A DNA stretch of 64,000 nt, from contig NC_133032.1 of assembly GCF_048771995.1 (NCBI RefSeq), forward strand, positions 24,949,501 to 25,013,500. The letters run 5' to 3'. The notes under the pieces are model-generated. The model was not told the DNA's origin. It was given only the letters and a program-made list of their open reading frames with translations, and did not search any database. Below are positions 1 to 64,000 of this stretch, piece after piece. The stretch's first letter is position 1; each line of letters starts with the position of its first letter. The position numbers were made by a program, and so were the translations under genes. The stretch is from Taeniopygia guttata. Lineage: Eukaryota; Chordata; Aves; Passeriformes; Estrildidae.

Positions 1-3000
1 TGCAGCAATTATCGTTTAATAGATAGGTTTAAATGCTCTAAATGCTACTTAAATCCACAGATGAAAACTTTTTTCATGCTGGTGGATAAAAAAAAAAGCC
101 ATCGAAATAAAGCGGAATCACTTTTCATAGAATTATGTCTCTTGAATTGCTGTTGTGGTTTGACTCTCACTACTTCTCTTATTACAACTTAAGATAAAAT
201 CCCTCAAAGCTAAAGGTCTCTTTTTTAATTGTTTCAGCTAAAAATCTGTTTCCCATTTATCATCCTATGCCTGATGCTGACCAATGCAGAGCCACACAGA
301 AATACACAGACATCCAGAATGGACCAAAAAATTCCCTGACTTCATTTTAAATCTGTAGCTCAAGCCATGGCCCGGAGTATCAAGAGATTTACTAAGCTAC
401 AGAATTGAATTAATTTCTACAAATACATAATTCTTTCTGAACTTATGTTGACTTAGGACATATCATCTGCGGGCTAGTTTTCCTCATCAATCCCTCTCTG
501 GATGCATGTTATGATATGCAGGGTATTTTGAATGGTGGCTTTGGATGGAATGACAAGTTTTGCACGTGTTGAGGAATCACTGTACATTTATCACATCCCA
601 TGAAGCCAGGATAACTTATTGAACCTCATGACTACTGCTGCACACTGAGGAATCTTGCAGAGGTTTACCAAAAGATTGTATAATTGTATAATTTGGTTGT
701 TGTTTTATCCGGGAAAAAAAAAAAAAAACAAAACACCTTTCTAAAGCCTTTGCTTACATAGTCAGGGTAGTGGAAGAACCACCTGGAGCTCAAGAGAGAG
801 ACAGACCCAGTGCTGTACTTCCACAACGTGACTGAGAGACAGGCAGGCTTCACCCCCTGCTCTGGTGCAGAGAGAAGGTGCACCACAACCAATTACCAAC
901 CCAAATATGTACCCAGAACAGTCTCCTCCCTGCACAGTGATTCACAGCACACCTGCTAATGTTCATATTTAGAGACAGTAATGTTTTAGCGGGGGGGTAA
1001 AAACACCTTCTATCATAACAGGCAATAGAGAGGAGCTTCAAGCCAATTAGAGAAAATGTACCACAGTGAGTCAACATTCAATAGCTCATGATTTAGAAAA
1101 GTATTCACCTTGAAACAGTCAATATATGCATTACACATGGATATTTAACTGAACACCTCACCCATACTTTAATTAACTGTGCAAACAATTAGCAGTGCTC
1201 TAGCACAAAGACTGAAAATTCTCTGCACAGCTAAAGTGAAAATGCTGTCGTTCTCCAGAAGTGAACTGTGATATAGCTGGTTCCACGGATTGGGAAGAGA
1301 TCCTTACTGATATCCAGGGAATCCTGCTTTTATGACACCAACTTATTGATCTGTGAGATTTTCCCAGAGGAATGGAAGTACGACAAGCTGTAATAATAAC
1401 CAATGCTCAGTGGCCGGTGAAGCATAGAAACTTAAGCTGCATGCTGACCAACAATTACAGAATTGTAATCCCACTCATTTCCTGGAGGGCAAATGAAGTC
1501 TAAATTAAAGCTATGAGTCTTCTGGGCATCACATTAGACAACAGCTCTGTGGCCATCTCTGCAAAAAGTGGAACATCTCTTTCACTGTTGTCCGAAAATT
1601 ACAATATCGATTTTAATTTTCTGATTACCTTTAGGAGGCGACTTTTGTTACTTTTCCAGTCCCTGTCCTTGCCTTCCCAAGTGCAGAAGCAGCCTGTGCA
1701 AGGTGAAGGCTTCCCAAGAGCTGGTGGATCTGCAGGAGGAGAGCACAATGCTCCTCCAGGGCTTCTGCAGCTTTGCCTTTTCCCCACACATCCAAGAGCA
1801 CATGGTGCTGTCCCCTGGGCTGGAGGGTGAGAGCTGACCTTCCTTCAGGAGCCACACACTAAGGGTGATCCCAGGTAACCCTCTGGGAAGCTCCTACATG
1901 TTTCAGACTAATATCACCAATAAACACTCTTCTGAAAACATTTTTAATGACTGATTATGGGTCTACAATGACCTGAGACACTTATGAACAAAACACTTGA
2001 AAAAATGCCATGGGGCAGCAGACTCTTGCTCAGAAAATGCTGAGGGAAAGAGAGAAAGCATAGAAATAATGATCAAATAGCAAAATTTTTGCTCTTTACT
2101 TCTTTTTCAAAAGGCCCCAAGTGCAGCAAGTTTCCAGTCAGATCAGTAGATCTAAAGCAAACATGGAAATATTATTTTGCACCAGCAGTTTTCAGTTTTT
2201 ATTTTCATTTGAGTTTTATTAATTATTTTCCTGGGACGGCACATACAGTAAGTACAAGCTTGCTGTCATTCAGTTTTAGTGAACTTTGTGGTTCATAGTC
2301 AACTTAGTCTTCAGAATCTGTGTGCCAGAGGTTAAAAGCTCTGATCCCACACCCTTTTGAAAAATTGATTTGGTAAAGCTTGTCATGTTAAAGCGATGGA
2401 CTGGCTGCCACAAGTGTAAGGATGCCTTTTGATGTCATTACTTCTGCTCCTATTTAAATCTGTGGTCAGACTGGATGAGCAGAATTCAAGCTGTAAAATG
2501 CCAGGGGAGGTTGGGAAGGCTGTAATAAGAGCATCCCAGTGGACAGTGATGGTTCTCCTATGAGGTAAATGCTGCATATCAGGGCGTTCAGATACTGCTG
2601 GTGAAGACCACAGGAAAGGAAAAATGAAAAAGTGAAAAAAAAATAAATCTCAGTCGTTGGAAAACCCAGGTGTTTCTTTTCATAGCAGCTGATCTATAGG
2701 AAAAGCAATACTCTTGACCAAGATGCAACAGCAAGCCTGGCTTAGCCTTCTTAACCTTTGCCAATTGGTTTATAAAAGTTTAACTGCATCTGTCTGTCTC
2801 CTGGGGACCTGTGGAGAGGACACATCAAGTGCTGATAGAGGTACTGTGCAGGGCAAGAACAGAAGAAGGAGGAAGTTTCCAAAGGCAGCCACTGGGAGTT
2901 GCAGTACATTCTTTCCTCTACCTGGCCACGAATAAATATTTTTTAAAAGAATAGTATTTTCGCCTGGAAATCACTTTCCTGTGGTAACCTGCAGAAATAA

Positions 3001-6000
3001 ACTTCTCATTCCCCAGAAACAGACTTATGGACCTGCTTGGAAGCACCTGTTACAAGGTCCTAAAAAATGTCCTTTAAATTCATCTTAGCAGAGCATGTAA
3101 AGAGGGGTTCTGAGCCAAGAGCATCCTGAGGCACCGGGGGCCAGCGCTGACCTGCCACCCCTGCTGTCCTGCTGCTGAATTCCTTCCTCCTCCCTTTCAC
3201 TGCTGAAAACAAAAGGGTGGCATTTCCTTACTGTTTCTTGCAATAAAGTAAAATGGTCAACATCTGAGAACAAAAATAAAGCAACAAGCTACTTAGTGCC
3301 ATGAAAAGAACAGATAAGGTTTTTTCTTTCCCTAAGAAACTTAAAGACTTCTTTCAGAAGAAAAGAAGGAAAACCCCAGAGATACTGTACACAACGTTGT
3401 GAGTATGACCTTGGTAACTCTGGGGAAAGTTATACAACCCGGGTGGCCCAAATTACTGCTCTTCTTCCCGAGTGGGAGTCGTTCTGAAGCTGTCGGTAAA
3501 CTCAACATCATTTTGTGGATGTATTTTAGGATGTATTTAGACAAAAACCAACTTATCTTTGAAAAGAAATCTCTCCTGCTAAAACTCTGATGGATGAGGA
3601 CTAATTATTTACATTCTTTTTATGACCAGAAAAGATCCATTTATTTAATGTTACAGTTCATTAATTGACTTTCGCTTCTTCATAACATCCAACTGAATTT
3701 TTTGGTGACAGTGTTTTGTCTGGTTTTACTTATGGTGATCAGTAAAATGATACACGATCTGCAAAAGTCACGGATGCAAACTGCCCTTCAAGGTACATCA
3801 GTATCAAAAGGTACTCAGTGACTGAGTTTGTGTTCTGAGCCATTCAACCATAAATACATTCCCACAATAGTAACACTTCGGGACACTTCTCAAATAAATA
3901 ATTTCCTTCAGTTCCTGTAACTGACTGGCAATGTTGCAAAATAAACCCCACAGAAAAAATGGCTAGGAGATATCAATTAGCTTGTAAGTTTATTAACCAA
4001 ATAGCATTGTTGGGATGCGCAGGCTTCATGGCTGCTGCTATTCCTAAGACTGTCACTTTATTGGGAGGAGCTGCCATCCTCTCTGTGGCATTTGTTGCTG
4101 GGCACAGACCGTGTTTCTGACAACTGCACTCTGTTATTCAGACTGAGAGACATTCTAAGTAACTGGGGAAAGAATACAACAAACCGAACATGTTGCTGAC
4201 CTCTCTGCTGCCAGGTGGGATCCTCCCACTGCTGTCACATCAGTGGCACAAATTAAGAGGGTTTGTGCACTTCTGTGATATTCCTCCGAATGCTGAGCTG
4301 CTCTTGTGTAGGGTACTGCCTCACCACAGGAACTAGTTACTAATTCTCATGGAAATCTGGGGAGCCTGAATCTTTAAAGAAGGTGCCAAGGACATTGGAG
4401 AGGTCACAGATGTTGAGATCCAGCCTAAAGCATAATTTAGTAAGGTGGTATTCTCTGCCAGGCTAAATTCCCCTATATACTCGCTTGTAACTATGTATCT
4501 CAGCACAACTGAACCATAAATGCACAACCTTGAGATGTCTCTTTTGTTTACCAGGTTCTTTCTTTGTACAGACTTTTCAGGCTACTATAAATCAAGCAGA
4601 TAAGCTGGTTTCCTTATGGGAGTCCTCTCTTTAAAAAAAAAAAAAAAAATTCTTTTTCCTTTTCTCCGTTTCCAGAGGTACAGAAAGAATGTTGAAACCA
4701 TTATTACCAAGAACAATCAGACATTTAGGGTGTTCTCAAAGGTGAGGTGGGCTCTTACCAAGCCACCTTTCTTTCTGAGGATTCTATATGGGGTTGCTTG
4801 GAATGGAATCCTGGTACCACAAAGGAAGGACCTGGAGTTGTTTCTAAGGGACCATCATTCTGCAGGCAAGAATGGGAACACACCATGTACAGTACACACA
4901 GTGTTTGAGCAAGAGAGAAAGGAGGGAACAAAAGGAAGACAGCTGGGAGAGAGGAAGGATTGAACTGAAGGTATTTCACAGTTTCATGTGGAAAAACCTT
5001 CATTTACTGAGTTTGAGGAATAGAAAGTTCCAATTCAGAGTTTGATAGCCATTATTACTTTTTAGCCTGGGTGACTTGAGTATTACTTGGTGCTGGTATT
5101 ATTTGCCATGATGTCTCAGAGGGTGATGGGGATAAAAACTGAGCACATCTCAGGAAAAACAGTTTTTTTCTGGCCACCTGCTCAACCACCAACTGTTCAC
5201 ACATTTTTTTTCCCACTTTTTTAAGCAAATGTGCCAAAGGATATCAAAACATATTTATCAGAACAGTAAAATAATAAACTATAACAAGGTGTCAGATTAA
5301 ATAGGAAATATAGTGGAAAGAAGTACTAAAAAGGTTTGAAAAACACTCCTCTTGCTCCTGTCCTTGAAAGGTAAGTTAATCCCTCCAGTATTATTTTCTA
5401 GTTCAGCAGCTCCCTGCAGCTTCCTGGGTTTTATAGCCACAGAAACCCAAAGCAAAGGCTCCCTCATCCTGCCACCTTGAGACTTTTGCTTGTGGTCCTC
5501 CTCTTTCCTCTGCCGCTGTCATAGCTTCACATCCCCCAACACCTTTCCGTGCTGGACACATCACCAGATAGAAGCTGCTCCCTTCCCTCCACAGCAACCC
5601 CGTTGCCCAGGCCTTTCCCTCTTGCCCTCACCCCATCTCAGAAGTTAACTTAAAGGTCACACCGAGTCCTTGGGCACAAACTGGAACAAACCAACCTAAA
5701 AGCACATCCTTTCTGCCACTCTGGTATACAGGGAGGCAGCTTCATTTGTGCAGACCTACAGACTGTAGATATCTGAAATTTATTTTTCTCTTCTAGGGAA
5801 AGAATTTCTTTCCTGCTATTTTTACTATTTAAATTCAGAATGAAAATCAGAAAATGCAGCTTCTAACTTGACAGAATTTCCAGTTTTTACTTACTTAACA
5901 TAAATCAGAATAGGCTACAGCATATTTTCTGTGTGGAATAAATCAGCACATTGGGTATTTTAAACACGCATTGATTTTTTATTAAAATATATATGATTTC

Positions 6001-6646
6001 AAAGGAAGACTCAAGCATCGTATGTTAAAAATGACATTCCTTTTGTTTTAATCAATTTCTCTTACAGCTTTCCTTATAAGAGTGCCAATAATCTAAATTT
6101 AGTTCAGGAGAGAAACAAAACAGAATGCTTTCAACAAGCAAAAATTCTAATTGCTTATTATGTTAAAAGCAAAATACATTATAATAAACTCTGCATCCAA
6201 TACTCATGAGGAAATTGCTAAAATTATATGGTAGGTTATGATTTTCAGAATCAGTAGCTGTTTTCTCAGAATTCCTAAACATCAGTCCTCCTTTAACTGG
6301 GCAGCTGAAATCATTAGGTCTGTTCCTTCTCTTTTCTCTCTTCTCCCCACTCCCCCACTATCTTTAGCAATTTGTTTTATTTTCCAGGTGAAATACTTGC
6401 TTTTATGCAAGGCATCTTTCTCTACTGAGGACTTCCAGGATTAAACTAAAAATCTGCATGTTTAATATAGTGCCATAGAGTATAACATTCCAACTGTGAC
6501 ACCTTATCAAAGACTCATGGGGTAGGAAAAACGGTCTTACAAATTTTAGGGAAATATAACTTCTTGTACAGGCTTCAAATGAAATCCCTGTGTGACAGAA
6601 TCTTGTAAACTTCTTAGATTTCTGAGTGCTAGAGAAGGGTCCTCTG
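1..6646. other. Gene-free AT-rich sequence
   Basis: I see no coding region, RNA gene or recognisable mobile element here. The open frames present are short, lack similarity to any family I know, and lie in both strands at the density expected by chance. Low-complexity tracts include an A15 run at 714-728 and an A17 run at 4633-4649. A mildly GC-richer patch lies near 3110-3190. Diverged transposon remnants too old to recognise by eye may be present. Confidence 0.6.
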
Positions 6647-6685
6647 TGCTGCATTCCCTGGCAAAGGCCACCAGGGAATGCAGCA
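6647..6685. repeat. Perfect 15-bp inverted repeat with 9-nt loop
   Basis: The left arm TGCTGCATTCCCTGG (6647-6661) is exactly complementary to the right arm CCAGGGAATGCAGCA (6671-6685). The loop is nine bases, 6662-6670. Pairing stops abruptly on both sides (G opposite A). As RNA this would be a strong hairpin, but the stem is shorter than a normal microRNA precursor (about 22 pairs or more). It lies in sequence with no gene. Function is unknown; it may be a chance palindrome or a remnant of a hairpin-forming element. Confidence 0.8.
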
Positions 6686-9600
6686 AACTGTCTCCTACTG
6701 CAGCAGTGGAAACCTTTAGGTGATGGTACAGTGTGCAGCTCAGCAATTTTCTAGTTTTAAGTTCTAAGTATAGAAAACCAAGCCTGAGGCTACTATCCAT
6801 GCTGTACTCCAGCTGATACCAGACCAGTGATGCCTTCAATTATTTCTTTTTAGAGATGTACTTGCAGAGAATCTCCAGTTGTGTTAAAAGCTCCCCTTTC
6901 TGGGTGAAAGTGCAATCTGTGTCTGCACCGCTCAGTTAAAACATTCCATGGCCACGGAAACAACCACATTCCTCATGGCATCACACAGGGCATGGTCAGC
7001 AACAGCACCAACAGCCCTGGTATAAAAACGGAGCCTGGGAGGAGTTGCTGAGCACAGTATCATTCAGTCATTCTTTGTTTTGGTCATGGTTTTTCCTCAT
7101 GCTGATGTAAATTAAAATGCCCTTGGAGTCATATGTTGTTATCACCACTGCTTCATCCAGCCTATCAGGTTGGTCACATGGACGTTTCCTAATCTGCGGT
7201 GGAGTTTAGAGTTTACTGTAATCAAGTCTAGGTCAACGTGGTTAACAAAGATCTGTTTATTAAATTTCTAAGTAAATCTGTTTGATTTTGAACCTGGCAG
7301 CCAAAGAGCTGAATGAGAGGACAAAGTACAATATCCAGAGGAGGGAAAAAATGTCAGGCAGCTTAAGATGAAGGACCTTAAGGTCTGCATTTAACACAGG
7401 GGTAGACACCTGTGTCAAATGTGGATGCTGCCAGGTATCCCAAAATTAATCTTTCTCTTCTTCAGGAAATTATGGATGTTTTCAGGCAAATAATTGTAGT
7501 TCTCCCCTGCCTTGCATCTTCACAGCACATTTCTAATGATACAAGTATGGTTTCTTGAGTGTATCATCAAGGTGCTTCATTGTATGGAATAAAAAAGGAG
7601 GCCAAGAGGAAGCAAAGCAAAAAGGTGTTCCAACACATCTCAGATCCCAGCAGAAGTCCAGTGCTTGTAATCCCTGAATTCCCTCTCAATGACAACCATG
7701 GTGATTTGCTTGAAGAGAGGTAGTAAAACAGTACACTGAATTTGGGAAGAATTCTGTGCAGTAACTACAATAACAGCCCAGCTGCTGCTTTTACAAGAAA
7801 AATGGCTTAATTATTTATAGTTGTGCAAGCTCTATCATGGTTCTTTTTTTTCTGGCATTCATCTGTCCCACTATTTGTCATATAAAGTTGCTCAGAATTA
7901 AAACCCATATCCCTTCAGCACTTCAGCAAAGTGTCACTGGCCAGGGCTCTTGTTCTGATGGATGACACCAGTGACAGCTGCCAGAAAACACACTTAAATT
8001 GCTCACAGATACCTTGAAGGTGTATGCAGCAATACATTTAACCTAAAAAGAACCAGTATATATCTTTCTGCTCATCAGTTTTGTACTTGTACATTCTTTT
8101 CTTTAGTACCAACCCTTAAATCCAATTTCTCTGGAGTTAGTTATTCAGACATCACTGGTATGATTAATAAAAAAAGAAGTGGAATTGACAATGGCTAGAT
8201 TAAAACACTGAGCCCAACCACCAGAAACTCTGAATTGGTGGAGATGTATTGACAGAAGTGTGCCAAGGGTTTGGGCACTGCTGCTTTTAGTGCCATTATT
8301 TTAGTATCATATGTGTACTGGCAGAACACTCACCTCTTAAACCTTACTACTGAAAAAAGCCTACAATTTACTCTTTTTTCTAAACTGTGAGCTATTTTCT
8401 TTTTTCTTCTACTGTTTTTGGCTAGCCAACTGTATGTACTTATTTGTAGTGAGGCTGATTTATCCTAACTTTTTAAAGCAGACACAGCCTGCAGAGAGCT
8501 TAAATGAGATCTGTGAGACTTTCTGGACATGACCCATCAATGGATTTTGGAAACACAACTTCCAGTCTCTTAGTAATTTGTGTTTTTCATTCAGCTTTGG
8601 TCAAAATGAGACCAACTGCTTAATTTTTACTGTATTCACCTAAACTTGGGTTTAATTAATCTGATCAGATTCTGTCAAAACATTTCTAAGCAGCTTTGAT
8701 AGAAACGATAAAATCAATTTTTCTCACAATTTATGGTTATCATCCACAACCTTCATCTCTGCACAAGCTTTATAGTACTGACAGTCCCAAAACCCATGGA
8801 AGAAAACAGTGTTCAGAAAGTAGAAACACTGGGGAGAAGTGGCTGAGATCAACTTTCAGGTCAACTGCAGAGGCCCCAGATGAGCACAGGTCTCCCAGCC
8901 CCTGGTCTGGGGCCAGAGGTGGCTTTAATAAGCAGTGTAGACAACCCTTTATAAATGTCAAGGATATTTATCTGCTTAAAGCAGTGACCACAGTTAAAAA
9001 GTCACACTGAAGCTCCCTTGAAAATCCAGGTTGTTATTTTATGATTAGCATAGTATATAGACACACTGGACAGCCTCAGCAATAGATTTAATTCAGCAGC
9101 TAAGCCTTGGCAGGCAGGATATACATCTTAAACACTCTAAAGCTGTTGATTTAGTTCCTGTTAATTTTAGCATGGAAGAAGCTGACCACACATTTATTTC
9201 ATGGTGCTGCTGTTTCCCCTGTTTCTTGGAGATTTATTATCTATTTCTAAGGTTTCCTTTCTAATATTTTTAATCAATATTTAAATAAACCACAAATAAT
9301 GTCTTCAATCAGTACAACATAGGCATCATATATTAAACTATTCCCATCTCTTAAGGTCTATAACAACAATAAGGAGGTGCAAAACTGTTTCTACCTGAAC
9401 TGTGCCATTTCATGCAGATGTAGACATTTAACTCTGTTTGGGGTTTCATCCACCTCCCCCAAATATAATATATTGTTTAATAGATTTCTATTTCTGTTAT
9501 TTAAACAACCACAGAGCAATCAGGATTTGCAGTGACACAAAAATAATATCATTAAAATAAAGTTAATTTGGACTGGATATGCCTGACATGAACATGCCAT

Positions 9601-11261
9601 ACTGGAAGATAAAAAATTTTGCTCTCCTCTTCCTTTTTTATCATTAAAGGGCTGGCTCAGACTTTGGGAAAGGGTCAAGACTAATTCACCTTTCTGTCTG
9701 TTAAAATTAGAGGAGAGAGTTTTGGCAGGAAATTAATATCCATCAGTGATTTTTGAAAAGTTTATTAAGAGGTTAAATGGTATGAATTGATAGAAGAGCA
9801 ATTGTGAAGTAAAAAACCACAGATTGGTTTGATAGCAAAGCATTAAAATATTTGTTTAAATGGCAGTGAAATAACTGTTACTTTGAGAGGTGGACTCAGT
9901 TTCTTTGCAATATTTTTGTCTCTTACATCACCTATTCATAAAATACTTATAAATATTAAAATATGCATAAAATTTTTTCAGAAGAAGCTTGCTTTTTAAT
10001 AATCGTGTAGTTTGACTTTCATTGTTTGAAGATGAAATTGCGGGCTCTGGGGATAGCTTAGTTTAATTTTTATTCCTTTTCAGGACAAGAACTCAGCCTG
10101 ATATTTGTTTTTATTTCCTTTCCATCCAATATTTATACACACAGAGAATGTTTCTAAATGCAAACATGAAGCACCAGCATTTACACCAGTGTGACTCAGG
10201 GGTGTGAGAGCAGCAAAGACAGAAAGCTGCCTGAGCATCTCCCAGGTAAGGAAACTGAATAATTTATTGTAATATACTTAATTACTTCCCTTAAATTACA
10301 TGGTAGGCTAAAAAAATGTCTTTATTCTTTTAATAAAATTGTTGATGATTGAAAACTACTAAAAAAATGGTTAGGCTTAAATTTGGATTCTGCTCAAATA
10401 AGTGAGATATTAAACATCCCAGATAAGAAGAGTTGCAGCATTTTTGTTTGATGAACTTGTCAGTTGTATAGTAGGAAAAGGCAACATAAATAAAAAAGTT
10501 ACAGAAAGTACATTTTCATGTTTAAAATAGCTGAAAACCAAGGACCAATATCGTATGTCCTAAACACCTGCAATTACCACCTGTTGTTTTCTTTATTTGT
10601 ATGTGGAATATTTTGAAGTTCCCTTGTAAAACAATTTGTTCAGATCTCATTTCCCATTATGGCAGACTAGAATAAACTTGTGACACATCTTGGTACAGGT
10701 ATTGCTGATACAGAATTTCAATTTCTGTTTTTTATGCTCATTCAGAATTGTATTGACAAAGTAAAGATTTCTGGCCAAGTATGGATTGGATTTGGAGCCA
10801 TGAGAGGAGAGATGACTATCAAAAATAGTGATTTTTTTTTTTTTTTGTCAAAACTGCTTCAAAAGCTTGAAACTTAAATTTACATTCAAGGTTAACATGA
10901 ACTGGAAATATTAAATTAATAATCAAATAAATCAACTTTAGGTAATATATTCAACTTTTTAAACTACTAATCAAAAGATCAAGGTGAAATCTTGGCCTCT
11001 TTTTCAGTGACAAAATTCAGCAAGGTCTGTGGAGGACTTATGACTTATAAGCGGATGAAACTAAAACTCCTCTCCAAAGCTCTGTTGGAAAGACAATTAA
11101 AGGCACTAGACAGTGATCTAATAGCATATTTCACATATAAGACTCTGCATAAAGAAATGTTTACATTCCTGGATATCATGTAAGAAAACTAATTTCCCTG
11201 GCTAAAGAATCTGACTATAGAAGCTTGAAATACAGTTTAACAAGCTGGATGAAAAGCTATC
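6686..11261. other. Gene-free AT-rich sequence
   Basis: No gene or clear transposon is visible. The longest plus-strand frame (8696-9010, 104 codons) shows no domain, no protein-like composition and no recognised similarity. A T14 run lies near 10831-10845. Nothing else stands out. Confidence 0.6.
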
Positions 11262-11800
11262 TTTTTTTTTTTTTTTTTTTTTTTTTCGCTTTATTAATGT
11301 TATTTTACTTGTAGATTAAAGCCAACTGCTCTGTCTTTGAAGCCCAGAGCTGGGCTGTGCTATGCTTGACATTGCTGTGTGAAGATTCCTGAAATAGTTG
11401 TGGAAGTAGATATGATCAGGCTTGTTGATGCTGATGGAATGCTGCATCAGGCCTTCCTCCCTAATCCAACAAAAAAGCAGAGTACTTAACCCTGGAGGTA
11501 CACAACTTCTGGCACCCCAGCACTTGGGCAGCTTGGTGACAGAGGGAGTTCCTGAAGAAAGCTGTATTTCCATTGGGGTGCTTTCCACATTAAGGGCTTC
11601 TAAGATGGGATTTAGTTATCTTTGTAAAGGTGATATAGAAAGATTCCAGTATCTAGGCCTTGCCCTAAAGGCCGATTGTGGATTCCCAAGTTTTACTGAC
11701 AAAGGTGTTTACACCTTCAGAGCAGGCCCAGCCAATTTATTACATGCTACAAACCATCTGAAAACCTCAAAGATACAGAAGGTAAATTAAAATTCTGCTT
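11262..11800 (-). pseudogene. Possible processed retrocopy, parent unidentified
   Basis: Read on the minus strand, an AATAAA hexamer (complement of TTTATT near 11290-11295) is followed three bases later by an A25 tract (T25 on the plus strand, 11262-11286). That is how the 3' end of a retrotransposed mRNA looks. Upstream on the minus strand is a 91-codon frame (11316-11588) ending about 25 bases before the hexamer, and the opposite strand is also open for 122 codons (11422-11790). I do not recognise either product. Against the call: the hexamer is unusually close to the tail (10-30 bases is normal), no target-site duplication is evident, and retrocopies are rare in birds because CR1 does not mobilise poly(A) RNA well. 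The right-hand limit is a guess. Confidence 0.3.
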
Positions 11801-12287
11801 AGAAACCTCTGACAGGTGCCTTGGGGAAATCATATCTGCTGTAACACTTTGTAAACACTGTTTATGTAATTCTTGAAATTCATATGTATTATGTATGTGA
11901 TGTATATATAAAAAAACAGCAACATGCTAAAAACCAGTACCTGGTATTGTAGATCACTTAAACACAAGTTCTAGCCTTGGGCTGTTAGTTCTAGCTGACA
12001 GAAAAAAAGACCAGCCCTGCCCATAGACTGCCCCCTCTTTTATGCAGTGAGTACAATTTCCCAGGAAAAGACTGATCAACAGGAGAGCAGGAGGACAGTG
12101 TTGGCAGTGTTTAGGATTTCAAACCACTAGGAAGCTTTAGCTGGAACCATGGAACTGAGTGTGGGAACCCAGGGCAAGGGGTATATCCACCTGTCTGCCC
12201 TGGGGTGCTCTGACTCCCAGGAAAACACTGACTTTGACCCTCATTCATAGAGAAAACTTCCAAAGCCTCAAGGTAAACTAGAAACCA
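11801..12287. other. Gene-free sequence left of the solo LTR
   Basis: No coding region or recognisable element. This stretch separates the possible retrocopy from the target-site duplication of the solo LTR. Confidence 0.55.
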
Positions 12288-12742
12288 CAAAAGTGTGAAA
12301 TAGATTGTAGAGATTGTAGATAGTGGTATAATATGTCACATGAGTGACAAATTGAAGTTTTAGGATCTTTAGTATGTTATAGAGGAGTTCAAGATGGAGG
12401 ATATAGGGTGTTGTCTCGAATTCCTGTCTTCTCTCTTCCTCTTCCTTCTTGGGTTTAGGTGGTATCTTGTAATTGGGTAGAAAAATCTACATTTCAGGTC
12501 TTTAGGGGTCAGTTATTGAGCTAGAAAGGAAAATAATTCAGGTGTCACTTCTTAATTGGGTAGTTTAGTTTTTGATTAGACCTAGAAAAAACCTTACAAC
12601 AGGAAATTGTTAGCAATTTTTGTGCTGTTTTCATACATACAAAGTCTAGGTTCAGACAATGTAGTAAAGTTTTGATAAGATAACAATAAACAAAAGCTGA
12701 AGACCAAAAATTCCAATACATCTCTTGTTCCTAACACAAAAG
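12288..12742 (+). mobile_element. Solo LTR of an ERVK-like endogenous retrovirus, with target-site duplication
   Basis: The element runs from TGTGAAATAG at 12294 to GTTCCTAACA at 12736, 443 bp with the TG...CA ends of a retroviral LTR. It is flanked by an exact 6-bp direct repeat, CAAAAG, at 12288-12293 and 12737-12742. A 6-bp duplication is typical of alpha- and betaretrovirus-like (ERVK) integrase; ERVL gives 5 and gammaretrovirus-like elements give 4. Inside are an AATAAA at 12685-12690, about 50 bases from the right end, and an overall texture I associate with songbird ERV LTRs. No internal retroviral sequence adjoins, so it is a solo LTR left by recombination between the two LTRs of a provirus. 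Orientation is inferred from the position of the polyadenylation signal. Confidence 0.75.
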
Positions 12743-15700
12743 TACTCCAGAAGTGCCTCTCCTACCAGGGGAGCCCCCAAAGAGTTACCCAACTTAAAGC
12801 CCACAAACTCACAGAAGAGAGAATTCTACACTTATTTGTGGGTAACTGTCTGCAGGTATGAGAGGGTTGGCAGAAAAAGGAGGAAGACTGTATTATGGGG
12901 AGACCGGCAACACAGGCTCAAATAACAGTTTTTAACCTTTTGCTTCACAAATACTTTAAAATATATTTTAAAAATTACAAATACATCTTTCTGAATCAAT
13001 TTTTATATTATATTGGCTTAGTCCTACTATAGTATTGGGCATTTTAATTCAAGTTACATGAAACCATCAGTGAAATTAAATTTTGTAATACGATCAAATG
13101 ATATTAATATAGCATTGATATTTATTTTTCTACTGATATTGAAGCAATTTAGTCAGTATGCAAAGAACATCAATCTATCAAGTTATTGCTTGATATATTC
13201 AATGGCAAGAAAGTGTCCAAGTAAGGGACTAACTCTATAGAGCTTTCTTTGCACCAAGGAACTCTACAAATCTAAATGGCCACGTGGACCATAAGAATTT
13301 GTCACAAGACCAGCATCTCAAACCCAACATATTTACTCCCAGCTATTCCTCCTATCCAATAGAACTTGAAGATAAAGACCATATTTCCATAAAGTGATTA
13401 GCAAAGAACAAATATTTTCAGAGGCCCCACAAGCTCTAGCCCTTCTGATAGAGACTGATCCTTGAGCTGCCAATTGTTACTGGAGAGCTTCTATCCTGAG
13501 TTCTTTATTACACTTGTTTACAAACAAATCACAAGCTTGATGTTTTGTTTTAACACAATTTAAACACACATTTTAACCAGTTAAACTATCTTCATTTTAA
13601 CAGAAAATGGGCTGCTTCAGTCTAATTGCTTTAGTCTGTTCGTAGAATTATTTGCAGTTCTAATTCTAGCATTGCTTGCAGCTTGGAGAAGCTGTACACT
13701 GATAAACTGATTTGATCCCTGTCAAACAGAAGTTAATCCTCCATAGGGTAATGGAGTGAGAATTTCTCCTAAAAAATCTTACAAACTGACCTATAAAATT
13801 TCATCTTTACCTAGGATAACTCCCTGAGCAGCTTTCTATTGAGATACCAACACCTTTACAACACGAAAGAGATTGCACCTGTGTCCTCACTGTGCTGTAT
13901 TTTGTGAGGTTTCTGCCAGCATCTGTAAAGTCAGTGCAGAGGGACTACATGGAGTGGTGTTCCTGTTCTGTCTACAGGCTCTTAATGGAACTGGGCCTTC
14001 ATTAAAGTAGTCCTTTGAGGAATTAAATCATGTTTAATTGGCTTGATGAACTTCTACAAAAGTTTTTCGCAGCAGGACCCTTATGGAGATATTGTGGTGA
14101 CACCTCTACTCATTTTGACTCCAAGACAAATAAACTGCAATAACTTTACTGAGCAAACAAATTCTGCAACTTTTTTCAAAGCACAACTCTCACCACTTTG
14201 ACTTCACATTGTGCTGTAAGTTGAAGAGTGTATAGAAACACTCTGCAAGCCATATCACCTCCTGAGTTGTTTAACAAATTGCATGGTCAGCAGCTCCAAG
14301 ATCCCACTTTGTGAATAATTAACACCAGTAGAGGTTAATTACAGCTACCCATAAAGCAATCAAGCAGAGGGTAAAACTAATCTGAGCAGTTTAATTATTA
14401 AAAAAAAATTATGTTACAGAGTCAATGTGATAATCACCATGCAATGGAGTTTATACCTTTTTAAAAGCACATTCTGAAATTTGACCTATTCTGCAGGATT
14501 TGTGTACAGGGAATTTTATACAAGGTGCTGTAAAATGAGGTAGATAGGCTGTAAATACTCCTAACCACTAATAGGAATACAAGCAGTTGCACAAATGATG
14601 CAACACAAGAACAGGTCAGTGATGAACCTTTATCATCTGAAAAGAAAATTTATCTAATTTTGGTTGTGATGATGCAGGGGTTTTCACTTCCCAATTACTG
14701 ATCTCCAAAGTGCAGTTGCAGTGCTTTATCTATTAACCCCCTTCATCCCACATTCTTCAGCCCAAGCTAGAAGACTTTCAAGATCTTACTGTTTATCCCC
14801 TGTCACAAAATTTGGCTCTAAATTTTCCAATAAATGGAGAAAAATAGATTGTGCTGTGTTCCTTTTTAAATGCTCTTGAAACCCTCTGTACATGGAGCAG
14901 GTAAATGTTACTCTGGTATGCCATTAGACTATCTTCAAAATTAATGTATGCTTTATCTCTTCACAGAGAGTGAAAAAAAGAACAAGTATGAGAAAAATGA
15001 GAGGAAAGAATCTGTCTTGCAAGTCTTTGAAAGCTGATAAGACTAGTTTGGCTTCCTAGTGCATGTAATTTTTACATGGTTTTAATTGTCATCTGAAATT
15101 TCCAGGCAGTCCATAAAATTACCTGATTCATCTAGATGCAGGCATTCAAGGTGCTATGCCCCAGGGATTTATCACCAAATGAAGTAATTCTGTATTGCTA
15201 TTTAAAGATTTCTTACACTAAAAGTGTGAAATTATTACTGTGCTACAAGATCCTTCCCATGGACCTTCCAATTTGCTGTATCTGTCTTGTCACTAACTTC
15301 AAATGATGAATTTTGAGAATGGTACTGGATAAAGAAAAAAAGAGCTTGAAATTCTCAGAGAGAAAGGAGATAACCCTTCAGAGGTCCTCAGTCAGATAAC
15401 CAACTCAAACATTTGCATGTACCTTGTGAATTTTGGCTTTGGATGTAATTGAACCAGAGAACAAAAAACTTAAGAAATAGCTTTGTGAAATACTCAGACT
15501 CAAGATTTTTTGCTCAAACTCAAGATTTCTCTGCAGCATACTGAAATGGAAACACAAAATAGGACTATTCAATCCATGCTTACATAAGCTTTCTTAAACA
15601 GCACATAAATTACACATTTATCAGCAGGATATGATGGCTCCATAGCTGCTGAAGAGTGTGTACAGCGCCCTTGTATTTACCAAACATGGTAAAACTTTAC

Positions 15701-18700
15701 AGAAATTACTACGTGGGGGAAGGCTCTTAAAGAAGTGACTCACAGAATTCCTAAGGAAACACTATTGACTGATTTGTCCAAGTCCAATAGACTACTTCTT
15801 TGATATATATATATATTTATAGCAGGAAATTTTTTCTAAGAATTCAGAATTTACTTTGCTGGCAATGAGATTTACTACAATATTATCAGCATGCTTCTGT
15901 TTATTTCGGTATTTTAAAAGTGATGGTTAATGGCATACCTAAGAAATACTCCCTCATCTGGACTGATTTCTAAACTTTCTGAATATATTTATAAAAAAAG
16001 AATTTAGCTTTGTCTTCCCTTTATGAAGGCCAGTAGCTGCCCTGAGTATGAATAAGCAGGTTAGATGTAGGTACTGCCAGGAGAACGAGGGAATGCTGCT
16101 GGCTCCAGCTTTATGGCTCCTTGTTGCTCATGGGAAAAGGTCTGCATTTATCCTCCCACACAGTCACTGTATAATAGAATTAAAAAGCATTTCCTCACTT
16201 TTTTCCCTCAGTTCTTCCATTTCACAGGAAGAATGGGTTAGGCTGACCTGCAGATCACAGGGAAGTCAGTTTAGGGTAGAAGGACCTAAACTTGTGTGAT
16301 GAAGAGATCTTCCTGCTGGTTGAATAAAACATAACTTTGCACAAAAAAATACTGGTTTGTATGGTAACAAAATAATAATAAAGTACTAAAACTAATCTAA
16401 ATTATTGTAATGAAATTGTTTTATCTAAGTCTCAGAAATATAAAATATAAAAATAATTTCTAATTTATTATAATTTAGTTAAAATTTTGATTAAAATAGT
16501 CAATCAGTATTTTTATTCTGGGGGATAAGCAAGAGAATGCTTAACAATTATAATTGAAAGGAAACACAGAATATTTTTTCCCTCCATAAAAGCAAAAAAA
16601 TGGAACAGTAGAACATTATGGAATCTCACTTTCTCCATGATGGGAAACATAATGGGGTTTTGTTCTCCAGCCAACATCTTTTACTCTTCCTATATTCTTC
16701 TAATCCATTGGAGTTTACTTGCACGAATGAGCAGAATTATTCCATAGAATTTGGAATTTAAGATGTAATTAACTGAGAAAATTACCACATTGTACAGGGC
16801 ACAGAAGCAACTTCCAAAACTGTTAACATTGGTAAGAAAATTCCTAGCACAAACAAAGCATACTCCTAAGTCCTTTTTTGTGCCATCAAGATAAAGGAGG
16901 ATGTGATTTACAATGTACCATTTGTTATTTTGGTTTCTGTATTTTACTTACTTGTATCTAATTCAGATAACAGGTCTGCTTCTCTGTCTTACTGCCTGTT
17001 ATGTTCTTTCTTTAGAAAATACTAATAAACCTCACTTCAAAGGATAACTTTCCACTGTGGGTAATGCTTTTTGCTGCCACTTTTCAATTTAATTATCACT
17101 TGCTAATAAAAAAGTAAACCAGTAAAAAGTAAAACAACAAAACAGTAAAAACCTGTACTCCAAAGAAAGTTTTTACAGCTAAAGACAAGAGAAGTAATAA
17201 AGCTCCATAACATTTGCTGCCACCTTTAATATTGCTTCTGGCTAAGTGGAAGGAATCTGGATAACAAGGTAAACTGAGGCACCCTGAAATCTTAAAGTAA
17301 ATTAAGGAACATGGGTTCAAGGCTGCAAATAATTTCTAATAAAAACCAAGAATGAACTGAAGCACCGATTCTTTCTGCAAGGAAATAGAGAACTATGTGT
17401 ATTTTTAAAATGAAGAAAAATAGTCTGTAAAATTGTCTTCAAACACACTTTGACTTCACATTGTGTTGCCTGAGATTTTCAAGCACAGAAAAGAACATAT
17501 TGTGGATTTAGGCTTGGATAGTTCCAGCCCTTTCACAATGGGTCTTGAAGGCAAGGTTGGCTTAGATACCTGCTTGGCTTAGGGCCCTAATGAGTTAATT
17601 AAGCAATTCATGGTGGCTGCACTTCAGAAAAGGACAAAAGCGGGTATTAAACCTTAGCTCAATTTTAAATGCTCTAAATAAATTAAGGTCAAGTGCAGTA
17701 GTAAAAATCTTCGTTGAAGAACCACAGGGAATGCAAGGTCAATGAGTTTCCTGGATGTGCTCACATTTCCTTGAGGGTGACCCCAGGACTTGGAGAGAGA
17801 GGCAGCTCCTGCCAAGGCCCTGCAGCCACAGCTGGGGTGAGCTGGCCAGGACAGCCCAAACCCATTGGCTCAGGTAAATAGTGCTGCCCAGGGAAGCAAG
17901 CATTTCCACGGGAAAGAGGCAGCGCTGGAGGCACATTCACCTGAGCAGATTTATAAGCCAGATGGACACACAATACAGTGGACACGGCATGGAATTCATG
18001 CTCAACCCTCATCAATTCATAGCTTACCTAAGTTTGGGGTAAGCAAATAGCTATCACTTAATTTTAACATCTCTAGCAAGTGATATTTATGTGTTTCTCT
18101 CTTCCACCTCCCCATCCATGCACCTTTTACTTTTTTCTAGTATGTATTTTTTATAATATTGAATTTTAAAAAGTAGTTTTCTCTTAGCAAACACACACAC
18201 AGAGAAGGCAAACCCTATGGGCAAAATGGAAATAAAATTAAAATTAATCTAAATAGAACTTAATTCTCTGAAATCAGTTTTGTTCCACTGCATTTAGCAG
18301 TCTGAAATAAAAGAAAGCGTGGTTTATAATTAAAAAGGAGATCTAATGGTAATTGAAAAACAACCTCAATTTCCATCAAAAAGGGAGGAAAACCAGTTTC
18401 AGATATGAACATTTGTCTTTCATTTCTATCATTAAATAGCAAATGTTTAATAGGATATTTTGTGGAATGATCAAAGTTATCTGGGACACAAATAATGCAT
18501 AAAACTCATGTGTGACTTGCCATGAAGAATGATAACCTGCTTTTCAGTGCTTATCAGGATGTAGCTGTCTAAATGAGAGCAATACTGTAAAGCACTGTGA
18601 TGGACCATGACATTTGGAAGAAAAGTGAATCTACACAAATAAAAACTTTGGGAGTTTTATAAGAAAGAGTGTTTGGTGAACAAAAGGCATTTCTAGGATT

Positions 18701-19130
18701 GCAGAATGCAACCAGGATGTAAAGCTGGAGGTCAGGAAACGCCACAGATTATAAATATGTGAAGTGACAGGAAAGTCACAGAAATGGATACAAGCTGTTT
18801 TAACACTTGAGCTGTTTGACATTCCTCAACAATTCTTTCTACCTGTGTGTCTAGGACTGAGCCAAAAAGCTTTTCATTCTTCTATCTCCCAAGAGCCCGA
18901 GCAGCTGTACCATGGTACATACTGTGAATAGAGGTATTGGATACAGCTAACAAATCTCTCAGCAGTGTGATGGGGTGGGGGAGCAGGGTGGCCAGAGAGA
19001 GAAGAGATTTCAGGAAAGAAAAGGAGAAAGCTATACTGAAAAAAATTTGTCAAAAAACCACCATCAGTGTTTTTACCATGACTGCAGAAACATCTGGATT
19101 TTCTCATGGCACAGTGACAAAATCCCATCT
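12743..19130. other. Gene-free AT-rich sequence
   Basis: No gene or clear transposon seen. A short AT dinucleotide run lies at 15803-15816. The 19-mer ACTTTGACTTCACATTGTG occurs at 14195-14213 and again at 17447-17465 in the same orientation. The frame at 16048-16299 (83 codons) and the overlapping minus frames near 17740-18015 show no recognisable domain. Confidence 0.55.
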
Positions 19131-19166
19131 ATTGAGGTGCTTCCATTGAGGATGGAGCACCTCAAT
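19131..19166. repeat. Perfect 11-bp inverted repeat
   Basis: ATTGAGGTGCT (19131-19141) is exactly complementary to AGCACCTCAAT (19156-19166), with a 14-base loop. One G-U and one C-G pair could extend the stem into the loop. The loop itself repeats the ATTGAGG motif. The stem is too short for a canonical microRNA precursor; its significance is unknown. Confidence 0.7.
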
Positions 19167-22100
19167 GCCCAGAGAACAAATTCTGTGAGAAGGATTGAAA
19201 TGGTTCATTTCAGTTTAAAGTATGCTAAACTTTATTTTCCCATCATAATGATAATATTTGCTGCTTCACCTGTCTTAGACAAACTGGTAAGATTCCCTGC
19301 CTGCTAGAAGACTCAGATTAGACATCCCATTACTGGAGGGTGGACACTGCAACACTACCCAAATTTTGTGAAGGTTTAAAAGCCAACTCTTATGTTTTTT
19401 TACTTCTTTTTGTTGACAGCCACAGTGGCCTAAGTCTGCTACTCACTTGGCTGTGATATTTGAAGCCTCCATTCATAGGGTTCATAAGAAAAAAAAATTT
19501 TTGTATTTAACAACACAAATTGAAAATGTTACGTTTCAGAGATGCTTCTCCTCCTGCCCCTCCCAAATTTCCTATATGTCCTCCAGAGGAGGAGTAAAGT
19601 GACTTATGAATGTCTAATTCCTGCAAATTATGCTTTTAGGAGCCAGCAAATTAAATCTTACAGCAAAAATTACGGAACAGCAAGACCATACAGCTCATTT
19701 CTTTGCCTTTCCATAGCCCCACAGGTGGTCATTGAGATCACACCCCACAGCTTCAGAATTACCTCCCTTCATTTGCATTTTATCTCATTTTCTTTCCTCT
19801 GTCTTGATACTTATCATAATTACCTTGCAATGATATTTTGACAACTACTGTGAATACAGGGAATATGGGCAGTACACTGGCTTTTACAGACCTAAAATCT
19901 CAGAGGCTGCTACCATGAAATACTGTGCAAAGTAAGAGAGAAAACCCTCTGGTTTGCAGCAGACAACCTCAAGCTAGCAGGTGGTTTATCTATCAGCAAT
20001 TTTTTTGGTTTTACCCCAGGGTTTCTGGATGTGCTCATTTGTCACCCCTCATTATTTATAGCCATGCAGTTTGATGCACAGTAGAGAATTACAGTTCAGA
20101 TTTGCCTGCTGGAAAAAGTTAAAGCCTGTGGCCTGTGACATCTTCTTAAGGATATAGCAGAATTAAATCAGTGAAAAGTAATGCAATGCTTTTAATAACA
20201 TTTAATTGGCAATTGGATGTTCTAGGAGTAAACAACTGTTAAATAACATTGATGAAAGGTCTGTTAAAAGAAAAATACATTGTCTGATAAGCAACTGTGT
20301 GGGCAAATATTTCAATTGCTGCAGTCTAGTCAGACATGCTGTGTCTGAGTAATTCCTGAACCTGGTCTTTTAAATTGAGCTGGGCTGGCTTCCAGACAAG
20401 AGCAAATCTATCCTCTGGGTTGCACAGCTAAAGACCTCAGTGCAGAGCTGTGATCCTTGTTCCTTATGTCATTTCCCATTCCTTCAAATCCTGACGTTTT
20501 ATGTTACAACACTGTTTTTGTTGCTGTTGCTTTAATCCCCCAGACATGGCTATGTTTAGAAAGCAGTGGAATAACTAAACTACTGTACAGGGCTTTGATT
20601 CTTCATTACAGATTAGGATTTCAGTTCTCCAAAGCTTCATATATAGGATACATTGCAGGATTTCAGAGTCACTCTTTAAATGTTTGTAGGATTTAGTCAC
20701 AGATAAACTTTAACTGGAATTTTCTTAGTCTGCCGGCAAAACTAAATATTCACTATGATCTGTGCCTTTAATGAAGAAGAAAAAGAGTGAAAACTTTCCA
20801 TAGATATTTATGATGATCATATATGTATGTTCAATGTCACTTTATTCAAAGAGTTTACACTCATGTTTACAGTTATAGCATCTTTTCAGTACTAAGACAA
20901 AACTTTCAATTTCCCCCTCAGGGTTATTAACTACTAGGAAACACATAAACAGAACTCTCCAATCTCACTTGTTACTGGTTTTATGCAGAGAAGGTCAAAT
21001 ACAATTTTTGTTCACCTAATGACATGTGAAAGCTAAAGTAGCTGTGCCTTTCCATTTGTCATTGCTGCAGAAATTCTGTTTTGAAAATCTGATGTTGTAA
21101 GACATAAACCAGTAAGAATGGGATAATACCCATGTTGGGATTTTTTCACCTAATCTATTATTTGAGTAAACACAGATATATATATTACATTTAAAAATAC
21201 TTCTTCATATTACTGGTAGCATTTTTTAATATAAAAGAAGTATTAACATACTCTATAGGTAGTAATTTCTGGACATGTTTTTCTTGACAAAATTACTAGA
21301 ACTAGCAAGTAAAGAACAAAAATCTGGACTATATATGTTCTTATGGTTAAGGGCATGTACCCTTCAAAAGTTTTTCAGAATCCAAGTGGCTTGGGTGTCA
21401 CTATTAGAAGTGACTCAGATGTTTAATGATGTGTATGTCTTGGACTTCCAGGAAGAGTTAATGTACTATCCAAAGATACATGCAATTTTAATATTTCCTT
21501 TATCACAGAGATGTAACTCTTTACATTATATTAACATGCCAGTAAGACAGCATCCAGCTGGGATGCAAAATAATCTTTTCTTCTCTTTATTTCTAAGATT
21601 GGAATTAATCCCTGCATTAGATACTGACAGAATTTATTTTGGGGATTAAATTTGCTCAAAGCCTTTGTTCATAGGAAATGCAGCTTGTGATACAGAGATG
21701 ACGCTAAGCATTATCATAAGCTAATAAAAAGAGAGATAATAAGGACCAAATCAGTAGAAACAAATTTCAAGGGTAAAATTCCCTCTGCCTAGAAATTTTC
21801 TTTTTCTCTCCCCTTTACCCTTGTACCCTTCCTGCTCTACTTTTAGATTCAAACTCATTTCTTCACCATGTTATTTTAAGGAGTTGATGAAATCCTGATA
21901 ACCCCCCTTTGCTAAGGAGGCAGAAGAACTAATTGCTTTTTGTTCACTATCTTGGCTGATGGGTGTGAAACTAAAACCCAATTCATCCAGTAATTGCTAC
22001 GTTCATGAGAAACAGCATCAAAGCCTTGATGTGTTTTACTGTTGTGTCTTGGGAAGGCTCATGTCTAATTCTTTTGCTGATATGGCTCATAATACAGTCC

Positions 22101-25100
22101 TCTGACTCTTCTATTTGCTCTCGCAATTACAAGGGCTCTTATTCCATTGTGCATATTCCTCTGAACTAAGATTAGCTTAACTGAACTTCCTTTGAAAACC
22201 TGGCTACCCATCAAATGCATCAGGCCTAATGCATTCTGCAGCCACACAAAATCAATGAACAGCACAATTTTCTGCTTCCTGCAATGATCAATAGGATTCA
22301 CATAATGGGTGGAAAATTTTTAATCATGACAGCCCAGCATCTAGCTGGCATAAATCTTCCCTGCATTATAACCTCTCCATTTCCCACTAGTGCAAATTTG
22401 CAGGTATTGAATAATATTTATGTAGCAGATACATTATGAAAAGCAATACAATTAGAACTTCACACTTCAGTGATGATAGGTTGAGATCCCAGAGGCCCAT
22501 TTCCTAGACAATGTACTGGCTTCCATGTTCCAACTGCAAAATCATTTTTTTCCCCTGAAACTATGATTTTTTGCTGAAACTATACTTCCCTGGATCAAAT
22601 CTGACATGGCTCAGGAAAATGTTAATTCATTTTGACCATCGCTAAGAATAAGTACATTTGAATGAGAAAATCTGCCACCAAAGAAGCAGTTTCTGTCTCT
22701 GACATAGCTTTATTTTTTTCCTCCTCTGTCCTGGCTCAACTCATGGAGCTGCAAAAATCTCTTCCTCTGAAAAGCCACCAGGGAAGAGGAAAATCAACTG
22801 GTACTGTCCTCGTTGACCTGACGCACATGTGATTTTTACAGGCTACAGTCAGTCACCACAGGTACAGAAACTGAGGGAAAGGAGGTAGCTCTCCTCTGTG
22901 TTTTTTAGTAACAGTCTACAAATAAATGCATAACTGCAATGTTAAGGGTTCTGGCAAAATTGTCTGTAGGTCACGTGAGTATTTCTAATTTACTGTTTTC
23001 TCAGGAAAAGTGCAAAGGAAACTTTCTCTATCAAAATCTAAAGAAGACTTAGGTGCCTAGAAAAAGTTTCTTAATTTTAAATGTCCGGACCACCCCTATG
23101 TTAGGGTATGCCAGTCCCTTTCACTGCTCTTTGAGTCTACAGATGTCAGGCTTTGCTCTTAACGGAAAAAAAGAGGAGCATCAGTGGCACAAAGGTTTAA
23201 AAGGCTGAAACAGCAGCTGAACTCTTCTGCAAGTTGCCCTGAGACATAACCCACCCTTCTGCCTGGCGCTGCACCCCATGGGTCCTGCTGCCAAACGAGA
23301 GCCAGCAAATTACCTCTTACAGAATATAGTTAGATAAATCTTTACAGTCGTGTTCTAGGAATGGATTTAATTTTCATCATCTGCCATTATGTTATAATCA
23401 CAGGCCTATAGATAGTTTTAGTGGAAGCTATTTTTTTTTGTCCTTGCCAGAGTGTTGTAAGAATATCTTTATGACTCCTTATGCTCAGTGAATCAGAATG
23501 ATGATTCCTTTTGATATTAGCACAGAGCAGGTTTCACTGGGTACGAATAGAAGTGCCAGCCAAATGCGAACTGCTCAAAACTTACACTAGTAAATAATAT
23601 TCAAAGAAGTCAAAACACTGTGTCACTGCTCAAGTCTGACATTCGCTTCTGTAGTAAAAATGAGAAATTGGCAGGGGGCAGCAGTTTTAGACCATTCTTA
23701 TAATAATCACAAAAATACAACTGTGATAAGCACTACATTATCACAGTATCACAACTGGAAATGGGTACATATTTGCAGAGGTTTAGAAGAAAAGATTCTC
23801 TCCTTCTCCCTAATTTTTTGTAAGATTTTTCTGAAGGACAAAGTATTAACTTGTAGTTTCCAGTGAAGACACAAGAATATAATTACTCAGTATAGATATA
23901 GGATTATAGAGTCAGTCCACCAAATATCGACAGATAGGAAAAGGCTTTTTTAATATTAATATGGGGAAAAAAAGAGAGAGGCAGAAACTCAGTGAATGTT
24001 TAGCAATGTGTTTTGCTGCTACTTCTAAATTCTCAGGTGTAATTTGGAATGAGAAATGGAAAGCCTCAGACCCTCTTTAATCAGAAAATTGAATTAAAAT
24101 TGTAAAACCTCAAAGTGTCTCCTGTAAGTGGATGCACTTCTCGGCCAACAGTCTGTGTTTGAAACTGGCACTTTTCTCTTCAGCATTGCCCTCTGTTGGG
24201 ATATGGCATGGGAAACAGACCCTGACTGAGCCACGTCTCTGCAGTGGGCAGAGAGGAAAGCTACATGGCCACAGGAATCCACAACAAATTAAAGCTGCAG
24301 TTTAAAGCCAGTGTAACAAAGGAGTGCTGGATTCCTGCACTCTGTATTGACTGCTTGTCAGTAGACATCATTTACACTGTGGTGTACATATATGGTATTT
24401 AGTCACTCTTCCATTACCTGATTTTCTCTAAAAGCTCTTTTCTGCATGTCAAGCTAACTTTTAGCATGAAAAATGAAATATCCACAGTACTAACTAAAAG
24501 AAATACATCTGACTGTCAATGTGAAGATTCTCTTGACCACTCCCTGCAGACATTCAGACTAGTGCAGCAGTCAGGCATTTTCTGATGTCATCAAATGACT
24601 GTCTCTTCTTGATCTTAAACTTGGCAAATTAATGACTCTGGACAGGCTCAAGATGATAAAATCTACGTATCTGTTGACAGTGACAAAAATTTTCTATACT
24701 ATTAACTAATAAGTGACACAAGAAATGGACAAGTTTAGCACCATTTAAATTAAAAGTGTTAAGTTCTGCCTGTTGTCAATTTTGCTATGTGGTCATAGCT
24801 CCAAGTACTAATAGCACTTACAAATGTCCCTTGTAACAATGTCCAATTTTAGTTTCAGTCCTGTTACTATTTAGCTGATTAAGTTATTCATATATGCATA
24901 AACATGCACAAATACACACAGAAATATGTAGTTACTTGGGCTACAAACATACTAAACACAATATATGGCTGTCTTCTTCCTGTTTAATTTGCTGTATAAG
25001 CTTTGCAAGGCACTAATTTCCTCTTAACATCAATAAAAAAACCAGCAATGTTATTTTTAAAAAGGGCAAGATTAATATGTTAAAATACATTGCTAGCATA

Positions 25101-27410
25101 ATTTCTTCTCTCCACGCTCCAAGTAATCAAAATGTTTCACCCTCTTTTATGTTGCACATTAATTGAGGTCCCATCAGAGCTGGAAAGCTACAGTGCTACA
25201 GTCTAGACAATATAAAACACCACCCAGAAATGACAGTGTCTGCTAGAAAGGCTTTATGTTCTGGTAGTCCTTTTTGTCATTATAACTAATTATGTAGGAC
25301 CAAATAAGGCTCCAATATTAACTCAGCACTCTGGGGTTCCTAGAAATGGATGCTCCCTGTGATGCTGTGGATATTAGAAAATGCAGTTTCACAGTTTTGT
25401 TGTCAGCAGGGTCAGGTGGTCTATTAAATACTGTCAAGGAGGAGAAAGGACAGGAAAAGAAAAACAAGTTTTGGTGATACAGCTTGGCTCTCACTAGCAC
25501 TTTCTACTGCTCTTTCATTTTTATTATCATTTATTCCTAGGTAATGATATATGAACAAGAAGAAATTTCAGCCTACAGCCAGCTAGCCCAGTGAGATGTT
25601 TACAGCCAGTTTCAATATACTGAGGGTAGGGGAACAGGGAGGAGAAAATTTCCTGTGAATACTATTCTATAGTAACTTCAAAAAAAGAAATATCTTTGGG
25701 GAAAAAAAAGAAAATGAAACCTTTTCTACTTATATTTTTCAGATTTCTATGTCTATGTATCCAAATTAAATTGTTTTCCAGGAATTCTAGTATTTTTTAT
25801 AAAAATCAGGTTGTTTTCTCAGAAACCTTATTTTCTTTATTGAAAATGCTTTTTGAAGGAAAACTCATTCTTGTCACTAACACAAAAACATATAAGACTA
25901 TGCTGAGTACTGAGAAATATATAATGACTTTCTCTTTCTTAGATGTTTTGCCTTTGATAGAAGTTAAGCTGCACTTTCAGTAGTTTGCAGGGAAATAATG
26001 GGTTTCTGTGCTATTGGTATTGCCAGGAGTGCTGTGTTGTTATTGGTGATACTTTCTACAAAATGTTAAAAACTATGTTCATTCGTATTAATACGCATAT
26101 GATTCACTAATAAGCTGGAAGAAAATATATTCTCCTGATGGCATATCTAAGGTAACAGCAATTGTACTGAGTGTTAAATCCTCACATTTCCTTGATTACA
26201 GTGTTGCCAGTTTCCCAGATTTGTTTTTCTTTAGAGGAAGCTGGGCTTTCACTGGCTTTATGAACTCTTGAAAAGTGAGAAGATTTGAAACAGATCCACA
26301 GCTATATCCAGGTTCCATTTAGTGCAAAATGCAAAGATATTTGCATCTGTAAACCCCATCCGTGTGCTATACAAGCTACTAGCAGTAGAGGCTCTGGGCA
26401 CTTGTGGGGAGGAAGAGATGGTTGCTGTCATGAGTAAGAAATCATCTAAATATGCAGAAAGCCCTGCAGACAGGCTAGGCTCTGTATGACCACTGGTTCA
26501 CACACTTGAATCAAGCAGGCAAACAAATCTGCTCCACATTGAAGAACCTGTGCACCACACTTGTGACAAGAATATGGCAATGTCTCCACTCCTCTGTTAA
26601 CTACAGATTTGTGGCAGAACTACTGTTTATTCAATTCCAGTTTGGTTTTGTCCCTCTGGGACGTACATCCACACACTGTTCTCCCTTGTACATCTGCAAG
26701 GCCAACTTCTGTTCTCCTTGCTGAGTACACCCTTTCCCTGGCACCTGCCTTGGCTCCACAAGCCGCTCGTCCCTGTTTCCAGGAATTCAGGGGGATGCTG
26801 AAAGGAGCCCTGTTCATGTGCCTTTCCTGACCACTGGAAGAAACAAGACAAGGCTCAGCCTGGCAAGCACAGCCAGGAGATGATTGTTCAGCTCTAGCAT
26901 TTTACATTTTCATTCACTAGGAAAGCATCTATAAATAGCCTTTGAGAAACATAAACGTTTTAGTATAATGGGATTCATGTTAATATGGGCAATGACTTCC
27001 CTTCCCTTAGGATCGCAATTAAAATGTTTAGACAAAATTAAACAGCTTCTTGGGAAGATACAATGATGCAAAGCACAATATTTAAACAAGCTCCCAGTGC
27101 CTGACAGAAAAGGGCTCTTTGCAATCAAGCTCCAAAAGGGGAGACAACATAGCTGTTGATTATTGCTCCATATACTGGTGAAATATGGGTACTGGAGCAC
27201 CAGTATCACAGAATCTTATAGAAAAGAGGGATTTCTTGAGAAAATGACATTATTTGTTTCTGAAAAACAAATTGATAGTTGTCTGAGGCAAGTTTGGGAC
27301 ATGTTTTCATTATTAACCAGCATCATGTGGTTAGTCAGCTCCAGCTTTGCCAAGACAGATTTTCATGCACAGAACAGTTTGATAGAAATTGTTGCCTGCC
27401 TATTATTTGA
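19167..27410. other. Gene-free AT-rich sequence
   Basis: No recognised gene. The longest frame is 21275-21649 (plus, 124 codons, true ATG). Its composition is hydrophobic and irregular, no domain is recognisable, and there is no splice or polyadenylation context, so I do not call it coding. A less AT-rich patch lies around 26640-26880 with frames on both strands and no recognised similarity. Confidence 0.55.
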
Positions 27411-27494
27411 AAAAAAAACCAACCAAACAAACAAAAAAAAAAAAAAAAACCCAACAAAAAAACAACCAAACAAAAGACAACCAAAAAACCCACC
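27411..27494. repeat. A-rich low-complexity tract
   Basis: Long A runs are interspersed with C or CC (AAAC/AACC-like units), including an uninterrupted run of about 17 A. This is simple-sequence DNA. The 140- and 86-codon frames crossing it owe their lysine-, asparagine- and threonine-rich stretch to the tract and are not genes. Confidence 0.85.
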
Positions 27495-28531
27495 ATGTTT
27501 TAATCACAGCATTTTCTATCCTTGTAAGATCCTTGGCTCTGACTGTAAAGCTCTTGTGCAGAGCTCAAGCAGGGAGAAAAGATAATAGTACAATGCTCCA
27601 GTTAATCCAGGAGCTAATCAGGGATTGTTTAGCCCTTGGCACAAACTGAGATAATCTCTGTGCAGCTCTCACCTGTGCCCTTTTCCAATCCTTGACAACA
27701 GTTTGTTGCAGCATATCCAAATTCAGGTAATATTTTAGGAGGACCACTTGGAGTTTTTCCCTCTCTGTTACCCCTGCATTTAGGAAGGTTAGGAAAGGGT
27801 ATTACAGCATGGGTTTCTTCAAAACACTTTTATTCCAGGAAATGATGACTAAGAACAACACAAAGCCTCCCATTCCATCAGATATTCAAGACAAAATTGA
27901 TCTATGTTGGACCATCTTAAAAGGATAAATTCACAGCTTCCAAGTCTTATCTGGAAGCATATACAACATAGTCACAAAAGATATCTACTATTCAACTTTT
28001 ACCGTTTAGTTAGACTTTAGTTAAAGGCTCTGGTCACTCTAAGCAACAATTTTACTTTAGTGCTAGAAGGGTTACATGTTTTACATTTCATTAAAATTAT
28101 TAGGCCACGATGAGTGAGAATAGATATGATTGCTGAGAATATAATCATGCTAAGGATTTAGATTTCAGAAAAATTTTGAATTTTGTCTATACTACTGCCA
28201 AGACCTAATGAGAAGAGGAAACAGACACAGCAAACAGAGACATTTCTGGTTTACCAGAGCTTTTTAAACTAAGCACCACACTGAAAAACTATAGTCTTTG
28301 TATTACAAATAAAGGATTTCAGGACTGTTGACTTCTTCTCTTAGTGTTGTCATGCTGTCAAAATCTGTACTGCCCTGGAGATATATACTAAACACCCAAG
28401 TGAAATCTGTGATTCTATAGTGCTTTTCTGTTTCAACTTCCTTCCCTAATTTTGATTTCACACATTTCATGCTGTGTGTGCAACCTGCCATTATGTATCT
28501 GTGGTTTCTGTCATTACATATCCTTCTTTAA
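27495..28531. other. Gene-free sequence
   Basis: Nothing recognisable is seen between the A-rich tract and the less AT-rich island that follows. Frames are short and unremarkable. Confidence 0.55.
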
Positions 28532-29201
28532 TTAATGTCTATGGCCATGGTGAGATCCATTCCCAATGTCAGCTTTTGTCTGACTGCCATGTGCATTGAC
28601 CTTGTTGACCTCACCTACATTTCCTTTCCAGCTCTCAAATGCCAGAATACTCATAACAGGCTGGAGCCTTGGAAGTTCAGGGACATCTGTTTTCACAATT
28701 TTAGCTATCTTGGTTCCACCAGAACTAGAAAGTGGTATTTCCCTCTTGCATGTGTCAGCTGTTGGATCCTTGCAGAGCTTGGTGAAGCCGTGCTGAGTGC
28801 AAGGCTGGTGCAGCTCGAACCCTGAGATTGAGCACAGCTCGTGCTGCTGGTGCTTGCAGAGCTCCATCGATCCCCCAGCCCCCTCCCACCCGCCCCGTGG
28901 TGCAATCAGCATCCATCAGATCAGTGCAAACAGAGCCTGTGTCAGCCTGGGCTGTGTTCCCTCTGCTAGGAATATTCTGCTTCTTGTATCTCATCATGAG
29001 TCTCCACATCTGATTTCTGCTGGCACCCTGCCCTCGTGGCCAGGGGGGAGCTCCTGCCCTGCCATCCAGGAAGAGCTCAGCCAAGTCCTCGATCTGGCAC
29101 ATCCAACCTCCTCATTGTCTGCCACTAAATCCTCAAAAGGGCAGCACTTTGAACTGGGATATTACAGAGACACTTATCTTTATTTCACGAACCTTAGCTA
29201 A
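28532..29201 (-). other. Less AT-rich island with overlapping open frames, product unrecognised
   Basis: This stretch is noticeably richer in G and C than its surroundings. It is open in several frames at once: minus 28532-28912 (126 codons) and 28755-29102 (115 codons), plus 28535-28825 (96) and 28797-29201 (134). The minus-strand translations look the more protein-like, with charged stretches such as CQIEDLAELFLDGRAG and SSSGGTKIAKIVKTDVPEL, but I cannot assign them to a family. The two minus frames abut and overlap with a frame change, which would fit a decayed coding sequence. Alternatives are an unrecognised repeat or a simple composition effect. The strand given is only a preference. 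Confidence 0.25.
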
Positions 29202-30106
29202 ATTTCTTGTTTGAGCTGGCCTTTAAAATACTTGCTGGAATATAGCACAACTTAATTGTTACTAAAAAACCCCTCAAAAGCTTCAGAAAGATCTAACTAC
29301 CTAAGTTCTATGGCTTTTAGGTGACTCAAGAAATCCATTCTTCCTAGTACATAAAGAAACCATTTTAGTTAAAGTAATGCTAATTAGTATGTCAAACATT
29401 ATTCCCTTGTCTCTGCCTTGGTTTTCTTACAAACATTAAGTTTAATCTTTTGACCCAGTTTCGTAAAATATCCCATGAAAATCATGCAGGCTAATTTGTG
29501 GTGTGAGTTCTGTATTGCAGAGAAAATAGTACCATCAATAGGACCTACCTGTGGGACATTGAGTTGACCAAGAGAAGGTGAACCAGCCCAAGTCAGAAAC
29601 AGGGTAAGTTGAAGCGTCTGTGGCAGACAATAGCAAGATTATGTTTGTGAAAATGCCAACACAGCCTAGACAATACAGAAACTCCAAGATCCTTCCACTA
29701 CAAGAACTGTCAAAATGGACTGCTTACACAAGTTATTGAACTTTGTAGCTGTTATCAAGTTGATAATGTTTTTCAGTTTATAGTTACGTTCCTAGGAATA
29801 TTTCAACAGTTAAAAAGTATATTTATCTGAGAGTCTTTTATTAGCCTTTGCTATTTCTTTTGCATATGTCTTTTATTTTACCAATTTTTAGGAAGGAACC
29901 GAAATTATACACAGTAATCCATAACCAACAAATGACACTAACACCCCAGTTTCTGATGCTTCATTGGGTGTTTTAAGATTGAATACAAGGCCTCTGCTCT
30001 GTACAATTTTAAGTTCCTGTTTACAGATTTTTAGCATAAAATCCTTCTATTTTGTTCATTAACCAGGACTCTCTCTCTTTTTTCTAAACAAGAAAAAGGG
30101 AAAGGT
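29202..30106. other. Gene-free sequence left of the retroviral cluster
   Basis: No gene or recognisable element. It ends where the pyrimidine-rich U3-like sequence of the plus-strand provirus begins; that boundary is approximate. Confidence 0.5.
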
Positions 30107-30400
30107 TGTGGTGTGATTTCTTTTTTATTATTGTTTTCAATAGTTGGTTTTGTAACCGTCCCTCCCCTGAGGCATTGGTTTAGCCCTTGCTGTCAGTCCT
30201 CCCTCATACCTACCCCTTGTTGCAGAGAATTCCTTGTCATTTATGTATCCCTTGCTGCCCCATTGGTTTAGTTAAAACTGTTCCCCTCCCCTGGAATCCC
30301 CTATTGGTTTAAACATTGTGATCCCTGCCCTGTGTTTATCCCCTGCCACCCTGCTATTGGTTCCGAGTCCCCAGCTGCAGCCTGGTCCTGCAAACGCTCC
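30107..30400 (+). mobile_element. 5' LTR remnant (mainly U3)
   Basis: This is a pyrimidine-rich stretch with repeated CCCCT and ATTGGTT motifs (inverted CCAAT boxes near 30172, 30261, 30303 and 30354), the style of an avian ERVK U3. Its opening resembles the opening of the minus-strand LTR at 33577-34232, suggesting related families. No convincing TATA, polyadenylation signal, U5 or primer binding site follows before gag-like sequence starts, so the LTR appears truncated by the same deletion that removed most of gag. Both limits are approximate. Confidence 0.5.
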
Positions 30401-30635
30401 TTACACTGAACTTAGAGAAATCTGTCAAAATTTCCAAAGATTTTGGCTGATATTCCCCATATTTCAAAAATCTCTTACAAGTAACCTTCTCTACTTGTTC
30501 CCCATGACCTCTGGCAGATTATGTCTTTCCTTCTATCACCTACAGAGCTACTTCTGTGGGAATCAATTTGGAAAAAACAATTAAAAACATTAGTACAAAA
30601 TTATCAACATTAGCCCAAAACAAACAGGACAGAGA

Positions 30636-30741
30636 TGCTGTAAGTGTAATGAACTTGGTCCCAAGGCAGAATGTGACAAGGACTTCGTGCAGCTCCTCCT
30701 CCACTATGTGCCCAGACTGTAAAGAACATTTTAAACACTGT
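30636..30741 (+). pseudogene. gag: gag nucleocapsid fragment (two degenerate zinc knuckles)
   Basis: Frame at 30636-30674 reads CCKCNELGPKAEC, a C-x2-C-x4-(H) pattern in which the histidine position is proline and the last spacing is one short. A second motif, CPDCKEHFKHC at 30709-30741, lies in a different frame. Two knuckles separated by roughly a dozen residues match betaretroviral nucleocapsid, which binds and packages genomic RNA. The frame change between them, the lost histidine and the shortened spacing show the gene is dead. Individually each motif is weak; the order relative to the downstream dUTPase-like segment is the main support. Confidence 0.5.
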
Positions 30742-30987
30742 CTGCACTTTCAGCATTTCCAGCAGGTCCAGCATCAGCCCTCTCAACAGCAGCACCAGGG
30801 AAACTTCCCGTGGACCCCAGGGTGGCACTGCGCAGAGACACCAAATGCCAAGCCATTCCATACCCCTTTCCCCGCCATCCTAGAAAGCCAGAGCACCAAG
30901 AGACCATCTGTGACATCTGGAGGAACAGCTGCAACTCTCTGAGCTCTACCAATACATTCAGGCAGGGACACGACGCACCCTGGTAAG

Positions 30988-31242
30988 CGTCCATTCCATA
31001 TCCAGCTGGAGGATAAGAAGATCTACAAAATTCCTACTGGTAAATTTGGACCCTCCGATGAACCAAGGAACATTTTAATCATAGGGGACTCTAGTATTGG
31101 ACTAGACCATCTGGAAGTATTGCCAGAAATCCAAACTGTGGGGCCAAGGGATGAAATTACTGTGACTGTCTCATGTGTACACCCATCACCCAAGCTTTCC
31201 TCCTACCCACCAGGACTGACATTTTACCAGAAAAACCTATAG
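30988..31242 (+). pseudogene. pro: pro-region dUTPase-like fragment
   Basis: An 85-codon stretch stays open to a TAG at 31240-31242. It contains KIPTGKFGP followed by NILIIGDSSIGLDHLEVLP, which matches the family's conserved turn and the motif normally read as G-R-S-S followed by a G-L...V-L-P strand. Retroviral dUTPases hydrolyse dUTP to keep uracil out of viral DNA, and in betaretroviruses they are fused upstream of protease in the pro frame. The arginine of the G-R-S-S motif is aspartate here, and the N-terminal part is not clearly present. No protease active-site triad is visible downstream, consistent with a deletion beginning soon after. Non-functional. Confidence 0.6.
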
Positions 31243-31289
31243 TCTTGTGGGCTGAGACTGTAGGTTCAGACAGAGCTCAACTCACTGAG

Positions 31290-31484
31290 AAACCGCCTGT
31301 GCTGATCAAAGACCCAGAATCCAAACAAATAGTAGGTCCATTTCCATTAGTAACGTGGGCAAGAGGCTATGCTTGCGTGTCCACAGAATCTGGCCCCAGG
31401 TAGATCCCCGGCAAGAACATCAAGCCGTTCATCCAATCACTAAGTGTAACTCTGAGAGACACTTCCCCAGAACCTCAGAAGCAA
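31290..31484 (+). pseudogene. pol: pol integrase C-terminal fragment
   Basis: The frame reads VLIKDPESKQIVGPFPLVTW and then ARGYACVSTESGPR before a TAG at 31401-31403, and remains recognisable to a TAA near 31482-31484. The pattern of a DPE-type turn, a W-x-R-G-Y-A-x-V-S-T core and a following basic tail is the DNA-binding C-terminal domain of ERVK/betaretroviral integrase. The in-frame amber codon interrupts the domain. The upstream catalytic core (D,D-35-E) and all reverse transcriptase are absent: dUTPase-like sequence lies only about 50 bases away. It cannot be functional. Confidence 0.75.
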
Positions 31485-31713
31485 TAAAGAGACCAAACTC
31501 GGGCAGCGTGGAGGAGGAGAAAGAAAAATACTAAAAATAAAAGTCCCTTACAGAAGAAGATGACTCACTGCTGCTCCTGAAAACAAAAGACTCTGTTGAA
31601 TTTTGTTCACTCATTGCTCACACTGTTACCCCCTCTGTGAGTGGCCTTAGATAGCTTCCCTGGGCAGTTGCTGTCAGGGTGCCTGTGGCACCAAGAGCAT
31701 CTCCACTCCGGCC
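31485..31713. other. Junction sequence between the two retroviral units
   Basis: This sequence lies between the plus-strand integrase fragment and the left end of the minus-strand LTR. It could be an envelope remnant of the plus-strand provirus, flanking DNA of the minus-strand unit, or both. I cannot assign it. The LTR end is taken at TGTGTCAGG (31714). Confidence 0.4.
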
Positions 31714-32162
31714 TGTGTCAGGAACTCCCCAGCCCACCAGACAATGTAATAAAAGCCAGAAGAACGAGAGGGCTCTGGGTAAAATCCAGCAAGGTTTACT
31801 AAGGAGAAATCTGAGGGTCCAGGCAGGGCAGGAGTGGGTAGAATCCAAGGAGGCAGCGTAGAAGCTCTGCTGAAGGGAACCGGAGGCAAAGAGCCAGGAC
31901 CAGGGCAGGGGTTAAGGTATATAACTGAGGGGAGGTGGAAAGAGTCAGGATACAAATCATCCAATGGGGAGAGGAGTCAGGGGAGGGGTTGGAGTGGGGT
32001 GACTTGACCTGTACCCCATGGGGAAGCAAGCAAAGAGTGGCTTTCCAGGGAAGACTAATGGGAGAACAGGGGATACAGTATTTTCTAGAACCAGGGAGTG
32101 AACGCCTGGTGACCGGCAACCATACATTTGCCTGAAAAAGCAAGGAATAATGGGAAGTTGCA
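31714..32162 (-). mobile_element. Minus-strand LTR, 3' of the PWWP3A copy
   Basis: On the minus strand this 449-bp segment starts TGCAACTTCC (at 32162) and ends GACACA (at 31714), the TG...CA of an LTR. It has a TATATA box (31918-31923), an AGTAAA hexamer (complement at 31795-31800) about 120 bases downstream, and roughly 80 bases of U5-like sequence. The upstream part is pyrimidine-rich with ATTGG/CATTAG boxes, as in avian ERVK U3. The retrocopy's stop codon lies 12 bases before its start. Its R and U5 regions differ from those of the LTR at 33577-34232, so the two are not simply the paired LTRs of one young provirus. No target-site duplication was found. Confidence 0.6.
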
Positions 32163-32174
32163 CCAACCTCTGTG

Positions 32175-33576
32175 TTAAATGATGTTGCTTTCTGCTGGCT
32201 CCGGCCCCATCTTGAGCTTTTTTCTTCCCAGGACTTGCTCCTCAAGCAGCTCTTTCTTTTGCTCACAGGTAGTCCTTTAATATACTGCTCTTTTGCCTTC
32301 TCATAATCAATGTCATCCACAGCAGCAACGGCACAGATGATAGCTTTAGGTAAAAAGCGCATTTGAGATGAATCTGATGCCATCCCCCAGGATCTGGTGT
32401 ACGTTCTTGGTGTCCACCTCCTTGTACACCTCCTTCAGGAACCCAAGCACCAGGTCCAGCTGTTCTTCATCCTCCAAATAAGCCTCCACACAGGTCATGT
32501 ACCAGCTGGAACTCAGGAATTTCTTCAGCCAGTGGGATTGTTTCCCACTTTTCAAGATCCCCAGGAGATGCTCTTCAGCCCCTTTGGTCTTCACTATGAA
32601 CTCCACCAGCTTCCTGTTCTCCCTATCCCTGGCAGCTCTGATCCTGTCAGGAAGAAGCCTCCTGGTGGGTTTCTGAGGGAAGTGTCTGAGGAAGACTGTC
32701 CATCACCTTCCTCCTTTGTGTTTGGGAATGCCATCTGCACCACACTCTGGTATCCCTCCTTCCTCACTGGGTAGCTGACATCAGCAGCAAAATACTCCAG
32801 GAAGGACCTGGTGAAAGAATGACAGCCCAGTCAGATCCGATAGTCCAGGATCAGCTGGAGGCACCACTTGGTTTCCCTGGAATAGTTCTCCTTGGCCCAT
32901 TCTATGATCTCCTGCTTCTCCTCACAGTCAAAGTGCTTCAGGCTCTTAGAGACACTGAGAAATCTTTTTTCTTATCATTTGCGGTGCCATCTATGAAGAG
33001 CACACAGGCCCTCCAGTGCTTCTTCTTCACTGCTTTCACCACAGCTGGCCAGTATGGACACCGCCGCAACTTGCACCACACCAACATCCTTTCCTCAAAG
33101 AATTTGGGTCCTCAATGGGGCAGAACACTTGGGACATTTTCCTCCTCTTCATCTGCCAGAGGTGAGAGTGTAGGGAGGCTCTCTGAGGAAACTCTTCTGG
33201 AAGACATCCCAGAGGGTTCCAGCCTTTCATCTTCCCCAGAGTCAGGGGCTTTATTCCCAGCCAGGTGTGAGGTGTCCTGGTTTTCCTCCTCCTGAGGCTG
33301 AGGGAAGGTACCAGAAGGCCCAGGCGAGGATCCAGGGTGGTTCCTCTTTGCAGCCTTGGGTTCTGACTTTTTAGAGCAAGAGCGCAACAAGAAGCCGTGG
33401 GAGGGGGTGGGTTGGGCAGATTTCTCCCAGGAAAATTTGGGATTTGGTCCTTCAGCAGTGCTGCTATGCCCACCTGAAGTCAAGTCAATTGGACTTGACC
33501 CGACCAGCTCTGGCACGGTTGGCTGCAGGGGACACTCCCTGTATATCCAGGAGATTTGGGGAGCAGCTAGGGTTTT
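32175..33576 (-). pseudogene. PWWP3A: PWWP3A (MUM1/EXPAND1) retropseudogene between LTRs
   Basis: Reading down the minus strand: a low-complexity charged region (33112-33576, with a 156-codon open frame, DEEEENVPSV near its end); a PWWP domain with MLVWCKLRRCPYWPAVVKAV then HWRACVLFIDGT (about 33100-32950); KSLKHFDCEEKQEIIEWAKE; FLEYFAADVSYPVRKEG; RAARDRENRKLVEFIVKTKG; and the helical C-terminus ending PKAIICAVAAVDDIDYEKAK and KELLEEQVLG, with a TAA at 32175-32177. This order matches PWWP3A, a nucleosome-binding DNA-damage-response protein. The parent gene is multi-exon; here no introns remain, so it came from mRNA. Lesions: TGA at 33112-33114 and 32831-32833 (both plausible CGA-to-TGA changes) and frameshifts near 32946, 32670, 32350 and 32270. 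No poly(A) or 3' UTR follows. PWWP3B is the alternative parent. Confidence 0.8.
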
Positions 33577-33657
33577 TGCCAACCCTGGGACAGAGGAGAG
33601 GCAACATCTGGGGAGGAGAATAAGAGGCTGACTCAGGACTGGCGTAACAGTCCAAGG

Positions 33658-33745
33658 TTTATTCCGGAGCTCTGGGGAGCTCTGCTCCTCAGGAAAATCA
33701 GCAGCCTGGGAAAGCGAGCTCCGGGCTCTCGCAACAGTTTATAAA
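33658..33745 (-). promoter_or_regulatory. LTR core promoter and polyadenylation signal
   Basis: TTTATAAA at 33738-33745 is a good TATA box for minus-strand transcription. AATAAA lies at 33663-33658 on the same strand. The interval between them would hold the transcription start and a short R region of about 50-60 bases. This would have driven transcription leftwards into the PWWP3A copy. Confidence 0.5.
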
Positions 33746-34044
33746 CAGGGATGGAAGGAAACGGGGAAGGGATCACCCACCACCCAATGAGGGGATTTGG
33801 GGGAGTGGAAGGTCCCCATCTTCCACTCTGACCCCACCAACAGACAGGTACACAGACCAATAGGGGAAGATTAAGGAAGGGACCCCTGGCCCTTGCGCAA
33901 TCACTTGATGCCCGGGGTAGAAGGTTCTGGAAGAGTGGGGTGGGGAGCTGAGTGATAGACAAGGCACCAGGGATGGGACAGGGGAATAACTTTGCACTTT
34001 TGGGTGATGGATATTGAGGGAAGAGGTGGGAAAACTTAAGGCAA

Positions 34045-34226
34045 ACCATTGGGGAAAAATGGGGGGTAAAGGGACAAACCATTAGAACAGGTACATAAAA
34101 CCATGAAAACACAATAAAAAAAAAAAAGAGGCTGGAAAACGGGGCAGACCATTGTGGGGAAATGGGGGTACAAGAAGGAACCATTACAAAACTGGTACAG
34201 AATCTTAAAACCTTAAAAACACAATA
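34045..34226 (-). repeat. Imperfect tandem duplication within the LTR U3
   Basis: Unit one (34148-34226) and unit two (34045-34116) both run, on the plus strand, from ACCATT plus a G-rich stretch, through a second ACCATT and GGTACA, to AAAACACAATA. The offset is about 103 bases, with an A-rich spacer of roughly 30 bases. Duplicated U3 segments commonly act as enhancers in retroviral LTRs. Their divergence from each other shows the duplication is old. Confidence 0.7.
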
Positions 34227-36327
34227 CAACACCTTAGGATTGTGGAGTGATAAAATCCCAGAAGTTCTGTAGCTATACAAGTTTTATGGGCTAAGATTGA
34301 GGAACTTTGAAACCAAGATGTGGATAGCAGGAACAGAGGTAAATTTACAAGCAGAATTATTCTGAGCTGTGGCTGTAACCTGCCTGACCTGAACAGCAAG
34401 ATGAATTTTACTTGAATTACACAAGCACAGGAGCACACATGCTACCAGTTCCTTCCAGAGTAATCCCTGACACCAACACACCCTGGCACATGAATCCCAG
34501 GCTGTTTGGTGAGGTACAAAGTAAATACAGCTGTCAGCTGTAAAGACAGTATTTTCTTGTGCTACCAGCAATTCTCTCTGGAAACTCTTCATGTAAATCT
34601 AGTGGTAGGAATCTGCTATTTACTAAATTCCAAAATATGCTACGAAAACAACAGCCTGTCTATGATAAAAACCTCAAAATGCAAAACTGTGAGGACATCT
34701 CCAGAAAGAGGAACTTTATTTTCCATATTTTATAATACTTTAACACAGGTGTTTTCAACAAGTCCTTAAGAAGTGACAGTATGATTTTGCAAAACTTTTG
34801 CAAGACAGGTTGGGTATTTCTCTGGTCAATGATGTTACTTTGGAAATAATTTTAGTTATAAATGTTGCTATTGTATATATAATTTCATTTGTTTTAAAAT
34901 GTAATGTTATATATTAAATAAGACATATAAGCTAAATATGCTAAATAGTCTAACAAGGAATTTGCATGCATGCAAAATTAAATTTATTACTGCAGTGTAA
35001 TTTTTAATTTAACAAGCAATGTCTACAAAAAAGAGTGACATCTATTGACAAGTTCCACATATCCATAGCGGCAGCATCTGTCTTGGTCATCTATGTTGAT
35101 CTAATGATCTAAGAAGGCACATTGGTCTTTTACAGTACACATTCTTAAAAATTATACATCTCTAATTTTAAACAGCTTGGATCCTTTATAAACAGAGACC
35201 AGTATGTTACTAAATGTGAACAAAAAATTCCCATACTGTAAAGACACAATTTTTCCAGATTGCAGGAAACCCCTTTTCCCATAATACTTTCAGATGAAAA
35301 GAAGATTTGGTGAAGGTCAGGCTAAGGCTAGGACTGATCACAACATTCTAAGTCAAATTTGGGGGTAGGGGTCTGCTATCATTGTCCGTCCCACTGGTGC
35401 ATGGATTACATTTGACTCCTCACACCATCCACCTTGTTTTCAGCAGGCACAGATGTCAGAGGGGAAGAAATGAAAAGTAGAGCACAATGAAAGTAAGGTG
35501 GCTTTCCAAAAGAAGTAAACTGTCAAAGGTATTAACTTTTCCTAACATTGCCTCTCCAAATTAGCAGCTGTGTATGGTTGCTGTAGGGACAGTGTGCAAT
35601 CAGGAACCCAGGAGACAGTGACTGTCTAGTCCCCAAGAGCCCAGAGGTGCCACAGTCAGGTGGGAGAATGGGGGCACAAAATTCCTTGACAAAGACACGT
35701 GCTGTGTCAGTGTTGGCAAGGAGCTGTGTTAGAACATTTCTCACGAGCTGGGAGTTACACACCTCACTGTGCCAGGACCAGAGCACTCAGTGTTCGGGGG
35801 ACACCTCACAGGGATGTGTAACACCGCTTAATTCCTGTCAAACCTACATCTATGATGTTAAAACAACAAGGGCTTCAGAAAGGACTATTGCTAAATTAAC
35901 TTTTAAGAAATGCAACAAAGTTCCTACAGAAAATACTGGACTAATTTTTGAATGAGTCATGACAGTCTGCTGAGGAACTAAAACATATTTTGTTTTCACA
36001 ACAGCACCTAGATACCATCCTGATTCTTAAACAGTCAGGGCACATGTTTGGATGAAGAGCAATCATAGTTGCATAGGGTATAGTAGTGTTTTCTGAGAAA
36101 AGAGAAATACCTTTTTTTTCCCTTCATTCTAATGTTCTTCAAGAATGACTCTCCTTCCAACAGCTTGATTTCAACAAAAAAGGTACTTTTTCTTTGGCTT
36201 GTTGGGCTCCCCCAGACCCCAGAAGGAAGGTAAGTCTACCTCTTTTTGAGTCATTAAATCTTTGTTTGAAATTTTTCTAATGGCCATGGCAAAGCTAAAA
36301 ATGGATTAGGTTATTTACCCCTTATTT

Positions 36328-36329
<2 letters not shown>

Positions 36330-36361
<32 letters not shown>

Positions 36362-36370
36362 AAAAAAAAA
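36330..36370. repeat. Poly(A) tract, A30-G-A10
   Basis: This is the longest homopolymer in the window, broken by a single G at 36360. No AATAAA lies in the 40 bases upstream and no retrocopied coding sequence adjoins it, so I call it simple-sequence DNA rather than a retrocopy tail. Confidence 0.85.
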
Positions 36371-39300
36371 TATTAGGCCACAATTGTCTCTGCCCTAAAA
36401 ACTGTTGTGCTAATCTACATTCCATAACCATATTATCCATTAGCCTGAACATAAGTAAGGAACCTGGAAACGGTCTTCAAATGGTCAGCAGAAATATCTC
36501 CTGTTGGAGAAGAATAAAGAATTAATGCAGGCTGTGAAACTCTGTGCCCTTGCTTCAGCACACAGCAGCAGTGATGGAACCAATCTATTCCTGTAGCCAT
36601 GAATCATTTCAAAAGTCAAACTGCTTTTGCTAGGTAGGAGCAAAGAAACAATTCCTATTCTAGGGAAGGGTCAGAGCTGAGAGTCAGGAGTCTCTTCTGC
36701 TTCCTCCACACTTGTCCAGAGTCAGACCCTGACACAAGGTACAGTCTGAACCCGTCCCAGCCTCCAGATGCAGAAGGAATGAAATAACACCAGATAAAAT
36801 GTAACATGGGTCATAAATATAGTCCTCTCATAAAATTTTAACAAGTTCAAAATAACACCACCAGAGGAGACTAAAGACAAAAAATTAAACTATATACAGA
36901 AGGACTAACAACAGATTACATGGAAAAAAAACCCAAAATCCTGAAACTGTACTACATAAGAAAAAGTTTGACATATGCACATATTTTGCTTCCAAAAGTC
37001 AGAGGTGTTAAAAATCAGACAGAAGAACCCTTCCGATATGTGAATGTTATGAAATTTAATTATTATTTCTTAAAGGCAGAAATTATTTCATTTTATTGTT
37101 AAAGCATTACTAGTGCTGTTTACTCAATATATAAACATTGGTCTGCTGGCACTAGCATGGCAAACTTATGCATAAAAGCTTTGATCTCTCAGTGATTACA
37201 CTTAATATTGCATCTACTCAACTGCAAAAGCAGCCTCCCCAGAGCTTTCTTAGCTGTTTTCAGTCAGAGAATATTTTGGGCCAAATTGAGTAATGCAGAT
37301 TTAAAAGACTGGAATTTTAGTTCACAAAAAATGCTTGAAGCCACAAAACATAGTAATTTTCAGGCAAATGGTGACCATGTGCTTTCTTCACATTCTTCAG
37401 AGAGAATTGTCTTTGTTTAAATCACCCTGAATTCATTATTTGGGCATTACTCTGAACACTGCATTTCCCCATCACACCTGAAGTTGATAACCTGTCTGAC
37501 CCTTTGTTTCAGCTGATGAACTTCAAGCGGTGCTTCACTTCTTAACGTTTTATCTAGCACAATTAAAAATTGGGAAGATTAATATACCTTACACAGGAGC
37601 AGGGGATGTAGATGGGAAGGCCATCACCGAAATATGCAAGAAGAATATGTTTGCTTATTTTATTGTTTCCTGAGGGTTGTTCTCTCCCCCCTTCCACTCC
37701 ATCAGTACATAAATTATGCTTGTGCTTCCTTACACCCATTGAATACCAAACCTCCCACCACCTTCCTTCTTATGAAGATCATGAGTTAGAGAAGCAATAA
37801 AAGCCACATTCTTAGGCTACAATAGCAACATTTAGAGGTATTTGTCTTTTCCGTTTTCTGACAGATCCATTACCAGTTCATTAGCCTTTAGTGGGTAGAG
37901 ACATTCAGTAAACAAATGAAAGTAACTCCATTTAAGAGCTAGTGAGCTAAATACAGCTCTCCTGCTCAGCCTGCTAATTACATGGAGTGTTGCGAGTGCA
38001 CACAGAAACAGAGCCATCCTTTGCTGCGATTTTAGAATATCTTAAAATTCCTGAAAGCCAAGACACAAAATTAGCTTTCTTTGTCAGTGGCTACAAAGAT
38101 GTGAAATGGAAAAGTAGTCCAGCAGCGTTTGTGCTACTCCATCTTGCTGTAGTCCAGAAAATATAGAGAATATATATTCTAAATGCAAAAGATAATTATC
38201 TTCCTCTTCCACTCTATTCCCTTGTTGAAGTGGCAGACTGCTCCAAGTACTACAAGAGCACAGTAGTGGAAAGGCCAACATCTTCTTAATTTTAAGCTTA
38301 AAAATATTGAAAAAATATATGTAGGAGGAGTGGCACATGAAAGCCGTCTTGATATCTGTGGTACAGGTTACTTTAGAATTAAAAAGCCCAGTATAAATGC
38401 CACCATGCCAGGATGCAGCATTACTTGTCCCTCTCTACGTGCTTTTTGTCTATCCTACATTCATGTTCCTGTATAGAAACCAGGGAGCCAATAATTTGGA
38501 CAGTAACCACCTATAGATAATTACATTAAATAAATTTAAGTTAATCAACACAACAACACTTTACCTTGGCTAGAATAGAGGTAAAAATGACCTTTACCTT
38601 TTCATCTAGCACAAAGTGAAGAGAAACACCATTTAAAACATAGTAGAAATCCAGTGCCAAGCCCTTATTGCTAATAGCCATATACTTTTTTTTTTCTTAC
38701 CGGTACTGTTTTTGTGCCACACTGGGGCAATAAGCCGGCTGTATCTCAAAGTTTTAAGAAGAAGGCAGGTTCACAGCCTGTTTCCTCCTAAGAAGGCATT
38801 GAGAGTAAAGTAGTTACTATCCAGAGCTAATCTAAGCCTGACTCAGAATTGATTAAATGGCAAGAAAATGCAGGCACTTTTTTAATGTAAGTGTTTTTAC
38901 TTGGGGTGAAGTTGGAGGCAAAAATGATGATTCAACATGAGGAACCTAAGGTTTTCACTTATTTCAGAAGACTGAGTAACATTGTTGGTGCAGATGCTGG
39001 CTGCACTTTGACAAAGTATGATATAAATGTCAGAGAGAAACATTTTGGGAAGCTATGTTATTGCAAGGTCCTGTTGAAAGATGCTTTTAAGAAGCTGTTG
39101 TCTCTTTTCCTAATTGATCACAGGAAGTGCATCTCCTGGAGAAGCAGTGAGAGCTGGGATCAATGACATGCTAGTTTAATGCAGCTCTTAACAACAACCT
39201 GCAGAGATTAGGAGGCTGTCAGAAAGATAACACCGGAGATTTATAGATTGTTTTCTGAAGCCATTCTCGGCTCTCATGGGTGCTCTGTTATGTTTCTCTA

Positions 39301-41495
39301 TGCTTGGATATGTAATATGTACTCCTCATATAGATCCAAGCAGTAGTTCTCATTTATGGAGAAAATAGCCTTGCACCTTTACGTGCTGCTCGACTCCCAA
39401 TGCCCTGGGAGAGCAGGAAGACACGTGTCTGGAAGCTAAGCCGGTTAAGTAGTTAGAATGGCTCAGGGAAATCTGAGTTATAGCTGCAGTTCCTTCTGTC
39501 TCTTGAGTAGGGCATTATGGGCCTAATTCAGCTCCTGTAACACCACTAAATCAATGGAGCAGCATTATCAACAAATGAGCCCCCTGGGTGCTCAGCTGGG
39601 GCTCAGGTGCTGCAGTGTTTGGGTCTGAAGGTCCAGCTCCTGAAAGGCACTTGAGTCCTCAGGGAAGGGCTCCACTCCATCAGGGCAAGGAGAGTGTCTC
39701 TTTTCTCACATCCACAGCTTGGAAAGAAGTCAGACTGAAGTGCCCCAAAGCAGAAGGGGAAATAAAAGGTGCTCTGCTAACACAAGAGGGGAGCAGCACT
39801 ATTGATTTTTATGGAATTAGGCTGCCCTGAACTATCTGAGGATCTGCTCCCCTCCCCTCTGACAGAACAAGCCAATGCCGGGATCGCACTGAGCTTGCCC
39901 AGCCCCTTTGACTTCTATATAAGAGTCTTTTAGAGACCTTTATATATTTATGGGATTTGCCTATTGTATCTTTAAAGACATTACATGTTTTACCTAGTAT
40001 GACTGAGACAGAAGTCTTCATTGTAATTATTCCTGGAGATCATTTCACTTGTCAGTAGCCCGAGAAGTGGAAAGTAAAAATGAATTACCTGAACAGTCAC
40101 TATTTGAAGAAAGGGCACTATGGTGCAGGCAGAGGAGAAATTCTGGATGTACAGGGAAAGGTTACTCCCTCAACAGCATATAAATCATAAAGATAAAACC
40201 AGTTAACCACTCCTTTATGGAATATTAGGAAGACTTTCCTATGACTTTTGGTTTGTTTTATTATTGTAAATCAGGAGTAGAGAGACCTTAAAGACAGAAC
40301 TATAATGTATTGGGCAGTCTCAGCCCACAAATTAATCTACACTTTTCTAGCTCCTCACAGGACCTGCCATCATTTTCATGAATAGATGACAAGGACAAAG
40401 ATGGACAAAGCTAATTAATTTTGTTTCTCATGAGCTGAGTGCAATGTACAAGGTGATGACTTAAAATGAAACCTCAGGAGCTAAAGATATATAGCGGCTA
40501 AAGGGGCCGAGGAAATGCTAAAAAATGATAAAACCTGAGGAAATGCTACCAACTTCTACATGAAATTTGGATTCTGTTTCAATTATAGAGTACGGGAAAA
40601 AGGAAAAGATACTTAAACACTACTTTTTAAAAAATTTAAATCAGAAGTGTTAAGCTGAGTTCATGCACCAAACCAAAGAGCATTTTTTGTGAAACTAGCA
40701 TTAAAAAGCAACTGGAAGAAAGAGGTGAGTCAGTAATACTCATGACTTAGAGTAAATAAGGAATCTCATTATGTGGACTAAATGCACAAGACAGTTGTTT
40801 CCTCATACTGACAATAGTTAGTTTTAAGGCATGCACCTTACAGGTGGCATTTTGATCTGTGAAATGAACAACACTACAAAGTACTGAAGGATCTAAATCC
40901 ATTAAGCTAGCTATAGCTTAAAATACAAGTTGTGTGTACCATAATGCACTTAAACAAAAATTTAATGGTTGCTGGGAAGATGAAGGTCATCCTTCCAGCA
41001 TCCCCCACTTCCTCCTCCTCCCCCCAGCTCCGTGGGATATCCTTTTTGGTCAGCTATCCCAGCTGTGTGTGTATCCCCACACCACTGCTTGTGCAGCCCC
41101 AGCCTCCTCAGTGGCCAGAGAGCGGGGAAAAGCAAGCAATAATGAGAACATCCCTGTGCTACCCACTGTTTCCATCACAAATCCAAATCACAGCCCCATA
41201 GCAGCTACTGCAGAAGAGGAGTGCAGAGCAAAACCACCATGGTGCACAGCCACACAAAGATGTCCAAACACACACATGTCTAACAGAGGTTCAATACAAG
41301 TCCTTCACAAGTTGGGCACTAACTGGAAACAACGTAAGAGATGAGATGCTACAATAATAAATATAAAACTCATAGTACAAATGCATTAGGTAACATCAAA
41401 CATAGGGCAGATGCCCACTTCTTTCAGTCTGGTAAGAGGATAGAACAGAATATGGAGCATAGCAATTACAAACAACCCCAATACCCCTAACCAGT

Positions 41496-41563
41496 AAAAA
41501 AAAAAAACAAACAGAAAAACAAAAAATCAAAGCCAAACAAAAATAAACACAACCAAAAAACAA
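41496..41563. repeat. A-rich low-complexity tract
   Basis: Runs of A interrupted by single C or AC/ACC units, similar in texture to the tract at 27411-27494. Confidence 0.8.
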
Positions 41564-43678
41564 CTAAGCCTGTTTCCTGGGCATAAACAGTTGGATTTAA
41601 AGAGATGGGACAAGTCAGTTTAGCTAAATATAAACCATTAACTCATGGATAAAATCCATGTGGCAGACAGATCTGAAAAAGGTGGTTTTTTTTTCTCTCA
41701 GCCTTAGTTATATATTAAAAGCAAAGATTAGGAAAGACTTCTCTATAGCAGCTGGAGAAATGCAGTGAAGAAAGTCTGTTTGCACTATATTCATATGAAT
41801 TTTGTGCGAAAGAATTCTCCAAGGCTAGATAAAAAAAAAGAATTGCAATTGTGAGAGCATCTGCCCAGGAAGAGGCCCTTCAGAACTGAGTTAAAGCAGC
41901 AAGAAATATTGTGTTGGAAATTTAAGTGGGGAATTTAAATATTAAATACGGTTTTCGTTGAAGACTATAAGATTATTATAAATGTTACAGAGGATAGAGA
42001 ATACATGAGATCAAATCATCCACAACAAGTTCAAAGACAGCTTTTTACAGTGAATTCAACTTAACAACAATATTGAGGGGTTGTTAAGGCTCATTAGTAT
42101 GCAATAAAAGAAATATATGGAACTGCATAAATTGAAGGAGCTCATGTTAATTCCACACGACTTACAGAAGTAAAAAGACAAAGGAAGACATACTTCTAAT
42201 GTGTTAGTTTATTGAAATAATTTCCCCAGTGTGTACTATCAACCAGAAGCTTGATCACACCCATCAAGTAGGTTTCACCTGGCCTGTGATGCCTCTCCCT
42301 CCCCCAGTGTAGAAGTACTTCTGACCTGTAGGCGCCTCCTAGGGCTGGACCCCTCTCACCAAAGTTGACTGCAGAATCAGGCCCATATTCCATCAAAACA
42401 TGAAAACAGAAAGCCATTATTGTTTTGCTCTAAGTTTGTGTGACTCAGCTGGGCTGTTTAGAGTAAGAAGTGCTTATATAATAGGCAGCTAAGGTGCCAT
42501 TGCAGAACAAGAAATATATTTGGCCATTTGATGGCAGTATTAAATTGTGCATTGCAACGTCTTTGTTAGGTTCCGGTTTTGCTCTTAGGACCAAACCCAT
42601 CTCCTGCACCTCTCCTTCTAGGGTTTTGGATTCACAGCTCAAGCCTCCTTTTTTAATATATAGACGTCATGAAAGAAAAGACCCTAAAGGCAAAAAACCT
42701 GTGAAGATTAGGCACAGTATGGATTAATATATCTGGAAGAATGTGTTGGAAGTGTATCTACTTAATATTTGAAGATCTCTTGATGTTTTGGATGACTTGA
42801 AGTCCCTACTACAACATTCTGGATCATTCTATTAAATAAAAAACCAACACTGAAGTAATTTGTAGTTGGAGAAGTGCTTATAAAAAATCCCAGCAATATT
42901 AAAGAAGCTTTTTTCTCCACATCTACAACATCACACATATCAACCTGTAGGGATAAGTCTAAAAAGACAAAGAGGATTTGCATTTCACTCTTATACAGCT
43001 CCAAGATACCAACAGCCAGGACTCAGGACCAGATGCTGTCTCTGAACACATCATGTCACATAAAATACCATTTATTCCCTTCTAGACAGTCTCTAACTAC
43101 ATTTACAGCTCTAACTCCTGTCAGCACATCATTCAGTTGAAGCAATTATTAAATAGCATGTTCTAATTTTTGTTTGGTTGGTTTCTGCATGTTTACAACA
43201 GGCAAAATTTTTTCAGATTTATTAATTGCACAGAATTACTAGATGAAGTGATGCAGGAAGAGGTTTACATACAGCCTATAACATCTAAGAGAGAAGTTAT
43301 CACATTCACTTTGATCTCACTCTGCATGAGGACTCCCAGCCTTTTCCCACCATGCAGGGGAATGCAGCAGGGACAAGTTTTATCCCATGATTTCCTTCAT
43401 AATTGATAACTTCAGTCATAATTGATCCAAGCAACCAAAATTATTTGACAAACATCCTGAAGGTTAGAGGGTACTCATTTTGTGAAACTTCCTTCAACAT
43501 TCTCACTTGTCTTTAACTAAGTGGCATTAAATCCATTGGTTCTTATCTACAGAAAACCAGGAACAGCAGAAATAGGCCTCTCTGACTTTTCACTCTGAAC
43601 AATGAATGCAATGAACAAGCGCCTAACAATGCAAAGGTATCTCTGAAGTACACGATTTTGAATTGACAGATTTCTGTC

Positions 43679-44261
43679 TGTGGTGGGTTGACCTTGGTTG
43701 GCTGGCTGCCAGACCCCCCTCCACCCCATCTCTCACTCCTCCTTCCTCAACAGGAAGAACAACAGGATTAACAAAAGCTCATGGGAATAACTGAGCATTT
43801 GGGTATTAGTTACCATCAGGTGTAAACATTATAAATTTAAAGAAACAGAAGATATAAAACAATTCCCACGATTCCTGTCTTATCAAGCGCAATTCCACTC
43901 CCTCATTTCCATCTCCTCTCCCTTCCCAAATGGTGCAGTGGCACTGGGATGAGGGTAAGAACACAGCAGTACCTCTCTGCAGCTCTTTCAGGTTGGGCTT
44001 CTCTCCATGGGACACAGCTCCCTGCTGTGTTACAGAGCCCTCCACAGCCTGTGAGAAATGAGAAGAAAGTGAGGAAACCTGCACTAGAGATTCTTCACAA
44101 ACCTTAGTCACCACTACTTTTTTGGTTTTTTTGCTATTATTATAATTATTTTACTTTTTTCAGCATCCCCCCTCACACTAGACCTCAAGGCTTTTTGCCC
44201 CATTTTAAGTAGAAACCAGCACCCTGTCACAACCAGATTTCTGTAGCAGACACCCACCACA
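43679..44261. mobile_element. ERVL-type solo LTR with 10-bp inverted ends
   Basis: The segment begins TGTGGTGGGT (43679-43688), continues with the GTTGACCTTGGTTGGCTGGC opening I associate with a common avian ERVL LTR, and ends ACCCACCACA (44252-44261). The two ends are exact 10-bp inverted complements. The length of 583 bp is normal for an avian LTR. The interior is diverged from the family as I remember it. The 5 bp on either side (CTGTC and GATGC) do not match, so no target-site duplication is retained. No gag-pol sequence adjoins, so it is a solo LTR. Orientation was not resolved. Confidence 0.7.
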
Positions 44262-47200
44262 GATGCAGCTCAGCAGCACAGGCACCAGCCAGAGCTGGGG
44301 CTCCAAAAAACCGCTCTTTGCTCAGGAACCTCTGAAACAACCCAGGCCAGGGTTAGCAGTGATTGCACTCCTCTGGTGATAATTAGGGCCCTCATTAAAG
44401 GACAGCTACAAGGCACAGGTGGTGAGATTTTTTCATTTTAAACTTTCTTTGAGAGCAGAAAAGACCTGAAAGGTCCTAGTTCAGCTATCCCTGGCTGCAC
44501 AGTGCTAATTTGTTAGTGAGGAGAAGATGGCTTTCTAACTCAGTGTTCCTAATACTTTCAATTTATTGTCTTAAGCAACAACTCATTGCCCAGTAACAGG
44601 AAACATGGGAAGGAGGAGTGTTTGCTGCTCCCTACTGTACACCTTAAGTGACCTACAAAATCCAGCTGGAATGATCTTTCTAGTTGATAAGCTGCCTTCA
44701 GTTTTAGAGCTTCCTCTTTTTCCTGAAGCATCAAATATGATCTGATAGGACACTGACCTCATGGAGTTGTGATGAACTTGGGAAGACGCTGCAATCATAT
44801 TAAGCCCCTAAATTATTCAGAGCACTTTCTGGTAAAATGGTGCTGCAGGACAATGAAAGCAGACTAGATTTTTTTCCTCTTGCTGTCTGTAATTGTTTCT
44901 ATCAGATAAGTTATTTGCTATGCAAGCTTACCTTCGAAAGCATGTTTATTTGAAAGAGGAAAAAATCCTTTGTAGGACTTGCACATGATTAAATGGCTTT
45001 AACAAAGCATAATGAATAGTAATGACAAAGACCTGTCAATTGGAATTTTAAGCATTTTGGCTCATGAATTGGAAGAGCCAATGATATCAAGATGACTGCA
45101 TGTAGTAAATAAGTGGGTATTTGCCAGTGCTGCCTATTAGTGAATATTACAGGTGCATGCTCCTAGTTTGTATATTTCTGCAAATAACATTTCTTCTGTA
45201 ATTTTAGTGTTATCACAGTACAGGGAAAAACAGCATGGAACTGTTGTCTTTATCAATATATTCTGATATTTGAGAGGAGATCTCTGAGAGCTTGTACAAC
45301 CCAAGAAAGATTGGGGTTTTTTTTGATTTCTCTTTTTTAAAAGGGACCTTGGTCAGAAGTAGCCAGACAATAGTACAGGTAAGTCCCAGCACTGCTACAG
45401 GAAGGGTGACTCAGGGAGGGGTGTCTGGGTTTCTTTGAGAGATTGATGGTGATTTTTGGCATGTTCTGTCCTCAAAGCTCTATGCAGGAAGGCAAATATT
45501 AGCATAAAAGTGCACAGAATGAAACATTTTTTAATTTCCCCATTGTATTATTATCAGTTATCTCATAACCAGGATTTGATATAAGGTGTGCATTGAGATA
45601 ATGACTTTTTAAACTACTCCATGGTAAACACTGCTTTATGGAAAACATCTTTTTGCATGAAAACTTTGTTTCCTTCCAGAAATGAATTTGGGGGGGAACT
45701 GATTTTTTAATCTCTATTTTATTTTTTCTTTATGCAGTTGCCTAAGGTAATACAGCCCTTCTAAACATGTGGTTTAATTTTTCTCATTTCACTGACAGAG
45801 ATAGGGCAATATAGGTGAAAAGAATTTGAGAGGGAATTTTCCAAGTTGTGCTTATACCTTTCATCACTATCACCTTCAAAATGAAACAAAATATGAAGTT
45901 ATACAAATATTTAGATATTCTACTATAGCAGACAGGATCTGAGGAAAGAACAATAAATGTCATAAAACCTTCATTTTCCATCCAGTTTTCCGTGACAAAT
46001 ATCCTTTTCTTTCATACAGCTTCTGTTGAGGAAGGCCCATGGAGAGGGATGGCTAGGCATCTATCGCTTTATCACTCTGACAACATTCGTTAACAATGTC
46101 ACCTTTCCTTTAAACCCAGAGTTTGCTCTAAGAAATCTATTTTTTTAACAATATACTGTGTGGCCAAGGCAATTTTTAACATCTATTACTCTTGTGTATT
46201 GTGTTTGAAATTGATAGTGCTGAATGTGTTACATTTCTACCATCAGATACTCATTGTGGGAGATAGAAATGCTGTGAAGGCCACTAACATCTCATTGAAG
46301 AAAAGGAACAGAAATCTGATGGCTTTCCATTGAGGGACAGCTACTCAAAGGGAGGTTAAGTAAGCACAATATGTTGGATACTGCTTTTTCCCCACTGGAG
46401 AAATGTGTACCAAAGCACTTCAGAGCTTTCCATCAGATCAGTGTTCTGGTGTCGGTGCTGTAAACAATTTCAATAGGATGCTGGCTGAGAGAAGTGGAGA
46501 GAGAACAGTAGAGAAATAGAGGAAAACAAAAGGTGAGAATCTTTTAAAGAAAGTGACAATTTTTTTCTACAGTTATGAACAAGCATACATACTCCTTTTG
46601 AATGCAAATATTTAATTGTGTATAAATAGGTTTCCATTAATAACAAAGAGCAGTGAAGCAACTGAATATGTGCCAAGATTCTGCCCTGTATTTTAATAAA
46701 TTCGAGCAGATTCCCTGAATTTAAGCAATAATCCTAGTACTGACTTAGTTTATTTTCTGGTGTGGAAAATCAGCCCTACTTCAGCATGTACATCAGTTGT
46801 CACAGGAGCTAAATCAATCAGACAGTCAAGGTGGATCTGCCTAGATCTCCATGTGAAAGTGAGCTGCCCAGAGCAGCCTTTAGTCATTGACTCAACAGCC
46901 TGGTGTCATTAACAAGCGAACCAGGGCTCCTCTCTTTGTAAGCAGGGGACACTTGGCTGCCTGAATATATTTCAGAGTATTTCAGATCTGAGTGCCACAG
47001 TGTCCTCCTGTGACTCCCTCATCTCCTGCCTCAGCCTGAAGCCTTTGGCAGGACCCCCCTGTGCTGAACTGCTCTACACAGAAATAGCCATCTCCTGTTC
47101 TTCCAGCTGTTCCCTTTTCACAGGGAAAGCCTGCAGACTGAGAACTATCCAAGTGGGACCATCCTTCACACAGCCTGATTAATGTTTCTACAGGCTTCTT

Positions 47201-48338
47201 AGGAGATAAGTACTATTTTATTAAATTCTCACTCTACTAATATCAGAAGATCTTCTAAGTTAAGCACTGGTCTATGCAGCTGATTATATTTTCTACACAC
47301 CTCTAAATTTTCTTTTCCAAATTTTTTTTTTGAATTCTTAGGCTTTTTTTATTGGGAAAAACTTTTAAGACAGAAAAAGGGAGAGAATAAGACTAAACCC
47401 CCTGAAATGTCATCCTAAATACCAGTTCAACTCCATATTCTACCTTTGGGTTTCAGGTCCATCATTATATAATGAGGTACCACTGTGTTATATATCATGC
47501 AAACCTATGACACAGGAAAAATAAAAATAGTACTTGAGTGTTGATTTTAATTTTCTCTTATCAACAGCTTTGTTCTAAGGTAAACGTAAATGCCTTCTGA
47601 AATATGGATACTTGACTCTCTCTTCGATTTGTGTTTCTAAGATATAAATAAAACAACTGAAAATAGATCTGAAATACATACACACTCTGAGAATGAGTGG
47701 TGATGAGCAGCCTGTGGTACAAAGTGAAATCTTGTTTCTTGTGAGCTGATAGGGTGTCATAGACTTCCCCTGGATCACGGAGTGCAATGGATCTTTTCTT
47801 AAGACAGCCCTGACAGCTTCATGTAACTGAACTAATTCCAAGTGATGTTGATTTAATTCATTGAGATGAGAGTCTGATAAGTGCCTTCAGTCTCCTGTAG
47901 AAAACAATGTGCGTTCCTGCTGCTCTACACAAATGCTAACAACAACATGTTGGAACACAAGCTCAACAAATCATTTCAGCATTTACTTTAGCCTGCCCCA
48001 CTGCAGCAAAACACTTAAGCACATGCCTAAAGGTATAGACATGCTCAAGTGCCTTTCTGATTAATGATGAACTGGAGCCCAAGTGTCTAATTTCAAGGCT
48101 AACACTGTGTCTTATTGCTAGATTGGAAGAATTACTCATTCTGGTAGTATCCAGGGAGATTAACATCACATTTCACTTCCCTTTCTCCATGAATGCTGCT
48201 GGTACACAGTGGACGAGCTGAGCCCATGGGCTGGAGGAGCTCTGAAATACTGACACACAATCTGACTTGCCAGCGAGTGATGTCCTGAGTTCCTCAACAG
48301 GCAATCAGGATGACCCCCGCCCCCTCACTTAAAAAAAC

Positions 48339-48401
48339 AAAAAAAGAAGTTTTACAAGCAAAAAAAAACCCCAAAAAAACCCAAAAAAAGAAGTTTTACA
48401 A
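48339..48401. repeat. Short direct duplication in A-rich DNA
   Basis: The 19-mer AAAAAAAGAAGTTTTACAA occurs at 48339-48357 and 48383-48401, offset by 44 bases, with A- and C-rich sequence between. This is a local duplication, probably from slippage. Confidence 0.8.
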
Positions 48402-48630
48402 ACTGTTATTCATCGTTTAAATTAATGAATCCTGAAAATCAGTTTTCAGGAAATAGTGGGGAGGAAATGGTTGAAGTGCTTTAACATCCTGTCAAAATGT
48501 CACCTATGTGCAGGAACAGCATGTGTTCATTTTAAAAAGAGAGAAATGCAGAAAAACACATGACAATCAGATCTGAGCTGAGGAAAAACACAACCAAACA
48601 ACCCACCCAGAAAAAATAAAAAACCAAAAA

Positions 48631-48650
48631 CCAACCAACCAACCAACCAA
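48631..48650. repeat. (CCAA)5 microsatellite
   Basis: Five tandem CCAA units, flanked by A-rich sequence on both sides (about 48610-48665). Confidence 0.9.
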
Positions 48651-51600
48651 AAAAAAAACAAAACCCAAAATGACAAGGGAATAAAATGAAGGGTAAAAGC
48701 ATTGTCTTTACTGCGAATCCTCATTTCAGTCTCCAGACGGTGGAAACAACAAGGTCAATGTCTCAGTTTAAAGAATACAGCCCCCCCATTGCCAAGGTAC
48801 CAGAGACAATGTCAGACTTAATTGACAGATTACTGTCTAATCAATGATTTCTCTGATTAGTGACCCACTGACAATACAACCAAATCAATGTGTTTATTTC
48901 AGGCATTAGACCTGATGCTCTAAAAGAGTGAAAACCAGGAAAAAATTACAACATTAAGTAACTTGAATCCCCTGCATACCAATTACACCTGTCATTCAGC
49001 TTGCCTATTTACAGGGTTTGAAAGATTTAGTTGACAACAGAAGGGCTAATAAACAGAATCCAAGTCATGTTTAATTATATCAGTTTTATTATCTTAATTA
49101 ATCAGTCCACTGCTCAGCACTCTAATATCATAATGTTGTCTTTTTTTATAACAGGCTACAAAAGATTTCTTTATTTCTCTTTACTTATTTTTTGGCCCAT
49201 ATCTATTGTGGCACTCTTTCTGTTGAATTCACACTCATAGACATGAGGCCAATGTATTAAATCTTTGAAAACTGCTGTTTAGCTGGAGAACAAAAACACC
49301 CTGAAAGCTGAATGGAATACCAAAAAGACAAGAGAGTCTGTACTCTAATTAATTTCAGATGAAAAGGTAAAATTAGAAAAGACAAGAAGGGATTTAAAGC
49401 TCAGAGGTGTCTGGACAGGAATTTGGAAAATACGGTGTAACTGTGCTACTGATGATAAAAATCCATATACCAGTGCTTGATTACAACCAGAGATTATATA
49501 AAAAAATGTAAATTATGACTTAATCTATGCAAGAATAGCTAGATATGCAATATCCTCCTGATAGCTGAGATGAATGTGCAAGGGGGAAACTGGATAATAC
49601 TGATTTCAATTTTAATTCACGTTTCAAATGCAAACTGTTTTAATTATGTCTAATTGAAATGATTTATTGCCTTAAGTAGCAAGGAAAAAGACCTGAACAG
49701 AAATTCAACTTCTTAATCTTTGTGCCACACGTTGCTCCTGTTCTCCATTTGTTTATTGTGTTGAATAAGAAATGGGAGACATGTCTGCGTCATGCCTTTG
49801 CATATTTAGCTTTTTTGAGCTGAGTTCAATCATGATGTAAAGAGAGGATATAGTTTCCATGGGGGAGACCCAATGATGTGAAAAGGTGAACCATTTAAAG
49901 ATGCACTGACAGCCTTCTTTAAAATAAATACAGCTTAAGTTCCAAAGCTAGCAGTAGGTGTATAAGCTGAAAATACCTCAAAAAAAAGCTCAAAAGATAT
50001 TCTGTAAATAAAGCTTCTTTTTTTAACTGACAAAACTTCGTTCTGGAGTGGATTATTTTTGTGGCTGTAGGAAGTGCTGTTGCCACCACCCAAGGATTTT
50101 TCTATTTCATAATTTCATCCCTGAAGATGGGGCCTATGGTTCTACCATCACAGAGCAGTGAACTGGTTACAAACCTGGCCCAGTTACCACTGTCTTCTCA
50201 TTTCTCTGGGCAAGCAAAACTCTGCATTTTCGTGGCAGCCTCAATAGACAGATAGAGTGGGATACTCTGGGTAAGGCAGCCTCTGGGTCAGTGGCTTGGG
50301 CTGGCTGAGATGATGGCTCCAGCATGAAGACAAGCAAACAAATTCCTGTTTCCCCTGCCCCTGGAGGAGTCTTTGTGCAGTTGCAGGGCTTGTTTGGGAA
50401 TGCAGACTTTCTTCCAGAGCAGTCAGCATTTTCAAGTCACAGAAGGAACCTCAACCTCTGGAGGTCAACTGTACCAACCAGCAGCTCAAAGCTGGGCCTC
50501 ATTAGATTGCTGTTGTGAGTGGCAAACAATCACTTCGCTGAACAGCTCTATCAGCCTCTGGCTGATAACAGCTCATCACAGCAGCATCAAGGCTTTGTGG
50601 GGTGATGCAGGTCCAAAAGAGCATTCCCAGTTCTCCAAAGGCGAGCATATCTGCCCCACTGCCCTCCCCTAACATCTCCTGGCTAGCTTGAGGGAAGGTG
50701 ACAGCCAGGCCTCCAGGGCTTGGAGGGATTTTTTTTCTAGTTTTCAAAGGGAAAAATTGGGTAAATATATTGAAAATTGAACTTTATTCTATTTGCCTTT
50801 GTGCTATATATCTGCTTATAAAGCCAAAAATATGGATTTCTGTAAGAATATCCATTGACTTTAGTATTGATAAATTTGCTGATTGAAGTGTGCTTCAGGA
50901 GAGGTATTAAAATATATATTGAAACTCCATTGAAATATATAGCTTTTCTGTGCATTTTTAATTTTCTGTAAGAGGGATAATTCCTTGTTCAACTGGTTCT
51001 AAAAATAAACAAAAGAGGAATTATTTTCTAGTGCAATCTGTAAGAATTTTTTTAAAGGAAGGGAGGTGAAAAAGCAGTTGTGGCAATTTTTGTACATGGT
51101 ACACAACTGACCTGAGGGAAAGCAGCCTGCCAGGAACCTCTCACGAGGAATAACTATCCATAGAAATTCCCATGTTTGAATTAATGCTTGCAGACAAGCA
51201 AAGGCTGATGTCAAAGTTCTGAAGGCCATATTAGGACAAAGTTTTTCTAGTTTTCTTTGAAGAGCAAAGCATTTTGGACTATCTTTCAGTTCCTGTACCT
51301 CAAGTCTCCTTGACAGACCATTATTTGTTCAGTCATTACATTCTCTTGATTCTTTCTGACAAACTTATCATACACCCCACTGGGACCACAACCAAAAAAG
51401 CATTCACCTTTATACAAAGGGGCAAATCCTGACAAAGAATGCACAGCTGGAGTAAATGCACTGTTTTGTCAGAAAATAAAGATAAATGAAAATTTCTGCT
51501 GCACCTTGTCACTGTTGCAAATCCAAGCCATGGTTTCTCCCCATGCTAACACTCCTGCACAAACAGCCACAGTAGAGCTTAGATTCATTATACAGAGGTG

Positions 51601-53162
51601 CACTTTTATTTTCCTTTTATTGGCTCTCTCTTGTCTATTCCTCCATCCATAAGGAAGGTGGTGTTTCATTTTTATCTTGTTCACAGCTGCAATGGGAACA
51701 ATTAATCCTTGTTCAACAGCGGATGCCGTATAGTCAGTCATAGCACCTTTTTCCTTTAATGCTTTCAAATCATTACTTTTTGATCTGCTTATTGCTTTTA
51801 ATTTTATTGTAATTGTTGCTGAATTTTTCAGTTTTAATTTTAATGATATGGTGTTTTTCTGGTTTTGTTTTTGGTTTGGTTTTTTTTTTTTTTGCGCGTC
51901 CAGAGTGCTAAACTCCCTGTCACCATTCATTCTGTGCTATATTCAGATCTGATATATCAAAACAGATATCAGCAGTGTGCATTCTCTTATCTATTTCTGA
52001 AGAACTCAGAGTAATAGAGTGACTCTTGGAGACAAATGTCATGACCTTTTCTATCCATCCCACAGCTAGAATTAATGATTATAGGTGCCTAGCCATTCCA
52101 CTGGTGTCAAAAACGGGTACACAAACACAATAAGTACTACCCCAAACACAGCATAACTTGTACTGTGAGTCTGTCTTATTTTAAGCAGAAAGTCTTCTTC
52201 TTTGCTGCAGCATACTTGTACTAAATCTTGCAGTTCAGTCATTCCACAGCCAGTCTACAACTGGTTTATTTATCTATATGCATATATAATTGCATACATA
52301 TGTTTGTACATACATGCAAACACACATCTCACAGACCAAGGAACAACTGAACATGATGAGTACCTTAAGAGGCAACTGCTGAGAGTGAAGGAGATGAGAG
52401 AAGAAAAAAGATTAATTTATTTAATTTTACTGGAACATCTGGATCCTTGGTTTGCAAGTTCCCATAATAACATGGAAACATTTCCTTTTACTCACACTAA
52501 AGTGATAATTTTGGTCAATGCAGCTTCCTAGATTTCCACCACTGAACAGAACTCAAAACCTGTCACTTCCCTTTTCACAGGGTAAAATTCCTCTGCTGTG
52601 CATTTTAAGAAATATGATTCACCTTGTAAAAGGCAACAATCTGTCAGCTCTGGGTTCAGGTACCTGCTTATCTCCACTGCTAGTGATTTTCTCCAAGTAC
52701 AGGAGTGCAGGCAGATAAGGAGGAGTGTCAGCGTAGTTCAAATACACCATCATCTTCTGCTGAGACAGACAAACTAGGAACACGTGCTCTTTTAACCTGA
52801 AGCCAGCATTACATTGGCCATTAGGAAGATGAGCTTTTAAATGGAAGGACTGCTGTTGGTTACTGATTACTTTGTGAACAAGACTATTTAATGGACTCTA
52901 ATTTCCTGTAACTAATTCATTCTTTGGGCTCTGGAAGTAATTTTGGAACAATATAACAGGTGATGCTAATAACTATTTCTCTCTATAAAATCTAAATCTC
53001 TAAATCAAGATATATATTTTTCTCTTTTTGTGTTTCCTGACACTTAATCCCTAAAGTGCTTTACAAATAAGGTAGCACAATTACAGAAATAAAATTGCAG
53101 GACATGGAGATAAATTGAAATGAAAAATAAATAATTGATGAAATGTATATTTTTTTTCTTGT

Positions 53163-53339
53163 GCATTGGAACAGGCTGCCCAGGGAAGTGGTGGAGTCAC
53201 CATCCCTGAAGGTATTTAAAAGATGTGTAGATGTGGCCCTTAGGGACAGGTTTATTGGTGGGCTTGGCAGTGCTGGGTAAACAGCTGGACTCAATGATCT
53301 TGGAGGTCTCTTCTAACCCAAATAAATTCTCTGTGTTCC
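53163..53339 (+). mobile_element. CR1 LINE 3' fragment, plus orientation
   Basis: The sequence contains GGAACAGGCTGCCCAGGGAA, then a GTGGTGGAGTCACCATCCCT segment, and ends TCTTCTAACCCAAATAAATT with a degenerate terminal repeat (ATTCTCTGTGTTCC). These are hallmarks of the avian CR1 3' end (end of ORF2 and short 3' UTR). The 5' part is missing, as in nearly all CR1 copies, which are severely 5'-truncated on insertion. The diverged terminal octamers indicate an old copy. Long minus-strand frames across this region are antisense shadows. Confidence 0.85.
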
Positions 53340-56300
53340 AAAGTGCTATGAGATATTGGATCTCTGTCAGTGAAGTTGTCTTGTCCATGTTTAAGACAGA
53401 GGAGGTGCAGTCCAGCTCAGAGCACAAGCGTTCGCTGGTATTTTGACAGCTTTTGCTTTTCTGCACATCAGGTGGAGTTCTCCATTCAGTAAGGAACAGC
53501 AGAAGTGAGATGTGGGTGCTGTAGCTAAAGCAAAATGCAGCCCACAGGGGTTTGTACAGCCAGCACACACAGCAGCCAGGAAGGCCACCCCGCTTCACCT
53601 GCATCGCTTTAAAACTGCATGTGTCACACGGCGCAGATTCACATTCAAAGCTTTTCCTGCACCTGCAATTTGGTATTTGCATCTGATGCAGAAACCTTGC
53701 CTGGCATCCAGTAAATTCCTGCTCCTTTGCAGCTGTTTGTCAGATGAACCCTGGTGGGAATCTGTGCAGAGGTGAAATGATAAGTTCAGGCAAGTGCAAG
53801 GTTCTGGCTTCTGCTGGAAAATCTCACCTTGAGACAAACTAAGCCATTTTTTAAGGCCCTTCCTTTGCCATTTCACTAGTGAAGAGTTTCAGCCAAGAGT
53901 TCAGGAGTAAAGTAAGAACAAGAAACCATCAAAAGCAGGAGTGAAACAAAAACCCTTATTCTGTTTATGATTCCTTTTTCCAGGTCCCTCTTTCTGGCAC
54001 TCTGTTGTTTTTATGTGCTGGGCAGCAAAATTCTCTGCTTGTCTCTGTGTAAAATCAGCTGTTTTATGTTTTCTAACCAATTAATATATTTTATTGATTA
54101 TGTGTGTGACTCTTTAACAATGACACTATTTGCAGAAATCAAAGTGGAACACGTGGAAATAATATTAATCTTTTTAAGTAAAGTAATTCCAAAGAAAAAG
54201 GTACATTCTGTTCCATTTATTTAAAATTTATTTTAATGCAGATAATTGGTATTTATTTGAATTAGAGTGATATGGCGAAAATCTAGAAAATATGAAAAAA
54301 TATAACTATTATAGTAATTAATATTTAATATTTTAATGTGCAGCTACATTTTATCACAAATAAAACTATTATTCTCTCATTTTGCTCTCACAGCTATGTA
54401 TTATTTTTATGAAAACTATATTCTCATTACATTTTCTGGTTTTAATCAGTAATGTGATTTCCTTCTCTGTGCCAGGCAATTTGTGAAAAATGAGGCATTT
54501 CCTGAAAAACTCTCAGTTATAATGTTTTAGAATCAAAACCCCTTACCTTAATTTCATAGAGAATGATTACACAAACTTATTTCCAGAAACAGTCTGGCAA
54601 GAATCTGTCTTTTTTTTGATCTTGGATGTGTATTGTCCCAACTAAAAACTGTTGGATTTGTGCAGTTCAAAGCAGAAGCAAAGGAAAATGATTTTTTAAG
54701 GATTTTGAAAGGATTTAATGAAAAGTAAGATTGTTGCTCTGTTTTAGTATTTTTCTTTTTTTATATAATTTATTTTCCCTTTCCTACATGACTTTCAAAA
54801 TCAGAAAGACTTGAAGCCATCTGAAAGAACTTACCCTGTGAAGGAGAGGAACTCCACAAAGGACATTTGTGAACAGTGACAACAGAAGGAGGATGCATGT
54901 GAGTGGCACACAATACTGGATATGGAAGCAAATATTTCTGTGTGCAGAAACCACAACTAAAATAAATCAGATGCAGCTTGGATAACAGCCAAGGGCTCAG
55001 CATTGTGAGGACTACAGGTTATAAACATCTCAGACACCATTGCCACCTTCACAAATAAAACATGGTATGTTCAGATGACAACATTTTCTGCAAAGCAGTA
55101 CTTTTAATAACTACTCAACAGTAATTTAAGATTATCATATTACTACATGGAATACAAACAGGTCAAATAATCACTCTGAAGATTAAACAAATGGAGGACT
55201 GTACAAGTTCAAGTTAGTTTTTCCTCTTCACTGGATATTGCTACTCCTGTTATGTTTCTTTCTGGCAGATGTAAAGTAGCTCACTTGAGAAACCACTGCA
55301 TTTCCAAGAGAGCTCTGGACACACCAAGTACTCTCGAAAAATCTAGGCTTAATTGTGAATTTTATGCATTCAGAAATTTAGTAGTGACCAGCTCTGAGAC
55401 AGTACCTTCTGCCAGTAATGAAGAGAATAATACAGATTGTATTCATAAGCAGTAGTGTACATATGCAACTTTCCCAAAGTGAAGGATCGGTATTTGCCAG
55501 CTGCTTTGTTTCAGATGTTAGATATTTCCTAGGGACAGCATAAAAACTTGGTAATAGATGATCACTTTAGTGACTACTGGGAAATGAAAGCATTTTATGG
55601 CAACTGCTCTAGCTGCTGCAATACACTTTAATCTCTGACCTGAAGTACAGCTGCTACTTCAGAGCAAACAAAAGAGGCTTACAGACGACCAAGGATCAAA
55701 TTTCTTGCTGTTCTGCATCTTGTATCATCATTTACCATTGTGAAAAGGGGAATAAATCATCTGCTTTTCAGACCTGATTGTACTGTGTACCCACTTTACA
55801 AAAGGATGAAGGATGACACAGGTAGGAAGACAATGGGGAATATGCCCAGAGGGATTTATGTCTGCACTATTAGGCAGTTTGGGTTTTGAGCTCGTATGTT
55901 TTTCCCTTTGGAGAGAATAATATTTAGGGAAGACACTTGATGCACATGTAAGATAAACCAATACATTATTGAACAAATCTGTGTTGCCATGTGCTGATTG
56001 CTGTTTGCAAAAATATGCCATATATGAGAAACTAAATAATTCAGGATGGCTATCCTGTTCCCATATACATGTATCATAAACAAAATAGGAGAACTCTGTT
56101 TGCTGCCCTTGTCAGTAAAAATCAGCAAATTTTCAGTGATGTATGGAGGCAATGTGGCAGAAAACGAAGAGTTATGAACACTGAAGTAACAAAGTTTTGC
56201 AATATATATTATATGACAGTCAGTAGATTAACATATAAGTAATACTACTGACACTACTGGACTTTTATCCTGGATTTTGCAAAAGTGCTATATGTGAATG

Positions 56301-59300
56301 TATACCTTAAGTGTTTATAGAAGAAGAAAAATCTCTATTAGGTATACCATTTGGGGTTTTTATAACAAATGAGAGAATTTTAAAATTCCCAATATTTCCT
56401 ATATGTTAGCTGCTAGAAACCCCGACTTACCATCTCAGATGTGGCAAATTTAAGTTATTGAATGTCATTCCTGCACTGGTACAAACAAAACAAAATATAA
56501 TACAAAACTAACAAAAATAAAATATGACAGATGTGTAAGTGTCAAACCAGATTTGTGCAGTCTATTGTAATCTGGTTTGAGGTGTAGATTGCAAGACTCC
56601 AGCATTTAAATCTCTTCTACATCTCATTGTGTGTCACAATATTTATGTTTCAATACATTCACTGCCTTTATACTCTACTCCAAGGGATTTCTGGTTCCTG
56701 TAAGAGTAGCCAGCTTTCCAAAATCCTGCTCAGAGATTCATAAACTCCTGTTGACCATGCCTTGTGCTCAGGTGCTGCAAAGAGCTCCTCCACAGGATCA
56801 GCTTTAAAGGTCAGTGCCATTGCAGGGGCAGCTCAAGGCATTGCTTTTTCTCATGTCCACCTGAAGGTTTAATACAGTCATTCCTAGACCTAAAATTTCC
56901 GAGCTAATGGCAGAACTGGTTGACCCTCATGCTCCAGGAGAAGCAAAAATTTTTAGCCAGAGATGTTTTCATTGTGGGATGAAAAGGTAATGTTTCCAGT
57001 ACTTCTAAGAGAAGAATTGTAGCAGAACTGGCAAAATCTATAACACCAAGAGAGATCTAGGTTGATGCTATTGCATCATGTTTTTCTGGAAGCTGTATTT
57101 TGGTATGGAGAATTTAAAGGCTTTTGAATTAACATAAATATTGCTAAATATGTTAAAGAATTAAAGCATATGCTTGCAATAAAAGACAAGCCTGCATAAT
57201 TTAAAAAATGAAATAATGTGAATCAGTCCCTGATTTAAAAAAATCTTCATAAAATGTTCTCTTCCATCAGATTTTAAAAATACTTATTCTTTCTCCCTAC
57301 AAATTAAGGCAATGTAGACCTTTGAGAGGGCTCGTACAGGTTTCCTCCCCATAGCCAATATTTCCATTCTGTACTGCAGTGGGGATTTCTAAACTGAATG
57401 GAAAGCAGCTTCAAGGGAAGATGCAAATGTAGTTAATGTTGTCATTCTCAAGACACTGAGGAAGCATTCAAACTGTAGTTTGCTTAAATGAAACTATTTG
57501 GTCAGAATGTTTGAACTACATCACCTCTTCATCAGTCTCAGTGGCTAGAATATTCATGGGGAATATCTCCTTAATAATTTGCTTCAAGATAATAAGTATT
57601 ACACTTGGCAGTGCAAAACAGAAATAAAATAATCCCTGAAATAGGTGATTTTGAGGTCATCATTGTCAAACTGAAAAACGTCTGGCATATTTGTTGGGTA
57701 ACAGGAATGAGGGAGAGAGGGTACAGATCTCTTGCAAGGCAGGAAAGATAATGAATAGTGAAGGATTGTGATGATTGTCACTCAAATAGTTTTCAGTAAT
57801 GAGATTCAGCCTGTGTGTTCCTAGCAACAGATGCTCTCAAAGCCTCTGTCAGGAATGACCTTTAAGCACAGTATTTGTTGCAAAGAACCACAATATTAAC
57901 TGCCTCTTCATACATTCAGATATCCCACATAATGCTTATGTTCTGCAGAACAATGAGATTTCAGGTTTTATTTCTTCAAATCTTCCCCTCTCGTTTCCCC
58001 CTCCAAGGACAAACAGGCTGGAGCATGAGGAAAGGTTTGCTGTTATTGTGGAATACAAACACTAATATTTGTTTGTCCCATTATCTGGGAAAAAAGGCTG
58101 TGCAAAACATGGGCAGCTCTGTAGCAGATGGAAAGATTTTTTGCCATTAGCATCATTCAGCTATTTAAGCAGGAGTGAAAAGGGTTCCTCTTTAGCCCTT
58201 CAAACTGAAAATTCTTTCCTGCTGCAACAATGGGTAAAAAATATAATAAATATACTAGAAAACTTATTTTTCTCGGCCAGACAACCAGCTAGAAATTCAA
58301 GATAATTTACAAAGCAACAAAGAAAAGCTCTTTCATCTCATCTTTTCCCTAACCACCCACACTCTTCTTTCTTAAAGGGAGTAATGTGTTAGAAAATAAG
58401 AAGTCACATAAAATTTAAAGACTGTCCCTGAGTTTCTGGCCCCCACAAACACTAATGAAGGACAGAATGGGGCCCAAATATTCTTAGCTTTCTAACTTAT
58501 TATCATTTTATATATATCTGATGATATTTTTGAACATATCTATAATATAGTATAAGCTATATCCTTTTCTCATCTGAGAAAACTTCCCCATAAAATACAA
58601 CCAAATTTTAGAATTCTTTCCACCCTCTTTCTAATACTTTTCATTCATGTGCCTTGAAGAGTACCAGGACCTCCTGTGGATTTGTCTGGAATTAACTGAA
58701 TATATCCTATCACAGACACAATTTCTGCCCTGGATGAAGCCTTCTAGCTGGGAGTATTACCATTTTTAACTGCATTTGTTTATCCTGAGGAGTCACTGAT
58801 AAATGTGTACTTGTGCTCTTATTTCCAGAGCTAGTACTCCATAAATGACACAACTCTAACTGGACTAATGTGTTGTGTATCAAAAATAGTTGCACTGTCA
58901 GGGAAACAAGGAAAGGACAGATAACTGAATGAAAAGGAAACTTCCCAGCCACCCATTTTAATGTCTCTACCTGCTTTTTTCTGGGTGGGAGCCAAAAGGA
59001 AAAATGGAACAAGCTTTTATTTATTAGTTTGGGTTCCCATGTAGGGGCTGTAGAAGTAACAAAAATATTTATTAATGTTTGCAAAGAGTATAATTTAATA
59101 TTGATTCTTCTTTCTCAACCTTGTTTAGCTACTGGCATGTGGAGACTATTAAAATGAAAGAAATATTTATAATATTTATTACTTCAACATCCACAACTGC
59201 AGCATTCTTCTGGTGTATATAACCTACTGAATTAATTCTTTTTTCTCTTTGGTTGATAATTAGAATTTATGTTCTTGTTGTGAAACCTCATATATTCTCA

Positions 59301-62300
59301 TTTTATCAGCAGCAACTCAGATTAATACTATAAAACTGCGAATACTCTGTGCAGAGATCCCTGCTTGACAAATTAATCAAGGAAAGAGCTTCCTATTATT
59401 AGTATTCTGTATTTTGAGCAGGTGTTAGCTAAACTCTTTTGCTGTTTTTTTTTTCTTTTCCCCTCTGATTTTTGCTCTGAAGCCCCAAGCCTATGATAGA
59501 GCCCTTATTTGCACCTCCTGGATTCATGTTCTTGAGTTTCCCCTTTACATGTCATTAATCAGCTTATTGCTTTCGCTGAACTTTTGGGTGTTAATAAATT
59601 GAAGGGAGTTTTGTAGCTATGGGAACAGTGGAAGAAATAGAAAATATATTTATCAAAAGGAATCCAGGTACTCAAGCAGTTTTGTTAATCAAAGAGCCTG
59701 TTACAGAATTATGGTCATGACAGTGAGGATAACTAAGCAGAATGTGATTTTATCATAGCCAGCATTGGATTTTCCCTCAATGTTAATTTTTAAAATTGTT
59801 TTTCATAGAAGTCCTTACCTGAAAGAAAAAGAACATAATTTGGGGCAGTTCTATATCCTGTGTGATAGAGGGTCACCACAACTGTTTTACATTATGTGCC
59901 TTCTATACATTATGAATCACCATAATGCTTGAATATTTTATTTTCCTTATGGTCTGGGAATTGACAGGATGTGCACATTTGCCCTTGGGTTTGTTATTTC
60001 ATCCTCTTGCCTACCATTTGCACATATATTTTCATTTCATTGGCTCCCATCAGTTCCTTGCACAGGAAACCAGCCTGTTTGAAGGAATGCAAAATGGTGG
60101 CCTGGCCAATTGCAAAGTGAACTGTGTCGTGATACCGGTTTAATAATGCATGACTGAATCCCCACAAGCCATAACTCACTGCTAGTACTATTTCTTTCTT
60201 TATCATGTGTCAGTTCCCTTTCCTGTCAGGATATCAAATGGCTGCAAAGTGCAGCATGCTGTTTTCCTTATCTTTGAGCTAAATGTTCCATTATATCACA
60301 TTTTAGGCTTTTAGGATTCCATAACGAAGCACACATAAAATCTAAAGTGATCCTGAGTGGTGCATCCACGATTGAATATGCTACAGAGTGATACAGCACC
60401 GGGACTGAGTGTTGCACTGTGCTAGGTGGGAAGACACACAACTTAAATCACCCAGTCATTAGAATAGCACATATCCTGCTCTTGGTTTACTTTAGGATTT
60501 TAGGGAGATTTATATACATCCACAAACAGCTAGAGTTCAAGGAACTTAATTGGGCTGAGATAGAGTCTTTGCAACTCTGGGATTCACGGTGAGAAAATGT
60601 TTTCTGGCTTAAGCCACCGTGTGTGTGCTTGCTCTAAAAGCTCTTGGCTTAACCTTTGAATTTTTACAGCATGAGAAAGTTAATCTCTCTCTTTTGCAGT
60701 ATTCCTCCTTAAAAGGGAGATGCCACACTGAAGATGTGGCATATTTTAATCTCACTGTTCTTTTGGATTTCAGCATCAGATCTAAAACTCAAAATTTTTT
60801 AATCAGAATGGCTCATGTGGCATTATTGTAGCTATAAAAAAACCCTACTTTTCTTTAGTGGAGCAACTGGAATAAGAAATGGATTCACTGAAATGCCTCC
60901 CAGAAAGATGTATTTGAGCTGCCAGGTTCATATGCTATTTTTTGATATTTTGCTTTTCTGCTAACAATGGCATATCTGTTATATCATTATTCTTAAAATA
61001 AACAATCTAATAATAAGTGTTCCTCCACAGTATGCCACCAAACAGATGCTTGAAAGAACAGCAGCAATTCAAATAAAAACAAAACAGAAAGCCTAAAAGG
61101 TCACATCACTTTTGCATATTGTAGGTGTCAAAATTCAACTGAGAATAAATATTAAAACTTAAATGTGTCAGTTGTTAAAAAAACTTCCAGAACCTGCAAA
61201 AATATCTGAGTTACTTAAACATTTCTGACTGTGTTATGAACTTGAAAAAGTACACTGACAGTTATTATTACATTTAAATTGAATTTCATCCAAGGTATAC
61301 AGATTCATTATATAAATAAAATTCCAACAGTGATTAAAAATAAAATCTCATTTAAAAAGTGAATTTTAAAGTGTATAGTTATTTACAAATCCCAAAGCTA
61401 CAATTGTGCAGCATACAGGTGCCTGCAGGCACTGCAGCAATTGTGGGGCTCCACTTTGGGAATAATTCACTGTAATTTCCTAAGGAACATTTACCTCTCC
61501 TGCCCTCTCCCCTCTGTACCCACAAATCTGCTTTTGCCTTATGATCTGCCCTAAACCAACGCCTCCTTTCTCATGTGGCTGTGCTGACCTCTCAGAAGGA
61601 TTAATTAGCTCAGGAGCAGCTGCGGAGCAGAGCAGGGCAGTGATCTCACTGCCTCAGGTAGGATCACCCCCTTGGATGCTGGCTTTATGATCTAGTTAAT
61701 AAAATATTTAAACACCTCATTTTTATGCCCACAGGGAGCACAATTGTAACCACAGGCATAAAGTGTGACTTGGACAGCACAAAGCAGAGACAGATGAGTG
61801 GGTCCATAGGCTGTCTTTGCCAGATGTGCTCCAGGGGCAGAGACAGGTACTGGTGCCTCAGACTGAGCATCTGGTCAGTGTTGAAGGTGTGAACAACCCA
61901 AGGATCTGCCACCCCAAACAAGACCAGTGCTGCTGGGGACATTGCACTGAGTTCTTGATTCTGTTTTTTTTCACACAAACAGTAATACCCTGATTGTTTC
62001 CCCCCATTAGTCCTAACATTGAAATCCATCTATATCACATAGAATAAGTCCTCATTCACCTTTTTAGATTTTAATTTCTTGTTTGGGAATATAACCTCTT
62101 AGTTTCAAGTTAGCACAGGCTTGCAGTTGTACTGATAAAGTGAACCTCAGAAAATACAAAGCACAGGGGCAGTTGGGATATCACACTTGCTAGGTTTGCA
62201 CTTGGAAAAACCACACTCACAGGTTTCTGAAGAGGGGACAAATATAAATGACAGCAGACTCTCTTAAGACACCAAGCTCATTTTCAACTTCTTCCCTGTC

Positions 62301-62940
62301 TGGAAGATTGCACCGCTACAGGTTCACAAAGTAAACCCAGTGATCAGAGGCAGAGCAGCTGGATCTCCCACTGCACTGAGTAGGAATTTGCTGCAGCCTC
62401 TGCTCTGAGATGTGCAGGGTGGGAGCTCAGAGCACCGAAATTGTCACTTTAATGTACACAGATATAATCATACACCTTTTACACGAGTACCATCTGAGCT
62501 AAGCCATTAGCCTTGCCTAAATTAGCCTGGCTGTTTATAAGGTATTAAATGCACTACAAAGCCTAACATGTTTGTTATGCTCTATAATCAGAGCACCTGT
62601 TTAAAAGCCCAGTGCAGCTGTACTTCCAGCAGATTACAGGCCATTAGGCAAGTTAGCAGCACCTTATTTTTATAACCTAATCTCTTCCTCTTTCGCATTT
62701 GAATTTTAGAACCATAAAAATGAGATTTTTCCCCCTCCACACACTTTCCCCAAGTCCTTCAGTGATTGAGATGAGGAGAGTAATATTAATATTTATACAA
62801 TGCTCAGATCTAACTTTCTGTTGCTATGGTAAAATATTGTCATAAAATATTTCATTACCTTTTAATCCTATTTAACACCGTTTTTCCCTCTAGAGACTAT
62901 ACTGAAACTGGATACTTGTGGGACACAATATTGATGAGAG
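53340..62940. other. Gene-free AT-rich sequence
   Basis: No recognised gene, RNA gene or transposon. Frames such as 58710-59084 (minus, 124 codons) and 61685-62029 (minus, 114 codons) show no recognised domain. A 14-bp perfect palindrome, GTGCCTGCAGGCAC, lies at 61419-61432. Confidence 0.55.
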
Positions 62941-63418
62941 ATAGAATCACAGAATCATAGAATTGTTTAGGTTGAGAAAGACCTTTAAGGTCATCGAGTC
63001 CAACCATAGACCCAGCACTCTAAAGCCACCTCTAAGCCATGACCCAAGCCCCACATTTACACTATTATCCCTGGGGGTGGTGACTCCACAACTGCCCTGG
63101 GCAGTCTGTTTCAAGGCTTCACCATCCTCTCAGTGAAGAATTTTAACCTAAACCTTCCCTGGCACAACTTGAGGCCATTTCCTCCCACCTATCACTTGTT
63201 ACTTGGGAAGACAGACAGACGCCTGGCTCCAGCCTCCTTTCAGGGAGCTGTAGAGAGCAATAAGCCCTGAGCCTCCATTTCTCCAGGCTAAACACCCACA
63301 GCCCCTCCTCATCAGACTGGTGCTCCAGACCCTTCAAGAGCTTTGTTTCCCTTCTCTGAACACCTTCTTTAGCACGTCAAAGCCTTTCTTGAAGTGATGG
63401 GCCCAAAATTGAACACAG
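62941..63418 (-). mobile_element. CR1 LINE 3' fragment, minus orientation
   Basis: On the plus strand the segment opens ATAGAATCACAGAATCATAG, the reverse complement of the CR1 terminal octamer repeats. It continues with GTTTAGGTTGAGAAAGACCT, AAGGTCATCGAGTCCAACCA, GGGCAGTCTGTTTCAAGGCT and a CTCCAGGCTAAACACCCACA segment, the classic order of an antisense avian CR1 3' region. About 480 bp of the 3' end is present. The 64-codon minus frame at 63143-63337 is a remnant of element sequence with no separate identity. The terminal repeats are fairly well kept, so this copy is probably younger than the one at 53163. Confidence 0.92.
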
Positions 63419-64000
63419 ATTCTAAAATTGTGGTTTTGCTTGAATTATTAGAAAAGTGAACAGAAACCCTTGGACTGCATGGAGTTTCCAAAAGGTACAT
63501 TCACAGTACTGTTCTAGCATGCATCAAGCAGTGCATCAGCTATTTGGAGGATCACAGGAGGGACCTGCACTTTCCTGTGGAGGCAGAAGGAGGGCAAGGG
63601 TAGTATCCTGACGTATCTGAGGTGCCTCATGTGCTGATTCTCAAGGATCAGGCTCTCACTCCAGCTGTTTATTCTTCTCAAGGGCTTTAGAAAGAGAGTA
63701 TTTAATACAGGGAGTTCCTATAAACTTCCTTTAGTCCCATTTAGTGCTTTGCTTATAAATAAACAAAAGTTTATATAAAATAAAATAATTAAAGACTGTT
63801 AAAAATTATAATAAAATTATTTATTTGCAGTTCAGTATGGCTCGTGTGAGAACAGAAAAGACACAACCTATCTGAAATGTAGTAAGACTGTGATGCACAC
63901 ATTGCCATGTCACTGAAATAGCTTCTTCAGCCCCAGAGATTGCTTTAAAAAATATTGATATAAATTATAGCTATAGTGGAAGGTTAAGGTCCTTTTGTTA
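63419..64000. other. Gene-free sequence
   Basis: AT-rich, with nothing recognisable to the window's end. Confidence 0.55.

Follow-up and report, generated by a model that had tools for sequence, protein, structure and literature searches.

The window, a stretch of 64,000 nucleotides from Taeniopygia guttata, contains at positions 32187-33458 of the minus strand a processed pseudogene of PWWP3A, recognized by comparison with the parent gene in the same genome. The copy was made from largely spliced PWWP3A RNA, and a retrovirus was most likely involved in its making, as we infer from its sequence, because it is joined at a seven-base microhomology to the inside of a long terminal repeat (LTR). 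It does not point to either a working gene or a mobile carrier.

The PWWP3A copy and its parent

The parent gene lies at C30:1519903-1526282, and the copy begins at codon 32 (C30:1521257 being the internal Met from which codons are counted) and ends with the final codon ahead of the stop, with 91.0% identity (1157/1271). All nine GT-AG introns of the parent across the copied part are absent, with exact exon joints, the one exception to intron loss being 30 intronic bases beyond the right-hand LTR (see below). The read-through of the copy matched Pfam families PF20886 (PWP3A-B_C, E 8.9e-50) and PF20884 (MUM1-like_PWWP, E 1.1e-29), and the general PWWP model, PF00855, fell below its cut-off (22.9 versus 25.6 bits). 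These results, and the comparison with the parent in the same species, bear out the proposal of the first-pass annotation that the PWWP domain and C-terminal region of PWWP3A are present here as an intron-less copy on the minus strand. Five open reading frames of the region were also compared with Pfam. Two matched PF20886 above cut-off and each had one additional sub-threshold match, two matched nothing, and the one on the viral side had only two sub-threshold matches. Solved structures, also searched for the region, gave no result.

The copy is dead, with no intact reading frame left; it carries two stops, four indels of 1-4 nt and an internal deletion of 582 nt, and its mismatches with the parent fall 43/24/47 by codon position. 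Its coding capacity is lost and its decay is neutral-like. The join of the 582-nt deletion, whose length is a multiple of three, lies at 33341-33345 (minus strand) on a five-base microhomology, AGGAA, without splice signals, and splicing was rejected as its cause, because GT-AG is absent, by eye, at every placement of the join. Splicing of an LTR leader to the exon was likewise rejected, since the junction falls mid-exon. The copy stops at the base preceding the stop codon and has no 3′UTR; neither poly(A) nor a target duplication was seen.

A second, 5′-truncated PWWP3A copy at C1:93480138-93481388 extends through the 3′UTR to the polyadenylation signal. A seven-base sequence, AAAAAAT, is present at both of its ends, a weak, low-complexity candidate duplication. 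When the parental last exon and 3′UTR, that is, the 3′ part of the gene, were used as the query, the parent, the locus L033 and the window were the only matches among the best candidates, to which scoring was confined. PWWP3A RNA may have been a repeated substrate for retrocopying, because this separate retrocopy stands on a different contig of the finch genome. A tree places the window copy on the common stem of Estrildidae and Viduidae, and an origin in the present species only was rejected, because the copy branches before Viduidae.

The two LTRs and the surrounding DNA

The left-hand LTR (LTR2; 31636-32192, minus strand) lacks about the first 43 bases of its U3 and has an intact U5 end, terminating in CA. 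Its closest relatives show 81-84% identity over most of its length, with one at 88.6% over 255 bases. Flanks were inspected at 13 of the 27 related loci: the head missing from LTR2 is retained by 11, the other two falling short of it, and none of the 13 has PWWP3A beside it. In the window, PWWP3A occupies the place of the lost bases and is joined directly before its stop codon, with LTR2 in sense orientation relative to the copy and the stretch 5′ of the junction absent. The junction (32187-32193, minus strand) corresponds to a putative ancestral microhomology of seven bases, GGAAAGC, the first G of which is A in today's window. This length was obtained with L033 as a stand-in for the ancestral end of the PWWP3A mRNA, against all six LTR2 relatives tested (six of the 11 with the head), and is only three bases if today's parent is used instead. 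The junction was chosen first and the microhomology tested afterwards; 0.13% of 200,000 random joins reach seven bases. No second copy of the PWWP3A/LTR2 junction was found in the genome among the best candidates scored. The sequence CCCCTC (31630-31635, plus strand) adjoins the clean U5 end, at the expected place of a 6-base target duplication, and inspection by eye found no partner for it at 34232 or 34262, on the opposite side. Around two LTR2 relatives, 6-base duplications were seen by eye (GACACC at L038 and GAAAAG at L039).

The right-hand LTR (LTR1) spans 33459-34231 in full. Its main body (33459-34122, minus strand) has a 3′ CA end that abuts PWWP3A directly, with no primer-binding-site-like sequence between them by eye; a relative, L027, continues past the LTR end with sequence that we take to be primer-binding-site-like. 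With flanks inspected at 13 of 16 related loci, the very last base of LTR1 is reached by nine relatives, and PWWP3A is beside none. An extra LTR head (34123-34231, minus strand) precedes the body, either through a tandem duplication of U3 or as part of another LTR from that family; this head and that of the body both match one single head in L016, L019 and L030. On the far side of LTR1, at 34232-34261 (minus strand), is a 30-base piece of a PWWP3A intron, matching C30:1520310-1520339 at 29 of 30 positions and forming the 5′ end of the PWWP3A-derived unit. With up to three mismatches allowed, its 28-base core occurs at exactly two places in 1.14 Gb, and a backwards control gave none; a common repeat (a CR1 tail) was rejected as its identity on this count. 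LTR1 is thus nested inside PWWP3A-derived DNA. It has no target duplication, with CTAAGG on one side and CTGCTG on the other. L004, its nearest relative, has a candidate duplication that starts two bases beyond the end of the LTR. Read through LTR1, the exon joins the intronic 30 bases at four bases, CTGC, a length reached by 2.2% of random joins, and if LTR1 did insert later, the uninterrupted PWWP3A sequence would have been CCTGAGG-CTGCTGAAGG.

Judged by their sequences, LTR1 and LTR2 are members of two families and not a pair. Their alignment (made with the greater part of each LTR) did not rise above 100 shuffles, no repeat of at least 60 bases links them, and whole LTR1 as a query found no match in LTR2 at E 1e-3, though the locus L001 contains both. 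They also have separate sets of relatives, and on this and the shuffled alignments pairing was rejected; no matching LTR pair was found around the PWWP3A copy. The first-pass annotation was right that the flanking segments are real LTRs on the same strand, with relatives found for each. Its description of an LTR-flanked unit does not hold, with two families, LTR1 inside PWWP3A DNA and neither a target duplication nor a primer-binding-site-like sequence, and the recurrence that it raised for the LTR-PWWP3A junction was not found among the best candidates scored or the 13 inspected relatives of either LTR. The borders it gave, 31714-34232, are corrected to 31636-32192 for LTR2, 32187-33458 plus 34232-34261 for PWWP3A and 33459-34231 for LTR1.

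On the left, LTR2 interrupts, at 31635/31636, a fragment of an older endogenous retrovirus (ERV) on the opposite strand (at least 30611-31635, plus strand). A query of 30600-31650 gave 40 matches and showed two blocks (query positions up to 678 and from 672). In three copies, one on C41, one on C40 and another on C41, these blocks are separated by 2.6, 2.7 and 5.1 kb, respectively; relative to these copies, 2.6 to 5.1 kb is missing at 31271-31277, a deletion of the older ERV's own with a 7-base overlap. On the right, the flanking DNA (34262-35600) has no other match in the genome at E 0.001, in a search that also missed the 30-base intronic match and is hence blind to short matches. The sequence with which the older ERV continues was read in two of its copies; it does not reappear on the right of the unit, and a simple insertion of the unit into this neighbouring ERV was rejected on that ground.

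Origin of the copy

We prefer an origin, with about an even chance of being correct, in which a retroviral reverse transcriptase copied PWWP3A RNA, switched template within LTR2 and gave a product that was inserted abnormally and was later hit by LTR1. In an ERV particle, cDNA synthesis on an LTR2-type RNA would have passed through U5 and R and across most of U3 before switching at GGAAAGC to a co-packaged PWWP3A RNA, just ahead of its stop codon; further jumps at AGGAA and CTGC would have followed, and the cDNA would have ended in intronic leader sequence of the PWWP3A RNA. Because template switching within U3 leaves the polypurine tract uncopied, a normal two-LTR provirus would be impossible and an abnormal insertion needed. 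The one-LTR cDNA would then have been inserted by its intact U5 end into the older ERV, with the other end sealed without a second LTR and target DNA lost; LTR1, a solo LTR from a different family, would have landed in the copy afterwards, and the copy would have been decaying since its insertion. Somewhat more tentatively, short of an even chance, the locus could be the fossil of a failed retroviral gene capture, with a U3 switch to partly spliced PWWP3A RNA, two more short-homology jumps and insertion of the one-LTR product by its U5 end alone.

The preferred origin is supported by the loss of all nine introns and the end of the copy at the base before the stop codon, without 3′UTR; by the seven-base microhomology with six of six LTR2 relatives (0.13% of random joins); by the sense orientation of LTR2 and its lack of the stretch 5′ of the junction that 11 of the 13 inspected relatives keep; by the clean U5 end, as against the joining of the other end to unrelated DNA; and by PWWP3A DNA on both sides of LTR1. 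Both a processed pseudogene formed through retroviral infection and patch repair at fortuitous microhomology have precedents, as cited in PMC4997597. Against it, an abnormal insertion is required, the seven-base figure depends on L033 (today's parent gives three), the CTGC join is only four bases, read through LTR1, and LTR1 has no target duplication, so that its simple later insertion is not proved; the intronic 30 bases also call for a putative transcript with unspliced or alternative 5′ sequence. The same junction could, moreover, come from end-joining of PWWP3A cDNA to an LTR2 already in the genome.

That last route is a serious contender, although we consider it doubtful: a cDNA of PWWP3A, whichever reverse transcriptase produced it, would have been captured where a solo LTR2 already in the genome had suffered a double-strand break, or would have been deleted up to such an LTR. 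The join would have formed at the seven-base microhomology, and the LTR2 head would have been lost, as would the remainder of the older ERV. A pre-existing solo LTR suits the clean U5 end and the location inside the older ERV, end-joining also uses microhomology, target DNA is lost at the unit's far end, and the older ERV deletion has a 7-base overlap, so such joins do occur at this locus. Capture at a break would, however, leave three features to coincidence, namely the orientation, the closeness of the join to where U3 starts and the missing 3′UTR, and an ERV reverse transcriptase may have supplied the cDNA anyway, because CR1, the predominant LINE of birds, reportedly cannot as a rule produce retrocopies (PMC8232201). 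Standard LTR-mediated retroposition, with PWWP3A carried between the 5′ and 3′ LTRs of one element, would match a sense-orientation LTR on either side, the lack of introns, 3′UTR and poly(A), and the microhomology at one junction, but we regard it as very improbable: the LTRs come from different families, LTR1 sits within PWWP3A DNA and borders directly on exon sequence, without a visible leader, a target duplication was not found, and no inspected relative of either LTR (0/13 and 0/13) has adjoining PWWP3A. Least probable of all is a processed pseudogene of LINE type (CR1 or other) beside unrelated LTRs. The copy on C1 reaches the polyadenylation signal through the 3′UTR, as a LINE-type copy would, and has the weak candidate duplication at its ends; the window copy, by contrast, lacks 3′UTR, poly(A) and target duplication, contains the internal 582-nt jump and has its 3′ end inside an LTR at a microhomology.

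Relation to known retrocopies

Oncogene-type retroviral transduction fuses host coding sequence to retroviral sequence, as in the window copy, which nevertheless has no two-LTR unit, no packaging leader that we could see and no further copy of its junction that we could find. A processed pseudogene of the L1 or LINE type is intron-less, with poly(A), 3′UTR and a target duplication; the window copy is similarly intron-less, incomplete at its 5′ end and degraded, but poly(A) and 3′UTR are absent and a target duplication was unseen. Oncogene-type transduction is mentioned in PMC4997597, which also cites the finding of Linial (1987) that cellular RNA packaged by an RSV mutant was copied into DNA, giving a processed pseudogene via retroviral infection. 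That case fits a copy without a normal provirus, although it was an experiment with a marker gene, whereas the window copy is ancient, germline and LTR-joined, with a mechanism deduced afterwards. In the LTR-mediated retrocopies of Tan et al. (2016), as cited in PMC8232201, PMC5408686 and PMC8854603, a host mRNA is joined to an LTR element at microhomology and is LTR-flanked; the review PMC5408686 includes chicken among the species in which they are reported. The window copy shares the copying of a host mRNA and its joining to an LTR element at microhomology, though its 5′ junction is of another sort, but has a single, head-truncated LTR at the junction, the other LTR being of a different family, by sequence, and nested in the copy.

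No bird PWWP3A retrocopy was found in the literature under the name PWWP3A, as judged by titles and the starts of abstracts, and the older gene name, MUM1, has no occurrence in PMC6523648. Few bird retrocopies are reported, 78 of them in chicken (PMC3136929), and this is attributed to CR1 seldom producing them; each copy with a readable junction therefore helps to tell how they arise. In the window copy such a junction is preserved, the stretch of LTR to which it leads is defined, and the PWWP3A tree gives the copy a position. The case also advises caution, in that same-strand LTRs around a host gene may come from different families, and it was only whole-genome comparison that revealed the position of LTR1 inside the copy.

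A decayed processed copy of PWWP3A

The window occupies C9:24949501-25013500. Genome-wide searches covered 1.14 Gb in 41 contigs, and the parent gene, PWWP3A, lies on contig C30, where tblastn with orthologues located three upstream coding exons (starting near C30:1519903, 1520428 and 1520754); the fourth coding exon contains an internal methionine at C30:1521257, from which we number codons, and the coding sequence ends at C30:1526282. The Lonchura protein is 78 residues longer N-terminally than this numbering gives. Among 137 proteins, the closest to the genome's own PWWP3A is that of Lonchura striata (95.1%), and in our tree the two group with Chloebia. About 40 kb upstream of the gene, C30:1481076-1481375 (locus L036, 6076-6375) is a DNA-level fragment, partly repeat, which matches one PWWP3A exon and its flanking intron at 74%.

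Read on the minus strand from 33458 to 32187, the window aligns to parental codons 32-651, ending with the base that immediately precedes the stop codon, with 91.0% identity (1157 of 1271 aligned bases); the differences comprise 82 transitions and 32 transversions, distributed 43/24/47 over codon positions 1/2/3. All nine parental introns, each GT-AG, are missing at the exact joints, and the read-through translation matches Pfam families PF20886 (PWP3A-B_C, 8.9e-50) and PF20884 (MUM1-like PWWP, 1.1e-29). The intron-less, minus-strand copy of the PWWP and C-terminal regions described in the first-pass annotation was thus confirmed, including by the alignment to the same-genome parent that it had proposed, and the presence of copied exons without introns shows that an RNA intermediate was involved. 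The copy is dead: it carries two stop codons, three 1-nt indels, one 4-nt indel and a 582-nt deletion, a multiple of three, which brings together two copies of AGGAA from a single exon with no splice signals at the join.

Two unrelated LTRs

The copy lies between two minus-strand LTRs, LTR2 on the left (31636-32192) and LTR1 on the right (33459-34231). Both match LTR families, as had been claimed: window 31650-32260 has 30 genome matches, including the window itself and two PWWP3A sequences, leaving 27 LTR2 loci, and LTR1 has relatives at 16 loci, of which the best reaches 77% across 663 columns of alignment; against locus L016, 86% of ungapped positions (516/600) are identical. The further claim, that they bound one retroviral unit, is contradicted. 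By their genome matches the families are unrelated, and alignments of most of each LTR scored 39 and 33, against maxima of 43 and 35 in 100 shuffles; moreover, LTR1 is nested in PWWP3A-derived DNA, and the flanks of its relatives, inspected at 13 of the 16 loci, also speak against such a unit. Nine of these 13 align through the final base of LTR1, where PWWP3A begins in the window, and one of the nine, L027, continues beyond the LTR end into what we take to be primer-binding-site-like sequence.

On the far side of LTR1, 29 of the 30 bases at 34232-34261 are identical to a PWWP3A intron (C30:1520310-1520339), so that PWWP3A-derived DNA lies on both sides. A 28-base core of this piece has exactly two genome sites at three or fewer mismatches, the window and the parent (backwards controls, 0), and no other site with fewer than nine mismatches was found in 636,138 positions of retrieved sequence, overlaps included. 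The DNA beyond 34261 has no other genome match at E 0.001, in a search insensitive to 30-base matches. After the intronic bases the parent reads CTGCTC, and after LTR1 the window reads CTGCTGAAGG; from these continuations, the two PWWP3A pieces were probably joined near a common CTGC before LTR1 arrived. No target duplication surrounds LTR1 (CTAAGG on one flank, CTGCTG on the other), which argues against its simple insertion. In front of its near-complete body stands an additional LTR head, some 109 bases long (34123-34231), either a tandem U3 duplication or the remnant of a second LTR.

At the left-hand junction, flanking sequence was inspected for 13 LTR2 loci out of 27: an LTR head of about 43 bases, starting TGTGGGAG or similar, is present in 11, and in the other two the match begins further inside the LTR. 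In the window this head is absent and PWWP3A occupies its position. The junction has a 7-base microhomology, GGAAAGC, between six of six LTR2 relatives tested and L033, a second PWWP3A retrocopy standing in for the ancestral mRNA end; with the present-day parent instead, only three bases are common. In 200,000 random joins over a 20 kb parental stretch, a test run after the junctions had been seen, at least seven common bases occurred in 0.13%, at least five in 0.8% and at least four in 2.2%. At its opposite end, LTR2 terminates cleanly in CA at 31636.

Age and a second retrocopy

The tree (419 columns) comprised the parent, the copy and 35 bird PWWP3A proteins, hand-chosen from the 120 listed among 369 hits. 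In it, the copy diverges after Pyrgilauda (presumably Passeridae) and before Anomalospiza (which we take to be Viduidae), with ultrafast bootstraps of 97 and 98 on the two flanking branches and 58 for the placement of Pyrgilauda among other Passerida; because the copy is a long branch, this position is only a best estimate. An excerpt of PMC6523648 dates the earliest divergence within Estrildidae to 10 My; on that basis the copy is predicted to be older than 10 My and common to the family.

L033 (C1:93480138-93481388) is 5'-truncated, with its last exons joined and a 3'UTR that runs to a polyadenylation signal and is split by an LTR-like insert roughly 0.5 kb long. It has no junction in common with the window copy and is a separate retrocopy. 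By eye, the start of its insert resembles the LTR at the end of locus L067.

Origin of the copy

The window copy is a genuine processed pseudogene of an ordinary kind, not a mobile gene carrier, and its retroviral junction is informative. Its 3' end is non-standard, the 3'UTR being absent; it is joined by microhomology within a sense-strand LTR with one clean end, LTR1 is nested, and no ERV continues on the other side of the unit. We regard it as most likely, at about even odds, that retroviral reverse transcription with template switching produced the copy, that the product was inserted by one end and that LTR1 was inserted later; excerpts of PMC4997597 cite a processed pseudogene from retroviral infection, and patch repair at microhomology. 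The main rival, somewhat less likely, is that PWWP3A cDNA was captured at a break in a pre-existing LTR2. Among published accounts, a review (PMC5408686) reports LTR-mediated retrocopies for chicken among others, PMC3136929 counts 78 chicken retrocopies and PMC8854603 names one LTR-mediated retrogene on a parrot neo-W; literature searches under the current gene name PWWP3A (formerly MUM1) yielded no paper on a bird retrocopy of this gene.

LTR2 adjoins an ERV fragment on the plus strand (30611-31635), which has 40 genome matches and lacks 2.6 to 5.1 kb present in three other copies; in two other copies the ERV extends past the point where LTR2 interrupts it. The blocks on either side of its internal deletion, at 31271-31277, overlap by 7 bases, a join of the kind also seen in the PWWP3A copy. 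Among the 40 matches listed, 23 lie on C41 and six on C40, contigs that we guess from their sizes to be W and Z.
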